Under the pieces are notes generated by a model. It saw only the letters and a list, made by a program, of their open reading frames with translations. It was not told where the DNA came from and ran no database searches. This document shows positions 1-64,000 of a stretch of DNA of 64,000 bases, one piece after another. Both the position numbers and the translations under genes were made by a program. The stretch lies in contig NZ_NEWK01000001.1 of assembly GCF_002217655.1 (NCBI RefSeq), positions 630,001 to 694,000 on the forward strand. Direction: 5' to 3'. How positions within the stretch are numbered: the stretch's first letter is position 1; every line of letters starts with the position of its first letter. This stretch comes from Geobacillus thermocatenulatus. Lineage in GTDB: Bacteria > Bacillota > Bacilli > Bacillales > Anoxybacillaceae.

Positions 1-68
1 TGGTAATAAAGTTCTTTTTTTAATTTATAATAAAATTTTAATTGTAAATATATAGTTGTTTTACTATA

Positions 69-240
69 ACCTGAATCCGTGACAGAAGTGCATCAAAAAT
101 GCTGGGAAACCCAATCGTGTCGAGACTTCGACTCCATTTCGAATGTTCACCTATTAGGTGAAGAACCCCGAGTGCAATATTTTGTTGATTGATCCAGTTT
201 TCTTGGCAGCTTTGAACGCGTCTTTATCACGGATTCAGGT
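69..240. mobile_element. MITE-like element with 14-bp terminal inverted repeats
   Basis: ACCTGAATCCGTGA at 69-82 is repeated exactly in inverted orientation at 227-240, bounding 172 bp with no ORF. ATA lies directly outside each end (66-68 and 241-243), a possible 3-bp target duplication. This layout fits a non-autonomous element mobilised in trans by an insertion-sequence transposase. An inner hairpin, TTCACCTATTAGGTGAA, lies near 145-161. I see no gene in the rest of 1-411. Confidence 0.55.
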
Positions 241-411
241 ATAAAATGTTCTTGTTGAACGATTGAGAATGAGGGGGAAAAAGGTGGTAAACTAATACTG
301 GATTTGGTTTCTTTTTTATGAAATCACGAGTCTTCTGGAAAGACGGTGATATGATACAAAAGAAAGTCAAAAACGGGTTCTTCTTCATGAAATTGATGAA
401 GGAGAATCTTT

Positions 412-774
412 ATGACCAAGAGAAGAAAGTTTATACTGTTCACCTTGTTCTTCTCCCCGTCATTATTCCTGATTAACTATTATCAAAGCATAAACATGAA
501 AAAGGACGAATATCCGGATTATGTCTTTTGGACTCTCTATTTGTTGGTCGTCGTTTGCCTGACGGTCATCTGCCGATCGGTTCGACAAATCCTCTTTAGT
601 GTTGTTTGCATGTCTGCCGTTTCTGTTGGCCTTGGATATTGGCTGATTGAGAAGAATGAAAGCATTCGATATTTTTACAACCTTGGGATTCCCACAACGT
701 TTATTGGCCTTTCGCTGCTTGTTCACGTCCTTCCACTATTCGTCTGTTTGTTCCGTTCTATAAGGAGAATATGA
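412..774 (+). CDS. small multi-pass membrane protein
   Basis: A 120-residue hydrophobic protein that I do not recognise. It has a basic N-terminus (MTKRRK) and roughly four membrane-spanning stretches (about residues 7-24, 38-57, 59-78 and 93-115), with a basic tail (RSIRRI). The ATG follows GGAGAA with normal spacing. It is followed by a second small membrane gene at 823, suggesting a short unit of two. Both are more AT-rich than the genes from 1.3 kb on. No function can be assigned. Confidence 0.6.
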   Translation: MTKRRKFILFTLFFSPSLFLINYYQSINMKKDEYPDYVFWTLYLLVVVCLTVICRSVRQILFSVVCMSAVSVGLGYWLIEKNESIRYFYNLGIPTTFIGLSLLVHVLPLFVCLFRSIRRI

Positions 775-822
775 AGAAAGCCTGTATGTGGGAGGGATTC
801 TGATGGAGGAGAAACGGTTTCC

Positions 823-999
823 ATGAATCGAAAAAAAAGATTTGTCTTATTTGTCGCCGTGTTGATGATCATTTTCTTTTTTATCTATATGTTTGAAGAA
901 CAAGTGCTGCGCTTTCTAGACTATAAGGTGGTCAAGATGACGATGTTGATTTCGTTGATCACGATCATCGTCGGGGATCTCATTTATCGACCTAGGTGA
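823..999 (+). CDS. 58-residue membrane protein
   Basis: A short open frame from ATG 823 to TGA 997-999, preceded by GGAGGAGAAACGG about 10 nt upstream. It starts MNRKKRF and has two hydrophobic stretches (about residues 7-23 and 39-53) separated by a charged loop. Its composition and orientation match the gene at 412, so the two may be co-transcribed. I do not recognise it. The hydrophobic pattern and SD site are the only support. Confidence 0.45.
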   Translation: MNRKKRFVLFVAVLMIIFFFIYMFEEQVLRFLDYKVVKMTMLISLITIIVGDLIYRPR

Positions 1000-1320
1000 G
1001 CGGATGGGCAAAGTGAATGGAAGGGGACGCCGGGCGTTGGGTGCCCGGCGAGTTCGGTTAGACGCCAGACGGCGATGGGACGGTTGCCGTCATTTTGGGG
1101 ACGGATTCACAACCGTGTTGATGTGGCTGCTTTGCTTGGCGCAGCCAGGCGCTAACAACAACGCCGCCTCCAGCGCCGTGCATAGTCTGGAGGCGGCGCT
1201 GCCGCGTCGGGCGCGACCGTCTTGAACGGATGTTGGCAGTCGCCAAAGCGGCGAATGCGAAAAGCGAAGGCTGCTTGCCGCCGTTTTTTCCTCTTTCGCC
1301 CGCCGCCGCGATGGCGAATG
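1000..1320. other. intergenic region with two strong hairpins
   Basis: No convincing gene. There are two inverted repeats: GCCGGGC/GCCCGGC at about 1029-1049, and a perfect 11-bp stem GCCGCCTCCAG (1163-1173) / CTGGAGGCGGC (1187-1197). Neither is followed by a U-run, so they are REP-like or factor-dependent ends rather than classic terminators. Confidence 0.4.
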
Positions 1321-1671
1321 CTATCCGTGAAAAGGCGGAAACACGTTCCAGCGCAAGCCGATGGCAAGCTGGCAGCACGGGAATGCGCCAGGCGGCGGCG
1401 ACAGCGTCAGGCGGATGCCGTCGGGGTTAAAATACACCTCGGTTTTCGAGCGGATGCCGAGCGAGCGGATGAGGCGCTTCACTTCCTCCGTTTTTCCTTC
1501 TTGGGCGGCCGACATGACCGAAGCCGCGAACGAGGGCGATTCGGCGAGTTTTTTCAACACGGCGGCGGCGTCGTTCATGAGCGTTTGGGCGGTGGCGGCG
1601 GATTGGGAAAAGAGCGCCGGGTCGATCGGGGGATATGGGCCGGCCGGCATCCGCGGGAACGGGGTGAACAT
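1321..1671 (-). CDS. yuzC: YuzC-like protein (probable inner spore coat protein)
   Basis: A 116-residue protein resembling B. subtilis YuzC. It shares the proline-rich start ending in a PPID motif, a central helical region containing EEVKRLIRS (about residues 62-70), a VYFNPDGI segment, and a CCQL..GLRW tail. YuzC is a spore coat component of unknown activity in Bacillus; that role is carried over by similarity. The ATG at 1671 has AAGGAGGGG about 8 nt upstream. The gene is divergent from nothing obvious and lies next to other B. subtilis yug/yuz homologues. The family match is from memory of the sequence. Confidence 0.7.
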   Translation of the reverse strand: MFTPFPRMPAGPYPPIDPALFSQSAATAQTLMNDAAAVLKKLAESPSFAASVMSAAQEGKTEEVKRLIRSLGIRSKTEVYFNPDGIRLTLSPPPGAFPCCQLAIGLRWNVFPPFHG

Positions 1672-1730
1672 GGCTGCTTGCCCCTCCTTTTCCGGAAATG
1701 GAATGCGATATTATGATATGTGTGGACAGC

Positions 1731-1772
1731 AAAAAAGGAGCGAACCCGCCATTTGGTTTCGCTCCTTTTTTC
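1731..1772 (-). terminator. bidirectional rho-independent terminator
   Basis: GGAGCGAA (1737-1744) pairs with TTCGCTCC (1758-1765), with T6 on the right and A6 on the left. It sits just after the stop of the minus-strand permease gene. Confidence 0.8.
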
Positions 1773-1793
1773 TGCGTCCGTGCAGATGCGGCG

Positions 1794-3116
1794 CTACAAA
1801 TAGCGCAGCCATAAATAGGCGTGCGACAAAAGCAAAGCGACGAGCGTGAGCGGCGCGCCGATTTTCAAAAAATCCATGTATGTAAAACCATGCCCTTCGC
1901 GCGACGCCATGCCGGCGACAATGACGTTCGCCGAGGCGCCGATGAGCGTCCCGTTCCCGCCGAGGCAGGCGCCGAGCGACAAGGCCCACCACAGCACGTC
2001 AATTTGCGGTGCGTCGGGAGACAGCCCCATGCCGACCGCCATATCTTGAATGAGCGGGATCATCGTGGCGACAAACGGAATGTTGTCGATCGTCGCCGAG
2101 GCGATGCCGGACAGCCAAAGGATGAAATAGGCGGCTGTGGAAATGTCGCCGCCGGTGAACTCGAGCGTTTTTTCCGCCAATGATTTGATCAAGCCGATGT
2201 CAACAAGCCCGCCGACCAAGACAAACAATCCGGCAAAAAAGAAAATCGTCCCCCATTCGATCGAATGGAAAACATCCTCGATTTCGTGCTCCGGCACGGC
2301 GATGAGCATGAGCGCGACCGCCCCGGTCATGGCGATGACGGCCGCATCCACATGAATGGCGGAATGAAGGATGAAGCCAAGAATTGTCAGTCCGAGCACG
2401 GCGACCGATTTGCGCATCAGTTTTGCGTCTTGAATGTAGTCGGCGTCGCGAAGCGCCATCAGCTTTTGAATCAATGTTGGATTGGTTTTCAGCTGCTTTC
2501 GGTAAATGAACGCAAGCAATGCGACCGTGACGATGGCGATTACCACGACGATCGGCGTCAAGTTGAACAAAAAGGCGTTGAAGTCGAGATGCTTGTTCGC
2601 TGAGCCGATCATGATGTTCGGCGGGTCGCCGATCAACGTCGCCGTGCCGCCGATGTTCGACAACAGCACTTCCGAGATCAAGTACGGCACCGGGTTCACT
2701 TGAAGCATGCGCGTAATGGAGAACGTCACCGGCACGACAAGCAGCACGGTCGTGACGTTGTCCAAAAACGCTGACAGCAGCCCGGTCAACAAAGACAGCA
2801 TCACCAAAATGCGGACCGGGCTGCCTTTCGCGAGCTTGGCAGCCTTAATGGCCATGTATTGAAAAAAGCCGGACTTGCTGGTAATGCCGACTAAAATCAT
2901 CATGCCGATCAGCAGTGTGATTGTTCCCCATTCAATATGGTGGGTAAACGCTTTCTCCGCATCGACGATGCCGAAGATGACCATAAGAGCGGCGCCCAGC
3001 AAGGCGATGACCGCCCGGTGAATTTTTTCCGCGATGATCATCGCGTATGTCATCAAGAAAACGGCAATGGCAAAATAATATTGAACGTTTGACACGTGTG
3101 CGGCAGCATGATCCAT
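1794..3116 (-). CDS. ArsB/NhaD-type ion transporter permease
   Basis: A 440-residue polytopic membrane protein of the ArsB/NhaD (ion transporter) superfamily, which moves Na+/H+, arsenite or organic anions depending on the branch. Two inverted structural halves are visible. The first has LSAFLDNVTT (about residue 114) and NIGGTATLIGDPPN (about 154-167). The second has the counterparts ASATIDNIPF and CLGGNGTLIGASAN. These re-entrant DN and GDPPN-type motifs are the family hallmarks. Length is normal. The substrate cannot be told from sequence alone. SD AGGAGGGG precedes the ATG at 3116. Confidence 0.85.
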   Translation of the reverse strand: MDHAAAHVSNVQYYFAIAVFLMTYAMIIAEKIHRAVIALLGAALMVIFGIVDAEKAFTHHIEWGTITLLIGMMILVGITSKSGFFQYMAIKAAKLAKGSPVRILVMLSLLTGLLSAFLDNVTTVLLVVPVTFSITRMLQVNPVPYLISEVLLSNIGGTATLIGDPPNIMIGSANKHLDFNAFLFNLTPIVVVIAIVTVALLAFIYRKQLKTNPTLIQKLMALRDADYIQDAKLMRKSVAVLGLTILGFILHSAIHVDAAVIAMTGAVALMLIAVPEHEIEDVFHSIEWGTIFFFAGLFVLVGGLVDIGLIKSLAEKTLEFTGGDISTAAYFILWLSGIASATIDNIPFVATMIPLIQDMAVGMGLSPDAPQIDVLWWALSLGACLGGNGTLIGASANVIVAGMASREGHGFTYMDFLKIGAPLTLVALLLSHAYLWLRYL

Positions 3117-3138
3117 TTGTACCCCTCCTTTTCTCCAG

Positions 3139-3576
3139 TTATGTCGTCATGTCGTGAAAACCGCTCCCACATGCTGGGCATGTCCAGTTCCGGCGCTCGC
3201 TCGAGGCTTCACGGACGTAAAACGTAAAGGAACAATGCGGACAAGGAATTTCGCGCACCCGATCGATCAACATCCGCCTCCTCGGTTCAGCTGAATCGTC
3301 GGTGTCAATGATTTCGACATGGATGTCATCGCGCGATTCGTCTTCGGCGAGGATGGCTCCTTCCGCTTCCTCCTTCGTACGCCACCCGCGGCCGATCAAA
3401 TGCTGCTCAAGCTGGCTGTGCGAGGAGTGGGCGAGCATGTCTTCGGCCAGTTTCATATATTGCGCGTCCGTCAAGGCGGCAAATGGAACGGTTGACTCCT
3501 GCTTTTGCCAATACGCCCGCAGCTGGTCTTCGGTAAAAATCAATGTGACAATTTGATGGATGACGACATTTTTCAT
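3139..3576 (-). CDS. zinc-ribbon protein, function unknown
   Basis: A 145-residue protein starting MKNVVIHQ at 3576 behind SD AAGGAGG. Upstream codons of the same frame lie over kapD and are ignored. The N-terminal part is helical and acidic, containing LEQHLIGRGW. The C-terminus has a CPHC...CPAC zinc ribbon (about residues 111-137). The gap to the permease gene downstream is only 22 bp, so the two are probably co-transcribed from a promoter in the 3577-3798 region that is divergent from kapD. I do not recognise the family and assign no function. Confidence 0.7.
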   Translation of the reverse strand: MKNVVIHQIVTLIFTEDQLRAYWQKQESTVPFAALTDAQYMKLAEDMLAHSSHSQLEQHLIGRGWRTKEEAEGAILAEDESRDDIHVEIIDTDDSAEPRRRMLIDRVREIPCPHCSFTFYVREASSERRNWTCPACGSGFHDMTT

Positions 3577-3798
3577 CAACTCAGCCTCCTTTTCTTCATC
3601 ATAGCATAGGTGCAAAAAGAAAAAAACGGCGAGGGCGGCCTGCTTCCGGACGCCTCTTTTTTCTGCAAAGCACCCGTTGATTCCTCCGTCATCCGCCTCT
3701 TTTTCGCCATTTTCTGAAAAAAGAAATAAACAATCGCTTCTGCGTGATATAATAATAGTAAGACGGACGGCAGCAGCGTGCCGGAAAGGGGGGAAGCG

Positions 3799-4422
3799 AT
3801 GATGGACAGCCCGCAATATTTGTTTCTCGATTTTGAATTTACGATGCCGGAGACGAAAACAAACCCGAATGGGTTTTGCCCGGAAATTATTGAAGTCGGC
3901 CTTGTCGCGGTTGTGGACGATCAAATCATCGGCCAATTTTCTTCCTATGTGAAGCCGCTCCGCTTTCCGCAGCTTACGGAACGGTGCAAGTCGTTTCTCA
4001 ACATCACGCAAGAACAAATTGACAGCGGAATGAGTTTTTATGAGTTGGTTTCCTTGCTTCGGCAATATGACCGTGAGCGCCCGACGATCGTCATCACTTG
4101 GGGGGGCATGGACATGAAAGTGCTCCGGGAAAACTGCCGATCGGCGCAAGTGGAATTCCCGTTTACGGGCGAGCACCGCGATTTAGCCATGGAGTATAAG
4201 CGGTTTTTCGGCAACAAAAATCAAACCGCCCTGCGCAAGGCGGTGCAAGAGTACGGCAATGAGGCAGTTGGAAAAGCCCATTGCGCGCTCGATGATGCGT
4301 TCACCGCGTATACGATTTTCCGGTTGGTGGAAAACGACAAAAAATATTTAGCGAAGACAAAGCCGCCGACAATCGGGGAACGGATCGATTTGACCCAGTT
4401 GCGGAAAAAATTCGCTTTATAG
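3799..4422 (+). CDS. kapD: KapD, DEDDh 3'-5' exonuclease family
   Basis: A 207-residue exonuclease-fold protein like B. subtilis KapD, an inhibitor of the KinA/KinB sporulation pathway. DEDDh catalytic residues are visible: FLDFEF (D and E, near the N-terminus), the D of GGMDMKVL, and H..D in HCALDDAF near residue 165. The start is ATG 3799, chosen over the upstream GTG because GGGGGGAAGCG is correctly placed and the protein then begins as in KapD. In B. subtilis kinB-kapB-kapD are adjacent; here neither kinB nor kapB is next to it. Nuclease activity is inferred from conserved residues. Confidence 0.9.
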   Translation: MMDSPQYLFLDFEFTMPETKTNPNGFCPEIIEVGLVAVVDDQIIGQFSSYVKPLRFPQLTERCKSFLNITQEQIDSGMSFYELVSLLRQYDRERPTIVITWGGMDMKVLRENCRSAQVEFPFTGEHRDLAMEYKRFFGNKNQTALRKAVQEYGNEAVGKAHCALDDAFTAYTIFRLVENDKKYLAKTKPPTIGERIDLTQLRKKFAL

Positions 4423-4448
4423 CCGGCTGCGTTGGCGGCGGCTTTTTT
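4421..4448 (+). terminator. kapD terminator
   Basis: AGCCG (4421-4425) pairs with CGGCT (4439-4443), followed by T6. The stem begins inside the kapD stop codon. Confidence 0.65.
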
Positions 4449-4498
4449 ATGTTATAATAGAAAGTGGACGATTTTTTAGGCAGAAAGGTTGTTTTCTT

Positions 4499-4714
4499 AT
4501 GTGGCCATCGGTGCTGAATTTATTTTTGTACTTTCCGGAAGACAAACGTGAATACATTCCCGCAGCCATTTCGTTTGCTGTCTTCTTCTTGATGGCGGTG
4601 TTCACGATGCGGCTCATCATCGTCATCTCCCGGCGGCAGGAGAGGGAAGCGAAGCGGCTTGAGGAGCAGCTGCTTGGAAAACAAGCGGAACGGAAGGAGC
4701 CGCCCGAAGTATAG
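4499..4714 (+). CDS. small membrane protein with charged tail
   Basis: A 71-residue protein with one transmembrane helix (about residues 20-41) followed by a strongly charged, probably coiled-coil cytoplasmic tail ([13 protein letters not shown]). AGAAAGG lies upstream, and a TATAAT near 4453 may be its -10 box. It sits between kapD and sodC on the same strand. The family is not recognised. The reading is supported by GC-rich codon use and the single clean hydrophobic segment. Confidence 0.6.
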
Positions 4715-4769
4715 ACGAGCCCCCCTCCGGCAATACTGGCGGATAACAAGTGATGCTGGAGGGTGGTTC

Positions 4770-5294
4770 GTGTTGCGAAAAACATGCGGTGTCGTGTTCG
4801 CGGCGGCGCTCGTGTTGGCCGGCTGCGGCCAAGAGAATGGAACGAGCCGGACGGTGGAGATGATCAATGCGGACGGCGATTCGATCGGTACGATCGAGTT
4901 GACTGAACAGGCGGAAGGGGTGCGGCTGAAGCTTGACCTAGAAGGTCTCCCGCCGGGGGAGCACGCCATTCACATCCATGAAAACGGAAGCTGCAAACCG
5001 CCTGATTTTCAGTCGGCCGGCGGGCATTACAACCCGGACGGGAAAAAGCACGGCCTTCTCCATCCAGAAGGGGCGCATGCCGGCGATTTGCCGAACATTA
5101 TTGTGAAGGAGGACGGCACGGTCAACGTCGAGCTGACGGCGCCCAATGTGACGCTGAAAGAAGGAGAGAAAGGCTCGCTGCTTACAAAAGACGGAACATC
5201 GATCGTCATTCACGCCAAGAAAGACGACGGCATGACCCAGCCGGCGGGAGACGCCGGCGGACGGATCGCCTGCGGGGAAATCAAGTCGTCGTGA
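4770..5294 (+). CDS. sodC: Cu/Zn superoxide dismutase-like lipoprotein
   Basis: About 174 residues. The start is GTG 4770 (TTG 4773 is possible), 7 nt after GGAGG. It has a lipoprotein signal with lipobox LAGC, so the mature protein should be anchored outside the membrane. The domain is the SodC fold: [22 protein letters not shown], then VIH...GGRIACG at the C-terminus. All histidine and aspartate positions expected for Cu and Zn binding appear present. B. subtilis YojM, as I recall, lacks some copper ligands, so this one may be an active dismutase. Activity is an inference from ligands. Confidence 0.85.
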
Positions 5295-5326
5295 AACAGG
5301 GGCTCGCGCGCGGGTCCCTGTTTCAC
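5291..5326 (+). terminator. strong hairpin after sodC
   Basis: A perfect 11-bp stem, GTGAAACAGGG (5291-5301) / CCCTGTTTCAC (5316-5326). No long T-run follows, so termination strength is uncertain. Confidence 0.5.
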
Positions 5327-5537
5327 ATTGCCGGACAACGACTGGCATGGGAAATGCGAGAAAGTGACGGTTGCACGGCCTCTGTTGCACATGGTTGGCA
5401 GAACAGAGAACGGAAAGGAACGATTGTTTGGCTTCATTTGCTCTTTTCGTTTAGATGGATGTAGGAACCCCCAACGGATTCGGCTCTCCTTCTTTTCCTT
5501 TTCGCCATTCGCTTGGCCGCTCTTCTTTGGCGCAAAG

Positions 5538-6698
5538 CTAGCCTAGCGCCGCCGCCAGCCGCCGCAGCCCTTCCTCCAGCGTCGGGCGTGGGCAGGCGAT
5601 ATTCAAACGGATGAAGCCGACGCCTTCGGGACCGAATTTGCTGCCGAATTCGACGGCGAGTTTTCCTTTTTCAAGGAGCCGACGCTTCAGCTCCGCCTCA
5701 GAAAAGCCAAGGCCGCGGCAGTCGATCCAGACAAGATACGTCGCTTGCGGCCGGATCACGCGGAGCGGCGGCAAGTGTTCCGCTAAATAGGCAACCGTCA
5801 TGTCGATGTTTTGCCGCAAGTAATCAAGCAAGGCGTCAAGCCACGGTCCGCCATGGCGGTAGGCCGCTTCCGCTCCGACGATGGCGAACGCATTCAGCGT
5901 AAAAAAGCCGTGCCGCTGCTGGACGCGGCGGAACGCCCGGCGCCGCGATTCGTCGGGAAGGATGGCTTCCGCCGCCTGCAAGCCGGCGAGGTTGAACGTT
6001 TTCGTCGGCGCGCGGAACGTGGCGCTTTGCGCGGCCAGTTCCGGATGAAGCGAGGCGAACGGCGTGTGTTTGGTTGGTGGGAGCGTCAAATCGGCGTGGA
6101 TTTCATCAGACAGGACGAAGACGCCATGCTTGAGGCACAATTCCCCGAGTCGTTCGAGCTCGCCGGCCGTCCACGATTTGCCTCCCGGGTTGTGTGGGTG
6201 GCAAAGGATGAGAAGTTTGGCATCGGGCAGCTTTCGCTCCAAGTCGTCCCAGTCGATCGCATAGTTGTCTTCCTCAAGGCGCAGCGGACTGAACAGAAGC
6301 GTGCGGTCATGACGGCGGACGAGATCAAACAGCGGCCGGTAGACCGGGGAAAAAACGATGATGCGATCCCCTGGTTCGGAAAACGCTTCGATGGCGGCGG
6401 CGACCGCCGGCACAACGCCGTGGGCAAACACGAGCCAAGACGGATCGATCGTCCAGTCATGACGGCGTTCAAGCCATTGGCACACCGCTTCTTTGAGTGA
6501 ATCGGGAATGACGGTGTAGCCGAACACGCCGTGCTCCACCCGTTGCCGCAGCGCTTCTTGCACTTCTTTCGGCGCGGGAAAATCCATATCGGCGACCCAC
6601 ATTGGCCATACGTCTTCGTGGCCGAACACGCGATGAACGTCATCCCATTTCACCGACAGCGTGCCCCGGCGGTCGATGACGCGGTCGAACGGAAACAT
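5538..6698 (-). CDS. patB: PatB-type C-S lyase / aminotransferase (PLP)
   Basis: A 386-residue fold-type I PLP enzyme of the PatB/MalY group (cystathionine beta-lyase type; C-S bond cleavage). It shows MWVADMDFP near the N-terminus, HPHNPGG (the NPGG substrate-binding loop), SDEIHADL (PLP aspartate), and the Schiff-base lysine in APTKTFNLAG. The start at 6698 (MFPFDRVID) has AAGGAG upstream; the longer open frame to 6764 has no better site. It lies divergent from yugE, as part of the yug-like block. The substrate (cystathionine, cystine or cysteine conjugates) is not resolvable here. Confidence 0.88.
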   Translation of the reverse strand: MFPFDRVIDRRGTLSVKWDDVHRVFGHEDVWPMWVADMDFPAPKEVQEALRQRVEHGVFGYTVIPDSLKEAVCQWLERRHDWTIDPSWLVFAHGVVPAVAAAIEAFSEPGDRIIVFSPVYRPLFDLVRRHDRTLLFSPLRLEEDNYAIDWDDLERKLPDAKLLILCHPHNPGGKSWTAGELERLGELCLKHGVFVLSDEIHADLTLPPTKHTPFASLHPELAAQSATFRAPTKTFNLAGLQAAEAILPDESRRRAFRRVQQRHGFFTLNAFAIVGAEAAYRHGGPWLDALLDYLRQNIDMTVAYLAEHLPPLRVIRPQATYLVWIDCRGLGFSEAELKRRLLEKGKLAVEFGSKFGPEGVGFIRLNIACPRPTLEEGLRRLAAALG

Positions 6699-6852
6699 GA
6701 TCGCGCCTTCTCCTTTCTCAGCACACGAACGATGCGGTCCTTTCCCTTCATCGAATGGAAACATTGTTGCATCTTCTCCCTTCTTTTTTTCGAATCGATG
6801 GCTTATAATGGGTTATATCATAGCATCAAGAAAGAAGGTGGATGGCGGCGGC

Positions 6853-7116
6853 ATGGCCGGACAACAGTTGAATCGGCTTCTTCTGGAATGGATCGGCGCC
6901 TGGGACCCGTTTGGCCTTGGAAAAGATGCCTACGACGTCGAGGCGGCCAGCGTGCTCCAGGCGGTGTATGAGACGGAAGACGCCCGCGCGTTGGCTGCCC
7001 GCATTCAGTCCATATATGAATTCGCCTTTGACGAGCCGATTCCTTTTCTCCACTGCCTAAAACTCGCCCGCCGGCTGCTTGAGCTGAAGCAAGCGGCGTC
7101 CTGTTCGCTCCCGTGA
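6853..7116 (+). CDS. yugE: YugE-like DUF1871 protein
   Basis: An 87-residue protein matching the B. subtilis YugE pattern: DPFGLGKDAYDVEAASVLQAV, then a helical region ending in AARIQSIYEFAFDEPIP. YugE belongs to a small helical DUF1871 family of unknown role. The start is ATG 6853, after AAGGTGG with rather long spacing. Upstream codons in the same frame overlap patB on the other strand and are unlikely. It is followed 54 bp later by alaR, so co-transcription is plausible. Identification rests on resemblance and synteny. Confidence 0.7.
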   Translation: MAGQQLNRLLLEWIGAWDPFGLGKDAYDVEAASVLQAVYETEDARALAARIQSIYEFAFDEPIPFLHCLKLARRLLELKQAASCSLP

Positions 7117-7170
7117 TGACGACAGGCGGCCGGTTTGGCGAAACCGACCGATGAAATGGAGGGATGCTGC

Positions 7171-7671
7171 GTGAAATTGAGCGAAAAAGAACTAGAAATT
7201 ATCGAAATATTAGAAAAAGACGCGCGGACGCCGATCGATGTGCTGGCGAAGATGGTCGACTTGCCAGTCGAGGAAACGGAAGCGCTCGTCAAAAAGTTAG
7301 AAGAGGCGAAAGTGATCGTCCAATATACGGCGCTCATTGACTGGCGGAAGGCGGACGGCCGCGAGGGAGTGACGGCGATGATCGACGTCAAGGTGACGCC
7401 AAAGCGCGGTGTCGGCTTTGATGAAGTGGCGGAGCGCATTTACCGGTTCCCGGAGGTGAAATCGGTCTATTTAATGTCCGGCGCTTATGATTTGTCGGTT
7501 GTCATTGAAGGGCGTTCGATGGCGGAAATCGCCCAATTTGTATCGGAAAAACTGTCGACGCTCGATTCCGTCATTTCGACGACGACCCATTTCATTTTGA
7601 AAAAATACAAACATGATGGCATCGTCTTTGACCAAGGAGATCAAGATCGCCGCATCGTGGTGTCGCCATGA
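7171..7671 (+). CDS. alaR: AlaR (YugG), Lrp/AsnC-family regulator
   Basis: A 166-residue Lrp/AsnC-type regulator. The N-terminal winged helix runs from LSEKELEIIEILEKDARTPI, and the C-terminal RAM ligand-binding domain spans about residues 70-150 (VTAMIDVKV...YDLSVVIEG). The start is GTG 7171, 8 nt after GGAGG. It overlaps alaT by 4 bp (ATGA), showing translational coupling. In B. subtilis the same pair (yugG-yugH, renamed alaR-alaT) controls and carries out alanine synthesis. Alanine as effector is by analogy. Confidence 0.85.
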   Translation: MKLSEKELEIIEILEKDARTPIDVLAKMVDLPVEETEALVKKLEEAKVIVQYTALIDWRKADGREGVTAMIDVKVTPKRGVGFDEVAERIYRFPEVKSVYLMSGAYDLSVVIEGRSMAEIAQFVSEKLSTLDSVISTTTHFILKKYKHDGIVFDQGDQDRRIVVSP

Positions 7672-8840
7672 AGCCGCAAACGAGAAAAACGTACGTGTCC
7701 AAGACGGTTGCGGGCTTGAAGCCATCCGGCATCCGCCGCTTTTTCGACCTTGCTTCCACCATGGACGGCGTCATTTCGCTCGGCGTCGGCGAGCCGGATT
7801 TTGTCACATCCTGGAGCATTCGCGAAGCGAGCATTTTGTCGCTCGAGCAAGGCTATACGTCCTACACCCCCAACGCCGGGCTCTTGGAGCTCCGCCAAGA
7901 AATCGCCGCTTATTTGCGCCGCAAGTTTCATGTCGACTACTGTCCGGAGACAGAAATTTTAGTGACGGTCGGGGCCAGCCAAGCCATCGATTTGGCGCTT
8001 CGGGCGATCATCGACCCGGGCGATGAAGTGATCGTTGTCGAACCGAGTTTTGTCGCCTACGAGCCGCTTGTCGTGCTCGCGGGCGGGAGGCCGGTGGCCG
8101 TTTGCACGTCTGGCGAAGACCAGTTTCAGCTCAATCCGGCGCACCTTGAACGGGCGATCACCGAGCGGTCGAAGGCGGTCATCATCTGCTCGCCGAACAA
8201 CCCGACCGGAACGGTGCTCGGACGCAAGGAGCTTGAAGCGATCGCCCGTGTAGCCCATGAACACGATTTGCTCGTCATTGCCGATGAAATTTACGCCGAG
8301 CTGACGTATGAAGGAGAGTACACGAGCATGGCCGCTGTTAGCGCCATGCGCGAGCGGACGATTTTGATTTCCGGTTTTTCGAAAGGATTCGCGATGACCG
8401 GATGGCGGCTCGGGTTTGCGGCAGCGCCGGATGAGATTTTGCAGGCGATGTTGAAAATCCATCAGTATGCCATGATGTGCGCGCCGACGATGGCGCAATA
8501 TGGGGCGCTTGAGGCGCTTCGCAGCGGAGAGCGCGATGTCGCTGAGATGCGCAACAGCTACCGGCGGCGGCGCAACTATTTCGTCGCCTCGCTCAATGAA
8601 ATCGGGCTGCCGTGCCATTTGCCGGGCGGCGCGTTTTACGCTTTCCCGTCCATCAAACCGACCGGTTTGACGTCGGAGCAGTTTGCCGAGCGGCTGCTCA
8701 TCGAAGAAAAAGTGGCGGTCGTCCCCGGCAACGTCTTCGGCCAAAGCGGGGAAGGCTATATCCGCTGTTCATACGCTTCATCGCTCGAACAGCTGCAAGA
8801 AGCCATTAAGCGAATGAAACGGTTTTTGGCGCGCCTGTAA
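7668..8840 (+). CDS. alaT: AlaT (YugH), class I alanine aminotransferase
   Basis: A 390-residue fold-type I aminotransferase. Visible motifs are PNNPTG (about residue 170), ADEIYAEL (PLP aspartate), the lysine motif SGFSKGFAMTGWRLGF (about residue 235), and the carboxylate-binding arginine in EGYIRCSYA near the C-terminus. It matches B. subtilis YugH in length and context. The probable reaction is pyruvate plus glutamate to alanine and 2-oxoglutarate. It is translationally coupled to alaR and followed by a clear terminator. Confidence 0.88.
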   Translation: MKPQTRKTYVSKTVAGLKPSGIRRFFDLASTMDGVISLGVGEPDFVTSWSIREASILSLEQGYTSYTPNAGLLELRQEIAAYLRRKFHVDYCPETEILVTVGASQAIDLALRAIIDPGDEVIVVEPSFVAYEPLVVLAGGRPVAVCTSGEDQFQLNPAHLERAITERSKAVIICSPNNPTGTVLGRKELEAIARVAHEHDLLVIADEIYAELTYEGEYTSMAAVSAMRERTILISGFSKGFAMTGWRLGFAAAPDEILQAMLKIHQYAMMCAPTMAQYGALEALRSGERDVAEMRNSYRRRRNYFVASLNEIGLPCHLPGGAFYAFPSIKPTGLTSEQFAERLLIEEKVAVVPGNVFGQSGEGYIRCSYASSLEQLQEAIKRMKRFLARL

Positions 8841-8845
8841 CTGGG

Positions 8846-8877
8846 GATGTTCCGCCGTCGGCGGGACATCTTTTTTT
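8846..8877 (+). terminator. alaT terminator
   Basis: An 11-bp stem (GATGTTCCGCC / GGCGGGACATC) with T7 (8871-8877). Confidence 0.85.
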
Positions 8878-8905
8878 GGGGTTTGCTGTCGGTCTATGTT
8901 ATAAT
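8876..8905 (+). promoter_or_regulatory. sigma-A-type promoter for yugI
   Basis: TATAAT at 8900-8905 with a weak TTGGGG at 8876-8881 (18-bp spacing). It lies 41 bp upstream of the yugI start and just after the alaT terminator. Confidence 0.5.
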
Positions 8906-8945
8906 ACAGAAACATAGACGAAATTCATCAATAGGAGTGTTTCGC

Positions 8946-9311
8946 TTGTCAACGATCAAACGAGGAGCGATCGTGAAAGGGAAGGTGACGGGCATTCAGC
9001 CGTATGGCGCGTTCGTCCAGCTTGAGGACGGCATGCAAGGGTTGATTCATATTTCCGAAATTTCCCATCAATTTGTGAAAGATGTGCGCGATTACGTCCA
9101 TGTCGGGGATGAAGTGACAGTCAAGGTGTTGGACGTCGATCGAAAGGCGAGGAGGGCGAGCCTGTCCCTAAAGGCGCTCGAACCTGCCGGGGAACAGGAA
9201 AAACGCCATATGCGCATGAAAATGCCGCTCAAGTCGGGGTTTCGCCCGTTGAAGGAAAAACTGCGCGAATGGATTGAGCAGTCCAAGAAAGAAAATGGAC
9301 CGAAACCATAA
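8946..9311 (+). CDS. yugI: YugI, S1-domain RNA-binding general stress protein
   Basis: A 121-residue protein from TTG 8946 (SD AGGAG). A single S1/OB-fold domain occupies about residues 6-75 (GAIVKGKVTGIQPYGAFVQL, GLIHISEIS, VGDEVTVKVLDVD). A basic linker follows, then a C-terminal helix with LKEKLREWIEQSK, which is the B. subtilis YugI (GSP13) tail. It probably binds RNA or ribosomes in the cytoplasm. The upstream open frame to 8847 overlaps the alaT terminator and is not used. Confidence 0.85.
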   Translation: MSTIKRGAIVKGKVTGIQPYGAFVQLEDGMQGLIHISEISHQFVKDVRDYVHVGDEVTVKVLDVDRKARRASLSLKALEPAGEQEKRHMRMKMPLKSGFRPLKEKLREWIEQSKKENGPKP

Positions 9312-9365
9312 CCCTGCGCCCCAAACGGTGAGAGTCCATGACGCTTTGAGGCCGGCAGAGGCGCA

Positions 9366-9401
9366 AAAAAATAAGACACCCACCGTCAGAAGGTGAGTGT
9401 C
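9366..9401 (-). terminator. yuzA terminator
   Basis: On the minus strand GACAC..GTGTC/CACC..GGTG forms a stem followed by TTATTTTTTT. Confidence 0.75.
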
Positions 9402-9415
9402 CCAATGGTTTTCCG

Positions 9416-9649
9416 TCATGTGCGCGATGTTTTCGGTTCAGTGCGCCCGAGCTCTGCCGCTGGTTTGAACAGCAGCGCCAAGTTGATCAAGCCGGCGATG
9501 CCGACCAAGCTGTAGATGATGCGCGACCAAACGGAGTCTTGGCCGCCGAAAATGGCCGCGACCAAGTCAAATTGGAAAAAGCCGATTAGTCCCCAGTTAA
9601 CGGCGCCGATAATGGTCAACAATAGCGCAATGCGCTGCAATGCTCCCAT
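9416..9649 (-). CDS. yuzA: YuzA, DUF378 membrane protein
   Basis: A 77-residue protein with two transmembrane helices. The DUF378 signature is plain: [21 protein letters not shown] followed by [10 protein letters not shown]. The start is at 9649 (MGALQRI) behind AAAGGAGG; the longer frame to 9718 has no SD. The family is of unknown function. In B. subtilis yuzA sits between yugI and yugJ, the same position as here, which supports the assignment. Confidence 0.85.
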
Positions 9650-9798
9650 CTTGTGTGCCTCCTTTGGAAAATTTCTTTTCAACTTATAGGATGAATCGCA
9701 GTCGTGAAAAATATGCATCGTTTGCCGCCAAAGCAGTCGACTTTACAGCCGATGGCGAGCGCGGTCATAATAGAGATGTGAAAAAAGGAGGGACCCGT

Positions 9799-10962
9799 AT
9801 GCAATCTTTTATCTTCCGCAATCCGACGAAACTGATTTTCGGAAAAGGGCAGCTCGAACGGCTCAAAGAAGAAGTGCCGCGCTACGGCAAGAAAGTGCTG
9901 CTCGTGTATGGCGGCGGCAGCATCAAACGAAACGGACTGTATGATGAAGTGATGAAGATATTGGGGAACATTGGCGCCGAGGTCATCGAACTGCCAGGCG
10001 TCGAACCGAACCCGCGCGTCTCGACCGTAAGAAAAGGGGTGGACATTTGCAAGCGGGAAGGCGTCGAGTTTTTGCTGGCGGTTGGCGGCGGCAGCGTCAT
10101 CGATTGCACGAAAGCGATCGCCGCCGGGGCGAAATTCGACGGCGATCCGTGGGACTTTATCACGAAAAAAGCGCCCGTCACCGGCGCCCTGCCGTTCGGC
10201 GTCGTCTTGACGCTGGCGGCCACTGGGTCGGAGATGAATTCCGGCTCGGTGATCACAAACTGGGAGACGAAAGAAAAATACGGCTGGGGCAGCCCGTTTA
10301 CGTTCCCGCAATTTTCGATTTTGGATCCAACGTATACGATGACCGTTCCGAAAGACCATACGGTGTATGGCATCGTTGATATGATGTCGCATGTGTTTGA
10401 GCAATATTTCCATCATACGCCGAACACGCCATTGCAAGACCGGATGTGCGAAGCGGTGTTGAAAACCGTGATCGAAACGGCGCCCAAACTGATCAACGAT
10501 TTGGAAAACTACGAGCTGCGCGAGACGATCATGTACTCGGGCACGATCGCCTTAAACGGCTTCTTGCAAATGGGCGTCCGCGGCGACTGGGCGACGCACA
10601 ATATTGAGCATGCCGTTTCGGCCGTGTATGACATCCCGCATGCCGGGGGCTTGGCGATTTTGTTCCCGAACTGGATGAAGCATGTGCTCGATGAAAACGT
10701 CAGCCGTTTCGCCCAGCTCGCGGTGCGTGTGTTCGATGTCGATTCGGCGGGCAAATCGGAGCGCGATGTGGCGCTTGAAGGCATCGAGCGGCTGCGCGAG
10801 TTCTGGTCGAGCCTCGGGGCGCCGTCGCGGCTTGCCGACTATGGCATCGGCGAGGAAAACGTGGAGCTGATGGCCGATAAAGCGATGGCGTTTGGCGAGT
10901 TCGGCCGTTTCAAAACATTGAACCGCGATGATGTGCTCGCCATTTTGCGCGCCTCTCTGTAA
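9799..10962 (+). CDS. yugJ: YugJ-type iron-dependent NAD(P)H butanol/alcohol dehydrogenase
   Basis: A 387-residue group III (iron-containing) alcohol dehydrogenase. It shows the nucleotide-binding GGGS motifs ([24 protein letters not shown]), [16 protein letters not shown], and metal ligands D and H in [12 protein letters not shown] plus H..H in [21 protein letters not shown]. The start is ATG 9799 after AAGGAGGG. B. subtilis has two paralogues (yugJ, yugK) here; only one is present. Short-chain alcohol or aldehyde reduction is likely, with the physiological substrate unknown. Confidence 0.85.
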
Positions 10963-11000
10963 TGGGGCGGAACGGTCATTAGGCTGATGAAGGGATCAGG

Positions 11001-11042
11001 GCGCCGGCTTGGCGGCTGCATCCGCCTTGAGCCGGCGCTTTT
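11001..11042 (+). terminator. yugJ terminator
   Basis: GCGCCGGCT (11001-11009) / AGCCGGCGC (11030-11038) with a nested GGCGG/CCGCC hairpin and TTTT. Confidence 0.75.
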
Positions 11043-11254
11043 CGCATAGGTCGAGCCGGCCGCTCGGGCGTAAGAGACGCGCCCCCCATCGCAGGATCGT
11101 GGGTGCGTCGGAGTTTGCGCGCCTAAAGGACAGCGGGGCGGCGAACATGGCGAAACATGAATCCGTTTCCAAAAAAGGTGGGCTTCTTGATTTCCCTTGT
11201 CCGTTCGGCTAAAGTGAAAGAAGGCAATGATTCTTGAAGGGGAGGCGGAAATCG

Positions 11255-12604
11255 ATGACCCACATTCGCTTTGACTATTCCAAAGCGCTCGCCTTTTTTG
11301 GCGAACATGAGCTTACATACTTGCGCGATGCCGTGAAAGTCGCGCATCATTCGCTTCATGAAAAAACCGGTGTTGGAAGCGACTTTTTAGGCTGGCTTGA
11401 CTGGCCGGTCGACTATGACAAAAAAGAATTCGCGCGCATCAAGGAGGCGGCGAACAAAATCCAATCGGACTCTGATGTTCTTGTCGTCATCGGCATCGGC
11501 GGCTCGTACCTTGGCGCGCGGGCGGCGATCGAGATGCTGCACCATTCGTTTTACAACGCCTTGCCAAAAGAAAAGCGGAAAACGCCGCAAATCATTTTTG
11601 TTGGCAACAACATCAGCTCGACGTATATGAAAGACGTCATCGATTTCTTGGAAGGGAAAGACTTCTCGATCAACGTCATTTCCAAATCGGGGACGACGAC
11701 CGAGCCGGCGATCGCCTTCCGCATTTTCCGCAAACTGCTTGAGGAGAAATACGGCAAAGAGGAAGCGCGCCGCCGCATTTACGCGACGACGGACAGCAAG
11801 CGCGGCGCGCTTCGGACGCTCGCGAATGAGGAAGGGTACGAGACGTTTGTCATTCCGGATGACATCGGCGGCCGCTACTCGGTGCTGACGGCGGTCGGGC
11901 TGCTGCCGATTGCCGCAAGCGGCGCGGACATTGACGCCATGATGGAAGGCGCGGCCAAAGCGCGCGACGATTTCAGCTCCTCGGAGCTTGAGGAAAACGC
12001 CGCTTACCAATACGCCGCCATCCGCAACATTTTGTACAACAAAGGGAAAACGATCGAGCTGCTCGTCAACTACGAACCAGCGCTGCACTATTTCGCCGAA
12101 TGGTGGAAGCAGCTGTTCGGCGAAAGCGAAGGGAAGGATCAAAAAGGCATTTACCCGGCTTCTGCTGATTTTTCGACTGATTTGCATTCGCTCGGCCAAT
12201 ACATTCAAGAAGGGCGCCGCGATTTGTTTGAAACAGTGTTGAAGCTGGAAGAACCGCGTCATGAGCTGATCATTGAAGCCGAAGAAAACGACCTTGACGG
12301 ACTGAACTATTTGGCGGGAAAAACGGTTGATTTCGTCAACACGAAAGCGTTCGAAGGGACGCTGCTCGCCCATACGGACGGCGGCGTGCCGAACTTGGTC
12401 ATCACGTTGCCCAAGCTCGATGAATATACGTTCGGCTACATCGTCTACTTCTTTGAAAAAGCATGCGCCATGAGCGGCTACTTGCTCGGGGTGAATCCAT
12501 TTGACCAACCGGGAGTGGAAGCATACAAAAAGAACATGTTCGCCCTCTTAGGCAAACCAGGCTATGAGCAGCTGAAGGAAGAACTGGAGAAACGGTTGAA
12601 ATAA
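11255..12604 (+). CDS. pgi: glucose-6-phosphate isomerase
   Basis: A 449-residue phosphoglucose isomerase of the Gram-positive size class. Motifs in order are [12 protein letters not shown] (about residue 75), the sugar-phosphate site [11 protein letters not shown] (about residue 137), [14 protein letters not shown] (about 205), and the C-terminal [14 protein letters not shown]. It interconverts glucose-6-P and fructose-6-P in glycolysis and gluconeogenesis. ATG 11255 has GGGGAGG upstream. It is a single gene with its own terminator. Confidence 0.95.
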
Positions 12605-12703
12605 CAACGTGTTCCATCGCCAAGCTGCTGTTTTCTCGGAGGAGATGACTCGCGGCTCGACCCGAGTCGCGCCCGAAACGGCGGACGGAACGACGGAAAA
12701 AGC

Positions 12704-12737
12704 GCCTCTTCCCTTTTGCGGGGGAAGAGGTGTTTTG
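12704..12737 (+). terminator. pgi terminator
   Basis: CCTCTTCCC (12705-12713) / GGGAAGAGG (12722-12730), then TGTTTTGTT. Another inverted repeat, GACTCG/CGAGTC, lies upstream near 12645-12670. Confidence 0.8.
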
Positions 12738-12879
12738 TTATACATACCGGATCGTCCGGCCTCACAATGCCCGGACGAGGGTTTATGGCTCCCTGTCGTT
12801 TTTCGCCAAGCGTCTGAAGCTGCCGCGGACAAATAATCCACGTCAAACGGGAAACGATAAAAGAAAGGAGGGATTGTGC

Positions 12880-13284
12880 ATGATTGAAATGCCATCGCGT
12901 TTGGAAGGAAAACAATTTCAACTGTACCATTTGGAAGAGCAATTAAAACCAATGGGATATACGATTGGCGGTGGATGGGATTACGATCACGGGTATTTTG
13001 ACTACAAAATTGCCGATGACGCGGGCTACCAGTTTTTGCGCGTGCCATTTCGGGCGGTCGACGGGCAGCTTGATTCGCATGGAACGACGGTGGAGCTTGG
13101 GCGGCCGTTTTTGCTTGCGCATAAATACCAACGGGGCATCGATGATTTCGCCGATGTCGGCAACATCAGCGCCTCATTCAATCAGTTTGCCGAGCCGCAA
13201 GACCCGGATGCGACCGTACCCGAGCGATACATTTCCGTCGGAAAGGCGCTTGTCCAAGAACTGGAGCGCCGCCTGCTCGATTAA
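12880..13284 (+). CDS. yugN: YugN-like protein
   Basis: A 134-residue protein matching the YugN-like family: GGGWDYDHGYFDYKI, LRVPFRAVDG, LGRPFLLAHKYQ. The start is ATG 12880 with AAAGGAGGG. Function is unknown. In B. subtilis it also lies between pgi and yugO. It converges with yugO on the opposite strand, and the two stop codons overlap by 4 bp with no terminator between, so the 3' ends of the transcripts may interfere. Confidence 0.85.
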   Translation: MIEMPSRLEGKQFQLYHLEEQLKPMGYTIGGGWDYDHGYFDYKIADDAGYQFLRVPFRAVDGQLDSHGTTVELGRPFLLAHKYQRGIDDFADVGNISASFNQFAEPQDPDATVPERYISVGKALVQELERRLLD

Positions 13285-14276
13285 GGGGCAAGCACGAACA
13301 AGCGGTCGCTTTGTTGAATCGGGCGGTCCGGTGCAACGGAAATCGCTCCGTGATCTCCATGGACGACGCCAAGCAGCGTCACGTTTTTCTTGAGCAGCTG
13401 CTGTTGCACGGCGACGAATGGCTGGCCGATTTGCTGTTCGTCTGGCTCGAGAAGGCAGAGCGTCTGTCCGTCCAGGCGGCAAAGCGCCGTCTCCCACACG
13501 CTGGCGGCGCCCGGCGAGCGAAGGCTGGCGGCCATGGCGAAACTCGCCAGCAAGTTTGTCTGAATCACCTCATCCGCCCCGGCGCGGAGGGCGTTCTGGA
13601 CGTTTCGGCCCGTTAGGATTTCCACGATGGCGTATACCGACGGGTTGAGGCTTTTGGCGGCAAGCAGCGTGACAATCGTATCTTTATCGGCTTCCGCTTC
13701 CGCTTTATGCGGATCAGCGGTGATGAGCAAAAACCGCGCTTCTTGAATATTGGCCTTCTCCAGCACCGCATCGTCGCTTGCCGTTCCTTTAATGAAATGA
13801 ACCGGCGCGTCTAGAAGCGGGTGGGACGGAACGGTGGCGTCGATGAGGACGAAACGCATGGAGGCGTCGTGCCGCGCGAGGCGAAAGAGCACCTCGCGCG
13901 CCCTCTCGTTCCAGCCGACGATCACTGCATGGCCGCCCCCTGTATACGGGAGCTGGCCGCTTGTAAAGGCAGTTTCCCGGGCGGCAGCCGCGGCGGAGAC
14001 GGAAGCAAAATAAGCGGTGAGGATGCCGGTGCCAAGGATGATAAGCCCAATGGCCGCCGTCTTTCCGGCGATCGTTTTCGGGACGATGTCGCCGTAGCCG
14101 ATTGTCGCCGCGGTCACGATCGCCCACCACACGCCGTCGAACACCGTGCGGAACGTCTCTGGTTCAATGAAGCGCATCAGCGCGCCAAACAACACGATCA
14201 ACGCGCTCGCCGAGACAAACAGGCGAAGCACGGGCGGCCAGCGCCAATACGATAACAGCACGTTCCTTGTTTTCAT
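13281..14276 (-). CDS. yugO: YugO-type two-TM potassium channel with RCK domain
   Basis: A 331-residue K+ channel subunit. A first transmembrane helix lies at about residues 17-36, then the pore helix and selectivity filter TIGYGD (about residue 64), a second helix, and a cytoplasmic RCK/TrkA-N domain from GHAVIVGWNERAREVL onward, ending in a TrkA-C-like segment (QSDRLFVLAP). In B. subtilis YugO mediates K+ release in biofilm electrical signalling and biofilm formation. The start at 14276 has GAGGGGTGG upstream. The partner gene mstX is not present next to it. Confidence 0.9.
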   Translation of the reverse strand: MKTRNVLLSYWRWPPVLRLFVSASALIVLFGALMRFIEPETFRTVFDGVWWAIVTAATIGYGDIVPKTIAGKTAAIGLIILGTGILTAYFASVSAAAAARETAFTSGQLPYTGGGHAVIVGWNERAREVLFRLARHDASMRFVLIDATVPSHPLLDAPVHFIKGTASDDAVLEKANIQEARFLLITADPHKAEAEADKDTIVTLLAAKSLNPSVYAIVEILTGRNVQNALRAGADEVIQTNLLASFAMAASLRSPGAASVWETALCRLDGQTLCLLEPDEQQIGQPFVAVQQQLLKKNVTLLGVVHGDHGAISVAPDRPIQQSDRLFVLAP

Positions 14277-14387
14277 CGTCCACCCCTCTTTTGCTTTTGT
14301 CTTCTTTAGTGTGAGCCGTTTTTGCATAAATATTCCTGTTTTTTCCCATACTAGGAAACGGAACATCACAGAAAGGGGACAGTGGTC

Positions 14388-14576
14388 ATGGATATGAACC
14401 GTGTCAAACAAATCGTTTCTTCCCCTGCCGATATTCCGGTGTATTACAACGGCGTGTCGGTATGGATTGACGGGTATGATGAAGAAAAACAGACGGCGAC
14501 CGTCCATTTGCGCGACGGGCGGCTTCATGAGCGCCGGGATGTGCCGGTTTCGGAATTGACGGAAGAGCGGGAGTGA
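14388..14576 (+). CDS. sspH: small acid-soluble spore protein H
   Basis: A 62-residue H-type SASP: MDMNRVKQIVSSPADIPVYY, VWIDGYDEE, RDVPVSEL. H-type SASPs are minor spore-core proteins made late in sporulation. AAAGGGG precedes the ATG. It is the clearest evidence in the window that the host forms endospores. It is divergent from yugO and followed by two hairpins. Confidence 0.85.
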   Translation: MDMNRVKQIVSSPADIPVYYNGVSVWIDGYDEEKQTATVHLRDGRLHERRDVPVSELTEERE

Positions 14577-14696
14577 AAAGGGGAGGCCGGCTGACAGCGC
14601 GGGAGCCTTCTTGCGTTTCCCGAGTGCGCTTGGTTCGAGTAAAGGCGTTTTCTGGCATGGAGTGTCCGGGCGGCCTGCAAGAAAACGGTTGTTGTT

Positions 14697-14728
14697 CGCC
14701 GTCTGTTTCGTGAACAAGACGGCTTTTC
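14697..14728 (+). terminator. terminator after sspH
   Basis: GCCGTCT (14699-14705) / AGACGGC (14718-14724), then TTTT. Confidence 0.6.
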
Positions 14729-14806
14729 AGACGACAATCAGAGGGAGTCGGTGCAAGGACGTAGACATCGGATGAAACGTTGATGGAGCGAAAGACGAGG
14801 AAATCT

Positions 14807-14845
14807 GCCGCTTGCCGAACGACATGTCGGGCAAGCGGCTTCGTT
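14807..14845. terminator. hairpin between sspH and MFS gene
   Basis: A 10-bp stem, GCCGCTTGCC (14807-14816) / GGCAAGCGGC (14830-14839). It is followed by TTCGTTTT on the plus strand and lies just past the stop of the minus-strand transporter gene. Confidence 0.6.
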
Positions 14846-14848
14846 TTG

Positions 14849-16024
14849 TCAGACAGCGGATTGGCGGCGCGTCCGGGCAGCACGTACTGTCAACAGCAAG
14901 GCGCAGGCGAAAAAGAGAAGATCATCCATTCCGTAGACGAGATGATACCCTCCAACGGCAAACAGCGCGCTGCCGATCATCGGTCCGAACGCCATGCCCA
15001 TATAGCGGAAAAAGTTGTACACGCCGATCGCTGTCGAGCGGTTCGCCTGAAAGACGTTCGTCAGCACAGTTGTTTGCACCGGGAGCGAAAGGCCTAAAAA
15101 CAAGCCGAACAAGGCGATGGCCAAAACAAGCAGCGAAAGCGACCGTTGGGCTGCGATCAAGAAAAAGAAAATGGACAGCACGGTCAAGTACGATGTCGCC
15201 AAGAGGATGCGCCGCTCCGGGAAGCGTCCTTGAAGGCGCCCGCCGAGGAAGCTGCCGATGACGATCATGGACGACATCGCCAAGTACACCGTCCCTTTTT
15301 CCTGCGCCGACAGACCGTACCGATCCGTCAAGATGCTGGGCAAAAAGACGAGAAAATTATACAGCGAGTAATATTGAACAAATCCAAGCAGAACGATCGA
15401 CGACCCGGCGCGGCGGCGGAGCACCGAAGCGAAGTCGGAGAGGCGAAACGGGGACGAAACGGCCGTTTCCGGTTTCGTTTCCTTCAGCAGCAGGAAATTG
15501 CCGGCACCAACTAAGCCGCCGACGGCCACAAGCGCCAAAAAGACGGTGCGAAATGGAAAATGCTCTGCCAAAAAGCCGCCGACGATCGGCCCGACGACAG
15601 GGCCAAGTGAGACCATCATTTGAAACGTCCCCATCGCCCGTCCGCGTTCTTTGCCGGTGAACAAGTCGCCGATGACCGTGGCGGCGACGACCGATCCGGC
15701 CGCGATGCCAACGGCTTGCAAGGCGCGGAAAAACAAGAGCGCATAAATGGATGTTGAGAAAAAACAGCCGAGCGAAGCGGCGATGTAGATGCCGATGCCG
15801 CCAAGCAGCACCGTCCTCCGTCCTTTCCGGTCGGTGAGCGGGCCATAGACGATTTGCATCATCGCCAGGAAGAAAGTGAAAATGGAAATCGTCAAGTTGA
15901 TCCAAAACGAAGAAGTCGCAAACGCCTCCCGCACTTCTGGTAAAATAGGAGTGTAAATCGTTTGCGTAAACGGGCCGAGAAACGCGGCGAGCGACACAAG
16001 ATAGACGACAAGCTGGTGCTTCAT
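14849..16024 (-). CDS. MFS drug-type efflux transporter
   Basis: A 391-residue major facilitator of the DHA1 type with about 12 transmembrane helices. Loop 2-3 carries GPLTDRKGRR (about residue 63), and helix 5 carries an antiporter-type motif (SLGPVVGPIVGGFLAE, about residue 138), indicating proton-coupled export. The start is 16024 (MKHQLVVY), chosen over the longer frame because AAGGGGAAAGAG is correctly placed. No regulator is adjacent. The substrate is unknown. Confidence 0.85.
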   Translation of the reverse strand: MKHQLVVYLVSLAAFLGPFTQTIYTPILPEVREAFATSSFWINLTISIFTFFLAMMQIVYGPLTDRKGRRTVLLGGIGIYIAASLGCFFSTSIYALLFFRALQAVGIAAGSVVAATVIGDLFTGKERGRAMGTFQMMVSLGPVVGPIVGGFLAEHFPFRTVFLALVAVGGLVGAGNFLLLKETKPETAVSSPFRLSDFASVLRRRAGSSIVLLGFVQYYSLYNFLVFLPSILTDRYGLSAQEKGTVYLAMSSMIVIGSFLGGRLQGRFPERRILLATSYLTVLSIFFFLIAAQRSLSLLVLAIALFGLFLGLSLPVQTTVLTNVFQANRSTAIGVYNFFRYMGMAFGPMIGSALFAVGGYHLVYGMDDLLFFACALLLTVRAARTRRQSAV

Positions 16025-16123
16025 CTCTTTCCCCTTTCTTTGCCAGTCCATATGTTATGATTATACTCCTGCTTTTTTCGTTTTTGGAAACGAAATGCTT
16101 ATCGAGAAAAGGTGGGGATGAGA

Positions 16124-16624
16124 ATGGAATCATGGTTGATCCGCGATGCGAAGATGGAAGATTTGCCGCACATTGTCCGCATTTATAATGAAACGATTCC
16201 AAGCCGGATGGTGACGGCGGACTTGGAGCCGGTGTCGGTCGAAAGCCGGCGGGCGTGGTTTGAGGCCCATGACCCGCACCATCGTCCGCTTTGGGTCGTC
16301 GAGGACGACGGCGCGGTTTGCGCCTGGCTCAGCTTTCAATCGTTTTACGGCCGCCCGGCGTATCGGCATACGGCGGAGGTAAGCATTTACATCGCCGAGA
16401 CGCACCGCGGCCGGGGGCTTGGGGCGAAGCTGCTCGAGCGGGCGGTCGAACGGGCGCCCGAACTTGGGATCAAGACGCTGCTGGGCTTTATTTTTGCGCA
16501 TAATGAACCAAGTTTGCGGCTTTTCTCCCGCTTCGGATTTGAACGATGGGGATATTTTCCGCGCGTGGCGGAATTGGACGGGGTGGAACGCGATTTGGTC
16601 ATTGTCGGCAAACGGCTTGTATAG
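16124..16624 (+). CDS. GNAT N-acetyltransferase, phosphinothricin acetyltransferase-like
   Basis: A 166-residue GNAT protein. The N-terminal pattern [20 protein letters not shown] and [21 protein letters not shown] (acetyl-CoA pyrophosphate loop RGRGLG, about residue 95) are typical of the PAT/Bar/YwnH branch, which acetylates small amines. The start is ATG 16124 (MESWLIR), preceded by AGGTGGGG at 7-nt spacing; two in-frame starts lie just upstream. It is divergent from the MFS gene, so the pair could be a detoxification module. That is only a suggestion. Confidence 0.82.
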
Positions 16625-16678
16625 AATGGCGTCCGATGGGGCACGGATAATCATGACAATGTCAAGGAAAGAGGGAGA

Positions 16679-16933
16679 ATGATGAACGTCATGCCGATTC
16701 GGCTGTTTACGATCCAAGATGGGGAAGGATTTGTCGCTGATGCGTTTCAATGCCCGGTGACCGGCAATTTGATTTATAAATCGTCCGGCACGCCGTCTGT
16801 CATCGCGTACACCGATTTGACCAACGAACAAATCATGCGCCTTGAACAATACGGATTTCGGCGGCTCGATTCGGCGCCGGCGCTGATGGAAAACGGTCGA
16901 GATGGCATTGAAGAGCTATTGCCGAGGCAATGA
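16679..16933 (+). CDS. conserved-looking small protein, function unknown
   Basis: An 84-residue protein from ATG 16679 (SD GAGGGAGA), 54 bp after the GNAT gene and probably in the same transcript. It looks globular, with no signal or membrane segment. A CPVTG motif near residue 25 and the acidic C-terminal helix are the only notable points. I do not recognise it. Codon use is like the neighbouring chromosomal genes, which supports a real gene. Confidence 0.6.
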   Translation: MMNVMPIRLFTIQDGEGFVADAFQCPVTGNLIYKSSGTPSVIAYTDLTNEQIMRLEQYGFRRLDSAPALMENGRDGIEELLPRQ

Positions 16934-16972
16934 GGGAGAGAGAAAACACACAAGATGAAAACGTTGAAGAAA

Positions 16973-17002
16973 AAGCCTGCCCGACGGGGACAGGCTTTTT
17001 CT
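16973..17002 (+). terminator. terminator
   Basis: AAGCCTG / CAGGCTT stem with TTTTTCTTTT, about 40 bp after the 16679 gene. Confidence 0.8.
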
Positions 17003-17133
17003 TTTCGCCGGAAGGGTGGCGACAGATTCGTGCGTGAGAAAGTTCAAGGGATGAAACTGCGGCGCTGCAAGGTTTTTTCAATTTGAAAACCATTGTTGCC
17101 ATGCCAGATATTCGTTCCCACACCGGCCGTTGA

Positions 17134-18054
17134 TCATGTCAACCGGCGGATGAGCCAATAGAGCGCGGCGGCCGCCGCTAGGCCAAGCAGCGTATAAAGA
17201 ACCGGATGTCCGGATCGTTCCGGCGTTTTGTTTTCCAAAGCCGGCGGGTGATCGGTCTTGGCCGTCTTTTCCTTCGTCTGCGGCCGCGTTTCCGTCCCTG
17301 CCCCCTCCCTCTCTCCAGCGGCACGCTTGCCGTACATGCCCGCTCCGGTTCGTTTCGCCTCTTCGTACGCCTTGCGGACGCGCGCTTCGTATTTGTAATC
17401 GCCATAGTCATAAAAGTCTTCGACAAGTCCAGCTTTGGCGAGGTCTTCTTGCAGCAGGCGCTTGCCGACCCACACCCAGGCGAGCAGCCGCTGGTATTTG
17501 TCAAACAGCGCGTTTCCATCGGTCTCAAGCAAAATGTTCCCTTGATGCAAGCGGGAACATGTAAACCGGCTTGCTTCTTTCCCATACGGTTCGACTTGGA
17601 TTGTGCTCTCGGGCGTATCAATGAACAAAAACCGCGTCGTGTATACATGGCCGTTGACGCGGAATTTCGCTGTATCGCCGTCGATGCACTCGACCAATTC
17701 AGCCGGGTAGGTGCGGCCGAGCCGCAGCGTCAGCCGGCCGCTTTTCCCGTTGGACGCATGATTGTCTCGTGTCGTCTTTCCGTCTTTCCCGCCGAGCGCA
17801 TGGCCGTCGAGGTCAATGCGGTCAGGAGTGAGGTTTCGCTTGCATCGTTCATTGCCGTTGTATTTCTGAATAAGTTGGACAAGCTCTTCTTTCGTTTTCG
17901 CCTCTTTCGCGAGCGCAGTCGGTTCATGCAGCAAGTACGTGCAGTCGCTGCCGCGGAAGTGCCCGCCCAACTCATCAAGCTCGCCAGGGTGGGCAAAAGC
18001 GGAAAACGGGAACATCAATAGGAAACAAAACAAGAATATGACCATTCGTTTCAA
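17134..18054 (-). CDS. exported thermonuclease-family (SNase-like) protein with C-terminal anchor
   Basis: About 306 residues from TTG 18054, which has GGAGGG 7 nt upstream (ATG 18045 is possible). A signal peptide ends around FAHPGE. A cysteine-containing region follows (YHYH/YHCR-like, residues 25-85). Then comes a staphylococcal nuclease domain with ECIDGDTAKF, RFLFIDTPES (catalytic Arg and Glu), PYGKEASRF and YQRLLAWVWV (second Arg). The tail is charged and low-complexity and ends in one transmembrane helix (LYTLLGLAAAAALYWL), so the enzyme probably faces outward, tethered. Ca2+-dependent cleavage of nucleic acid is likely. Confidence 0.82.
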   Translation of the reverse strand: MKRMVIFLFCFLLMFPFSAFAHPGELDELGGHFRGSDCTYLLHEPTALAKEAKTKEELVQLIQKYNGNERCKRNLTPDRIDLDGHALGGKDGKTTRDNHASNGKSGRLTLRLGRTYPAELVECIDGDTAKFRVNGHVYTTRFLFIDTPESTIQVEPYGKEASRFTCSRLHQGNILLETDGNALFDKYQRLLAWVWVGKRLLQEDLAKAGLVEDFYDYGDYKYEARVRKAYEEAKRTGAGMYGKRAAGEREGAGTETRPQTKEKTAKTDHPPALENKTPERSGHPVLYTLLGLAAAAALYWLIRRLT

Positions 18055-18305
18055 AAACGATCCCTCCACTCGAAAAACATTTCTTTCTCTTGAACAAGAA
18101 CCGGATGTCCGCAATGGATGGGTTTCAGCACACGATCGCACGTGTTATGCCGGTTTTTGCCGTTTTTCAGCGAAAAATCAAGCCAATATGGCCGTTATCG
18201 CGCTGTTAGGCGATTTGCGTTCGTTTACGATAAAGTTTATCAAAAAAGTGGAACGATGAGGAAACATCTCGTCAATCAAGGATGTTTGAGGGGGGAGAGG
18301 ATGAC

Positions 18306-18825
18306 ATGTCCAACTTGCTTTTCGATGATCAACCGTTGGTCATTTTGCCGCAACTCGCTTTGGCGATCGGGTTGAACGAAAGCATCGTCGTTCAGCAGCT
18401 GCATTATTGGCTCAAGAAAAGTGAAAATGTCCATGACGGTTTGCGGGAAAAGATCAATGCATGGGTGGACGATGCGTCCGAGGAATTAGTGTTGGAAGCA
18501 TTGAAAATCGCGGTGGAAAACGGCGCCAAACGATGGGTGTACGTGGAAACGATTTTGCGCGACTGGATGGAGAAAGGGTACCGGCACCGTGGATGAAGTG
18601 CGCGCTGCGCGGTTGGCGTTTCGGGAACAGCGGATGAAGCAGCGCTCCGCCCCGCCTTCATCCGATGGCGGCAGAACAATGCGGAAACCGATCCGCACCG
18701 AGATCGTGCCAGATTGGCTGAACATGGATTACAGCAAGCCGGAAGACGACGACTTTGACGTTGAAGAGGCGCGCCGAGAGCTCGAGGAACGTCTGAAAAA
18801 ATACAAAACCAACCCGGACGGATGA
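18306..18825 (+). pseudogene. broken DnaD-domain phage-type replication protein
   Basis: The first frame (18306-18596) starts MSNLLFDDQPLVILPQLALA and continues HYWLKK, the start typical of phage DnaD-like replication proteins. It then jumps directly into a DnaD C-terminal domain (INAWVDDASEELVLEALKIA...VETILRDWMEKGYR). The winged-helix middle is absent, as if about 150 codons were deleted. An extra G near 18583-18584 then shifts the frame; the other frame (18589-18825) continues VDEVRAARLAFREQR...LEERLKKYK, the usual C-terminus. It is a doubly damaged prophage remnant next to the tRNA insertion site. Confidence 0.7.
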
Positions 18826-18988
18826 AGCCGAAGAGCGGAAGAGCCCGAGCAGTCCCATCTCATGACGGGAGGTGAACCGAGCGATCCCCCGTGTGCCCCA
18901 AACTTTGAGGTTCAGTCAGGTCGTTCACTAGTGCTGGCGTCCTTTCACGTTTAGATGGAGGAAGGCTTCTTTTGGGAATTTGTTCACA

Positions 18989-19013
18989 GGGAGATGGCGA
19001 TGAGCCATCTCCC
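18989..19013. repeat. perfect 10-bp inverted repeat
   Basis: GGGAGATGGC (18989-18998) / GCCATCTCCC (19004-19013) with a 5-nt loop and no T-run. It lies in the non-coding stretch 18826-19021, where I see no gene. Confidence 0.5.
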
Positions 19014-19021
19014 AAAATGAA

Positions 19022-19050
19022 AATAAAAAACCCTTGCACGGCAAGGGTTT
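19022..19050 (-). terminator. terminator of the truncated tRNA gene
   Basis: On the minus strand AAACCCTTGC/GCAAGGGTTT with a 3-nt loop, then TTTATTTTC, a few nt past the tRNA 3' end. Confidence 0.85.
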
Positions 19051-19056
19051 GGCAAA

Positions 19057-19117
19057 TGGAGCATACCGGGCTCGAACCGGTGACCTTCGCGCTGCCAGCA
19101 CGACGCTCTCCCACGCT
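19057..19117 (-). pseudogene. tRNA-Ala(GGC) truncated at the D-loop
   Basis: Minus-strand reading gives the D-loop (AGCGTGGGA), 3' D-stem GAGC, anticodon arm TCGTG-CTGGCAG-CGCGA (anticodon GGC), T-arm ACCGG-TTCGAGC-CCGGT, acceptor ATGCTCC and discriminator A. Just 5' of the D-loop the expected GCTC and the matching acceptor strand (GGRGCAT) are absent; the sequence there is GACA preceded by unrelated bases. About 13 nt of the tRNA 5' end are missing, so it cannot fold as a normal tRNA. The terminator still follows it. Confidence 0.7.
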
Positions 19118-19276
19118 TGTCAGTTACACTGCCCAAAATCCTTGAAAAACAGCTTCGTGTTTTATTCAAGTAAAAGTATAGCAAATAGCATTTATTATGT
19201 GAATATGACAGTCAATCCAAGAAATGATTTTTATAAAAGGGTGGGGTAAAATGACGGATGGGTGTGCATTTTGTAG

Positions 19277-19306
19277 TTGATATTTTTCTGTTTTTTATGA
19301 TAATAT
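19277..19306 (+). promoter_or_regulatory. promoter for element tRNA-Ala
   Basis: TTGATA at 19277-19282 with GATAAT at 19299-19304 (16 bp) or TAATAT at 19301-19306 (18 bp). It lies 35-40 bp upstream of the tRNA 5' end. Confidence 0.55.
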
Positions 19307-19340
19307 AAGTAGTGTCCGTAATGAAAAGTGTCATAAGAAT

Positions 19341-19412
19341 GGGGCATTAGTTCAGTGGGAGAACGCTTCGCTGGCAGCGAAGAGGTCATCGGTTCGAATC
19401 CGATATGCTCCA
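19341..19412 (+). tRNA. tRNA-Ala(GGC), complete
   Basis: A full cloverleaf of 72 nt. Acceptor GGGGCAT pairs with ATGCTCC (one G-U). D-arm GTTC...GAAC, anticodon arm CTTCG-CTGGCAG-CGAAG with GGC at the tip, T-arm ATCGG-TTCGAAT-CCGAT, discriminator A. CCA is not encoded. It differs at many positions from the truncated minus-strand copy but has the same anticodon. It has its own promoter and terminator, so it is an autonomous unit probably replacing the interrupted host tRNA gene. Confidence 0.9.
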
Positions 19413-19425
19413 TATACATACTAGC

Positions 19426-19454
19426 AAAAGCGACAGTGATGTCGCTTTTTTTTT
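19426..19454 (+). terminator. tRNA-Ala terminator
   Basis: AAAGCGACA/TGTCGCTTT with a 4-nt loop and a long T-run. Confidence 0.85.
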
Positions 19455-19574
19455 ATTTTTTCACTTCGTTGTTAACGTATAATGTTGATTTTTAATTAAC
19501 GGGCAGGAATGTGGAAGAAGGACATTGTATAAATATAGTGGAATTTATTAGTAAGTTTGGGAGGGGTACAATAC

Positions 19575-20174
19575 ATGGAGTTTTTTAAAAACGTTAAGTG
19601 GTTTTTTGAAGAACTGCATGAGGCAAATAAAGAATTTGTGTCTGGTGTAAGACAAGACGTGAAGGAATTTAGAACAGACATGAAAGATATTGTAAAAGAA
19701 CATAATCCTACTATGGGTAAAGTGATTGAAGGAGCAGACAGACTTGCTCAAGCTATTGGTAACTTTATAAAGTCCAATCCTACTATCTTCGAACCAAAAA
19801 ATACAATAGTGCCCGATATGAAATCTATACTTCGAGAATCAAAAGAATGGAAAGAATTAAAAAGAGATTCTGAGTTAGAGTTGGCTGACCACTTAATAGC
19901 TAAACGAAAAGGCTATACTCATCACGGTCTGTATATTGGTAACAATCAGGTAATTCATTATTCAGAAGGTGAAGTAAGGATAGATAGCTTAGAAGATTTT
20001 AAAAAAGATTGTGAAATCAGAGTTATTGATAGCGTGGCTACCTACTCTAAAGAAGAGATTATCAGTAGAGCATTTTCTAGGTTGGGTGAAAAAAGATATA
20101 ATTTGGTTTTTAATAATTGTGAACATTTTGTAAACTGGTGCAGAAGTGGTGGTAAGATGACGGACAGTATATAA
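19575..20174 (+). CDS. LRAT-like (NlpC/P60 superfamily) domain protein
   Basis: About 199 residues from ATG 19575 (GGGAGGGG upstream; the TTG 18 nt earlier overlaps the SD). The N-terminal 95 residues are helical and charged. The C-terminal half has the LRAT/H-REV107 signature: ADHLIAKRKGYTHHGLYIG with the catalytic histidine in THHGLYIG (about residue 115) and NNCEHFVNWCRSG (about residue 178) with the catalytic cysteine in NCEHF. LRAT-fold enzymes are thiol acyltransferases or lipases; the substrate is unknown here. It is the first protein gene inside the element. No signal peptide is seen. Confidence 0.75.
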   Translation: MEFFKNVKWFFEELHEANKEFVSGVRQDVKEFRTDMKDIVKEHNPTMGKVIEGADRLAQAIGNFIKSNPTIFEPKNTIVPDMKSILRESKEWKELKRDSELELADHLIAKRKGYTHHGLYIGNNQVIHYSEGEVRIDSLEDFKKDCEIRVIDSVATYSKEEIISRAFSRLGEKRYNLVFNNCEHFVNWCRSGGKMTDSI

Positions 20175-20228
20175 GGAATTTTTTGTTCAAAATAGAGCTT
20201 GGATGATACTGCATAATAAGATTAGGTG

Positions 20229-20260
20229 AAAGCCATTCTTTCGGGGATGGCTTTTATTTT
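20229..20260 (+). terminator. terminator after LRAT-like gene
   Basis: AAAGCCAT (20229-20236) / ATGGCTTT (20247-20254), then TATTTT. Confidence 0.8.
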
Positions 20261-20598
20261 ATGTTTTAGGGGAGTGTGAGATAAAAAAGAAAAAAGGAGT
20301 TAAGTATTTTTAGAAGGTAATTTATTCGTCATAAATTTTAAAAATACTAGAAAAATATCACATTTAAGAAATATTTATTAACCTACTTCATATTTACTGC
20401 TAAACGAAGCTATTATAAAGCAAATGAGTGATTCCGTTGCTGAAGAGTATGGTGTTTTAGAGGAATTAGAAGGTTATATGAATGATGCGATTGATCACGC
20501 ACTTAACTAACTTTTAAGGGAGGGATTTGAACGAAATAAGAGAGATTATCTCGGATAGTTAAGTAGTCATAAATTTAATAAACGTCTAGAAACAACTG
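20261..20598. other. intergenic region with a short ORF remnant
   Basis: An open stretch ending at TAA 20508-20510 (28 codons from ATG 20424: MSDSVAEEYGVLEELEGYMN...) looks like the C-terminus of a lost protein. It has no SD and is probably debris. Otherwise nothing is seen before the promoter-like motif at 20599. Confidence 0.3.
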
Positions 20599-20633
20599 AA
20601 TTTTAAGAGTTGAATGGAAACCTAATTCATAAT
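20599..20633 (+). promoter_or_regulatory. element promoter-like motif (AATTTTAAGA / CATAAT)
   Basis: AATTTTAAGA at 20599-20608, then TCATAAT ending at 20633. This is one of the recurrent element motifs, about 55 bp before the 20688 gene. A CAACC/GGTTG inverted repeat follows near 20639-20657 in the leader. Confidence 0.5.
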
Positions 20634-20687
20634 AATTACAACCGATTATGCGTGGTTGATTTTTAATAAGAGAGGAGGCGGTTCACC

Positions 20688-22151
20688 TTGAAGCCAAATC
20701 AAAAAGACTCAGTTGTTTCTACAAACACTCAGGTTCACATGACATCAGTTTATACGAGGAATAAGGGTACAAATAAGAGTGTAAAACGATCGTTTAGTCT
20801 TGTGATAAGTAATTTATTAATCAGCACTGTTTTAATGGGAGCGTTAGGCTTCAGTGGAGGTACGGTTGAGGCGGCTTCGTCTACTCAAACACCAACACAA
20901 GTAGCACAAGTGACTCAAAAATATCAAGATGATGCTACACTTTTAGCAAATGTAAATTTAGCACTAGATGTTTTAAAGAAAAACGGTTTGACTTTAGCAA
21001 CATTATCATTGTTACATTCTAGTTTGAAGGATATAGAGAATAAGATAAATGCAAATCAGTTTACTTCAACCAATAATTTATATAAAACACTTGTATTAGC
21101 AGAATCAACATTATCTGGACTTTCGTATAATATTACGTTGGATGTTAGGAATGAATTTGTAGAATCGCTTACGGTTGTAAAGAGGTTAACACCAATATCG
21201 GTGTATATAGATGGAGTACCGCAGTTTTATAAGCAACAGCCGATAGAGCAAAACGGCATAGTATTCGTTCCACTTAGAGATATTTATGAAAAGTTAGGGG
21301 CGAAAGTAACATCTGACACAAAGACGAACACGGTAATCATAACTAAAGGGAATACAGTGATTAAATTACCGAGAGGGAAAGATTTTGCGTATGTAAACGG
21401 CAAATCGGTAAAGTTATCGGCAAAGATGTTTATAAAGAACGGGGTAACAATGATACCAGTTGATTTCTTGAAGGTGTCGTTAGGTTCTTCGGTAGAGTGG
21501 TTATCTGTACCGAAGGTAGTGGTGATCACGAGTAAAGCGCAGACAGTGAACGGGATAAAGGTATTGTACGGTGGTCACACATATGCTAGTAGGAATCAAA
21601 AAGAGTATGATACAGTGATGAAAATAGTAAGAGAGTATATATCAAAGGAATACGACAAGCTTGTTTTTGGCGAATCGAGGAACAAGTATTATTTAGAGTA
21701 TTTAGATGGAGCTAGATTTAATGGTGACAAGAGAGACCGTTCAGAGCGAAATGTAGGATTGTATTTAGCACAAGGCAGTATAGGAGAATTAGTTAGTGCA
21801 GGTGTAAGTAAAGAAGGGGTAATCAGGGCATGGAAGACTGGATTTTTAGCAGGTACATTAGCAAGCGGTACAGTTGACCCAGGCGATGGGAAACCTCGTT
21901 CAGCCTATGACAATTTAGTTCGCAGAGTAAGTGATTGTGATGCACATGCGCAAGTATATTCGGCAGTATGGGATGCGATGGGATATAACACATTAATTAT
22001 TGCAGGTTCAGGTCATGCAGATATGTTAGTACAGATTGAGGGACATTGGTTCAAACCGGGCGCAGGTTCTTTCCTGCGTGTAGACCTCAATGGTTCTTTA
22101 AAGAAAGGTGCTAAGATAATTTTTCAACCCACATATGGTCAAATAAAGTAA
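20688..22151 (+). CDS. exported stalk-domain / transglutaminase-like protein
   Basis: 487 residues from TTG 20688 (SD GAGGAGG). A long N-terminal segment carries an internal signal peptide (about residues 30-63, ending VEAASS). After a helical region comes a copper-amine-oxidase-N-like stalk domain (about residues 165-280; ISVYIDGVPQ, VPLRDIYEKLGA, MIPVDFLK). The C-terminal domain (about 290-487) is transglutaminase-like, with Cys in VSDCDAHAQVYSA, His in SGHADMLVQI, and HWFKPG. The last domain is shared with the 46199 protein. It could cross-link or cleave cell-surface material. Catalytic assignments are inferred from motif spacing. Confidence 0.75.
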   Translation: MKPNQKDSVVSTNTQVHMTSVYTRNKGTNKSVKRSFSLVISNLLISTVLMGALGFSGGTVEAASSTQTPTQVAQVTQKYQDDATLLANVNLALDVLKKNGLTLATLSLLHSSLKDIENKINANQFTSTNNLYKTLVLAESTLSGLSYNITLDVRNEFVESLTVVKRLTPISVYIDGVPQFYKQQPIEQNGIVFVPLRDIYEKLGAKVTSDTKTNTVIITKGNTVIKLPRGKDFAYVNGKSVKLSAKMFIKNGVTMIPVDFLKVSLGSSVEWLSVPKVVVITSKAQTVNGIKVLYGGHTYASRNQKEYDTVMKIVREYISKEYDKLVFGESRNKYYLEYLDGARFNGDKRDRSERNVGLYLAQGSIGELVSAGVSKEGVIRAWKTGFLAGTLASGTVDPGDGKPRSAYDNLVRRVSDCDAHAQVYSAVWDAMGYNTLIIAGSGHADMLVQIEGHWFKPGAGSFLRVDLNGSLKKGAKIIFQPTYGQIK

Positions 22152-22166
22152 AGTAATCCAAGTATG

Positions 22167-22205
22167 AGGTTCGATGCATCAAAACATCGACCTTATATTT
22201 TTTAT
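22167..22205 (+). terminator. terminator
   Basis: AGGTTCGATG / CATCGACCT imperfect stem, then TATATTTTTTA. Confidence 0.65.
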
Positions 22206-22225
22206 ATTTTTCAAGACATGGGTTC

Positions 22226-22265
22226 GATTTTAAGACTAGTTTGGGCATCTAGTTTATTTATATAC
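22226..22265 (+). promoter_or_regulatory. element promoter-like motif (GATTTTAAGA / TTATATAC)
   Basis: GATTTTAAGA at 22226-22235, then an AT-rich -10-like TTTATATAC from 22257. Spacing is slightly longer than in the other copies. It lies 80 bp before the 1730-residue gene. Confidence 0.4.
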
Positions 22266-22346
22266 GAGTACACACTAATGAATAAAAGGGAGTGAAGAAC
22301 AATTATCACTTTTACAAGCAATACAAAAAAGTTAGGAGGGATAAAA

Positions 22347-25300
22347 ATGTTAAAAGTATCGAGTTCAGTTTTAGCATTATCATTAATATTTTCATCGGTT
22401 TCGACAGCGGCTTTAGCGAATAGCGATTCGGTTGTTACGGTGCAAGAAAACCAAGCAACTGAGCAACAGCGAACAGAGTCAGTGACAGTTGAATCTTCAG
22501 GAGTATCGACAACATCGGAAGTAAATAATCAGATTATATCGGATCAGTCAGCATCTAATGGTTTAGAAGGGGGACAGGATGCAGTTAATTCTCAAGAAGG
22601 AAATCAGCAAGTCACACCTCAGAAAGAAAATCAGCAGCCTCAACCAGAGGATCAACAAGTTACACCTCAACAAGAGAATCAACAATCTCAACCAGAAAAT
22701 CAGCAAGTTACTTCTCAACCAAAGGATGAACAAGTTAAAGATCAAGTAGTAACGGACAAGTCAGGAAGAGTTGTAAAAGATGGGCTGTATGTAGACATTT
22801 ACTACACACCAGAGCAATCCGAGAGCACATATATTCCAGAGTTCACATTAGAGCTTTGGTCTGTAAAGGAGAATAAATTAATTGGTACAGCGATAGCCAA
22901 CAGTAAGAATTATGATCGTGAGTCAGGTGTATATCACTTAATGTTTAATCATAGGGGTTACAAATTAGGCGATGAGTTCGCTTTGATTCCTCGCAAGGCA
23001 GATAAGGTATTTAAGTACATCGAGTTTGTTGATGAAAAAGCATACAATGTGAAACCAAACACGTATTATAAATTCGGCATTAAGACTTTTGATTATTATG
23101 AAGGGGAGGAAGGTAAAGAGGTAGCAATAAGAGATTTAACTGGTACAAAATTAAGTCCAATTGGAGGAGCTCTTTACACCGACAATAATAAAGTAGGTTT
23201 AGCGTTAGTGGATGAGTCAGGCGCACCACTTAAGAAGTTTCATATTGAGATTAAGTTATCTGATAAGAAAGGGAGTTTGTCTTTAGTATCTGATGATAAA
23301 GGAATGGTGTGGGTTGACAGAGATAAATTAACACCGAAATTTTTGGTGTCATCGGAAGACAGAGTAGTAAGGGGCGGTATAAATGGTAAAGCGTTAATCG
23401 AGTTGCCTGTATCGGCAGTGACTGGTGGGCAGACTGGAGTATTAACGTATTCGGTAGTATTTGAGCATAAAAAAGAGCTTGGGGTAATTGATCTTAAACC
23501 AGAAGTGTCAGGCAACACGGATTTAAGCAAATCGTGGGCAGAAGCAGATATTAAATTAACAAATGGGAAAACAGTGATCACACAAACGGTAAATTTGAAC
23601 ACGCAAAAGATTTATGGTATTCCAGATGGGACATATAAAGTAGAAGTTGTTAAATCCAAATATGCAAATGTGAAATTAAGGACTTCAACAGTTACAGTAA
23701 AGGGCGGTACGGCATCTTTAGGTATAGTATTTTCACCTAAATATGTCTTAGAGGTTGATAAAGACGGTAAAGACTACAACTTTAGTGTAATCAATGTAGA
23801 TAAAATCTCGAAAAAAGCATACAAGGGTAAAAGCAGTCAAGTTTTTGCGGTAGCACCCGGTGAATCGTATATGTTAAAGGATAATGACACTGGGAAAATA
23901 ACGACAGTAGCGATTGATCTAAAGTCTTTTAAGACAAAGGTTGTATTAGGTGTAGGAGTTGTGTTTGGGGGTACTGTATCAACACCTCATACAGGAGATG
24001 ATATTTATATCATGCTAGTGTTATTCATGCTATCGCTAATCGGGGCTATTGGCAGTTATGTGTTTTACAGGAAAAATGGCAAAATTTCCGCACCTAAAAC
24101 AAAGTTGATGAGTATTTTATTAGTTGGTGCATTATTAACATCGATTTTTTCATCTTTTGCACCATTGAGTGTAGTAGCATCGGACACTAATATCGGAGGA
24201 ACACCACCTGCGAAGGGTGGAGCGACAAGTGGTACACCTGCTGGAACATTCCAGACATCGGATCGAGTAGCAGTAGTACAAGTAGGTTTTATTCCAAATA
24301 AGTTAAAGGCTAATGGTGTAGGGATATTGAATTCTGAATCGAGTAAGCAAGACCTTCAAGATCCATTTAAATTCAACTATGACCATTTGTTATTCTACAT
24401 GGCACCAAACAAGGTATCAGATGGATTATTCAGAAAGACGGGCTCAGGTGTAATAACATTTGAGAATAAAGGTTCAAGTAGCAGAGTTAAGACATTATAT
24501 GGTAAAAACCCTTTATATAAAGGCAGTACAGGTGGTCAAAGTCGTGAAGAGTTAATGAAAAGGACTTTATCTTATGCAGATATATCAAAAAACAGCGACA
24601 ACGCATTTGTAAGTATTGTAGGTAATGCTTTATACAATATCGACCCTAAAAATCCGAATAGAACGTTAGCAGGACCAGGAATTGTAGGAGAGTCTTTCAG
24701 GGATATGTTAGAATGGTATGTTTTATCTATGGAGGGGTACGATAATGACGCATATGCTAAAGCAGCGTCAGATATGTTTAATGGTTATTTAGAGTTAATT
24801 AAAGCCAGAGGAATCTTAAAAGGTGAGCAGTATGATAAGTTTGAGCGTATGATGCGCGAAGCATACAGAAATAAAGAGGTAGTATTCTTTGCTCAAACAT
24901 TAGTAGGGATCAGTGTAAAAGATAATAAGAGTCCGTTATCAAGGGATTATGCATTTATGTCGATTCATGATGCGACAGATTGGTATTTATGGGTTAGAAA
25001 AAAGGCTAGACCTACCGATAGCAAATTAAAGAAGTTATCAGCAAATAGAGAAGCAGAAGCTGTAACAAAAGGTGGAGCCAGTACGGAGGCAGATGGACTA
25101 AGGTCACCGTATAAAGAGAATGGTAATATACCGTTTACGTTCAGAACGTATGCTAGAGATAATTATGCGAGAACGTTAAAACCAATGAGTAAAAACGTAC
25201 CGTTAACAGCAGATGTATCGAAGAACCCATTTGGTGGTTGGGGGTACCAACCTTGGGGTTATATTTATCTTGAAGACCACACTAAAGCACCGAAAATAGA

Positions 25301-27539
25301 CGTGATGTTAGATGTATCGATAGTAGATAAAACAGGCGCAAGAAAAGGTGGTTTCCGGACACCAGTAAAAGGTTGGTCAGAGAGTGATAATAAGTTTCTA
25401 GGTGATTTAACTTCTGATTATTCCAAAATAATTAAAGGTAGTATGACATTTGTTTATAACGGTAAGACATATCAAATTCTTCAAGAAGAAAAAGCAAAAT
25501 TCACGTTAGTAGATAAACGTGACAATGAAAATATCAATAAATCTACTTTAACAAAGGCATCTAAAGGTGAAGATGGATACATCTCATTGAATAATCCAAA
25601 CACTTGGGAAATCATGCTTGGTTGGGACACACCAGAACCAGTTTATCTACACGCATATCTTGGTGGAGATGGTGATAATATCTCATCAGTAGAGAACAAA
25701 TACGAAGGTGTTAAAGAGAAAGGTAAAGATGTATTTTCAAATGCGCGATTAACGTTATATGTAAAAGCAGTTGAAGATACAAACGTATCGGCATCGATTC
25801 ATGATGTACCAGAGTGGAGATTATCGAAGTATTTCGAGGATATTTCGAAAAATAGTGTAGCAAAAGCGATTTTCTCATTAAAGTTACCTTCTGAGACGTT
25901 TATAAATCCTGTTTTATCTCCTACTGGTGATGTAAACTTTAGTTTAATCGATCCAGATTTAAGCAATGTGAAATGGGCTTACAGCAAGGCAAAATTATTT
26001 AATGATACAACAATTAAATATTTATCGGCTTATGACACGGTGGCAGCATTTAATTTAGCAGGTGATTTATTAGCAGTAAAAGATAACAGTTCCGTTGGCA
26101 ATGTAAAATTAGCATCTTGGGTAAATCCGTATAGTTTATTTGATGGTCGGATTGGTGTAACAGATAAAGGTGTAGCAGAAAACAAACCATCGGTAGTAAA
26201 GAATTATATGTTTAAATATGGGGTAAGAAGCCCTTATGCATCTTATGGTTATAGCGAGACACGTTATAGATGGGTACCACCTACTTATGATAAAGATGGC
26301 AAAATGATTTCATCAGGTTATTATGTTCCTTATACGTGGAGTGGACAAGCAACAAGCAGTGCAAAGACAGCTGATTATGATGTGACAGTTAATTTCAGAA
26401 GACACATTCCGAAAGCTAATCAAGCACCTAAAAAGTTTAAAGATGTTGTAACTTCAGTGAATGGCAAATATACGGAAGCGAAACAAGACAAGCAAGTACT
26501 AAACATCAACCCAGAGGTTCCGATGGTATATGATGATGTTAACGGGAACACATCAGTAGCATTTGTAGCAGGAGATAAAATGAGACAAGTACAACCAGTT
26601 CACTACAATGTAGCACAATTCGTGAATGTAGACATCAAGCCTTCTGTAACCGGCATGTCGGTAGCAACAGATGCGAATGCAAAAGCTCTTGCAAGTAGGT
26701 TAGGAGCTAATGGCAAGGGTGTTCTTTATAAAGGTTCAGCAATCACTACAAACTTCCAAACAAAAGGTCAGTTAGAGTTAAAAACATTTGCATTAGATAT
26801 CGGGGCAACATCGCTCAAAAACGCATGGAATCCGTCAACAACTTATTCGACTGATAAGATAAACGAAGAGTTCTTGAGTCGTTATGCAACGAAGAAATCG
26901 GATGGAACTTGGGAAGTAACACTCAATGCTGAAGGTAAGTTAAAAATCAACGGTGTTGAGTATGGTGGTAAGAAAAAAGCGATTAAGTTGAAACAGAAAT
27001 CCCGTAATGTTGTAGAGCACACATTGCTTGTTCGAGGGGGTAAATTGGTAGCAGTTGACGGCAATTATGATTTAAACAGCTTGCCACAAGGTTTAAAAGA
27101 GGCACTAGCGAAAATGCATATTTCAACACCAGTCGGTCAAAACATTTTCAACACATTTGAAAATGGTACAGGTACTAAATTAACGGAGCAAAAAGTGGCA
27201 GATTTGATAAACGCGGTTCGTGGTACGAAGGATCTTGCAACAGGTAAGGGATGGTATGCGGAGGACACTTCAGTTTTGATTGTAAGAGAATATACTAATA
27301 CGTTCGAGTTACCTTCATATTTATACACTGATAAAGTTCCTATGCAGGTTCCTAATTTAGAAACACCGATCAATAAAAACGAGTTCTTTAGCAAAGGATA
27401 CATCGGTTACACGAAATTAACATTTAGATTAATAGATTCGTTCATGGAATACGATTCATCTCAAATTAAACCTTTTGGTGGAAAGCATGAGAAGTCTTTC
27501 GTAGTAGGTAACGTGAGTGTTCTTGACACATTTCAGTAA
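22347..27539 (+). CDS. 1730-residue surface protein with two export signals
   Basis: ATG 22347 follows TTAGGAGGG. A signal peptide (residues 1-24, ending ALA) is followed by a Gln/Pro-rich repeat stretch (about 85-130) and beta-rich domains to about 540. Then comes TPHTGDD (about residue 546), a hydrophobic helix and YRKNGK, which looks like a sortase-type sorting signal with a non-standard motif. Directly after (about 583-612) is a second signal-peptide-like sequence (KLMSILLVGALLTSIF...VVASD) and a further 1120-residue exported region with no C-terminal anchor. It reads as two surface proteins fused in frame. No known domain was recognised in the second half. Confidence 0.75.
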   Translation: MLKVSSSVLALSLIFSSVSTAALANSDSVVTVQENQATEQQRTESVTVESSGVSTTSEVNNQIISDQSASNGLEGGQDAVNSQEGNQQVTPQKENQQPQPEDQQVTPQQENQQSQPENQQVTSQPKDEQVKDQVVTDKSGRVVKDGLYVDIYYTPEQSESTYIPEFTLELWSVKENKLIGTAIANSKNYDRESGVYHLMFNHRGYKLGDEFALIPRKADKVFKYIEFVDEKAYNVKPNTYYKFGIKTFDYYEGEEGKEVAIRDLTGTKLSPIGGALYTDNNKVGLALVDESGAPLKKFHIEIKLSDKKGSLSLVSDDKGMVWVDRDKLTPKFLVSSEDRVVRGGINGKALIELPVSAVTGGQTGVLTYSVVFEHKKELGVIDLKPEVSGNTDLSKSWAEADIKLTNGKTVITQTVNLNTQKIYGIPDGTYKVEVVKSKYANVKLRTSTVTVKGGTASLGIVFSPKYVLEVDKDGKDYNFSVINVDKISKKAYKGKSSQVFAVAPGESYMLKDNDTGKITTVAIDLKSFKTKVVLGVGVVFGGTVSTPHTGDDIYIMLVLFMLSLIGAIGSYVFYRKNGKISAPKTKLMSILLVGALLTSIFSSFAPLSVVASDTNIGGTPPAKGGATSGTPAGTFQTSDRVAVVQVGFIPNKLKANGVGILNSESSKQDLQDPFKFNYDHLLFYMAPNKVSDGLFRKTGSGVITFENKGSSSRVKTLYGKNPLYKGSTGGQSREELMKRTLSYADISKNSDNAFVSIVGNALYNIDPKNPNRTLAGPGIVGESFRDMLEWYVLSMEGYDNDAYAKAASDMFNGYLELIKARGILKGEQYDKFERMMREAYRNKEVVFFAQTLVGISVKDNKSPLSRDYAFMSIHDATDWYLWVRKKARPTDSKLKKLSANREAEAVTKGGASTEADGLRSPYKENGNIPFTFRTYARDNYARTLKPMSKNVPLTADVSKNPFGGWGYQPWGYIYLEDHTKAPKIDVMLDVSIVDKTGARKGGFRTPVKGWSESDNKFLGDLTSDYSKIIKGSMTFVYNGKTYQILQEEKAKFTLVDKRDNENINKSTLTKASKGEDGYISLNNPNTWEIMLGWDTPEPVYLHAYLGGDGDNISSVENKYEGVKEKGKDVFSNARLTLYVKAVEDTNVSASIHDVPEWRLSKYFEDISKNSVAKAIFSLKLPSETFINPVLSPTGDVNFSLIDPDLSNVKWAYSKAKLFNDTTIKYLSAYDTVAAFNLAGDLLAVKDNSSVGNVKLASWVNPYSLFDGRIGVTDKGVAENKPSVVKNYMFKYGVRSPYASYGYSETRYRWVPPTYDKDGKMISSGYYVPYTWSGQATSSAKTADYDVTVNFRRHIPKANQAPKKFKDVVTSVNGKYTEAKQDKQVLNINPEVPMVYDDVNGNTSVAFVAGDKMRQVQPVHYNVAQFVNVDIKPSVTGMSVATDANAKALASRLGANGKGVLYKGSAITTNFQTKGQLELKTFALDIGATSLKNAWNPSTTYSTDKINEEFLSRYATKKSDGTWEVTLNAEGKLKINGVEYGGKKKAIKLKQKSRNVVEHTLLVRGGKLVAVDGNYDLNSLPQGLKEALAKMHISTPVGQNIFNTFENGTGTKLTEQKVADLINAVRGTKDLATGKGWYAEDTSVLIVREYTNTFELPSYLYTDKVPMQVPNLETPINKNEFFSKGYIGYTKLTFRLIDSFMEYDSSQIKPFGGKHEKSFVVGNVSVLDTFQ

Positions 27540-27668
27540 TCAGTTTTAATAGTTGAAAAAATTACCTTTGATAGCTCAAGAATATAGTGTATATAGCGAA
27601 TTTCATTGTTGATGCTATAAGTCATGCAATGCACTAGCTTGTTAAAAGTACCATAATTAAAGTTATGA

Positions 27669-27697
27669 AAAGATGCCGAAAACGGCATCTTTTTTCT
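27669..27697 (+). terminator. terminator of the 1730-residue gene
   Basis: AGATGCCG/CGGCATCT stem with T6. Confidence 0.85.
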
Positions 27698-27768
27698 TTA
27701 TTAACTAATTATTCAGAGTTAAAGTAGAACGGAATAAATTTAATAATCTAATGGAACGAGGTGGTAAA

Positions 27769-28086
27769 ATGGCTAAATTATCGAGGGAAGTATTAATAAA
27801 GCGTTTCCCTTGGGCAGCGGAGGTAGTTCCCGAAGTGGATGAGGGTGAGGGATATTTCTATGATTTAGACCCTTGGGATTTTAGTCAAGAACAGTTTAAG
27901 TTACTGGAACAAATGTTTGAAGAAATTGATAATTGGTTCAAACAGCGTGATTTGCCTGTAGACGTGGTAGTGTATAGAGTAGCGAATGTACTTGACAGTA
28001 TTCATGTTGAGTTGTTTTCTAACGTATCAGAAGTTCATACAATAGTAAAGAAGTATAAGCAGTTTTCACGGGATTTAATAGAATAA
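27769..28086 (+). CDS. 105-residue acidic protein, unknown
   Basis: Starts at ATG 27769 (MAKLSREV; GAGGTGG upstream), not at the upstream ATG 27751, which lacks an SD. The protein is acidic and appears all-helical (EEIDNWFKQRDLPVDVVVYRVANVLDSIHVELF). It has no signal or membrane helix. The sequence gives no family. A terminator follows immediately. Its regular spacing and SD support a real gene; function unknown. Confidence 0.6.
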   Translation: MAKLSREVLIKRFPWAAEVVPEVDEGEGYFYDLDPWDFSQEQFKLLEQMFEEIDNWFKQRDLPVDVVVYRVANVLDSIHVELFSNVSEVHTIVKKYKQFSRDLIE

Positions 28087-28097
28087 ATTTTTTGGGA

Positions 28098-28130
28098 GGA
28101 GGTGACGATAAAAACGTCACCTTCTTTTTG
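28098..28130 (+). terminator. terminator
   Basis: AGGTGACG/CGTCACCT stem followed by TCTTTTTG. Confidence 0.75.
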
Positions 28131-28441
28131 TTTGGTAGATATTTTACTGGATCTAGGAAATAAAATAGTAATTTTTAGTTCCTTATTTAATGAAAAGGTA
28201 TTTGGGACATTAAAAAATCCTGTTCCTGATAAATTTTTAAAGGTTTAAAACAAATTTTAAAATTTTCATCACAAGTTCATATGAACCCTCATAAGTCATT
28301 TTAAAAATCTCTACATAAGACCAGAGAAAAAATAAATTTAACAGTTGTACTTCGAGCGAAAACATAATAAGTAGAGAAAGTCTGCTCAAAAACGAGACCA
28401 AACCAAACAACAGAACAATCAATCAAAAACACAAACTCAAA

Positions 28442-28701
28442 TCAATTCGAGCAATCTTGAACTAAGGTCAATTTGAGCATTTTGTGTTTGTGTTGATGAT
28501 AAATTTCGTTCACGCATGAGAAATGAGACTTTCATGTGTGTTTTGTTCCCACATTTTTCAACCCAAGTCATTTCGAGCGATTCCTCAACACCGACCATTT
28601 TGAGCACATTTCCGCATCGAGCAACTTCATTAAATCCCAAATAACACATCAATTCGCTCAATCCCAGACAATAGGTTCAAACCGAGCAAACCGCGCACCC
28701 T
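28442..28701. repeat. cluster of TTYGAGCA motifs ending in a dispersed 19-mer
   Basis: In a 916-bp gene-free region (28087-29002), TTCGAGCA, TTTGAGCA or one-base variants occur near 28446, 28472, 28571, 28599, 28616, 28651 (inverted) and 28683. The last is inside CGAGCAAACCGCGCACCCT (28683-28701), which recurs at 44218 and 61155. TCAATTCGAGCAAT (28442-28455) recurs exactly at 61050-61063. The spacing is irregular. It looks like a set of binding sites for one protein. Confidence 0.55.
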
Positions 28702-28790
28702 ACCCATGCAGATTGTTAGATGATTAATCAATGGCATTGAGATGAGGTCATTTTAAAAGTCGGTCACAGGACTATAACATGAAGAGCAGG

Positions 28791-28884
28791 ACATAGAAAT
28801 TTGAAATGCAAGACAAAGAAAGCAGAATGCAGTACATAGCAAAAATGGTGCAAGACATAGAAAATATTCGCAACACATAGAAAA
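28791..28884 (+). repeat. iteron-like array, five ~21-bp direct repeats
   Basis: ACATAGAAA and close variants start at 28791, 28813, 28834, 28855 and 28875, giving spacings of 22, 21, 21 and 20 bp, about two helical turns each. The last copy runs into an A/T-only tract (AAAAAATTTTTTAAGATATT, from 28881), a possible unwinding element. The array is about 120 bp upstream of the 29003 gene. Confidence 0.65.
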
Positions 28885-29002
28885 AATTTTTTAAGATATT
28901 TTTATTTTCTTCAGGTATAGAGATGAAAATCAAGACTTTTTTCAAGAGATGCCCAATGTAAGTGTTAAAACTTAAAAATCTATACGTTGGGGGTAAAAAA
29001 TT

Positions 29003-29779
29003 ATGGTAAAATGTGTAATTAACGCAAATCAAGGTAAAGGTTTAATCTTACCATCGACTTATGTGTCAAAACGTGTATCGGAAGAATTTAACAAAAATTG
29101 GGAGATAGACTTGTTATGGGGACAGAGTTCAGAAGATGGTAACTATTATTATGCTGTAAGATTCACAAGCAAGGCAAAGAACCCGAAGAACATCGTGCAA
29201 TCGGTAGTGATCATGAAAGAAGATTTAGAGGACAAGCGTTTAATGCAAGACAATTTGCGGAAGCTTGGGCGTATAGGTAAAATCGAACAGAGTTATTTAG
29301 TTGCGGTAAGTTTATTTATATCCGATGTAATCGATGAAGATGGGGTACCTATCGAAGAAGTGGAAGACATGTACGAATTTAAGAAAGCAGCAAGTCCTTT
29401 ACCATATTGGGTTAATATAGACGAGATTATATCAAAGATTGAGAGGGAGATAGAAAACAATGCTTGGCGATTCCCTACTAAGACGAGTGATGAATTTGAC
29501 AGTGAGGACAGTTATGGTGCGATATTAGACCACAAAAAGAATTATAAAGGTTATCGCCATCCAGTAGCGATTCGAGCAGGGATATTGAGAAATTGGATTG
29601 GTGTTAAAGATGACAAGTTGTATAGAGAAATCATTGAGGAGCTTATAAAGAGAGGTGTAATCGAGGGAGATCTAGACGACATTGGTGGTAAAGACAGACC
29701 GAGATTGAGTAAGAACATCACAGTAGCAGAGAAGGTAGAGATTTCGGCATATCAGTTCAATTTCTTGCCTAGGGGGTAA
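29003..29779 (+). CDS. 258-residue protein downstream of iteron-like array, unknown
   Basis: ATG 29003 follows GTTGGGGG. A soluble mixed alpha/beta protein. The N-terminal 60 residues (LPSTYVSKRVSEEF, YYYAVRFTSKAKN) could be a small beta domain. The C-terminal third is helical and charged (KLYREIIEELIKRGVIEGD), reminiscent of a winged helix, and ends KVEISAYQFNF. Its position beside phased repeats and an AT tract would suit an initiator or copy-control protein, but I recognise no Rep family. It is 4 nt from the methylase gene, so they form an operon. Confidence 0.55.
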   Translation: MVKCVINANQGKGLILPSTYVSKRVSEEFNKNWEIDLLWGQSSEDGNYYYAVRFTSKAKNPKNIVQSVVIMKEDLEDKRLMQDNLRKLGRIGKIEQSYLVAVSLFISDVIDEDGVPIEEVEDMYEFKKAASPLPYWVNIDEIISKIEREIENNAWRFPTKTSDEFDSEDSYGAILDHKKNYKGYRHPVAIRAGILRNWIGVKDDKLYREIIEELIKRGVIEGDLDDIGGKDRPRLSKNITVAEKVEISAYQFNFLPRG

Positions 29780-29783
29780 TGAC

Positions 29784-30719
29784 ATGGTTCTTTACGGTAG
29801 AAAAATAGTAGATCCCCTCCCAACATTGGGAGGGAAATCTCAAATCATTGATCGTATTTGCAGAATTATTGAATTTGCACATGAAGAGTTTGGGATAGTC
29901 GGCATCAGTGACCTGTTTGCAGGTGGTAACAGATTATTTTTGCACCTTGACATTGTGAAAGAGCTAGAGTTCAAGATTGCGAATGAGATAGATTTAGGTG
30001 TAGTAAACTTCTTTCGTTGTTTGCAGAATGCGTACACCATTGACGAATTAATCAATTACATAGTGATATTGGCAGATGAGTATAAAGATGAGGATTTGTT
30101 TAACATGGCGAATGACGAGAGGAGAGATAAGAACACGGATTTTATCCGTTCAGGAGCATTGACATATATTGTAGCGAAGTACAGTAGGGCGGCAGACAGG
30201 CAGACGTTTTGTAAAGAAAAAGCAGATAGGGGTATTCCGATCAAGTCTTTGGAGAAGTTCTATTTTTTAGACGAGGTCTACAGTGAAGTACAGTTGATTT
30301 GTGGAGATTATAAGGTACCCTTCAACATGTATAAGGATCGATCAGATGTGTTAGTGTATCTTGACCCTCCATATATCACGACAGATGAAAAAGGTGAAGG
30401 AAAAAAGACAAGAAGGAGAAAAAAGATGAAAGAGCCAGAAGAGCCAAAAGAGACAAAAGAGACGACAGGCTACATCGATAAATTCACGGTCGCTGACCAT
30501 GAGGAGTTAGTTAATATGGCACTTACCACCAAGAACAAGGTTATTATAAGTGGTTATAAAAATGCTATTTATGAGCGACTTGAAGCGAATGGGTTCCATC
30601 GGTATTTCATGGGTGAGGTACTTGTACCGAGTTCTGGTAAAGGTAAAAAGGAGAAGGAGTACATCTGGTGCAATTTCGAGGTACCTGCTTATTTGGTAGA
30701 GGAGGAGTTCGTTGAATAG
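29784..30719 (+). CDS. D12-class DNA adenine N6-methyltransferase
   Basis: 311 residues, start ATG 29784 (SD AGGGGG). Motif order is that of Dam-type enzymes: an N-terminal GGKSQIIDRI, the AdoMet-binding ISDLFAGGN (about residue 43), and the catalytic VYLDPPYIT (about residue 190), followed by FTVADHEELV and a C-terminal KVIISGYKN. A charged insertion of about 25 residues (lysine- and glutamate-rich) follows DPPY. It is coupled to the unknown 29003 gene, and no restriction enzyme is adjacent, so it may mark element DNA or influence replication or regulation. GATC recognition is typical of the class but not shown here. Confidence 0.8.
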   Translation: MVLYGRKIVDPLPTLGGKSQIIDRICRIIEFAHEEFGIVGISDLFAGGNRLFLHLDIVKELEFKIANEIDLGVVNFFRCLQNAYTIDELINYIVILADEYKDEDLFNMANDERRDKNTDFIRSGALTYIVAKYSRAADRQTFCKEKADRGIPIKSLEKFYFLDEVYSEVQLICGDYKVPFNMYKDRSDVLVYLDPPYITTDEKGEGKKTRRRKKMKEPEEPKETKETTGYIDKFTVADHEELVNMALTTKNKVIISGYKNAIYERLEANGFHRYFMGEVLVPSSGKGKKEKEYIWCNFEVPAYLVEEEFVE

Positions 30720-30728
30720 GTTTAGTGT

Positions 30729-30765
30729 GGGGGTACTGTGTAAAAGAACAGTATCCCTTCTTTTG
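30729..30765 (+). terminator. methylase operon terminator
   Basis: GGGTACTGT (30731-30739) / ACAGTATCCC (30748-30757), then TTCTTTTG. Confidence 0.8.
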
Positions 30766-30955
30766 TTTGTCGAAATATGCAGATAATAGTCGACTTATGA
30801 TAAAAAGGGAAGAGTAGAGACGTTCAAACTAGTAAAAACAAGTAAAGCATCGTGTTTTTGTTGTGGGGGTTCTGGAACAACTATGCCCAAGGGCGGAATT
30901 TAAAAACCTACGCACCACAAACTAGGGCGAAACATCTGATAACTATTTTCCATAA

Positions 30956-31005
30956 AATATAAATATTGTTTGTTTATCAAAATATAAATATTGTTTGTTT
31001 ATCAA
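30956..31005 (+). repeat. 25-bp direct repeat upstream of AbrB-like gene
   Basis: AATATAAATATTGTTTGTTT followed by ATCA occurs at 30956 and again at 30981. It lies 50-100 bp before the abrB-like start, a likely operator pair. The rest of 30766-30955 shows no gene. Confidence 0.6.
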
Positions 31006-31054
31006 GAAAATTGTAAAATTTATTTCAAAAATAAGATAAATTGGAGGTGTGTAA

Positions 31055-31336
31055 ATGAAAGCAACAGGTGTTGTCCGTAAATTAGATCAGCTTGGTCGTA
31101 TTGTAATACCTATGGAATTACGTCGTACACTTGATATTAACATCAAAGATTCGTTGGAAATCTTTTTAGACGGAGATTGTATCGTTCTACAAAAATACAA
31201 ACCAGATATGACTTGCATGGTAACGGGAAAGATATCTAATGACAACTTCAAGTTGGCAGGCGGTAAAATCATTTTAAGTCGTGAGGGTGCAGAGCAATTG
31301 CTAAAAGAGATGGAGCAATTATTAGCATTGAATTAA
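31055..31336 (+). CDS. AbrB-family transition-state-type regulator
   Basis: 93 residues, the length of B. subtilis AbrB. The N-terminal swapped-hairpin DNA-binding domain has TGVVRKLDQLGRIVIPMELRRTLDI and LEIFLDGDCIVLQKY. The C-terminal region (about 50-93) matches the AbrB multimerisation domain (LAGGKIILSREGAEQLLKEM). ATG 31055 follows GGAGGTG. It may control element genes or modulate host AbrB targets. Two 25-bp direct repeats just upstream suggest autoregulation. A terminator follows directly, so it is a single gene. Confidence 0.85.
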   Translation: MKATGVVRKLDQLGRIVIPMELRRTLDINIKDSLEIFLDGDCIVLQKYKPDMTCMVTGKISNDNFKLAGGKIILSREGAEQLLKEMEQLLALN

Positions 31337-31368
31337 ATCCCTACCGTTCGGAAGGGACTTTTTTTTAT
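31337..31368 (+). terminator. abrB-like gene terminator
   Basis: TCCCT/AGGGA stem with T8. Confidence 0.75.
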
Positions 31369-31481
31369 TCTTATCCCTGTATCTAGTAGCGACAATGAGA
31401 GAAATTTGAGAGTAAAAGAAAGGTAGAGGCATCTTTTGGCTTTTTAATCAGTTTTAAGTCCAAGTTTTTTTATCATTATTT

Positions 31482-31700
31482 CTTTCAAAAATCGCCTACA
31501 ATCGTTTTTAGTCGTATTCTGGTATCAACCCCTTAAAATGAAAAAATCTCGTTCAAAAGCCCCCTTACAATCGCTTGTAGGGGTATTTTTATTTCAACTC
31601 TTTTAAAAAATAAATCCTCTCGTTCAAAAATCTCCCACAATCGCTTTTAAGTGTTTGGGGGCTATTCAACCCTTCGAATGAAATTTTCTCGCTCAAAATC
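31482..31700 (+). repeat. three and a half degenerate ~70-bp repeats
   Basis: Units begin at 31482, 31548, 31619 and a partial one at 31688. The core is CTCGTTCAAAA, a C-rich stretch, ACAATCG, then a T/G-rich stretch and TTCAACCC. Inside the second unit CCCTTACAA/TTGTAGGGG forms a hairpin. They lie between the abrB-like gene and the promoter at 31817, with no gene in 31369-31916. Confidence 0.5.
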
Positions 31701-31816
31701 GGTCAAAAAAAGGCTCTCGTTTGGTTTAGGGGGTCGCCTTTAAAAGTCAGTATTATCAAGGGTTTTAAGGGGATAAAAAAATTTCTATAAAATTAATAAA
31801 AACTTTTACAAAAGTA

Positions 31817-31846
31817 TTGCCTACGTTTGTAACGTCATGCTATACT
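31817..31846 (+). promoter_or_regulatory. sigma-A-type promoter with palindrome in the spacer
   Basis: TTGCCT (31817-31822), 18 bp, TATACT (31841-31846). The spacer contains ACGTT-TGT-AACGT (31823-31835), an ideal repressor site. AACGTT pairs also occur at 35425-35440. Confidence 0.6.
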
Positions 31847-31916
31847 TCAAACAACGTATAGGTAATAAATACTAAATGAGTAAAAAATTACAAAAAAGAA
31901 TGGGAGGCTGTTAGCA

Positions 31917-32099
31917 ATGGCAAATTTCCTATCGGCAATGTTCTATTTCATAACAGCGGTGTCAATATTCGTAGCAATACCGTTATTGCATACTTTTTTT
32001 GATTCAGATTCTTCACGAGTATCGAGGATCGCATCGTGTATCAGCTTAATGGCGATGTGCAGTATGCTAATTGGGTTAGGAGCAGCAGTTGGATTTTAA
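31917..32099 (+). CDS. 60-residue two-helix membrane protein
   Basis: ATG 31917 with GGGAGG upstream. There are two hydrophobic helices (about residues 3-25 and 38-59) joined by a short polar loop (FDSDSSRVSR). It lies downstream of the operator-bearing promoter and 20 bp before the resolvase-like gene, so it is probably the first gene of an operon 31917-34111. Function unknown; holin- or pilin-like size but no further evidence. Confidence 0.55.
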   Translation: MANFLSAMFYFITAVSIFVAIPLLHTFFDSDSSRVSRIASCISLMAMCSMLIGLGAAVGF

Positions 32100-32119
32100 A
32101 AGTGAGGGGGTTCATAACA

Positions 32120-32650
32120 ATGGGCAAGCGAGTAGGTTATATCAGGGCTAAAAAGTATCAGGAGTTATTAAACTTTGAAGGTGTAGCGTTACCAGATAAA
32201 TTGTATGTCGACTTGGTAGCACCGAATGGATTCACGGATTTAAAGCAGTATGAAAAGATGATGGGTCAATTAAGAAGTGGCGACACATTAGTCATCAGTA
32301 GTTTAGGTAATATTTGCAATTCGTTATATGAGGTTTGCGAGTTTGTAAAGTCTTTAAGAAAGAAAGGCGTTGAGTTGGAGATTTTAAATAAGACGTATGA
32401 TGAGGAGTCATTTACTTCTAAAGAGGGGTTGGAGATTTTAGAAAAGGCAATGAAATTCAATGATAAGTTGGTAGAAGAGGAACGTTTCCGCAAGTCGAAA
32501 AGAACAGGCAGACCTAGCAGTGGTTATCCAGAGGGGTTTTACGAAGCTTTCTTAAAGTATAAAGCAGGGGAAAAGACGGTTAGAGAGATAGCTGAGGAGT
32601 TAAGAATTCAGCAACATACGTTTTATAACTATGTGAAAATATTTGATTAA
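32120..32650 (+). CDS. serine-recombinase-like protein lacking catalytic residues
   Basis: 176 residues from ATG 32120 (GAGGGGG upstream; the longer frame overlaps the preceding gene). It follows a resolvase N-domain layout (GYIRAKKYQELL..., QLRSGDTLVISSLGNICNSLYEV, SLRKKGVELEIL), then TGRPSSGYP and a C-terminal helix-turn-helix (KTVREIAEELRIQQHTFYNYVK). The catalytic serine of GYxRVS is replaced (AKK), and the LDRLGR arginines are replaced (SLGNIC), so strand cleavage is unlikely. It may be a DNA-binding regulator or accessory to the intact resolvase at 56898. Confidence 0.7.
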   Translation: MGKRVGYIRAKKYQELLNFEGVALPDKLYVDLVAPNGFTDLKQYEKMMGQLRSGDTLVISSLGNICNSLYEVCEFVKSLRKKGVELEILNKTYDEESFTSKEGLEILEKAMKFNDKLVEEERFRKSKRTGRPSSGYPEGFYEAFLKYKAGEKTVREIAEELRIQQHTFYNYVKIFD

Positions 32651-32669
32651 AGATTGGAGGTAGAGAGAA

Positions 32670-33329
32670 ATGTTAACATTTTCGATAAACCCTACGAGCC
32701 AAGAGATGTTTGAGGTGATGTTAGAAGTAGGAACACCGACAACTAGTAGAGAGCGTGAATGGGCAGGTGTATTTTATCTTCGTCAATTAAATACTCGTAG
32801 GGGTAATTTACCTGAGGAAAACAGTTTAGGAGCCTTTGCTTACAGTTGTGAGCGTAATACAAAAATGATGTTATCTAGGAAAAAAGAAATCTGTTTACTG
32901 ATTGGTGAAGAGGAACTTGAAAGTGACTATAAAGGAATTAGTCTAGAGTATATAGCTGATGAAAAATTGGGTTTAGATGTTGATAGTTTAATAGACGATA
33001 TAGACCTTGATATGGATAGAGCTGTAAGAGAGTTTGAAGAGTTAGAGGAATTAATTGCAATAGAAAAAGGTGTAAATATTCGCAATGTAATCAGGCAAGC
33101 GTTAATGAATAACAAAGCAGCTATAAACCGTTTAGCAAAACTGAAAGATGAGTTTAATTTTGGTGATTTATTAAAGGAAATTCTAGAAAATGAAACTTTA
33201 GTAAAGGCATTAGGTCTAAAAGATAAAATCAAAGAGATTGTAATGGTAATGTGGGAACAAGACCGTAAGTTATCCGAGCCACAGTTAGAAGTTTTAATGG
33301 TTCATTACGAAAATCGTTGTTGGGCGTAG
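32670..33329 (+). CDS. 219-residue acidic helical protein, unknown
   Basis: ATG 32670 with GGAGG, 20 bp after the resolvase-like gene. It is soluble and mostly helical, with a very acidic middle (LIDDIDLDMDRAVREFEELEELIAIEKG) and a C-terminal part KIKEIVMVMWEQDRKLSEPQLEVL. The N-terminal WAGVFYLRQLN and the repeated R/E pairs do not match a family I know. It is in an operon with the genes on both sides. Function unknown. Confidence 0.6.
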   Translation: MLTFSINPTSQEMFEVMLEVGTPTTSREREWAGVFYLRQLNTRRGNLPEENSLGAFAYSCERNTKMMLSRKKEICLLIGEEELESDYKGISLEYIADEKLGLDVDSLIDDIDLDMDRAVREFEELEELIAIEKGVNIRNVIRQALMNNKAAINRLAKLKDEFNFGDLLKEILENETLVKALGLKDKIKEIVMVMWEQDRKLSEPQLEVLMVHYENRCWA

Positions 33330-33358
33330 CACAAAAAATTAGAGAGGAGTGCATAGAA

Positions 33359-34111
33359 ATGAAATATCAGGTTATTTGTGCCAAAACAGGTGAATTGTAT
33401 GTTGTAGATGTTTCGTTTACTGATGAAGAAGTAGAAAAACATTGGAAAAAGTGGGTTCCTATTGTTGATGAGGATAGTAATGATGTAGAGATAAAGCCTT
33501 ATTGGGATGACAAGCAAATAGGAGCAGGTGTGATGCGTAAAAACAAGGTAAAGGTATTTGATGGCATCCATCATACTACATTAGACGAGTATAGCATCTT
33601 TGTGAATCGGAAAACGGGTGAAGTGTATCATTACAACAATAAAGTTTATAAATATGGGGTAAAGGGCGATAGAATCTTTTTAACAAAATATCTCACTGGT
33701 GAAGAGAAGATGGTTTATGACGGTAAGAGATTTTTAACATCTTCTGGAGAGTGGTTAAGAGAAAATAAGCAGACTTTAAGTGACAAGTCCTTTAAAGGGA
33801 TTTTATATCCTAAAAATAATTTAAGATATAGAAAAATTGCTTATAAAAACCATCAAATTATAACAGCGTTATATTTCGGACAAGATGCGATAGAGTTAGC
33901 TTTAGGTGAAGATGCTGAGCACCAAATTAATCATAGAAATCTAGACAATGATGATAATCGACCTGAGAACTTAGAAATAGTACACAAGGATGAAAATAAA
34001 GAACATGCAACTATCTTTCGTAAGCTAATTAAGCAAAAGATTCAGGAGACTTTATCATCGCTTGGTGTAGGTCATTTAGCAAATAAAGCTAAAAAGGTAA
34101 AAGCTAGTTAA
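33359..34111 (+). CDS. HNH-like nuclease-domain protein
   Basis: 250 residues from ATG 33359 (GAGGAGTG upstream). The N-terminal two thirds contain short beta-strand repeats (RKTGEVYHYNNKVYKYGVKGD) resembling the recognition modules of phage homing enzymes. Near residue 200, EHQINHRNLDNDDNRPENLEIV matches the HNH_3-type core (H..N...DN...NL). This suggests a homing or nicking endonuclease or a tail-associated HNH protein. It ends the 31917-34111 gene run. Catalytic competence is inferred only from the His-Asn pattern. Confidence 0.6.
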   Translation: MKYQVICAKTGELYVVDVSFTDEEVEKHWKKWVPIVDEDSNDVEIKPYWDDKQIGAGVMRKNKVKVFDGIHHTTLDEYSIFVNRKTGEVYHYNNKVYKYGVKGDRIFLTKYLTGEEKMVYDGKRFLTSSGEWLRENKQTLSDKSFKGILYPKNNLRYRKIAYKNHQIITALYFGQDAIELALGEDAEHQINHRNLDNDDNRPENLEIVHKDENKEHATIFRKLIKQKIQETLSSLGVGHLANKAKKVKAS

Positions 34112-34188
34112 AGGTTAAGTAGACAAGAAGTGGTTGTGTAAAAGGTGTTCTGATGGTTAAGTATAAAAAGTAGTTAAAGGAGTATGGT

Positions 34189-34254
34189 ATGGGTAAATTT
34201 GGTAATGAGAGATATCGAATAGTAGCAAGGTTAAAGCGAGGTGCAGATCGGTAA
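34189..34254 (+). CDS. possible 21-residue basic peptide
   Basis: TTAAAGGAG precedes ATG 34184 and ATG 34189. The second opens MGKFGNERYRIVARLKRGADR, then stops. The terminator stem (34233-34275) overlaps its last codons, so it could be a leader peptide. Support is only the SD. Confidence 0.2.
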   Translation: MGKFGNERYRIVARLKRGADR

Positions 34255-34275
34255 ATCTGGAACCTCGCTTTATTG
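34233..34275 (+). terminator. terminator
   Basis: AAAGCGAGGT/AACCTCGCTTT with an inner AGAT/ATCT stem, then TATTGTTT. Confidence 0.8.
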
Positions 34276-34297
34276 TTTAGGGTATGGATTAAAAATT

Positions 34298-34327
34298 TTG
34301 ACAGTTAAGGATCGCCAGTCGTATATT
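34298..34327 (+). promoter_or_regulatory. sigma-A-type promoter
   Basis: Consensus TTGACA (34298-34303), 18 bp, TATATT (34322-34327), about 100 bp before the 34431 gene. Confidence 0.6.
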
Positions 34328-34430
34328 TTATCTCGTTTAGAAAGTAAAAAGTCATTTTTTCGTAATAAAAGTTGCTTTGGTGTCATTAACGAGGTAACAT
34401 ATCAAACACTTTAAGGGAGGAGGGGTCGTT

Positions 34431-34700
34431 GTGGTAAAAATCTTTCAAACGGTTGGTATAAAAGAGTTAGGATGTTACGATTGGGATTTGGTAATATCGC
34501 TTGTAATTCGAAACTTCATGGGCAGGGAAGATTTTTTAGTGTTTAAAAGAACAGAAGGTGATTTGACAATAGTAGAAGATGGGAACGGAAGGTTGCTAAT
34601 GGTGATAGAAAAGGTTTTGTTTGATGAAGTTGTTTGGGCGGTGTATGAAGAACAAGATGGTATGAAATACTATACGTTCATGTTGCCGAGTGAATATTGA
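34431..34700 (+). CDS. 89-residue protein, unknown
   Basis: GTG 34431 with GGGAGGAGGGG upstream. A small soluble beta-rich protein (DLTIVEDGNGRLLMVIEKV, VVWAVYEEQDGMKYYTFML). It stands alone between a sigma-A-type promoter and the structured region that precedes the 52-bp array, so it could be linked to that locus. No family recognised. Confidence 0.55.
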   Translation: MVKIFQTVGIKELGCYDWDLVISLVIRNFMGREDFLVFKRTEGDLTIVEDGNGRLLMVIEKVLFDEVVWAVYEEQDGMKYYTFMLPSEY

Positions 34701-34802
34701 TGTTTAAAAGTACAGATTTTGTATGATAAAAAGTATAAATTTGGTTAATAACAAACGACTTTCAGTAAAAACACCACAAAGTGTAAATAAAAGTACGTGA
34801 TA

Positions 34803-34877
34803 GCTCTACTGGTAAATAGTAAGTGATCCCCTCGCTATGGGGGTACGACTTTTTACTGGCAGAGTTATTTTTGTTTC
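34803..34877 (+). ncRNA. long imperfect hairpin, terminator or small structured RNA
   Basis: Nested pairings are CTCT/AGAG, GTAAA/TTTAC, AGT/ACT and ATCCCC/GGGGGT around a CTCGCTAT loop, then TTATTTTTGTTT. It is about 70 nt. It could simply end the 34431 transcript, or be a structured RNA next to the repeat array. Confidence 0.35.
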
Positions 34878-34900
34878 AGGGAACGTGAGGCAGTCAAACG

Positions 34901-35245
34901 AATTATAAAAAGCCGGATATTTTATAAAAAATCGAACAACCGAGCAGAATGTTTTATAACGGTTCAGACATTTTTATAAAAAATCGAACTGTGGGAGAGT
35001 AGGTTTTATAAAAAGGAAGAGATTTTTATAAAAAACCGAACTGGGAGAGAGTAAGTTTTATAAAAGGGAAGACATTTTTATAAAAAATTGAACAGTCGAG
35101 TGACAAGTTTTATAAAAGTGGAGAGATTTTTATAAAAAACCGAACAAGGAGGGAACAAGTTTTATAAAAGAGGCGACATTTTTATAAAAAACCGAACAGG
35201 GAGGAGACAAATTTTATAAAACTCCAGATATTTTTATAAAACGAT
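34901..35245. repeat. 52-bp tandem array with two TTTTATAAAA palindromes per unit
   Basis: One palindrome class, followed by AAYCGAAC, starts at 34920, 34972, 35024, 35076, 35128, 35180 and 35232, exactly 52 bp apart. A second class, followed by RGNNGA-type purines, starts at 34901 (variant), 34952 (variant), 35004, 35056, 35108, 35160 and 35212. The palindromes alternate at 20 and 32 bp, close to 2 and 3 helical turns, putting all on one DNA face. It is an iteron or centromere-like site in the largest gene-free gap of the element. Confidence 0.8.
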
Positions 35246-35886
35246 AGTGCGTCTATGTCACCGATAATCCTTCAAAAAGCGAGAGTTCCTCTAAAAATAT
35301 AAAAACCTCTATTATGCTAAATTATCCCCTTTTAATAGAAAATGCTTGAACAGTCTTTTGATTTTAGTGGATTTTCTCATCTATTCCAACTTTTCATAAC
35401 CGTATGGAGTTGAGATGGATCGTAAACGTTAAAAAACGTTGATTTAGCTTTACTTAATCTGTTTTATAAGCACAAATACATAATTTCTTTCGATATTTAG
35501 GCTTGTATAAGACTGCGCTTAATTATTAGCAGCAGTCTTAAATATTCAATTAAGAAATAATTTGAATTTTGAATGGAGAAGGTTCGAATTTCAAGAGTAT
35601 GCGGTGCAGATAAAATATAGTACTTAGGATTTAATTCTGAGGATTTTGTTGAGGAAAAGGTTTGGTCTATCTTTCATTTTTTCTTAAATTTGCTTATCAC
35701 TAGGTTTACGGAATTTTTGCAGGAATAAAAACAAATCAAATCCGAAGAATAAGTCACTTATTTTTCCTAAATTCCATCAATTCCTATAAAAGAGGTGAAA
35801 AGAAGTATTATTTTAGTTGTTTTAATGGGATTAAATTATTTAGCTATTTAGAGTTTTGTAATTTGCTAAGAAAGGAGTTGGTGCAG
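35246..35886. other. gene-free region between array and 35887 operon
   Basis: No ORF is supported. It contains two AACGTT palindromes (35425-35430 and 35435-35440), a promoter-like motif at 35587 and very AT-rich tracts. Confidence 0.4.
35587..35620 (+). promoter_or_regulatory. element promoter-like motif (AATTTCAAGA / ATATAG)
   Basis: AATTTCAAGA (35587-35596), 18 bp, ATATAG (35615-35620). It lies 267 bp before the 35887 start, implying a long leader. Confidence 0.5.
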
Positions 35887-36648
35887 ATGATGATGTTATG
35901 GCAGAAATTAGGTGCAGCGTTAAAAAAGGTGCAAGGCAGGCTTAATTCGAGTGAATTAAGTGAAGAGGTAAGAGAACTAGAATTGAGCAAGCTAAAAGCG
36001 TTAACAGAAGTATTTTATTACATCGAAAATTATTTGCTCTGGCATGAGCCTAGCGATGATTTAATGAAGAAATACAATTTATGGGCAGGTAGGTTAAAGG
36101 AACCTTTAAACATGTCTAAAGATGCAGTAAGGGCTTCTAATAACAGGTTTAATGCTGAAATAGAAAGGAAAGTAGGAGAGAGCACTATTGATTCGATTGT
36201 AAATAGTAGTTCTCATGAGGAATTGAAAGGGGCAATGGAGCAGTTCCGTATCAGTTCGGGTTTACGAAACATTAAAAGGTCATATCTAGTCGATTTGTTA
36301 GCATTTTGTACTCAAAAGCATGGAGGGGGTGCTTTCAGTTTAAGGAATCCAATGTATCTAATTGACATCTTATCAGATTTGACAGCAAAAGTAGATTTAT
36401 CTCCAGAGGAGAAGTTTTTAATCTTTCAAGCGAACCATGATAGAACGAGTGCTAAATATGGGCAAGAAGACGAGGGAAAGAGAGTAATACTACGTGGGAT
36501 TTTAGAGCATGATGACGAGGCATTTTCGACTACAAAAGAGGCATTTCGTTTATATAACAGCAGTCAGATTGAGTTCGATATAGTTCTTCTTGCTATTGAA
36601 TCTGATTTAGAAACTTTGGATAAAAGTAGTGAAAGGAGAGAGGGGTAA
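35887..36648 (+). CDS. 253-residue helical protein, paralogue of next gene
   Basis: ATG 35887 (AAAGGAG upstream; an earlier TTG frame contains the SD). It is predominantly helical. The N-terminus (GAALKKVQGRLNSSEL, RELELSKLKALTEVFYYIENYLLW) is clearly related to that of the 36648 protein (KVTQSNLNKNDID, RELELRKLNALMEIVSYVKSLAWL). Its stop overlaps the next start (TAATG), so the two are co-translated. They follow the 52-bp array, so partition or replication roles are conceivable, but there is no Walker or DNA-binding motif I can point to. Confidence 0.6.
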   Translation: MMMLWQKLGAALKKVQGRLNSSELSEEVRELELSKLKALTEVFYYIENYLLWHEPSDDLMKKYNLWAGRLKEPLNMSKDAVRASNNRFNAEIERKVGESTIDSIVNSSSHEELKGAMEQFRISSGLRNIKRSYLVDLLAFCTQKHGGGAFSLRNPMYLIDILSDLTAKVDLSPEEKFLIFQANHDRTSAKYGQEDEGKRVILRGILEHDDEAFSTTKEAFRLYNSSQIEFDIVLLAIESDLETLDKSSERREG

Positions 36649-37370
36649 TGAAGACTTTAAAGATGATTGAAGAAGCTGTTAAGGTAACGCAATCTAACTT
36701 AAATAAAAACGACATTGATGAAGAGACAAGGGAGTTAGAATTGCGGAAATTGAATGCGTTAATGGAGATTGTAAGTTATGTAAAATCTCTTGCTTGGTTA
36801 AAGCAAAGTCAAGCAAAGGAGAAAATGCGTTTCTTAATTAAAACAAAATTTAATTATGAGAGGACAAAAAAAGAATTTAATATAAGTTCGATTAATGCAG
36901 TAGAGGTTTTTGTAAGTTACGCAAACAAGAAATTATTAGAGAAAATTGGAAAGGATACGGTTGATCTTATTTTGCGCGGGGAAGTAGATTCTGCGATGGC
37001 TCAGTTTAGGGCAAACACGGGACATGATCATCAGAATTTAGATTTCTTTATACCAGGGATTGCCAAGTTTCTGCCACATCCTGAAAAACACAAGTTCATG
37101 TTACTAGCAGAGTGTGAGGAGGAGTTAATCCTTTTGGGTAATTTATCTCATTTTATGGTCAGCAGCATGTTTGAAAAGGCAGACAAAACGAAATTAGCGC
37201 ACTTGCTTTACATTTTAAATAGTGAAGATAAGAAGTATGAGGCGGAAAAAGAATTAATAACTAGATTTTTGAATGGTGAGTTTGCAGAGGTAGATGGTTA
37301 TAAGCTATCTATCGAATCACAGGTAGCAAGAGTGTTCAAAGAATTAGATCAGCAGAATCTATTCATTTAA
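36648..37370 (+). CDS. 240-residue helical protein, paralogue of previous gene
   Basis: ATG 36648 overlaps the preceding stop; SD GGAGAGAGG. The N-terminal 60 residues align with the 35887 protein. A shared central pattern is DTVDLILRGEVDSAMAQFRANTG versus STIDSIVNSSSHEELKGAMEQFRISSG, indicating tandem duplication. It has no signal or membrane segment. Function unknown; probably acts as a hetero-oligomer with its neighbour. The 37387 gene follows 16 bp later. Confidence 0.6.
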   Translation: MKTLKMIEEAVKVTQSNLNKNDIDEETRELELRKLNALMEIVSYVKSLAWLKQSQAKEKMRFLIKTKFNYERTKKEFNISSINAVEVFVSYANKKLLEKIGKDTVDLILRGEVDSAMAQFRANTGHDHQNLDFFIPGIAKFLPHPEKHKFMLLAECEEELILLGNLSHFMVSSMFEKADKTKLAHLLYILNSEDKKYEAEKELITRFLNGEFAEVDGYKLSIESQVARVFKELDQQNLFI

Positions 37371-37386
37371 CGGGTGGTGATACCGT

Positions 37387-38055
37387 ATGTTCTTAAATAC
37401 GATAGAGACGTATAGACCGCCTCAAGATATTCATGTTATCAGGGGTAATTTAAACCCTTTGAGCTTTGAAGAATTGATAAGCAAATCGAAGTCACCGTAT
37501 AGAGAAGAAAATTGGGCATCTATTGCTTATTCTGTTGTTAGTTCGATACTTCGACCGTATCCAGATGAGTATATAAGCCGAATGATTAAGTCTAAAATGT
37601 CAAAGGAAGAGTTGTTATCTGTTACTGTCGGAGCTTTATCTTATAAGGTGCAGATTTGTAATAGATTTTGTTGTGAATGGACCAGAGAGATAAGGTATTT
37701 TACTAATGCAGGGTTACTTGGTGGTTTTGGCATCTTTGCAATAAAGCTAACGAGAGAGGTAGATGAGGTTTCATTATTAAGGGTGATTGGTAGTTTAATA
37801 CAGATGAAGTTTTTGAGTGATGGGATAAGTAATCGAGCGTTAATAGCGTTAATAAAACCAGATGATTCTTGGAGTTTAGTATATGCGGAAGTAAACATGA
37901 ACATAAAGCTACCATCGAGATATATGAAATCAGCCAACCTAAACATGTATTTCTTTGAGGAGCCAGATAAATTTTTTGATGGTATTCTTGGCGGTGAATC
38001 GGTAGAGAGCGTAGATCATGAGTGTACTACAATACAAATCAGATTAGCTTATTAA
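37387..38055 (+). CDS. 222-residue protein, unknown
   Basis: ATG 37387 with GGGTGGTG. The third gene of the 35887 operon. A mixed alpha/beta soluble protein (WSLVYAEVNMNIKLPSRY; FAIKLTREVDEVSLLRVIGSLIQMKFL) with a Cys pair in ICNRFCCEW near residue 95. No recognised domain. Co-transcription with the two helical paralogues is likely from the short gaps. Confidence 0.55.
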   Translation: MFLNTIETYRPPQDIHVIRGNLNPLSFEELISKSKSPYREENWASIAYSVVSSILRPYPDEYISRMIKSKMSKEELLSVTVGALSYKVQICNRFCCEWTREIRYFTNAGLLGGFGIFAIKLTREVDEVSLLRVIGSLIQMKFLSDGISNRALIALIKPDDSWSLVYAEVNMNIKLPSRYMKSANLNMYFFEEPDKFFDGILGGESVESVDHECTTIQIRLAY

Positions 38056-38267
38056 TGGATATGGACAAGTAAAAGAAAACAGGAGTTTAGGATACGGTTC
38101 TAGAGTATTAATGGTGTTGAAGACAATAAAGTATAAAAAATTCGTTAGTTACTTCGTAATAAATCAACTTATAAAGGATCGTAAAGAAGTTAGTAATTAG
38201 GTTATTTTGTTTAAAATGTGTGATTTGCTTTTAGAAGGTAGCACAATTAGGTAGTAAACAATCAATT

Positions 38268-38318
38268 AAAGGTGTCGTATCTCTCTCTGACTATAGGGGA
38301 TGACATCTTTTTATTTTT
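38268..38318 (+). terminator. probable terminator
   Basis: AGGTGTC pairs with GACATCT around a 20+ nt loop, then TTTTATTTTT. It is 210 bp after the operon; nothing else is seen in 38056-38400. Confidence 0.5.
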
Positions 38319-38410
38319 CACCTCAAATAAAGTTCGCTTTTAGAGAGGATTGGCGGAGACATTTTTCATTTTGTGTATGAAAAATTTCAAAATATGCTTT
38401 GAGAAGAGTC

Positions 38411-38444
38411 AATTTCAAGATAATTTGATGGATTTTAAATATAG
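38411..38444 (+). promoter_or_regulatory. element promoter-like motif (AATTTCAAGA / ATATAG)
   Basis: AATTTCAAGA (38411-38420), 18 bp, ATATAG (38439-38444), 23 bp before the 38467 start codon. This is the clearest copy. Confidence 0.6.
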
Positions 38445-38466
38445 TAGATAGGACATTAGAAAGATA

Positions 38467-38793
38467 ATGAAAGTTCATTATCAAGTCCAGACCAACAGCA
38501 AAACACTAAAAGGAGAGGAGGTGCAATTGGAGGTGCAATTCGAGAAGAAACTAAAACCATTACCGAAGAAGGATTACGCATTGTTACCACCGTATTTTTT
38601 CGAAGCGTTCAGCAGGATTTACTATATGATGCAACCAGAGAATCTCTCTTGTGATGGAGAGTTAAGCAGGAGACAGATTGCGCGCAGAAAAGCGAGATTG
38701 AAGGAAGAATGGCGTTTGTTAGAGCAACAGTTAGGTTATAAGGTGTCATTCAATTCATTTGAAGATGAATTTTACCGTAGGTTAGAAGGTTAG
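38467..38793 (+). CDS. 108-residue basic protein, unknown
   Basis: ATG 38467 lies close behind a promoter-like motif and lacks a strong SD, so the leader would be very short. The protein is basic with a helical C-terminal half (RRQIARRKARLKEEWRLLEQQLGY), which could bind nucleic acid. An internal in-frame GTG (38521) preceded by GGAGAGGAG is an alternative start that would remove 18 residues. No family recognised. Confidence 0.5.
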   Translation: MKVHYQVQTNSKTLKGEEVQLEVQFEKKLKPLPKKDYALLPPYFFEAFSRIYYMMQPENLSCDGELSRRQIARRKARLKEEWRLLEQQLGYKVSFNSFEDEFYRRLEG

Positions 38794-38915
38794 GTTGTGG
38801 CAGATAAATTTTATTTTCAAGAGTGTAACACAGACATTTTTTATATTAGGTAAGATTTAATAAGCATCAATCTTATTAAATCAAAAAAAAAAATAAAGAG
38901 AGGAGGGTTGTATTC

Positions 38916-39326
38916 ATGAGTACTAGAGCAATTGTCATTGATGGTCGTTGTGAGGGGAAAGGTTTTTTCGTAAGTTGTGACGGGTATCCAGCAGGTTTGG
39001 GTATTGAGTTAAAGAAAGTTTTCACTGGTAACAAATCGATTGAGCAAGTGTATCAAGAGTTAATCAATAATCGAATTGAAGCTAACCGTCATTTTGCACA
39101 GCGTACGGGTTTGTCGATACCTGTAGAGATGGTAGTTAATAGTTTTCAGGTATTAAATGCAGACATAGTAAGTGTTGCAAAGTTGTATGGAGCAGATGGT
39201 TTATGGGAACGCTATCGTATTAATGTAGAATACATTTACACGTTAAAGCATGACGGTGTGTATGTAAAAGGTTTAGAAGTTAAGAGACAGCGCAAAGTAA
39301 AGGAAAAAGAAACTATTAGGGGGTAA
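38916..39326 (+). CDS. 136-residue protein, unknown
   Basis: ATG 38916 with GAGAGGAGGG. It starts MSTRAIVIDGRCEGKGFFVSCDGYPAGLG, a beta-rich N-terminal pattern seen in small phage and plasmid proteins of unknown role, then helices and a basic tail (KRQRKVKEKETIRG). The 39333 gene follows after 6 bp, forming a two-gene operon. I make no functional assignment. Confidence 0.55.
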   Translation: MSTRAIVIDGRCEGKGFFVSCDGYPAGLGIELKKVFTGNKSIEQVYQELINNRIEANRHFAQRTGLSIPVEMVVNSFQVLNADIVSVAKLYGADGLWERYRINVEYIYTLKHDGVYVKGLEVKRQRKVKEKETIRG

Positions 39327-39332
39327 CTTATT

Positions 39333-39947
39333 ATGGGTATAAATACGAAGAGAATTTGTTTAGCCTTTCCAGATGTTAGAAGTTACATGCAAGCGTTAGG
39401 AATGCGTGTAAGTTCTGACTCAATGCGTTATAATTATCCGGAAGATGCGGAGTTAATAGTAAATTTCATGAAAGAGAACGGTTTTGTAACACCTGATGGT
39501 GACCTTGATATAAGAAAGGTAAGGGTTTTAAGAGCGATGGCGACTGGTAATAAGATCCCTGTTCGTACTCTTTACGATGATGGTAGAGATTTATCAGAGG
39601 GAGTCGATTGGGATAAAGAATATTTTAAACTTATAGCTAGTAATTCAGGTTTATTAACAGTGGATGATATTGAAGGAATATTAGAACTTGCAAAGAAGTT
39701 ACCAAATAGGAGTCCGAAATATTTAGATAATTATTTTAGAGGTTGGTCACATGAAGACGTATTCGCTGCTGCTCGTATAGTGGCTATGTTAGCTGGACCA
39801 TTTAAAGGTAGACCAGAGTTTGAATCCTTAAAAGTTTTGTATTTTGCTATTAGAGATTTAGCCGAAAGGAAGCAGGCACATTGGCAAAAGAAAATTAGGG
39901 CAGATATGAAAAGAAGAGGTACCACTTTAATGTACGGGTATAAATAA
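39333..39947 (+). CDS. 204-residue protein, unknown
   Basis: ATG 39333, 6 bp after the previous gene; SD TAGGGGG. It is soluble with several short helices, and its C-terminus is strongly basic (ERKQAHWQKKIRADMKRRGTTLMYGYK), consistent with nucleic-acid contact. No recognised motif. A strong terminator follows. Confidence 0.55.
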   Translation: MGINTKRICLAFPDVRSYMQALGMRVSSDSMRYNYPEDAELIVNFMKENGFVTPDGDLDIRKVRVLRAMATGNKIPVRTLYDDGRDLSEGVDWDKEYFKLIASNSGLLTVDDIEGILELAKKLPNRSPKYLDNYFRGWSHEDVFAAARIVAMLAGPFKGRPEFESLKVLYFAIRDLAERKQAHWQKKIRADMKRRGTTLMYGYK

Positions 39948-39972
39948 AATAATCGCTAATTGTTAATAAAAG

Positions 39973-40004
39973 GGAGAGGTTTTAAAGACCTCTCTTTTTA
40001 TTTG
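39973..40004 (+). terminator. terminator
   Basis: GGGAGAGGT/ACCTCTCTT stem with TTTTTATTT. Confidence 0.85.
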
Positions 40005-40044
40005 TTTAGAAAAACGGAATAAAAAGGCGAGTTAAAAAATCAAA

Positions 40045-40061
40045 GGTGATAAATTTTAGGT
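40045..40061. repeat. dispersed 17-mer, also at 43845-43861
   Basis: GGTGATAAATTTTAGGT is identical at both sites, each just downstream of a terminator. Related intergenic text (GGAGTTAATTT) recurs at about 43827 and 54499. Confidence 0.5.
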
Positions 40062-40212
40062 TCCATTAAAACTACATAATTAAATTTACCGAACAGACCA
40101 AACACCCTACTAAGGTTGAAGAGAGTTTATCAAAAGAACACTTTTTTATTTCGTTGATAAATTCGGATTAAGTATTAAAAATAAAGATTTTACTTGTACA
40201 GATCGAATAAAT

Positions 40213-40260
40213 GGAGTGTAGCCCCCATGTTAAGTGTAGGGTACTACACTTTTTTATTTT
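40213..40260 (+). terminator. terminator-like hairpin
   Basis: AGTGTAG / CTACACT stem with TTTTTTATTTTT. No ORF lies directly upstream, so it may end an unannotated short RNA. Confidence 0.6.
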
Positions 40261-40353
40261 TCCCGATAAATCCTCTAACACGATCATTTGTGCATCTCAT
40301 TATTCACTTATAAAAATGACAGAAAAATTTTAAAAAAGTAAAGAGATTTAATG

Positions 40354-40387
40354 AATTTCAACATCTGATGGGAGAGTGAACTTATAG
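40354..40387 (+). promoter_or_regulatory. element promoter-like motif (AATTTCAACA / TATAG)
   Basis: AATTTCAACA (40354-40363), 19 bp, TATAG (40383-40387), upstream of the 40555 operon. Confidence 0.45.
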
Positions 40388-40422
40388 TAAGTGAAAGTTG
40401 TTAAATCCTTTCATATTCATTC

Positions 40423-40487
40423 ATCACCTCCTTTAAACACATTTATCACCTCGCAGTAAACTTTCTCTCTTTCCGTACTGCGAGGTG
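40423..40487 (+). promoter_or_regulatory. leader with anti-Shine-Dalgarno sequence and strong hairpin
   Basis: ATCACCTCCTTT (40423-40434) equals the 3' end of 16S rRNA and is complementary to the AAAGGAG SD (40538-40544) of the 40555 gene. CACCTCGCAGT (40447-40457) pairs perfectly with ACTGCGAGGTG (40477-40487). It may be an attenuator or translational control leader. Confidence 0.4.
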
Positions 40488-40554
40488 GGCTTTTAAAACG
40501 AAACGGGTATTACAAATTTTTTCATACAAAAAATAAAAAAGGAGATGTATAGCA

Positions 40555-41124
40555 ATGAGAAAAGAAAAAGTCGCAGAAGCAACACCTAAAAACAGTAGAA
40601 AAAAGAAGAAAAGGATTCTTGGTATCTTGGCAGCATTTTTATTAGTAGTATCAGCAGCAACAGGTTATTGGTTAAGCGAGGGGGGTAATGATTTTATTGG
40701 AACAAAAGGAAAAAATCACATGAAAGATAACAGAGGATATGGAGTTTATGGTGATGGTAATTCAAATTCTAAAGATATGGAAAAAGTACTTCAAGAAGAA
40801 ACAAATAAATCTATGTATCACATGCATGTAGGTACAAGTGCTATTTATAAAGGGGGTGAATTAATCTGGGATGTTAAAAACGTGTTAGATGGTTTTAATA
40901 AAGATAAAGTAATTCAAGTGGATGTTGTACAAGGAGAAAAGGTATTATTCCAAAGTCCAACATTATTACCAGGTCAATACTTACCGAAAACTAAGGTAAA
41001 TTTAGACTTCTTAACCGAAGGTGAACACCGAGTTAAATCAAGATTACATGTCTACAATGCAAAGACAAAGGAATACATCAATACATTAGAAACACCATTA
41101 ATCATTAAAGTTGAAAAACCTTGA
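40555..41124 (+). CDS. membrane-anchored extracellular protein
   Basis: 189 residues, ATG 40555 with AAAGGAG. A very basic N-terminus (NSRKKKKR) precedes one transmembrane helix (about residues 21-41), giving an N-in, C-out single-pass protein. The outer part includes an Ig-like/beta-sandwich pattern (WDVKNVLDGFNKDKVIQVDVVQGEKVLFQSP ... EGEHRVKSRLHVY). The exported 41152 protein is encoded 27 bp downstream. Function unknown; probably part of the element's surface set. Confidence 0.6.
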   Translation: MRKEKVAEATPKNSRKKKKRILGILAAFLLVVSAATGYWLSEGGNDFIGTKGKNHMKDNRGYGVYGDGNSNSKDMEKVLQEETNKSMYHMHVGTSAIYKGGELIWDVKNVLDGFNKDKVIQVDVVQGEKVLFQSPTLLPGQYLPKTKVNLDFLTEGEHRVKSRLHVYNAKTKEYINTLETPLIIKVEKP

Positions 41125-41151
41125 TTTATTGAAAACAGGAGGAAGATAACA

Positions 41152-42027
41152 ATGAAAAAATTCACAGTAATATTAGTTTTATTATTGACTCTTGGTATAT
41201 TTACAAGTAGTCCATTTACAATGAGTGCATTTGCATCATCACCTACTGATTTTATATATCAAGATAATGGAACCTATTATGCAATAATAGGTTATACAGG
41301 ACCGGGTGGAGATGTTGTAGTTCCAGACACATATAATGGAAAGCCAGTAGAAATGATAGGTGCTTTTGTTTTCACGCCAGCTTCGTTAGTAACTTCAGTT
41401 GAAATTCCTAATAAAGTAACAAACATTGCGGTGCAAGCCATTGACACAAGTATAACAATTAAAGGTTATTCTGGTTCTGCAGCACACACATACGCAACAA
41501 CATACGGTAACCCTTTCGTAGACCTTGGGGCAGCATCTGCTTCACCTGCCACAGGTTCCACGAAAGTTAATGGAATAATCAGTAGTACAGTTATCGATTG
41601 TGTTGTACCACTTACAGTTTCTTTTGCTATTGATCCAAATACAGATAGTTTTGTATCTCCAAGATTGAAAATCATTAACAATACGAATGCACCTGTTAAT
41701 GTGACAATTGTAGATTTTAAGATGGATCAAGATACAATTAATAAAGGTTTCCAAAGTGTATTACCAGACACTTATACAGACACTGAATGGAAAGGTTTAA
41801 ACAAGACGGACAGTAAGAAATTAGCAATTGGAACTAGAGCTGACACTGGTTGGGCACTTATCAATAATGGAGGCACACTCTATGATAAAGGACTTTCCAA
41901 CGTGCTTGTTGGAGCAATTGCGGCAAATTCGGATGCAGATATGGTTTTTGAAGCAAAACATGGTAACTCTTTTGAAAAAGTAGAAACAGTTAGTTATACA
42001 CTTTCGTTTAAATTTGAACTTCAATAA
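41152..42027 (+). CDS. exported protein with BspA-like beginning
   Basis: 291 residues. A signal peptide ends around SAFASS. Residues 30-115 resemble the opening of BspA-type leucine-rich repeats (YYAIIGYTGPGGDVVVPDTYNGKPVEMIGAFVF, SVEIPNKVTNI), as in the 49156 giant. The remainder is beta-rich (VPLTVSFAIDPNTDSFVSPRLKIINNT) and could be a fimbrial or S-layer-like fold. SD GGAGGAAG. No anchor is visible, so it may be released or held by the 40555 protein. Confidence 0.6.
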   Translation: MKKFTVILVLLLTLGIFTSSPFTMSAFASSPTDFIYQDNGTYYAIIGYTGPGGDVVVPDTYNGKPVEMIGAFVFTPASLVTSVEIPNKVTNIAVQAIDTSITIKGYSGSAAHTYATTYGNPFVDLGAASASPATGSTKVNGIISSTVIDCVVPLTVSFAIDPNTDSFVSPRLKIINNTNAPVNVTIVDFKMDQDTINKGFQSVLPDTYTDTEWKGLNKTDSKKLAIGTRADTGWALINNGGTLYDKGLSNVLVGAIAANSDADMVFEAKHGNSFEKVETVSYTLSFKFELQ

Positions 42028-42034
42028 TAACCAT

Positions 42035-42069
42035 AAAAAGGGGTAAGTCAATCTTACCCTTTTTTATTT
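42035..42069 (+). terminator. terminator
   Basis: AAAAGGGGTAAG/CTTACCCTTTTTT stem. Confidence 0.85.
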
Positions 42070-42140
42070 CGCTTTTATACTAACCTAATTCATTGAAAAG
42101 TTTGGGAGATAAATTTTTAGAGTTGTTAAGAGAAAGACAA

Positions 42141-42174
42141 AATTCAAGATAATTTGAGCGACAAAGAATATATG
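42141..42174 (+). promoter_or_regulatory. element promoter-like motif (AATTCAAGA / ATATAT)
   Basis: AATTCAAGA (42141-42149), 18 bp, ATATATG (42168-42174). A TCAGGTT/AACCTGA hairpin (42177-42197) begins right where the transcript would start. Confidence 0.55.
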
Positions 42175-42213
42175 TATCAGGTTCAATAAAAACCTGAAGG
42201 GAATGATGTAAAG

Positions 42214-42870
42214 TTGGTTCGTGTAGAAAATAGAAATTTGAGATTTGCTGTATTAGGTTTGTTATTGCTTTTCCTAGTAGTGATGTTTGCTAGTGGTGCA
42301 CATGCAGAATCTTTTAACGGGATAGAGGATTCTAAACAAGAGGAAACTGCAGTTATAGAAACATTATTTGATGGTGTAGGAGTAGATAAGGAAGCAGCCG
42401 ACACCGCATCGATGTACATGTCACCGATAGTAGAGTTAGTAAATTTAATAGTAGCGTTAATATTAGGGGTTGCATCATTAGGAATGTTTTTCATTACTGG
42501 TCTTGACCTTTTATACATTGCGGTTCCACCGTTAAGAAATTTATTAAATCCTAGCAACAGTTCTTCGATCGGTAGATGGATATCGGATGAAGCATTAGCA
42601 GTAGTAGGTGCTCAGAATAGTTCTCAGCCACAAGTCATAGCAGCACCGCAGAGTGATGTCATGGGTATGACGGGTTATGGAGCAGGGATGATGGGAGGTA
42701 TCCAGCGAGAGCCTGATAAACCTAAAGTAATGATTATAAATTATCTAAAGAAGCGTGTGTACTTTTTATTCATGTTCGGGGTATGTGTAGTGTTATTAAG
42801 TACGACAATCTTCACAGATTTAGGTATGAAATTGGGAAGTTGGATACTTACAAGGTTAAGTGGAATTTAG
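42214..42870 (+). CDS. exported polytopic membrane protein, pair member A
   Basis: 218 residues from TTG 42214 (GAAGGGA upstream). A signal-like first helix ends HAES. A second hydrophobic block spans about residues 70-110 (IVELVNLIVALILGVASLGMFFITGLDLLYIAVP), and a C-terminal pair of helices lies around 180-215. The layout and the phrase DLLYIAVPPLRNLL match DLVFIGLPIAREAIL in the next protein, so the two are homologous. They could form a membrane complex (pilin-, holin- or transport-like). No family recognised. Confidence 0.6.
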   Translation: MVRVENRNLRFAVLGLLLLFLVVMFASGAHAESFNGIEDSKQEETAVIETLFDGVGVDKEAADTASMYMSPIVELVNLIVALILGVASLGMFFITGLDLLYIAVPPLRNLLNPSNSSSIGRWISDEALAVVGAQNSSQPQVIAAPQSDVMGMTGYGAGMMGGIQREPDKPKVMIINYLKKRVYFLFMFGVCVVLLSTTIFTDLGMKLGSWILTRLSGI

Positions 42871-42908
42871 AAATTAGTTTTAAAATAAGACTATAAGAGG
42901 TGAAAATA

Positions 42909-43757
42909 ATGAAGAAAAGAGCACCTTTTATAATGATGTTAGTTTTATTGTTCTCGTTATGTTTAGGTTCGATAAGTGCGTTTGCGAACGGTATGGATGA
43001 AGTAAAATATATAGAAATCCCTCCTTCGGATAAAGCAGGTATGAAAAAAGTTTGGTCAAAAATGGGAACAGATGGGGAGTATTTAAAAGTTGAATTTAAG
43101 TTAACATCAGGGAATGAAAGTTCTGATAAAAGGATACTGGTTTATGATGAAGCAAATGGGGTAATTAAGTTTAACAGCAAAAATTTTGATGATGCCACAG
43201 ACAAGTCACGTAAAAAGGCTTTAGGTATTTTCGTGGATGCGTTACAAAATTCTCCGGTTTCTCTACAGACACAACAAAATATAATAAACACCATGTCGAC
43301 AGCCAATGAGGAAGTATCCAAATTGTTAGTTCCATTGCTTATGGATACTGCGAAAGCTGATGTATATACGGCAATGAGATGGGTAAAGCCTATTATACCT
43401 GTAATACAGGTAATCTTTGGTATAGGTGCAGTAATTATTTCAATTTTACTAATTGGTTCTACGGTAATAGATTTAGTGTTTATTGGGTTACCTATTGCGC
43501 GAGAAGCAATACTTGATAATCGTTCAGAGAAGAGTGGAAGAGTGAAGTTTATTTCATCTGATGCTGAAGCAGTAATTAAGGAAGTAGAAAGTTCTTTGGC
43601 GGATAATACAGGTCGTTATAAGAATGCATATCTTACTTATTTTAAGAGAAGAGCTTTAACTTATATTATTTTATCGATTTGTTTATTATATCTAGTAATG
43701 GGTGAGTTGGGTAACTTAATTGCTTGGTTATTAAGTTTAGGTGAAGGAGTAGTATAA
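42909..43757 (+). CDS. exported polytopic membrane protein, pair member B
   Basis: 282 residues from ATG 42909 (AGAGGTG upstream; GTG 42900 overlaps the SD). A signal peptide ends SAFAN. A soluble outer domain of about 130 residues follows, then hydrophobic helices (IIPVIQVIFGIGAVIISILLIGSTVIDLVFIGLPI), a cytoplasmic loop and a C-terminal helix pair. It shares its membrane core with pair member A and is 38 bp downstream of it. A strong terminator follows. Function unknown. Confidence 0.6.
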   Translation: MKKRAPFIMMLVLLFSLCLGSISAFANGMDEVKYIEIPPSDKAGMKKVWSKMGTDGEYLKVEFKLTSGNESSDKRILVYDEANGVIKFNSKNFDDATDKSRKKALGIFVDALQNSPVSLQTQQNIINTMSTANEEVSKLLVPLLMDTAKADVYTAMRWVKPIIPVIQVIFGIGAVIISILLIGSTVIDLVFIGLPIAREAILDNRSEKSGRVKFISSDAEAVIKEVESSLADNTGRYKNAYLTYFKRRALTYIILSICLLYLVMGELGNLIAWLLSLGEGVV

Positions 43758-43770
43758 TTGAACGGCTAAA

Positions 43771-43801
43771 AAATCCCCTTTTACGGGGACTTTTTTTTTT
43801 T
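43771..43801 (+). terminator. terminator
   Basis: AATCCCC/GGGGACTT stem with T10. Confidence 0.85.
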
Positions 43802-44003
43802 GTTCATAAAAACAGTAAATAAATTTAGGAGTTAATTTTTTAATGGTGATAAATTTTAGGTGTGTGGCTTATAAATTAGCAAAAATAAGAGGTAGCTGAT
43901 CAGAAACAGGGAGTAACAGCAGATAGTTCTTTATTTAGATGTATTCGCTTATGGGGTAAGAAATTTTTGCAAGACAAATAAAAACAAATTCAAGAGAAAA
44001 ATC

Positions 44004-44040
44004 AATTTCAAGAGAAGGAAGTTGAAATTGTTCATATAAG
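44004..44040 (+). promoter_or_regulatory. element promoter-like motif (AATTTCAAGA / CATATAAG)
   Basis: AATTTCAAGA (44004-44013), 20 bp, ATATAAG (44034-44040). A second overlapping AATTCAAGA begins near 43988. No clear ORF lies directly downstream; a non-coding RNA is possible in the gene-free 43802-44401. Confidence 0.45.
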
Positions 44041-44217
44041 GTGAGAGGAAAACCATGATTAAAGCAAAGTTGAGCGAACACAGACAGAAATAAACAATCG
44101 AAACGTAATCAACTACAGAAGACAAATGATATTCATTATACTTTTCATTCTTTAATCGAATGTTTCGAGCACCTGATTTAGTTCAACTAGGTTTTATGAA
44201 GAACAGCCAGAACAAAC

Positions 44218-44236
44218 CGAGCAAACCGAGCACCCT
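44218..44236 (+). repeat. dispersed 19-mer (copy 2 of 3)
   Basis: CGAGCAAACCGAGCACCCT differs by one base from the copies at 28683 and 61155 and is in the same orientation. A TTTCGAGCA lies 45-50 bp upstream (about 44166). Confidence 0.6.
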
Positions 44237-44330
44237 GCATAATTTGTTCATTTTAATCAACAAGTAAACTCCAACCTCGATAATCCTGAAAAACTCCTCA
44301 AAAATTTTTCAAAAAGGTATGAGAAGAGTC

Positions 44331-44367
44331 AATTTTAAGAGTAAAACCGAGACCTAGTTTATATAAG
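44331..44367 (+). promoter_or_regulatory. element promoter-like motif with operator (AATTTTAAGA / ATATAAG)
   Basis: AATTTTAAGA (44331-44340), 20 bp, ATATAAG (44361-44367). ACCTAGTTT (44352-44360) and AAACTAGGT (44378-44386) form a perfect inverted repeat around the -10-like box, 16 bp before the amidoligase start. Confidence 0.6.
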
Positions 44368-44401
44368 TTGAGCAATAAAACTAGGTGGAGGTTTTGATTA
44401 G

Positions 44402-45358
44402 ATGGTAGTGAATCCGAGGTCGTTAACTTTTGGGGTGGAGGTAGAGTTTACGAGGGTGACGAGGAGGATAGCAGCAAATTTAGTGGCAGAATTTTTTGAT
44501 ACGATTCCCAAATATAGAGGGGGTACTTATGATGTGTATGAGATTCGCGACAATTGTGATCGAGTATGGAAAATAGTCAGGGATTCTTCAATAACACCAG
44601 AAATGTTGGTAGGTAGAAAAGTAGATATTGGTACAGATGAATACAAATGTGAGTTAGTGAGTCCGATATTGAATTACAGTGATATAGAGTTGTTGCAGTG
44701 TTTAATCAGAGATTTAAGGGAGCGTGGTCAAGCGAAAGTAAATGAGAGTACAGGACTACATATTCATGTTGGTTCAGACAAGTTTACGGCAAACAGTTTA
44801 AGAATCTTATGCAACATCATATATTCGAAGCAAAATTTATTAGGTGCAGCATTAAGAGTAAATCACATAAGGAAAAGGTATTGCAGTGATTTGACAGAAG
44901 ATTTCATTCGTAAGTTAAACAAAGTTAAGCCTAAAACGTTAGAAGAGTTTGCTGACATATGGTATGGCGATGCATCGACAAGTAGAAATGCTAGGAACAA
45001 TAGATATCACCATTCGAGATATCAAGTATTAAATCTTCATAATTTATTGAGGGGTAAATACAATGCGGTGGAATTTCGTATTTTTAATGGAACATTGCAT
45101 GCAGGTAAAATCAAGGCGTTTATACAATTAGTGTTATTAATCGTAGCACAGTCATTAAATCAGAAAAAAGCAAGTTATAAGGTAACGGTAACAAACAATC
45201 CTAAATACACATTTCGAGTCTGGTTATTAAAAATGGGTGGGATAGGAGATGAATTTAAGACAATGAGGTATCATTTATTAAAGCACATAGAGGGCAATTC
45301 GGCATACAAGAATAAAGTAACCAATGAGATGGTAGAGGATTACAGCCATATCTTCTAA
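44402..45358 (+). CDS. amidoligase (COOH-NH2 ligase) family enzyme
   Basis: 318 residues, ATG 44402 with GGTGGAGG. It has the glutamine-synthetase-fold amidoligase signature: FGVEVEF near the N-terminus, GLHIHVG (about residue 121), RYHHSRYQVLNLH (about residue 201) and VEFRIFNGTLHAGKIKA (about residue 225). Such enzymes use ATP to form amide or isopeptide bonds between a carboxyl and an amine. In several phage and plasmid contexts they occur with gamma-glutamylcyclotransferase-like proteins, and one lies 109 bp downstream here. Its substrate, a peptide or surface protein, is unknown. Confidence 0.8.
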   Translation: MVVNPRSLTFGVEVEFTRVTRRIAANLVAEFFDTIPKYRGGTYDVYEIRDNCDRVWKIVRDSSITPEMLVGRKVDIGTDEYKCELVSPILNYSDIELLQCLIRDLRERGQAKVNESTGLHIHVGSDKFTANSLRILCNIIYSKQNLLGAALRVNHIRKRYCSDLTEDFIRKLNKVKPKTLEEFADIWYGDASTSRNARNNRYHHSRYQVLNLHNLLRGKYNAVEFRIFNGTLHAGKIKAFIQLVLLIVAQSLNQKKASYKVTVTNNPKYTFRVWLLKMGGIGDEFKTMRYHLLKHIEGNSAYKNKVTNEMVEDYSHIF

Positions 45359-45466
45359 TGGGATAAAGGAGGCTTTAAAAATTAAATTTATACAGATTTT
45401 ATTGATGAGAAGATGAATTAGTACAAGTGTAGATAAATAAAAATATTGCTAAAGAGGTGTTTAAAC

Positions 45467-45946
45467 ATGAGTAAGTATAGATTATATGCAGCTTACGGTT
45501 CAAATATGAATCTAGTTCAAATGGCAAACAGATGTCCGAATAGTGTAGTAGTGGGGACTGGCAAGATAGAAAATTACGAACTTGAGTTTAGGTATTATGC
45601 GAACATAGTTCCGGCTAAGGGTAAAGAGGTTCCTGTGGTAGTGTGGGCGATTACGGAGGAAGATGAAAAGCGTTTAGACCGTTATGAGGGAGTAGCGAGG
45701 GGATTATATCGAAAAGAAGAGATAAAGGTAAAGTTAGAAAACATAAATGACAATACAATAGTAGTTGGGGATAAGAGCGATAACATAGAGATAAAAGCGT
45801 TAGTGTATATTATGAATACAGCTGTAAGGTCAGTGCAAGCACCGAGTGCAAAGTATTATGACACGATATTAGAGGGGTACAGGGCAAACGGCATAGACCC
45901 TTACCCATTAGCAGTGGCAGCGATCCAAACTGGTATTGAAATATAA
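45467..45946 (+). CDS. gamma-glutamylcyclotransferase (AIG2-like) protein
   Basis: 159 residues from ATG 45467 (AGAGGTG upstream). The GGCT/AIG2 fold is shown by YAAYGSNMN (substrate-phosphate-type loop at the N-terminus) and the catalytic glutamate in RLDRYEGVARGLY (about residue 77). The family cleaves gamma-glutamyl amides by cyclising to 5-oxoproline. Next to an amidoligase, it probably removes or edits the gamma-glutamyl link made by that enzyme. A terminator overlaps its stop. Confidence 0.85.
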   Translation: MSKYRLYAAYGSNMNLVQMANRCPNSVVVGTGKIENYELEFRYYANIVPAKGKEVPVVVWAITEEDEKRLDRYEGVARGLYRKEEIKVKLENINDNTIVVGDKSDNIEIKALVYIMNTAVRSVQAPSAKYYDTILEGYRANGIDPYPLAVAAIQTGIEI

Positions 45947-45977
45947 GAACACCCCCTCGTATAGAGGGGGTTCTTAA
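45945..45977 (+). terminator. terminator
   Basis: AAGAAC-CCCCCTC / GAGGGGG-TTCTT stem at the end of the amidoligase-GGCT unit. Confidence 0.8.
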
Positions 45978-46198
45978 TGTACAAAAACTTGAGTTAATTT
46001 AACGATACTAGTTATTTTATGATTTTAGATAAAGTGCATGTGTATAAATTGTTATGGTCTAACCCTAGAAAAAAATAGTATAATTTTGATGTAGACATCA
46101 AATAAACCACTTAATTTTTCAATGGTTGAAGGAGCAGTTATATAGTGATTGAGTTTTTAGCCGAATATTTGATGACAAATCGAATGGGAGGTAAAAAG

Positions 46199-48325
46199 AT
46201 GAAAAAAGTTGTATCATTAGGTTTAGCGTTTTCGTTAGCGTTAGGAGGGGTATTACCGACATTATCAGTAGAACCTTCGAAAGTTGAAGCATCGAGTTAT
46301 GAGTTTACGAAAGAGCAACAAGAGGCATTAAATCATATAAATGAAATTAGAGCAAAGATAGGATTAAAACCTGTAACATTGAATCCGTTTTTGATTAAAG
46401 CAGCAGAGAATCATGCAAAGTATTTAGTCGCTAATAATATCACCTTTTCGTCAGGGGTAGACGGTCATAGCGAAACAGTAGGAAAGACAGGTTACACTGG
46501 TAAAAATGTAGGAGATAGAATAAAAGCTGTAGGTGGTTCACAAACATTAGTATCTAATTCTTCGGAAGGTATAGCTTATAATGTTTCGTCTATCAATAAA
46601 GGTATAGATTCATTAATGGATGCACCTTTGCATAGAACACGTTTAATAGACCCTCAATTATCCAGTGTAGGTGTTGCTATTGTAGATAATATTGTGGTTT
46701 TAACTTATTATTTTCTAGAGTTTGGTACAAATCCAGAGGAGTCTATATATCCTTATGATGGACAAACTAATGTTGGTTTAGAATTTGTAGGTAAAACTGA
46801 AAGACCTAATCCTTTAGAAGAGTTTAAAGTAGAAAAATCGGGGTATGTTATTTCTTTCTCTCCATCTTCATCGAATGTTGTTCCTGATAATGTTGTTGGA
46901 AAATTGTTTGATAGTAAAGGAAAAGAAGTTCCTGTATTTTTCAAGGAAGATGCTTTAAGTTTTACTTACTTCTTATTTCCTAAAAGCCCGTTGTTAAAAA
47001 ATGAAAAATATACCGTAAAATTTACTTATACTGATTTAATGGATGATACTGTTAAAACTAAAACATGGTCTTTCACAACAGGGAGTGGTACTTCAACACC
47101 AACAACTCCACCAAAACAAACTCCACCGAAACCGAAAGTGGTGTATGCTGATTACAAAGACGGTCAATATTGGTCAGAAGCAATGTTATGGGCGATAGAT
47201 AAGGGGTATATCACGGGGTATATGAATGTGAAAAACCCGAAAACGGGGAAAGTAGAAAACTTGTTAAAACCGATGGGCACATTGACAGAAGGTCAGTTTT
47301 TAACGATTTTATTCCGTTATTTATATCCTAATGAGTTGAAAAACACAAAACCAAAAGACCCGAAATTTGATTTATCGGTTGTGTATCAAATGGCGGAAAA
47401 ATATAAGTTACCTACAAAAGCGACCTTTAAAAACCGTGCAGATGCGTACAAACCGATTTCACGTGGGACAATGGCTCGAATTTTAGCGTCAGCACATTAT
47501 AAGAAAGCGGTAACGGAAAAAGATGCAGTAAAATTCATGTATGATGCAAAGATAACGAATGGTTATCCAGACAAAAATGGTAAATACCCTAAAACGTATG
47601 AATCCTTTGGAGTAAAAGAAAATCTATTAAGAGCACACATTGTAGTGTTCTTGAAAAATTATGATACGTACCTTCAAAACAATAAAAAGCAGGTCGTAAA
47701 CGGTATCACAGTAGATTATGGAAGACACACATATGGGGTAAAGAATCAAGCTGAATATAACAAAGTAATGGAGATCGTAAGAAATGAGTTAAAGAGACTA
47801 GATAAAGAGCCTTGGGTTGATGGTAGATTTGCGAAGTATTATGATATGTATTTAAATGGTGATAGAAAAGAAAATTACAAAGTAAATTCTTTAGAATACA
47901 GGGGTATATTCCAAGCGGAACAAGCGTTAAAAGATTTAGTTGATAAAAAGGTAAGTAAAGAAGAAATAAAGAAAATATATAAAGCTCGCATGGTAGCGGC
48001 TGGTTGGATAGGTAATGCTAGTGATCCAAGAACTGGTAAACCACAATCAGCTTATGAAACTTTAGTTAATAAAGTAACAGATTGTGATGCAATGGCTCAA
48101 GTTTATTCAGCATTTTTTGATGCATTAGGTTACAACACAATGATACTTGCAGGTAATAATCATGCCGATGCATTTATACAAATTGGTGATAATTGGTATG
48201 AAATTGATTCTCTGAAAATAGCAGATATGACAAAACCTTTAGATAAAGATGATTATGTATTGGCACAACCCACAAATGGTGATATTTATAATAAAAACGG
48301 TACATTTACAAAGGCTAAAAAATAA
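46199..48325 (+). CDS. exported CAP-SLH-transglutaminase-like protein
   Basis: 708 residues from ATG 46199 (GGGAGG upstream; the 18-codon longer GTG frame has no SD). The signal peptide ends VEASS. Domains in order: CAP/SCP (about residues 35-185; QQEALNHINEIRAKIGLKPV, HSETVG), an Ig-like segment (about 210-310), a Pro/Thr linker, S-layer homology motifs (about 330-490; YADYKDGQYWSEAMLWAIDKGYITGY) that should bind wall polysaccharide, and a transglutaminase-like domain (about 500-708; Cys in VTDCDAMAQVYSA, His in NNHADAFIQI, then NWYEID). The last domain is homologous to that of the 20688 protein. Confidence 0.82.
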   Translation: MKKVVSLGLAFSLALGGVLPTLSVEPSKVEASSYEFTKEQQEALNHINEIRAKIGLKPVTLNPFLIKAAENHAKYLVANNITFSSGVDGHSETVGKTGYTGKNVGDRIKAVGGSQTLVSNSSEGIAYNVSSINKGIDSLMDAPLHRTRLIDPQLSSVGVAIVDNIVVLTYYFLEFGTNPEESIYPYDGQTNVGLEFVGKTERPNPLEEFKVEKSGYVISFSPSSSNVVPDNVVGKLFDSKGKEVPVFFKEDALSFTYFLFPKSPLLKNEKYTVKFTYTDLMDDTVKTKTWSFTTGSGTSTPTTPPKQTPPKPKVVYADYKDGQYWSEAMLWAIDKGYITGYMNVKNPKTGKVENLLKPMGTLTEGQFLTILFRYLYPNELKNTKPKDPKFDLSVVYQMAEKYKLPTKATFKNRADAYKPISRGTMARILASAHYKKAVTEKDAVKFMYDAKITNGYPDKNGKYPKTYESFGVKENLLRAHIVVFLKNYDTYLQNNKKQVVNGITVDYGRHTYGVKNQAEYNKVMEIVRNELKRLDKEPWVDGRFAKYYDMYLNGDRKENYKVNSLEYRGIFQAEQALKDLVDKKVSKEEIKKIYKARMVAAGWIGNASDPRTGKPQSAYETLVNKVTDCDAMAQVYSAFFDALGYNTMILAGNNHADAFIQIGDNWYEIDSLKIADMTKPLDKDDYVLAQPTNGDIYNKNGTFTKAKK

Positions 48326-48341
48326 ATATATGTTTAGTTTT

Positions 48342-48375
48342 GAGATGATGTTATTAAATAGCATCATCTTTTTTA
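48342..48375 (+). terminator. terminator
   Basis: AGATGATG/CATCATCT stem with T6. Confidence 0.85.
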
Positions 48376-48393
48376 TGTCGATACATAACAGAC

Positions 48394-48427
48394 GATTTTA
48401 AGAGTGTATTCGTGAGCTAAATCATAG
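48394..48427 (+). promoter_or_regulatory. element promoter-like motif (GATTTTAAGA / CATAG)
   Basis: GATTTTAAGA (48394-48403), 19 bp, CATAG (48423-48427), about 38 bp before the 48465 small gene. Confidence 0.45.
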
Positions 48428-48464
48428 TGGACATCAAATATAAAATAAAAGGAGGTGTAATAAC

Positions 48465-48608
48465 ATGCGCGCGAATGATTTTAGGACTCCAAAAGTAAGG
48501 TTGTATAACAGGATTACTTTCGCAGTTATATTAACGTTGATTATTTTAATAGCCTGTTTATTTTTCTTTGGAGGATTGGAATTAGGGATGTTTGTAAAAT
48601 CGGAATAA
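48465..48608 (+). CDS. 47-residue single-pass membrane protein
   Basis: ATG 48465 with AAAGGAGGTG. A polar, basic N-terminus (MRANDFRTPKVRLYNR) precedes one hydrophobic helix (about residues 17-37). It has a motif promoter before it and a terminator after it, so it is a complete small unit. Function unknown. Confidence 0.55.
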   Translation: MRANDFRTPKVRLYNRITFAVILTLIILIACLFFFGGLELGMFVKSE

Positions 48609-48620
48609 TAATTAAAAACA

Positions 48621-48654
48621 GACCGTCTTTCTTTTAAGAGAAAGGCGGTTTTTT
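48621..48654 (+). terminator. terminator
   Basis: ACCGTCTTTC/GAAAGGCGGT stem with T6. Confidence 0.8.
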
Positions 48655-48748
48655 ACTGGGAAAAATAATAAAAATAGAGAACGATTAAAAACGGCAATAA
48701 AAAGAATTAGATTAATCTGTAAGATCATCGAAAGGCGGGTTCTAAACT

Positions 48749-48847
48749 ATGTTTCGAGATTTGGATTACAGGTTGATCATTCAAGTAAGTTCAGTCATTT
48801 TCGCAGTATCTTTCATCATCGGGTTTCTGATCGGTTATTTTTTCTAG
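48749..48847 (+). CDS. 32-residue membrane peptide
   Basis: ATG 48749 to TAG 48845-48847, with AAAGGCGGG upstream. It reads MFRDLDYRLIIQVSSVIFAV..., a polar start and one hydrophobic helix. Its layout is like the 48465 protein. Its size makes it uncertain. Confidence 0.35.
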   Translation: MFRDLDYRLIIQVSSVIFAVSFIIGFLIGYFF

Positions 48848-48959
48848 GAGTTAAAAGTTCGTTCATGATTATTTTGTGGTGTAAGAATTTTCAAGGTAGA
48901 AATTTTACATGTGTAGGAAGATAATAAGGTTTCTAGGTAAGTGTGATAATCATGTCACG

Positions 48960-48992
48960 GCAGTGCCATAAAGGGTACTGCTTTTATTATTT
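48960..48992 (+). terminator. terminator
   Basis: GCAGT-GCC / GGGTACTGC imperfect stem, then TTTTATTATTTTT. Confidence 0.65.
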
Positions 48993-49070
48993 TTATTTTC
49001 AAAAGTAATTTAAGAAAAACGGACAGTTCTTGGAGTAAGAAAAAATTTAAAAGATGTCCAGAGATTGTAG

Positions 49071-49105
49071 AAATTCAAGACAAGCAGAGAGAGAAAGTTT
49101 ATAAG
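49071..49105 (+). promoter_or_regulatory. element promoter-like motif (AAATTCAAGA / TATAAG)
   Basis: AAATTCAAGA (49071-49080), 19 bp, TATAAG (49100-49105), then AATAAAA; 51 bp before the 49156 gene. Confidence 0.55.
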
Positions 49106-49155
49106 TACCAGGAAATAAAAATTTCACCTTTTTAAAAAGAAGGGAGTTGAAAGAG

Positions 49156-52100
49156 ATGATAAAGTTGAGGAAGCGCAGCAGACAGTTCATATCGTGCATG
49201 TTGGTAATGGGTTTATTAGTTAACTCATTGCCAATAGGGGTATTTGCAGAGGGTGTAGATGAATCAAATATTGAAATAACAGAAAGCGAGGGGATAGTAA
49301 ATAATGAAGAAAGCCAAGCGAATCAAGAAATTAATGAAGGAGAGGAAAATCCAGAAAATCAGAATGAGGAAACTACTACAGGAACAGGAGAAGCGTCGGA
49401 GGCAACAAATACGGAGACGCCGAATGAAGGAAGCACAGAAGGAACAGGAGGAACAGCAGGACCAACAGGAGAATCAACAGGAGGAACCACAGAAGAAGCA
49501 ATAGCAGGAGAAGTAACAGACGGAGCCACAGGAGAAGCGATAACAGAATCAGATACCAATGCAGAGCAATCTGCACCAAATGAGAATGCATCAGAAATGT
49601 CATACAATAGCAATAATGATTACGAGTATTTTGTGGAAAATAACGAGGTAACTATTTTCAGGTATATAGGAACGGATAAAGATGTAGTTATTCCGAGTAC
49701 GATAGATGGTTATTCGGTAGTAGAGATTGCTGAAAATGCTTTTCTAAACAGTGGGATAAGATCAGTAGTCATACCAGAGGGTGTAAAACTGATAGGTGAT
49801 CAAGCGTTTATGGGTAATGAGTTGACCTCGGTAGATATACCGGGGAGTGTAACTCGGATAGGTGATTGGGCGTTTTTTGATAATGATTTAACTTCTGTAA
49901 CTATTGGGAGTAGTGTAGAGTATATAGGTTTAAGGGCATTTTCTCAGAACAATATAGATTTTATAAATTTACCTAGTTCAGTAAAAGTGATAGGTGATCA
50001 TGCTTTTTCTGTTAACAATCTTACGAGTATTGATATACCTGACAGTGTAACGGATATTGGAAAATATGCGTTTGCTGACAATCACATTGAAGTTGCGAAA
50101 CTACCAGTTGGTCTTACAACTATTAGTGAAGGTTTATTTTCTCATAACAATTTAACGAGTATAGACATACCTGAGAGTGTAGTTACTATTGAGGCTCATG
50201 CTTTTCGGGCAAATAATCTTGTTAATGTTAGAATACCAGACAATGTTACGTTCATTGGAGAGTATGCTTTTAGTTCTAACCTATTAACTTCAGTAATAAT
50301 CGGAGAAAAAGTAGAAACAATTGGAGAGAGGGCGTTTGGGTATAACAATTTAACAGAAGTAGTAATACCTGATTCAGTTAGATCAATTGGTCAGTATGTT
50401 TTTGCGGATAACAAATTAACAAAAGTAACATTATCAAATGCAATCACAGAAATTCCAACTGGTGCATTTATGAATAACGATTTTACAGAATTCGTTATTC
50501 CTGACGGGATTGTTTTAATTGGAGAATCTGCTTTTGTAGGGAACGAGTTAACTTCAGTGACATTTGGTCAATCTTTAAAGCAAATTAAGGACTTTGCGTT
50601 TTACGGTAATAACTTAACATCAGTAAATCTGCCAGAAGGGGTAAATTCAATTGGTTCTTATGCATTTGGTTCTAACAAATTAACATCAATAACAGTGAAT
50701 GGTTCATGGGAAAAAACATCGAATGGTTTAATTGGTGTCTATTTTGATTATTGGGCAGTAGAGGGAAATCAAACGAACCCTAGTGATTTAAAAGTATATG
50801 GGTATGCAGGAACAATGGTGGAGGAGGTAGCTAATTACCGTGGATACACGTTTATAGATATAACACCTGTTCCTGAGCCAGACCAACGACTTAAAATAAA
50901 TGAAGTATTTCCTGATGAGAATTTAGCAAAGTACTTTGCGGAGTGGATGAGTGCTTTACCAAGTTGGCAAGGTAAATCAGATTCCACATTTAGTATGGCA
51001 GAGCTTGACGCAAGAATTAAACTGAATGGTGCTTTAAATTTCAATGCTAGTAATCGAGGTATCAGAAGCTTAAAAGGTATGGAGATATTTGGTGATGTAG
51101 CAACTAAGTATAGTGATATTCCAGTTAACTTTAATTTTTCGGGTAATTTACTCGAAGATGTAGATCCTTTATATAAAATAACTTCTGTTCGAACATTATT
51201 TTTAAACGATAACAAGCTAAAGGATATAAAGGGTTTAAGGAATTTAAAATATGTGACTAGGGAAACAGCTTATGGAGCAGCAAGCTTGTATTCAGATGCG
51301 GCATTAAATCTTCAAAACAACTTATTAACGGATATTTCTCCTTTAAGTAATTTAAAGAGAGTGGAATCAAAAATAGACCTTTCTAATAATAAGTTGCAAA
51401 ATGTTGATGGTTTAAACGCAGAATTTATAGGGTTTTTAGATGTATCGAACAATTATCTAACTAGCTTAAATACTTCAGTTTTCGACCCAGACAAAGTGTA
51501 TGCAATTAAGGTAGACCATAATTTTATTCAAAATATCACGTCAGTAATACCTTCTGAGTACGTACAAAGACTTTATGGTGAGAATGATTACAGACCACAG
51601 TATTCATTTAATTTTACTCAATCATCATCAGTTAAAGTAGAGTACAGAGTTCGGGGTACTAATGAGTTAATCAGTTACGATATCGTTAATGATGTAGGGA
51701 ATTTCGAGACTAGGAAATATAAAGCGAAGAATCTTGCAGGTTACATTTTAGATGATGATTTGGAAAAGGAATTTAGTGGTATAGGTAAAGCATTTACTTC
51801 AGTGATCAAACCAGTTCTAGGTATAAAAAGTAGGGATGGTTTTACAGGTATACAGAATAGTAGCCGAAAATTTTCTTTTGTAACGCATGACAGTTATTCA
51901 AATCTTCCTAATAGTCCATATAAAACGGATGGTGCTGTATTATCTTATGATTCAGCAAGTGGAGATTTAGTTGTAGTCAGAGAAAGTAATGATCCTTTCT
52001 ATGTTTATACCGATGTAGATGTGTATGAAGGTAATATTTATCTAGGAACGTATTCAGTTCCAGTGTTAGGTCATGGCAGTCCAGATACAGCAGTGGTATT

Positions 52101-53478
52101 TTACTATAAACCTGTTGCTAAATGGACTTTAACAGTTAATATGGAAGGTCAGGGGTATGTATCACCTTATGTGGGAACATATAATTACGATAATGGAAGC
52201 AAAGTAAATTTGTACGCATCACCGAATTTTGGTTATCGATTTGATAAATGGGTAGTAAACGGAACAGAGTTTTTCTCACCTAGCATTACTATAACAATGG
52301 ATAGTAATAAAACGGCAGTAGCTCATTTTGTACCACTAGAGCAATACAAGTTATCAGTAAATATAGTGGGTGAAGGCGAAGTAAATGTATTAAACGAGTT
52401 TACAATGTCAAGGCAGACGTATGGTTCAGGTGATGAAGGAACATATGAAGGGGGTACGAGTTTATCTTTAACACCTGCACCAAAATTAGGTTATCGGTTT
52501 GTAAAGTGGGTAGTGGATGGAGTTGAAGTAAATGGTGATTACTTACCATTATATATGGACAGCAATAAAACGGTAGAGGCTCATTTTGAAAGTGTACCTT
52601 TAGTAAAACCATTAATAGGTCATATCATTGTAAAGTTTTTAGACATGTTGACGATGGAAAAGATTAAAGAAGATGAAGAAATTAAGAACGTACCTGTAGG
52701 TGAGTACACGTATACGGCAGAAGAAAAGATAGGAGATTATAAAATAGTTGGTGAAGCAGTTAAAACAGTTATTATTACAATGACGGATTTCTTTAAGGAA
52801 ATTATTTTCTTATATGAAAAAGAGGCATCACAACCGGAGCCAACACCACAACCACAACCAGAACCGAAGCCAGAACCAGTACAAGATCCGAAACCGGAAC
52901 CAGTACAAGACCCGAAACCGGAACCAGTACAAGACCCGAAACCGGAACCAGTACAAGACCCGAAACCGGAACCAGTACAAGACCCGAAACCGGAACCAGT
53001 ACAAGACCGAAACCGGAACCAGTACAAGACCCGAAACCGGAACCAGTACAAGACCCGAAACCGGAACCAGTACAAGACCCGAAACCGGAACCAGTACAAG
53101 ACCCGAAACCGGAACCAGTACAAGATCCGAAACCGGAACCAGTACAAGATCCGAAACCGGAACCAGTACAAGACCCGAAACCGGAACCAGTACAAGACCC
53201 GAAACCGGAACCAGTACAAGACCCGAAACCGGAACCAGTACAAGACCCGAAACCGGAACCAGTACAAGACCCGAAACCGGAACCAGTACAAGATCCGAAA
53301 CCGGAACCAGTACAAGATCCGAAACCGGAACCAGTACAAGACCCGAAACCGGAACCAGTACAAGACCCGAAACCGGAACCAGTACAAGACCCGAAACCGG
53401 AACCAGTACAAGACCCGAAACCGGAACCAGTACAAGACCCGAAACCAGTGGTCAAGGTGCAAAAGCGTGATAAGGTAA
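49156..53478 (+). CDS. giant BspA-type leucine-rich-repeat surface protein, frameshifted in C-terminal repeats
   Basis: ATG 49156 (AGGGAG upstream). The signal peptide ends VFAEG. An acidic Thr/Glu/Gly-rich region runs to about residue 150. About 17 BspA-type 23-residue LRRs follow ([21 protein letters not shown] pattern, about 155-560), then other LRRs (about 660-800), two InlB-type B repeats ([22 protein letters not shown]), a MucBP-like segment and PKPEPVQD repeats. One repeat unit lacks a C (near 53007), so translation shifts to a basic RNRNQYKT repeat and stops at 53478. Without the shift it would join the 53448 frame and gain a membrane anchor. Confidence 0.8.
52867..53450 (+). repeat. 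24-bp tandem repeat tract with one 23-bp unit
   Basis: About 24 units of CCGAAACCGGAACCAGTACA + AGAC/T encode PKPEPVQD. At 53005-53010 the unit has GACCGA instead of GACCCGA, giving 23 bp. The units are near-identical, so recombination or slippage could gain or lose the short unit and switch the frame. All frames are open across the tract, producing several false long ORFs. Confidence 0.9.
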
Positions 53479-54431
53479 CAGTAATTGCAGTAGATAATAA
53501 AACGGATAGGGTATTAATGCAAAAAGAATTAACGAATTTAAGTTATGGTTATAACGAGGTGAGAGCACCTAAAATTGAAGGTTATGAGGTAACAGGACCT
53601 TCATTAACGTTAGTAAGAGTGACGGATAGTGGTAAGGAAATAGTAGTAAAATTCAGGTATGAAGTGAAAAAAGCATATGGAACAGTATTTGGCGTAGTTA
53701 TCGATAGTGAAGGTAATCCGATTGAAGGGGTAATGGTTGAATTACACTCTAAACCAAGAGTCACCTATACAAATGAAAAAGGTGAGTATAGATTTGAAAA
53801 TGTGGAATTAGGTAAGCACACAGTAATCCTAAAAAATCCGTACACATTAGAAGAAATAGCAAAAATAGAGGTTATAGCTTATAAAGATGTAAACGATGTT
53901 AATTCAGGGATAAAAGAAGTAGTTCAAGTATCTAATGAGGTGCGGAAGTCAATTGAGTTAAACGAAACAGTGAATACACAACGAATTGACTTTGTAATCG
54001 AACCGATTAAACCTAAAGAAGAGCCAAAGGACGGACCAAAAGATAAGCCACAAAATGAACCGAAAGAAAAACCAAAGGATGAACCAAAAGATAAATCACA
54101 AGATAAACCTAAAGGTAAGCCATCAAAAGATTTACCGATCATCCCGATAGTTTCAGCGATTCCTTTCATCATATTATTAGGTTATTTAAGACGTAAAAAT
54201 GTCAAGGTATATAATGAAGATGGTATGGTTGTAGCGAAGTTAAGAGTAAAAGCTAGACCAGAAACAGTAATAGACCTATCTGGAATGAAAGCTGAAACAT
54301 TAAAGGTAGTATTTAGAAATCCAGAGAGATTTAGAAAGTTGGAGTTAATGGTCAAGTATAACGATATGAAGGTTAGAGTAGAATTAGAAGAAGGTAAGAA
54401 CTATCTTGTATTTAAACCAACAGAGGAATAA
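53448..54431 (+). CDS. C-terminal anchor portion of the BspA-type giant (other frame)
   Basis: The PKPEPVQD frame resumes after the 1-base loss and continues here without a plausible start site, so this is the tail of the 49156 gene. It contains a MucBP/carboxypeptidase-regulatory-like domain ([23 protein letters not shown]), a Lys/Pro/Asp-rich wall-spanning linker, and a transmembrane helix (about 54137-54190, [19 protein letters not shown]). An 80-residue cytoplasmic domain follows ([21 protein letters not shown]...). There is no LPXTG. A cytoplasmic domain after the anchor is unusual for such proteins and hints at signalling or internal tethering. Confidence 0.75.
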
Positions 54432-54440
54432 TGGTAATAA

Positions 54441-54477
54441 GGAAAATACCTCACTTATTGAGGTATTTTCTTTTTGT
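54441..54477 (+). terminator. terminator of the giant gene
   Basis: GAAAATACCTCA/TGAGGTATTTTC perfect stem with TTTTTG. Confidence 0.9.
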
Positions 54478-54624
54478 GTGGGAGTCATTTGCAAAAATCA
54501 GGAGTTAATTTGTTAAGGGCTTATAAAATAATGGTTTCTGAAATAAAAGGGTTTAAATTTTAAGCGGTTATATGAGTTGAACAATCGGGTAAGAAAAATT
54601 TTCAAAATGCACTATAATTAGATG

Positions 54625-54659
54625 AATTTTTGGAGTGTAAACAAGAGATTTTATATAAG
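54625..54659 (+). promoter_or_regulatory. element promoter-like motif (AATTTTTGGA / ATATAAG)
   Basis: AATTTTTGGA (54625-54634), 18 bp, ATATAAG (54653-54659), 24 bp before the 54683 start. Confidence 0.5.
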
Positions 54660-54682
54660 TTACAGGAAAGGAGGATAAAGCA

Positions 54683-55678
54683 ATGGTAGGAGAAACACTA
54701 ACATTGGATAATCGTACAGAGGACGAGCGAGTTCAGCAGAAGGAGCAACTTGCAGGTACAGTTGATTCGAGTGAAGATGATAATTTAAACTTTGATTTTT
54801 TCAATGTAGGGAACGAAGGTTTGTTAAACTTGGGGCTTGGTATAAATATTGACCCTAACAAGATATTTAGTGCTGAGAGGGGTAAAGAGGGAAGCGCGAA
54901 TAATGTCGAATCAGAGAAAGTCGAAGTTAACACAAATAATAGTGCAGCAGAGAAAGATTTTTCGGAGTCTGAAAGTGTAGAGCCGATATTGCCAGAGGGG
55001 ATCGAGGGAGACAAAAAAGAAGAAATCAAAGAAGAAAATGATTCCTCATTTACACCGGGTTTATCTTTTGTAGAAGCAGAGGAGGAATCGGTAGATAATG
55101 AACCATTAGAGGTTGCAGATGACATTAATTTTAATTTAACTTTAGAGGATTATGCTAAAAAGTTAAAAGAGATAAGGATATCGGATAAGAACATCATAAA
55201 GTCAAATATTATAGAAACGGATAGTTTAGAATTACCTAAAGTGGAGGCAGAGCAAGTAAGTGATGAGAGTTTGTTATTGAGTGATATAGATAGTTTAGAG
55301 GAAGCGTATAAAGAGCAGACGTTGCCGGTAAAAGAGAAGATAGTAGAGGTAGATAAAGTAACGGCAGCCGATCGGGCTGGGAAAGCGGTAAATTGGTTAG
55401 CGCAGACATTTATCGTATCGCCAATAAGGGCAATCTTTAAGGCAGTATATGCGTTTTTATTCAACATATTTGGTTTCTTTGGAGGGATTTTAAAATTTAT
55501 CATAGTTTCTTTAGTATTAACCACTCTAGTTGCGGTGTTTTACACATACTCGGTAAATCCAGATTTATCAGCAAAAGAGATGGTATTAGAGAGTTTGAAT
55601 ATAATTGTAGAGGTCGTTAGAAAAATAGGTAGCAGTATATGGGAGACGTTAAAGCCAATCTTTGTAAAAAGTAAATAA
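54683..55678 (+). CDS. acidic protein with C-terminal membrane helix
   Basis: 331 residues, ATG 54683 with AAAGGAGG. About 230 residues are very acidic and probably disordered or helical (EPILPEGIEGDKKEEIKEEND). Then comes a basic amphipathic patch (DRAGKAVNWLAQTFIVSPIRAIFKAVYAFLF), a transmembrane helix (about residues 270-292) and a short exterior tail. With no signal peptide, the long acidic part should be cytoplasmic. The adjacent giant also has a cytoplasmic domain, so contact between them is possible. Family unknown. Confidence 0.6.
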   Translation: MVGETLTLDNRTEDERVQQKEQLAGTVDSSEDDNLNFDFFNVGNEGLLNLGLGINIDPNKIFSAERGKEGSANNVESEKVEVNTNNSAAEKDFSESESVEPILPEGIEGDKKEEIKEENDSSFTPGLSFVEAEEESVDNEPLEVADDINFNLTLEDYAKKLKEIRISDKNIIKSNIIETDSLELPKVEAEQVSDESLLLSDIDSLEEAYKEQTLPVKEKIVEVDKVTAADRAGKAVNWLAQTFIVSPIRAIFKAVYAFLFNIFGFFGGILKFIIVSLVLTTLVAVFYTYSVNPDLSAKEMVLESLNIIVEVVRKIGSSIWETLKPIFVKSK

Positions 55679-55689
55679 TGGGGTAATTG

Positions 55690-55714
55690 AGGGCTTTTTT
55701 AAGCCTTTTTTATT
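55690..55714 (+). terminator. terminator
   Basis: AGGGCTT/AAGCCTT stem with TTTTTTATT. Confidence 0.7.
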
Positions 55715-55823
55715 TATAGAAAAAAACTCATCAAAAATGGATAAACATAACCAATGTGGTGTTGTTTAAATAAGAAAAATAGTCTATTTTATAGATAAAT
55801 AATGGTATGGAGGTTATTACTTT

Positions 55824-56624
55824 ATGTCATTGTTGAAAAATTCAAGTAATAATTTTCGTAGTAATACGACTATGTATAATAGTGTGGACAAGGGTTCTAA
55901 AAAACCAGTTGGTAAGAAAACGAAAGCAAATGAAGCGTTATTAAATAAAGGGTTAGAAATCATCAATCAAATGAGTGAAGAAGAACGGGCGTTAATAAGT
56001 AGTAAATCTCACACTTTGCATTTTCAGTATTTACTTGGGTTATCATCGAAAAAATCTTCTCGCAAGGTGGGGGATGAGATAAAGGATTCCTCGACACCTG
56101 TGGGAGTAGCACTAATATCGGATGAAGATATCATGGTACCTGTTATAGACGTTTTAAAGAACAAAGACACGGGTATTGATCCTGAAAAGGATATTACATA
56201 TCGGGAAGTCAAAGCAGGTGAGCTATTTTATCTTACACTTTATGAATTTATGTTTTTAATCATAAGGGATGAGTATGGAGGATTCTGTTGTGATGAATAT
56301 GGGAATTCTGATGGGGTACATCTTTCTGTAAAATCTCCTGCATTTTATAGAGGCGATGCGAAGCTTCCGACTCCGACAATTAACTACAATAAGAAATACG
56401 GTAGGAGGTCGATAAAAGCAGGGATGGTAGATATCGATGTATATATGCCAGATGGTAGTTGGGTAATCAAGCCACAGTATGCAGATAAATTTGGAGCATT
56501 GCTAAAGAACACTGAAAAGTATCGAAAAATATCTGGTGGGAAATTACCTCCTGCACCGACACTGGTAGCGTTAGCACTTAAAGAAAAGTTAAACTTAAAT
56601 GTGGCTAAAAAAGAGGAAGAGTAA
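55824..56624 (+). CDS. 266-residue protein, unknown
   Basis: ATG 55824 with TGGAGG. A basic, Ser/Asn-rich N-terminus (residues 1-40, KKPVGKKTKANEALL), then a soluble domain (EEERALISSKSHTLHFQYLLGLSSKKSS, TPVGVALISDEDIMVPVIDVL, DEYGGFCCDEYGNSDGVHL). It has no membrane segment. I do not recognise it. It is a single gene with its own terminator. Confidence 0.55.
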   Translation: MSLLKNSSNNFRSNTTMYNSVDKGSKKPVGKKTKANEALLNKGLEIINQMSEEERALISSKSHTLHFQYLLGLSSKKSSRKVGDEIKDSSTPVGVALISDEDIMVPVIDVLKNKDTGIDPEKDITYREVKAGELFYLTLYEFMFLIIRDEYGGFCCDEYGNSDGVHLSVKSPAFYRGDAKLPTPTINYNKKYGRRSIKAGMVDIDVYMPDGSWVIKPQYADKFGALLKNTEKYRKISGGKLPPAPTLVALALKEKLNLNVAKKEEE

Positions 56625-56648
56625 AAATGTAAAAATTAGGTTTTATTT

Positions 56649-56677
56649 GGAGGCTTTTAAAAGCCTTTTCTTTTTTG
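56649..56677 (+). terminator. terminator
   Basis: GGAGGCTT/AAGCCTTTTC stem with TTTTTT. Confidence 0.75.
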
Positions 56678-56729
56678 TCTCAAATGGTAACAAATGGTTA
56701 AGAAGTATAGGAATTTGTTATCGTAATAG

Positions 56730-56853
56730 TCTATAAAGGTACCCCTTTTCTTACTGTACTATTTCGCATCTATTTTGCGTCTATTTATTAAGAAAATTAA
56801 ACTTTATAAACGTATGAAAACGAATTGACCTTTATAAACAATCACGGTATCAT
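56730..56853 (+). promoter_or_regulatory. resolvase promoter and possible res site
   Basis: TTGACC (56825-56830), 17 bp, TATCAT (56848-56853) is a sigma-A-type promoter. CTTTATAAAC repeats at 56802 and 56830, and GCATCTATTT/GCGTCTATTT lie tandemly at 56766-56785. Such repeats upstream of a resolvase gene commonly form its recombination and regulatory site. Confidence 0.4.
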
Positions 56854-56897
56854 TAGACAACCAAAAATAACTTTCCAAATAAAGGTGGTATGGTCTA

Positions 56898-57503
56898 ATG
56901 AATATCTCGTTCGGTTATATTCGGGTTTCTTCTAAAGAGCAAAATTTAGATAGGCAATATGATGCGTTAAAAAAGTATGTTACCGATGAAAAGTATATCT
57001 ATAGCGATAAGGCTAGTGGGAAAGACATGGAACGTGAAGGGTTTCAAAATATGTTAAAAGCAATGCGGTCTGGCGATACGTTGTATATTAAATCGATTGA
57101 TCGGTTAGGTCGCAATAAAGCGCAAATCAAAGAGTATCTAGAGTATTTTAAACGGAACGGTATTCGGGTAAAAATTTTAGATATGCCTACAACAATGCAG
57201 GATTATCCAGAAGGTCAAGAATGGGTTTTAGATATGGTCAATTCTATATTAATCGAGGTATATACGACTTTAGCTCAACAAGAGCGTGAAACTCTCTTAC
57301 AGCGTCAAGCAGAAGGTATAGCAGCGGCTAAAGCTAGGGGTAAGCATATGGGGCGACCAAAGTTAGAACTTCCTAAAGAATGGGATAAGTTATATAAAAA
57401 ATGGAAAAAAGGTGAAATCAAAGCGGTGGAGTTCATGAATTTAGTAAACATGAAGAAGCCGACTTTTTATAAAAAGGTAAAGGAATACGAGGCATCATTA
57501 TAA
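56898..57503 (+). CDS. serine resolvase/invertase family recombinase
   Basis: 201 residues, ATG 56898 (AAAGGTGG upstream). An intact catalytic domain: GYIRVSSKEQNLDRQ (nucleophilic Ser), MRSGDTLYIKSIDRLGRNKAQIKEYL (both catalytic Arg), LAQQERETLLQRQAEGIAAAKARGKHMGRP (E helix). A C-terminal helix-turn-helix follows (EIKAVEFMNLVNMKKPTFYKKVKEY). It is related to the small resolvases of plasmids and transposons; its likely job is resolving element dimers or inverting a segment. No transposase is adjacent, so it is not part of a complete Tn3-type unit. Confidence 0.88.
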   Translation: MNISFGYIRVSSKEQNLDRQYDALKKYVTDEKYIYSDKASGKDMEREGFQNMLKAMRSGDTLYIKSIDRLGRNKAQIKEYLEYFKRNGIRVKILDMPTTMQDYPEGQEWVLDMVNSILIEVYTTLAQQERETLLQRQAEGIAAAKARGKHMGRPKLELPKEWDKLYKKWKKGEIKAVEFMNLVNMKKPTFYKKVKEYEASL

Positions 57504-57547
57504 GGCTCTGTTTGGGGTCTTATTTTTTTATGCAAAAAATAATAAAA

Positions 57548-57593
57548 ACGACAGTATAGCATTCGTGGATCGAGTGTCTATGCTGTCTTTTTT
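57548..57593 (+). terminator. resolvase terminator
   Basis: GACAGTATAG / CTATGCTGTC stem with T6. Confidence 0.8.
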
Positions 57594-57639
57594 GTTTAAC
57601 TGATAAAAATAAAACAGTCCGTTGAGTAGACAAGCTATC

Positions 57640-57676
57640 GATTTTAAGAGATGGGATTAGAAAAAAGTAATAATCA
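57640..57676 (+). promoter_or_regulatory. element promoter-like motif, weak copy
   Basis: GATTTTAAGA (57640-57649), then AAGTAATAATC about 18 bp later; the -10-like part is poor. It lies about 120 bp before the 57792 gene. Confidence 0.3.
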
Positions 57677-57791
57677 GTAGAAATAGTTAGTTTTAAACGA
57701 ATGGGTTTTTAGAGCAGGGAAATAAAGTTTTAGGTTTCATCCAGAAGGGTGGTGAGCCTTAGCGTGATAATGGGAGTTTCGAGGGGTGATG

Positions 57792-58124
57792 ATGTTGAGT
57801 AAAGAACAGGTTGGGTATTTAAGAGAAGAATATCTGAAAGTTTTAGACAGGTTAGAATGCCTTCTAAGAATTGGGGTAAAGAGAGGTCTTTATGAGCCTT
57901 ATAACCTCAATGAGTTAAAGCATCAAATAAAAAAATTAAGAAATGAACAGGATATCATAAATTTCAAGAATAGCGAATACTACCAAGAATTATGTGATTT
58001 GTTGGTGTTATGCGGTTCGGTATGTTGTCGCTTTTTAATCCCTCCTGATTCGTTATTGCAGATATACTTTTGTCACCAATGTCCAATATTTAGGTTTGAG
58101 GAGCGGCTTTATCAAAATGAATGA
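57792..58124 (+). CDS. 110-residue Cys-containing protein, unknown
   Basis: ATG 57792 is favoured by GAGGGG spacing; GTG 57786 and ATG 57789 are also in frame. The N-terminal half is helical (VGYLREEYLKVLDRLECLLRIG). The C-terminal half contains six cysteines, including CGSVCC and FCHQCPIF, which could bind zinc or an iron-sulphur cluster. It forms an operon with the 58136 gene, 11 bp downstream. No family recognised. Confidence 0.5.
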   Translation: MLSKEQVGYLREEYLKVLDRLECLLRIGVKRGLYEPYNLNELKHQIKKLRNEQDIINFKNSEYYQELCDLLVLCGSVCCRFLIPPDSLLQIYFCHQCPIFRFEERLYQNE

Positions 58125-58135
58125 GGTGATTAGAT

Positions 58136-58621
58136 ATGGTTTATATTCAGAGACCTGATCATTTACTAGTGGCAGTTGTATTTGATAAATACAGCAAGTT
58201 GCATGTCAAAACGTTAATAGGTACGTATGGAGAATTTTTACCGAGAGTAGACTTGTCAAATAGGTCACAAAAGGAACGTGTTTTTATAGATACAGATAGT
58301 CATTTGATAATTTGTTTAAATAATTGTGTAAAGCGGAAATCGGATTTACACAAAGTGTTGGATTCAATAAGGATACGTGGTTATAATATGAATATTTATC
58401 AGGTGCTAAAGGATGCTCATTATGCATTAGAGTTTTACACAAAAACAGATGTTTTTAATCAGCCGGTCTATAAAGGACCGAGTAGTGTAAAACGGGATGC
58501 CATAATGATAAAGCATTATATAAGTGCTCGTTTAAATGACATAGGCTTGTATCATGATTATATGAAGTGTGATGTACCTCCTGTTGAGCTGGGCAGTTAT
58601 TTAAGGGCAGTAGTACGGTGA
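58136..58621 (+). CDS. 161-residue protein, unknown
   Basis: ATG 58136 with GAGGTG. Soluble and mixed alpha/beta (HLLVAVVFDKYSKLHVKTLIGTYGEF, ERVFIDTDSHLIICLNN), with a helical C-terminus. The second gene of a two-gene operon closed by a strong terminator. No domain recognised. Confidence 0.5.
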   Translation: MVYIQRPDHLLVAVVFDKYSKLHVKTLIGTYGEFLPRVDLSNRSQKERVFIDTDSHLIICLNNCVKRKSDLHKVLDSIRIRGYNMNIYQVLKDAHYALEFYTKTDVFNQPVYKGPSSVKRDAIMIKHYISARLNDIGLYHDYMKCDVPPVELGSYLRAVVR

Positions 58622-58639
58622 GAGAAAAGGAGGGGTTAT

Positions 58640-58683
58640 AAAGGTAACCTGAAAGGCAAGCAGGTTACCTTTTAATTTTTTTA
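58640..58683 (+). terminator. terminator (copy 1 of a repeated stem)
   Basis: AAAGGTAACCTG/CAGGTTACCTTT perfect 12-bp stem with T-rich tail. The same stem recurs at 60678. Confidence 0.9.
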
Positions 58684-58851
58684 AGAGTTAACTTTTTATA
58701 TGTAGTTCAATTACGGACTGCTTAAAGATTAGGGGCTTTTTATTGGGTCACAATCTCAACTCCCAACACATAAACCACATCTACCAATTACTTAAATAAA
58801 TAGAAAAAATTTTGTATAATTAAATAAAATATTAATCGGGAGCTGATTCAG

Positions 58852-59043
58852 ATGAGGGCATCACAAGAATTTATAAAGAAATTAGAAGAATTGCATCAAA
58901 TATATGAAAATGAAGTAAAAGAAAAAGCGAAAGAAGGTCTGTTAGCTGATAACACGGCAAGAACATACCTGCTCCATTCAGGAAACTTTGTAAAATGGTG
59001 TCGCAATGAATTTGTCCCAGGTGGAAGAAACGAAAAGAAATAG
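58852..59043 (+). CDS. 63-residue protein upstream of PLD gene
   Basis: ATG 58852 with CGGGAG, and TATAAT at 58815 as possible -10. Helical and charged, ending TARTYLLHSGNFVKWCRNEFVPGG. I recall similar small proteins next to PLD-type nucleases but cannot name the family. It is 30 bp before the PLD gene, so they are probably co-expressed and may act together. Could be an antitoxin-, adaptor- or recognition-like partner. Confidence 0.5.
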   Translation: MRASQEFIKKLEELHQIYENEVKEKAKEGLLADNTARTYLLHSGNFVKWCRNEFVPGGRNEKK

Positions 59044-59073
59044 TTGCAGCTTTAATTGTGGGAGGGGTAAAAG

Positions 59074-60252
59074 ATGCCTGTAAGTTTAATATCAAAAAAC
59101 CTACTATATCAGTTTCAAGAACTTTTAGAGAAAACGGAGAATGAATTAAATATTATTTCTCCCTTTATAGGAACGCAAACTGCAAACTTATTAGCCGATT
59201 GGCTAACTAAGAATCCTTCAGTAGTTTGTAATATCATTACACGATTTTATCGGGAAGACTTTGTTGAACGTGTCAGCAGTATTTACGGACTAGAGCGTCT
59301 TTTACATGCAAATGCAAATATATATGCATTAGTTGATTTACACTCAAAACTTTATCTGTTTGATTCACATTCAACAATCATTGGTTCAGCCAATTTTACA
59401 AAAGGTGGTTTTGTGTCTAATCATGAAATTTGCGTACTGATGGATGATGAACCAGAAATAGCAGAAAAAGCTCAGGAGTATTTCTATGATTTGTTAGAGC
59501 AAATTCAAGCAGCTGGGGACAAAGGAGTTGTTACACAAGAATGGATCGATGAAGAAAAGAGGTATGTTCCTCAGTTGGCAGCAAATCGAAAGGATAAAAC
59601 TGTTACATATTCAAATGATAAGAAGAAAGGGGCAGAGTTAAAGAAAATTGTTCATCCTGATTTATTCGAGTCAATTCTAGAAAATACATATGAAGCAGAC
59701 GAGGGAAGTAATGGTTATTGGTTAAAGTTTGAAGGAACCGGAGAGAACAGAATTCCTAATGATTTGAATTACCAACAAATGAAGGGTATACGGAATCGAG
59801 ATTTGAAGACTACTTACTTTCCACGCAGACCAAGCGGAATTGCAAAGGATGATACTTTATTCTTAACAATTGTTAGTTACGATGAACAAGGTCAACCTAC
59901 ACCTATGATTGTAGGGTATGCCAAGACAGAAGGATTCAATAAGGATAACGTTGTTGATGATGCTGATATTAAAGATGCTCCTTGGAAACATCGTTTTCCA
60001 TACTATGTTGAATTGACAAGTGGAAAAGTAATTAATGCGCCTATTAAGAATGGTATTCGTTTGGTAGATTTATATAATAGTATTGGGAAAGCAGCCTTCC
60101 CGTCTTTAAGAAAAAGGAATAAGGTAAGCCAGAAAACCCTACAAAGCATGCACTTCAGAAGATCACACATTCGTATTACTCAAGAAGCGTATAACTTTCT
60201 AATGGATGAATTAAATAAGCGTTTTAGTAAATACGGTGAAATAAATTTATAG
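59074..60252 (+). CDS. PLD-fold nuclease-like protein
   Basis: 392 residues, ATG 59074 with GGGAGGGG. The N-terminal PLD domain (about 1-150) has one HxK-D motif: LHSKLYLFDSHSTIIGSANFTKGG (about residue 90), as in dimeric Nuc/BfiI-type and NgoFVII-like nucleases, where two chains build one active site. The C-terminal 220 residues (FEGTGENRIPNDLNY, TTYFPRRPSGIAKDDTLFL) could be a DNA-recognition or effector domain. A defence or restriction role is plausible. The Dam-like methylase at 29784 is too far away to be called its partner. Confidence 0.72.
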   Translation: MPVSLISKNLLYQFQELLEKTENELNIISPFIGTQTANLLADWLTKNPSVVCNIITRFYREDFVERVSSIYGLERLLHANANIYALVDLHSKLYLFDSHSTIIGSANFTKGGFVSNHEICVLMDDEPEIAEKAQEYFYDLLEQIQAAGDKGVVTQEWIDEEKRYVPQLAANRKDKTVTYSNDKKKGAELKKIVHPDLFESILENTYEADEGSNGYWLKFEGTGENRIPNDLNYQQMKGIRNRDLKTTYFPRRPSGIAKDDTLFLTIVSYDEQGQPTPMIVGYAKTEGFNKDNVVDDADIKDAPWKHRFPYYVELTSGKVINAPIKNGIRLVDLYNSIGKAAFPSLRKRNKVSQKTLQSMHFRRSHIRITQEAYNFLMDELNKRFSKYGEINL

Positions 60253-60352
60253 AGAACTAACAAAAAATGCACCTATAATTTTAGAAACTTACTATTCATA
60301 GGTTTGTTGTAAATAACAGGTGTAATTTTTTGATAAGTTAACGGAGGTTAAT

Positions 60353-60649
60353 ATGACTAAAGACAATTTAAAGCGTTACCTGCCAGAGGAAGTACCCGAC
60401 CACTTATTTACCCAAAACAAATTAAAGCGAATGGGTCTTGTACCAACCGAGGAGCACGTTGCCTTCGTTGTTTACCCAGAGCAAGGTCGAGAGTACAAGC
60501 TTTACGACATTCAAGCAACTCGAAGACCTAAAAGGCAAAAAGGTTTCTCTCTCCAGATTAGAGACTTAACGGTAGAACAGGTTTTACAGGAACGCAAGAG
60601 GGAACTAGAAGTAAGAAAAGTTCAATTAAGTAACCAAATTGAAAGATAA
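60353..60649 (+). CDS. 98-residue basic protein, unknown
   Basis: ATG 60353 with ACGGAGG. Basic, with a small beta-rich middle (HVAFVVYPEQGREYKLYDIQATRRPKRQ) and a C-terminal coiled-coil helix (VEQVLQERKRELEVRKVQLSNQ). Nucleic-acid binding is possible. It lies within the segment bounded by two copies of the same terminator stem. Family not recognised. Confidence 0.55.
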   Translation: MTKDNLKRYLPEEVPDHLFTQNKLKRMGLVPTEEHVAFVVYPEQGREYKLYDIQATRRPKRQKGFSLQIRDLTVEQVLQERKRELEVRKVQLSNQIER

Positions 60650-60677
60650 CTCTATAATGCGGTGATGGGTAAGAGTT

Positions 60678-60716
60678 AAAAGGTAACCTGAAAAAGAAAA
60701 GGCAGGTTACCTTTTT
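60678..60716 (+). terminator. terminator (copy 2 of the repeated stem)
   Basis: AAAGGTAACCTG/CAGGTTACCTTT with TT, the same 12-bp stem as at 58640 but a different loop. Confidence 0.9.
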
Positions 60717-60932
60717 AAATAATGTTCGTTATATATCAGATTAGGTATATTTTTAGCTTTGGGTAAGCAGTCAGAGTTCGTCTAGCGACCTAGATGTGGG
60801 GTAAATATTTTGTGGAGGAAAATTTTTTCTCCGTTTTAGATAAATTTTTTTCTTTGTAGGATACTTTCATACAATATACGAAAACAGCTTTATATAACAA
60901 AAGAAATTTTTTAAAAATGGGCAATAAAAAAC

Positions 60933-60968
60933 AATTTCAGCATCTAAAAATTGAGTTTATTCATAATA
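60933..60968 (+). promoter_or_regulatory. element promoter-like motif (AATTTCAGCA / TCATAATA)
   Basis: AATTTCAGCA (60933-60942), 18 bp, TCATAATA (60961-60968), nearly the spacing and -10 of the 20599 copy. No ORF follows before the 61191 terminator, so it may drive a non-coding RNA of about 230 nt containing the 19-mer. Confidence 0.45.
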
Positions 60969-61154
60969 GACAGGAGAGGAAGAAGCAAAGGCATAGAAGA
61001 AAAAACAGAGCAAAGACAGACATGATATACAAATTTCGGTTAGATCACCTCAATTCGAGCAATGAGGCATTTTTATGAGCATTTCACTACATTAGAAATG
61101 ATTTCTCCCACCACTCCACCACACTTCATCTCACCTTATCCCTCATTATAAAAA

Positions 61155-61173
61155 CGAGCAAACCGCGCACCCT
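61155..61173 (+). repeat. dispersed 19-mer (copy 3 of 3)
   Basis: CGAGCAAACCGCGCACCCT, identical to 28683-28701. TCAATTCGAGCAAT lies 100 bp upstream (61050-61063), also as in the 28.4-kb region. No gene in 60717-61190. Confidence 0.65.
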
Positions 61174-61190
61174 CACAAGTACGCATGAAA

Positions 61191-61224
61191 AAGAACCGTT
61201 AGATGCAGCACCTAACGGTTTTTA
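61191..61224. terminator. bidirectional terminator
   Basis: AACCGTTAG/CTAACGGTT stem with TTTTTAT on the plus strand and TCTTTTTC on the minus strand. It ends the minus-strand 61230 gene. Confidence 0.85.
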
Positions 61225-61229
61225 TGCAT

Positions 61230-61856
61230 TTAACGATTTTGACTTAATACATGATCCAACCATTCTTTGACTTCAGCTACGGATTTATTGAGATTATGTC
61301 CAAACCTAACTGTGCTAGAAGGGATTAGTATATCATGATGTTTCAACACATTAAATACCCGATAAACCAACACACGAGGAGCTTCATCATATCCACTTCT
61401 GCTTCTAATTTCATCTTCCATTAATTTTGTGATATCAGAAACTTTGATGTTTCGTCTACCACTTGCAAATTGTTCAACGGTACAAAGAATGATATCACGG
61501 AACAGATGGATAGGTAAAATGTCTGTAATAATAGCATCGATTTTATACTCTGTAAGGATACGCACTATACCTTCTTGATGATCAACCATTAAATGAGTTC
61601 GATTGACGATAGGTACATCTAGAATCATTGAATTAGCAGTATCGATGAGATAGAGTTGATAATCTACCCATTGTTTTTGGACAGTACTAATGTCATCAGC
61701 AAATTGCTTCATTTGGTCTTGAACTTCTTTGAAACTTTCAGTGTGGGTTTCATCAATCTCGACACCTTGAAAGAAGTTATTAAAAGTGTCGACCAGTTGT
61801 TCAAAGCACTTATTAATCGTTTCAATCCTGCCCGCTAATAATTCCTTTTCACTCAT
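61230..61856 (-). CDS. 208-residue protein, unknown; the only confident minus-strand gene of the element
   Basis: Start ATG 61856 (MSEKELLAG) with GGGGGTGAT upstream; the longer frame to 61877 includes the SD. The N-terminal half is helical (FEQLVDTFNNFFQG, coiled-coil-like). The C-terminal half contains ITDILPIHLFRDIILCTVEQFASGRRNIKVSDITKLMEDEI and YRVFNVLKHHDILIPSSTVRFG, the latter like a winged-helix segment. The opposite orientation and helix-turn-helix-like tail would suit a regulator or segregation protein. No family recognised. Confidence 0.6.
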   Translation of the reverse strand: MSEKELLAGRIETINKCFEQLVDTFNNFFQGVEIDETHTESFKEVQDQMKQFADDISTVQKQWVDYQLYLIDTANSMILDVPIVNRTHLMVDHQEGIVRILTEYKIDAIITDILPIHLFRDIILCTVEQFASGRRNIKVSDITKLMEDEIRSRSGYDEAPRVLVYRVFNVLKHHDILIPSSTVRFGHNLNKSVAEVKEWLDHVLSQNR

Positions 61857-62187
61857 GATATCACCCCCATAATTCATAACTTCGATAATAGATATGACAA
61901 TCGGGTATGAGGTATTCCTGAAAATTTGGTACTTTTCTACTTTGAGAGGGTGTATATTGAACTGTTTAGGGGAGATAGGTAACAGTTTGTTCGTAGAGTG
62001 TAACCTTCCGAACAGGAAGAGTGTAAATCGTTAAGGGGGTTCTTCGAGATTTTTTCTATGATATTAAAAAATTTTTTATGAAATTTTTAAAAGAATACAA
62101 GAGATGGTTCTATTTCAAGATTAAATTCAAGAGATATCGAAAAAATATGTAACAAATAATAAAATATAAAAAGGGAGATGGGTTTAA
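61857..62187. other. divergent intergenic region
   Basis: No ORF. TATTTCAAGA (62111-62120) and AAATTCAAGA (62123-62132) resemble the element promoter upstream box, but no well-spaced -10 follows. The rest is AT-rich. Confidence 0.3.
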
Positions 62188-62685
62188 ATGGAATTTAACA
62201 AATTTAACAAAATGATGTTGCAAGTAATTGAATATTCAGTAGAATGTTGTGATTTTTTAGCATTTAAGTTAAATAGGCTAGAAAAATTAGCATTAAGTGC
62301 AAAATATCTTAAAGATAATGGGTTTGATGATGGTGGTATCTTAATGCGCAAAATAAAAGAAGAGAAGGAACAAATATATGAATTAATGGCACTATTGAAG
62401 AGAATTCAAAGAGCAATCAATAAATATTTTGATGCTCAAGCAAATTTCGAGGAGGTTCAACGTAAAGCATTAACGGTTGGTCTAGAGAGAATAAGTAGAG
62501 AATTCGAGAATGCTCAAAAACAGTTTGAGGAGGCTCAACGTAGCGCAATAAAGATTGGCGCAGAATTTTCAATAAAATTTGCTGAAGTGAAGATAAAAGA
62601 TGAGTTAAATGTAGTCACTAATAAACATGAGGAAGCAGAGCTTCGCAAACACTTGTCTGATTTAAAAGAGTTAAAAAATTGTTAG
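62188..62685 (+). CDS. 165-residue coiled-coil protein
   Basis: ATG 62188 with AAGGGAG. Almost entirely helical, with duplicated segments: QANFEEVQRKALTVGLERIS and QKQFEEAQRSAIKIGAEFS repeat about 30 residues apart. Probably a cytoplasmic coiled-coil or scaffold protein. It has no membrane segment, DNA-binding motif or known domain. It follows a gene-free region and is followed by a terminator. Confidence 0.55.
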   Translation: MEFNKFNKMMLQVIEYSVECCDFLAFKLNRLEKLALSAKYLKDNGFDDGGILMRKIKEEKEQIYELMALLKRIQRAINKYFDAQANFEEVQRKALTVGLERISREFENAQKQFEEAQRSAIKIGAEFSIKFAEVKIKDELNVVTNKHEEAELRKHLSDLKELKNC

Positions 62686-62722
62686 TGTGATGAAGGCAAA
62701 AAATAAAGCAGAGGAGGTGATA

Positions 62723-62758
62723 TAAACCGTTCTATTTCAGAACGGTTTTCTTTTTATT
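62723..62758 (+). terminator. terminator
   Basis: AAACCGTTCT/AGAACGGTTTT stem with TTTTTATTT. Confidence 0.9.
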
Positions 62759-62812
62759 TGTCCGTACCCTTAAAGTGGTAACATAGACACGTCTTAAAAG
62801 GAGGGGGTAAAA

Positions 62813-63547
62813 ATGAAAAAGTTTTTTCTTATATTGCTTTTGATAATGACACTGGTGTTGTTTCTTCACTCTAAAGAAAGTTGGCAGAGTGTTTATGTGA
62901 AATATTTAGATAGCATCTTCGAATCCAGAGATACATTTCTCAACCCGAATGACGAGTTAGTATTAATCGATTTAGATATAAATGGGATTCCAGAGCTTTT
63001 AGGCGGTTCGGTAGGTCGTTTAACATCTCCGATCAATGTAGCGATAACGGTAAGAGGTGGCAAGATCGTACATTTAAAGCATAAAGGTGCAGGTATATCG
63101 GGCGCACCTATTGAGAGCAAGACTCGTTTTCATATTGGAATGTGGGCGTTTTCGGTACAGGATTCGAACATAGCATTATATCGGGGTAATGGTCATTACA
63201 TATTTATCGGAGAAGACGGCACAAGTGGTCTAGATAGTTGGAGCAGTGGATTGTTTGAAATAAAGTTAGAAGGCGACACGATTTACACGAATCAGATCAG
63301 TTACGCATCTGGACCAAATCCATTTAATGTATGCGATGGATGCGAGGCAGAGCCTGAAAAGTACAAGTTAGGAACTCAATCGGTATCTCGCACAGAGTAT
63401 GAAAAAGGTTTAAAAAGGTATTTTTCTCGATTAGAGGCAGTCGACAGTGGTGCGGTTTCGATAGATGTATGGAAAGTATATGATTTTGATAAAGGTAAAG
63501 TAAACCGGCAGAAAATAGAGGAATTTGTAAGGAGTTATGGTCGTTAG
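62813..63547 (+). CDS. exported protein with Ca-binding-like DxDxNG motif
   Basis: 244 residues, ATG 62813 with AGGAGGGGG. An N-terminal hydrophobic signal or anchor (about residues 3-20) is followed by a domain with LVLIDLDINGIPELLGG (about residue 47). This is an EF-hand-like D-x-D-x-N-G loop common in secreted proteins with a DLDxNGxPEL signature. There is one Cys pair (VCDGCEAE, about residue 180). Likely secreted or membrane-tethered. Role unknown; consistent with the element's surface-protein cargo. Confidence 0.65.
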   Translation: MKKFFLILLLIMTLVLFLHSKESWQSVYVKYLDSIFESRDTFLNPNDELVLIDLDINGIPELLGGSVGRLTSPINVAITVRGGKIVHLKHKGAGISGAPIESKTRFHIGMWAFSVQDSNIALYRGNGHYIFIGEDGTSGLDSWSSGLFEIKLEGDTIYTNQISYASGPNPFNVCDGCEAEPEKYKLGTQSVSRTEYEKGLKRYFSRLEAVDSGAVSIDVWKVYDFDKGKVNRQKIEEFVRSYGR

Positions 63548-63646
63548 CAGCGGTGGTTCATCGCTTATAAAAAGGGGTATTTGCTCTTAAAAAGGCATTT
63601 CAACAAAAAATACCCGAAAAATTTTTCAAAACGCTAGAGATAAGCG

Positions 63647-63681
63647 AATTTTAAGAATAAAATCGTGAGCTGTTTTATAAG
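63647..63681 (+). promoter_or_regulatory. element promoter-like motif (AATTTTAAGA / TATAAG)
   Basis: AATTTTAAGA (63647-63656), 19 bp, TATAAG (63676-63681), then AATAAAA at 63691. Confidence 0.6.
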
Positions 63682-63690
63682 TAGTTGACT

Positions 63691-63722
63691 AATAAAAACC
63701 TGCATAAAGCAGGTTTTTATTA
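63691..63722 (+). terminator. hairpin with T-run directly after promoter motif
   Basis: AATAAAAACCTGC/GCAGGTTTTTATT perfect stem. It begins about where a transcript from the 63647 motif would start, so it is either a leader hairpin (as at 42177) or the terminator of an upstream RNA. Confidence 0.6.
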
Positions 63723-63753
63723 GTTAGGAACCGAATTAAGGGAGGTTTTAGGG

Positions 63754-64000
63754 ATGCCAAAAAGGATTGGAAAGAGAGATTCGAGGTTATGGAATAAGGG
63801 GGATGTATCGAAAATAGTACCTTACACATCGAGGAGTTTGAGGTTAGCAGAGCAGATAATGAAGACGCTAGGTGTCAAGGAAAGTATTATAGATGCTTTT
63901 AAGAATGGGGAGATACTGGTCACCAACAGTTTAAGACCGACAATGATAGTCCAAGAGGGGGTAACAGACAGAGACAAAGAAATAATAGATGAATTAGATC
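63754..64000 (+). CDS. partial gene running off the window, unknown
   Basis: ATG 63754 with GGGAGG. The first 82 codons read MPKRIGKRDSRLWNKGDVSK, then helical, charged sequence (AEQIMKTLGVKESIIDAF). The gene continues past 64000. It is preceded by the promoter-like motif and hairpin. Nothing in the visible part identifies a family. Confidence 0.6.
   Translation, partial: MPKRIGKRDSRLWNKGDVSKIVPYTSRSLRLAEQIMKTLGVKESIIDAFKNGEILVTNSLRPTMIVQEGVTDRDKEIIDELD

Follow-up and report, generated by a model that had tools for sequence, protein, structure and literature searches.

How a host tRNA gene came to be left in two pieces by a mobile element, and why a complete tRNA of the same isoacceptor lies just inside that element, are the questions raised by this locus of Geobacillus thermocatenulatus. 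The window, the whole stretch of 64,000 nucleotides analyzed here, corresponds to bases 630001-694000 of contig C1 in a 3.56-Mb genome (G000) assembled in two contigs. Based on the sequence and an empty-site alignment, what lies at 19057-19113 on the minus strand is the 3' part of a tRNA-Ala(GGC) gene of the host, which starts with the core in the D-loop, reaches as far as the discriminator base and is severed from its own 5' part and promoter region. ARAGORN, and Rfam at its gathering threshold, did not call this remnant as a gene. It keeps a terminator-like hairpin at 19050-19028 on the same strand, recognized by pattern match only, in agreement with the first-pass annotation. That annotation was also right that 5' nucleotides of the host tRNA are missing, but gave their number as 13; the stretch lost from the remnant is the first 16 nt (GGGGCATTAGCTCAGT), and the following 6 nt, TGGGAG, are found at both ends of the element. 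The missing 5' part, predicted to lie at the right junction, is indeed present there: GGGGCATTAGCTCAGTTGGGAG is located at G000:C1:701019-701040 on the minus strand, outside the window and 51.9 kb from the 3' part. No tRNA gene was called by ARAGORN at attL or attR, each end being an incomplete tRNA, and the host gene is split and not regenerated, as had been claimed.

The unoccupied form of the site was identified in Geobacillus zalihae. The segment G000:C1:701013-701464, which includes the 5' part and its upstream region, matches at 97% the query around the intact G. zalihae gene. The two host flanks align to positions 3338-3850 (94%) and 2748-3343 (96%) of the empty site, an agreement that is not due to chance, and overlap there by exactly 6 bp, TGGGAG, in the D-loop. 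This shared core, located on the minus strand at 19108-19113 in attL and at G000:C1:701019-701024 in attR, beyond the window, bears out the proposal that the element targets the D-loop. Exact matches to the tRNA 3' part were found at a total of 20 loci; the gene is intact in relatives lacking the element, 19 of the 20 loci having an intact 5' part before the match, and the remaining one, from G. icigianus (L019), shows a junction identical to that of the window. On the minus strand the element arm of attL (GGGCAGTGTAACTGACAAGCG) spans 19114-19134, and the opposite arm, on the attR side, is GGCGTCATTGTTAGAATGACTGCCC. The predicted attP arms partly form an inverted repeat, GGGCAGT...ACTGCCC, equalled by 39 of 2000 shuffles; in attB, no significant dyad was detected by the shuffle test (1921 of 2000 shuffles equally good). 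The insertion is precise, at a single site, with a very short shared core (6 bp at the empty site), and the observation of a split tRNA-Ala(GGC) together with a complete carried tRNA is confirmed.

The element measures 51,911 bp from core to core. Its portion inside the window extends from 19108 to 64000 and continues to G000:C1:701019, 7.0 kb past the window end. Near position 19000 the G+C content drops from 0.51-0.62 in the preceding 18 kb (past the first kb) to 0.30-0.43 inside. The final gene before the right junction, at attR, encodes a protein of 594 aa (G000:C1:699387-701171, plus strand) with Resolvase (PF00239), Recombinase (PF07508) and zinc-ribbon (PF13408) domains above cut-off, and the integrase is therefore a large serine recombinase (LSR). 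Its reading frame crosses attR into host DNA; the protein has 594 aa in the integrated form and would have 565 aa in the predicted circle. Among the element ORFs scanned, no tyrosine recombinase was found, no transfer or virion gene was recognized, and Pfam, NCBIfam and PHROGs revealed no relaxase or VirB4-type transfer gene. Other ORFs scanned encode a D12-type methyltransferase, two small serine recombinases, proteins with LRAT, CAP and PLD domains, and large surface-like proteins.

Several features of the element's gene content deserve separate description. Going inward from the left end and past the carried tRNA, the first ORF of appreciable size (window 19557-20174) encodes an LRAT-domain protein (4e-24). 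A type I-like restriction-modification pair is located close to the right end, near the integrase (L033 1633-5804; G000:C1:694633-698804). One member is an N6 methylase whose N-terminus is of the HsdR type, and the other resembles a type I specificity subunit; against the MADS2 methylase model the N6 methylase scored 183.9 bits, under the cut-off of 720. A 24-bp tandem repeat of 24.5 copies with 98% matches (window 52832-53448) sits near the 3' end of an ORF for a 1443-aa surface-like protein (49147-53478), which changes partway from PKPEPVQD to RNRNQYKT repeats and is overlapped by the ORF 53448-54431. This ORF pair looks like one gene split by slip, and phase variation is possible. Megablast of the element left end against plasmids gave no match.

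Within the family, the LSR was detected in three of the 41 genomes (E <= 1e-40), namely in G000, in G017 and, as a remnant, in G002. The LSR match in G017 is 100% over 540 aa, and attL and attR sequences identical to those of G000 were found there with flanks of its own, together with the same carried tRNA. G017 is a draft with the element ends on two contigs, and its 8292-base contig matches G. icigianus G1w1 (L019).

The complete carried tRNA, which had been described as tRNA-Ala with the same anticodon, was called as tRNA-Ala(GGC) by ARAGORN and Rfam at 19341-19412 on the plus strand (68.2 bits), and represents the sole Rfam match in the window. The annotation correctly placed it inside the element, at 220 bp; the measured distance from the junction is 227 bp. 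The isoacceptor is identical to that of the split gene (Ala-GGC in both). The tRNA includes a G3-U70 pair, the main alanine identity signal, and its D-loop consists of 7 nt versus 8 nt in the split gene. The promoter and terminator ascribed to it correspond to a promoter-like pair, TTGATA-18-TAATAT (also TTGATA-16-GATAAT), at 19277-19306 upstream and a terminator-like hairpin at 19426-19449 on the 3' side, both on the plus strand; these are matches to a consensus and a pattern only, counted at 4 versus 1.9 in shuffles for promoter-like pairs and at 2 versus 0.6 for terminator-like hairpins.

It is highly probable, in our judgement, that the element's own LSR recombined attP with an attB in the D-loop, that the carried tRNA offsets the split gene, and that its shorter D-loop serves for self-immunity. 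In this model the LSR of the 51.9-kb element would act on attP and on an attB whose centre lies within the D-loop of the host tRNA-Ala(GGC). Serine integrases require no more than a few bases of identity, here TGGGAG, and because of this short requirement the insertion cannot rebuild the tRNA gene, of which one end of the element keeps the 5' part and the other the 3' part without its promoter. The order in the predicted circle would be integrase, attP and tRNA, and the complete tRNA-Ala(GGC) beside attP, presumably expressed and charged, would compensate for the loss of the split gene. A D-loop shorter by one base would shift the integrase half-sites relative to each other and probably make a poor attB, thereby protecting the carried tRNA, if imperfectly.

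Relatives of the LSR, with identity of at most 57%, were gathered from the LSR, from a phage relative and from two alignments; a viral scan using the window's LSR alone found no relative. A tree with midpoint root was made of 45 LSR rows, after eight near copies (L129, L133, L137, L142, L149, L166, L168 and L169) and four partial or distant sequences (L161, L127, L113 and L152) had been left out; L154, L160 and L171-L175, whose sequences are incomplete or reach no more than 28% identity, were excluded from the outset. A total of 35 LSRs are located on one side of a 100/100 branch. R1, a tRNA covariance model, gave a match (E <= 0.05) no farther than 1 kb from the LSR for 23 of these 35 and for none of the 10 outside (Fisher's exact p = 2e-4, kinship ignored), as counted by hand with a model in which 7 of the 16 sequences are carried tRNAs of these loci and match by construction; ARAGORN also calls those seven. 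The tRNAs or fragments near the clade LSRs are mostly Ala, with Val in some cases. Among the 12 clade members with no R1 match within 1 kb, L114, L128 and L140 have fewer than 100 bases past the LSR; of the 10 rows outside the clade, L164 lacks any sequence in that place. Tree labels of L128, L162, L114, L124 and L145 were set by eye or from distant matches, L124 and L145 having a remnant-grade match more than 3 kb from the LSR. Three of the 10 LSRs outside the clade (L148, L153 and L159) adjoin a prolyl-isomerase-like reading frame, as judged by eye.

The same architecture is found in relatives within the clade. In the free-form loci L130 and L132, the order read by eye is LSR, an uninterrupted attP with a GGGAG-like core, and a complete tRNA-Ala; in L131, L136, L144 and L147 the tRNA 3' part begins at or close to GGGAG. 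Counting against the main reading, L161 (22% identity, outside the tree) ends at a tRNA 3' end as well. A Val subclade formed by L128, L162 and L177 (100/100) is joined to the window's LSR at 99/94. In G861, the record of L162, the 3' half of a host tRNA-Val(GAC) starts from TGGGAG, with a complete tRNA-Val(GAC) at a distance of 0.1 kb, and the LSR lies 70 kb off, followed by the 5' half, of which only the D-arm matches R1 (E = 0.66), the rest being identified by eye. In G850, which is the record of L128, attP is located at the ends, and a tRNA-Val(GAC) is carried. In G791, both tRNA-Val(GAC) halves, a complete tRNA-Val(GAC) and the LSR are contained in 2 kb, a structure shared by G826, G832 and G833; tRNA-Val(GAC) is intact in G812 and G821.

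The idea that G791 holds a 2-kb minimal mobile element was rejected as over-reading. The structure stands between matching flanks in G826, G832 and G833 (93-97% over 2.26 kb), the host halves no longer have the GGGAG core, and the LSR frame, open in G791 and G826 (561 aa), is split in G832 (315 + 243 aa) and short in G833 (503 aa), so that the structure looks like an old, mostly vertical remnant. The dN/dS values of 0.11, 0.21 and 0.30 in the three pairs compared suggest past or partial constraint. In a separate case, the Ruminococcus albus plasmid pRUMAL02, a tRNA-Asn-like 3' part (L112:5684-5732; 21.2 bits) follows a 41%-identical LSR; a gene annotated as a tyrosine-type recombinase adjoins it, so that the att site may belong to either.

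The D-loop is 7 nt long in 11 of the 15 carried tRNAs, 9 nt in two and the usual 8 nt in two, whereas 8-nt D-loops are present in 49 of 53 cellular Ala and Val tRNA genes (2/15 versus 49/53, p = 7e-9, with related sequences counted apart), the cellular set being the loci in hand, of which 20 were fetched by a pattern starting at GGGAGAGCG. The four cellular exceptions, all with 7-nt D-loops, are tRNA-Ala(GGC) and tRNA-Val(GAC) of a tRNA array in G000 and G017. One carried tRNA with the usual 8 nt, that of L151, has GGGAC for GGGAG and is located beside two 5' halves having GGGAG; in L182 and L183, an 8-nt 5' half lies beside a complete tRNA with a D-loop of 9 nt and 7 nt, respectively. These lengths fit selection for tRNAs that would stay uncut by the integrase. 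The escape is incomplete, as the ordinary D-loop is kept in L138 and the carried tRNA of G002 has recombined.

The tRNA sets of the hosts bear on whether the replacement is needed. In G000, a second intact tRNA-Ala(GGC) is located at C2:172132, and the replacement is therefore helpful at most in this host, where a substitute is not strictly needed. This copy belongs to an array of seven tRNAs (G000:C2:172053-172963; L039, L123) in the order Val(gac)-Ala(ggc)-Leu(gag)-Ser(cga)-Thr(cgt)-Tyr(gta)-Ile(gat), which is present in G017, G022 and G028 too. In G007, the draft genome of another genus of the family, the carried one is the only intact tRNA-Ala(GGC) found among 43 tRNA matches, of which 42 were typed by ARAGORN and one was partial; only the carried-tRNA end of the element was found there, with the split host gene decayed and the carried tRNA intact. 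In G002, a single contig, this end of the element also interrupts the host tRNA-Ala(GGC); the carried tRNA has been broken at GGGAG and continues into the integrase end (L066 13760-14500). The cause would be either the entry of a second element into the carried tRNA or recombination between it and attP within one element. No intact tRNA-Ala(GGC) was found among the 67 tRNA matches of G002, 67/67 of which were typed, and the isoacceptor can apparently be lost, a missed tRNA gene being possible in such searches (150/163 candidates scored in G002 and 150/172 in G000). Near the element remnant of G002, an 896-aa protein is encoded (L066 17036-19726), similar by eye only to a lanthionine-synthetase-type enzyme.

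Based on these data, the carried tRNA might instead be mainly a device of self-protection or addiction, surviving the integrase and making the host dependent, with no role in easing integration. Such a reading agrees with the D-loop length, which differs from 8 nt in 13 of the 15 carried tRNAs, with the core altered to GGGAC in one of the remaining two, and with G007, in which the sole intact tRNA-Ala(GGC) found is that of the element; G002, however, has seemingly lost tRNA-Ala(GGC) and yet lives, and a carried tRNA could both compensate and protect. As the main function, we regard self-protection as unlikely.

Compensation by a tRNA of the split isoacceptor has also to be weighed against the proposal that this tRNA is routine cargo of a phage or plasmid, useful for the codon usage of the element or against host tRNA cutting, and close to the split gene only incidentally. 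In favour of cargo, many phages carry tRNAs, G000 retains another tRNA-Ala(GGC), L131 and L163 carry tRNA-Lys as well, and many split-tRNA records are without a complete tRNA. Among 16 virus records searched whole, some of which may be fragments, a complete tRNA was found in five, a remnant-grade match only (at most 50.4 bits) in nine and none in two. Eight of the nine remnant-only records belong to a 20-row branch of the clade (with L112, L144 and L183), L149 being counted with its near copy L147; this branch may leave split genes without a replacement, unless its records are fragments, and L151, L182 and L183 of the same branch do have a complete tRNA. Against the cargo proposal, the split and carried isoacceptors are identical in all four readable lineages, Ala-GGC in the window element and in L131 (target and carried tRNA alike) and Val-GAC in G861 and G791, the two changing together between the Ala and Val branches. 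In addition, no carried tRNA is farther than 0.5 kb from attP or the LSR, although they were sought in just that neighbourhood, a procedure that favours finding them there, and the carried tRNA is kept when the element decays. Coincidental cargo is accordingly rated as distinctly improbable. The earlier claim that the element compensates with its own tRNA holds in that a tRNA of the same isoacceptor is carried; a need for compensation is not fully supported, because G000 has a second intact copy, G002 has none, and 9/16 virus records have a remnant only and 2/16 none.

As to the cause of the split, tyrosine integrases are usually responsible for insertions into tRNA genes, as stated in the cited part of PMC4383910, and only part of the element ORFs was scanned; a tyrosine integrase, or random insertion followed by decay, is nevertheless very improbable in view of the LSR at attR, the 6-bp core in the D-loop and the identical junctions in two Geobacillus with different flanks. 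Regeneration of the 3' end by a tyrosine integrase was rejected, as the regenerated gene is absent and an LSR is located at attR. An assembly artefact, in favour of which nothing was found, is hardly conceivable, since another, independent genome shows the junction sequences between flanks of its own.

Beyond integration by the LSR with a compensating tRNA, a wider reading may be put forward tentatively: a clade of serine integrases would live by splitting and replacing tRNA genes, every element destroying a host tRNA at the D-loop and bringing one of the same isoacceptor with a re-spaced D-loop for escape from the integrase, and the replacement tRNAs, outliving the elements and being hit by later ones, would drive the turnover of host tRNA genes. 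Replacements that outlive their elements are represented by G007 and the 2-kb Val remnants in G791, G826, G832 and G833, and those hit later by G002 and by L151, L182 and L183, in which 5' halves of tRNAs stand next to complete ones. Along this line, the tRNA-Ala(GGC) and tRNA-Val(GAC) with 7-nt D-loops in the Geobacillus array may be captured copies from elements.

Among known systems, the closest is the group of Rhizobium phage vTRX32-1, which interrupts tRNA-Leu and carries a complete tRNA-Leu without the 12-bp attachment motif, and for which replacement and avoidance of super-integration were proposed by the authors (PMC8631192, in the part consulted). The two systems share integration in a tRNA gene, the interrupted state of that gene and the carriage of a complete tRNA of the split isoacceptor. 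The vTRX32-1 group is podovirus-like and related to Autographiviridae, with a 12-bp motif, and the text consulted names no integrase, the words integrase and serine each occurring zero times (PMC8631192); in contrast, the present elements have a serine integrase, a D-loop site with a 6-bp core, and several isoacceptors. As regards a replacement of the vTRX32-1 type that is unusable as attB, the D-loop of the carried tRNA here is one base shorter, but this tRNA has recombined in G002. Islands in tRNA genes collected by Islander use tyrosine integrases, and the tRNA fragment of attP restores the gene, with crossovers in the anticodon loop, the T-loop or the junction of T and acceptor stems (PMC4383910, as far as cited). 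Site-specific insertion in a tRNA gene is common to both, but the present element has an LSR, a tRNA gene that is not restored and a crossover in the D-loop. In a survey of Mycobacterium, the sections cited describe tRNA sites for tyrosine systems (PMC10654092).

Serine recombinases at structured-RNA genes have a precedent in the Dehalococcoides islands, in which the CcrB-like serine recombinase DsiB acts at ssrA (tmRNA) and an ssrA direct repeat is found at the boundaries (PMC3146451, in the portion cited). The present element resembles them in this respect, and smaller serine recombinases are also on the element, but the target is a tRNA instead of ssrA. With the CcrB model, the LSR of the window scored 125.6 bits, far under the cut-off of 900, and is not a member of the CcrB family. 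Prolyl-isomerase genes are a known LSR target (PMC10083194), a protein-coding one, unlike the tRNA target of the clade; L148, L153 and L159 outside it lie beside a reading frame of this kind. The survey sorted its targets into clusters of proteins, among which a tRNA target would not appear, and in the main text available the word tRNA occurs zero times. LSR elements targeting rumA in Streptococcus have a direct repeat inside the integrase gene, and insertion alters the integrase C-terminus (PMC4701971, in the part cited), similar to the C-terminal swap of the present integrase between circle and integrated form; their target is a protein gene, different from the tRNA gene used here.

In the openly licensed literature searched, no description of a serine integrase acting on the D-loop of a tRNA was found, which does not by itself establish absence from print. 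The complete replacement tRNA is already known from vTRX32-1, a serine recombinase is known at ssrA and tRNA sites are described for tyrosine systems, in the sources as far as cited; therefore, what appears to be new is the clade of serine integrases that split tRNA D-loops, some members bringing a matched whole tRNA. For the integrases of this clade, the attB sites lie in genes for tRNA-Ala and tRNA-Val and are short, conserved and predictable, which might be of use for genome engineering in thermophiles, and the arrangement offers a route by which mobile elements may replace the tRNA genes of their hosts.
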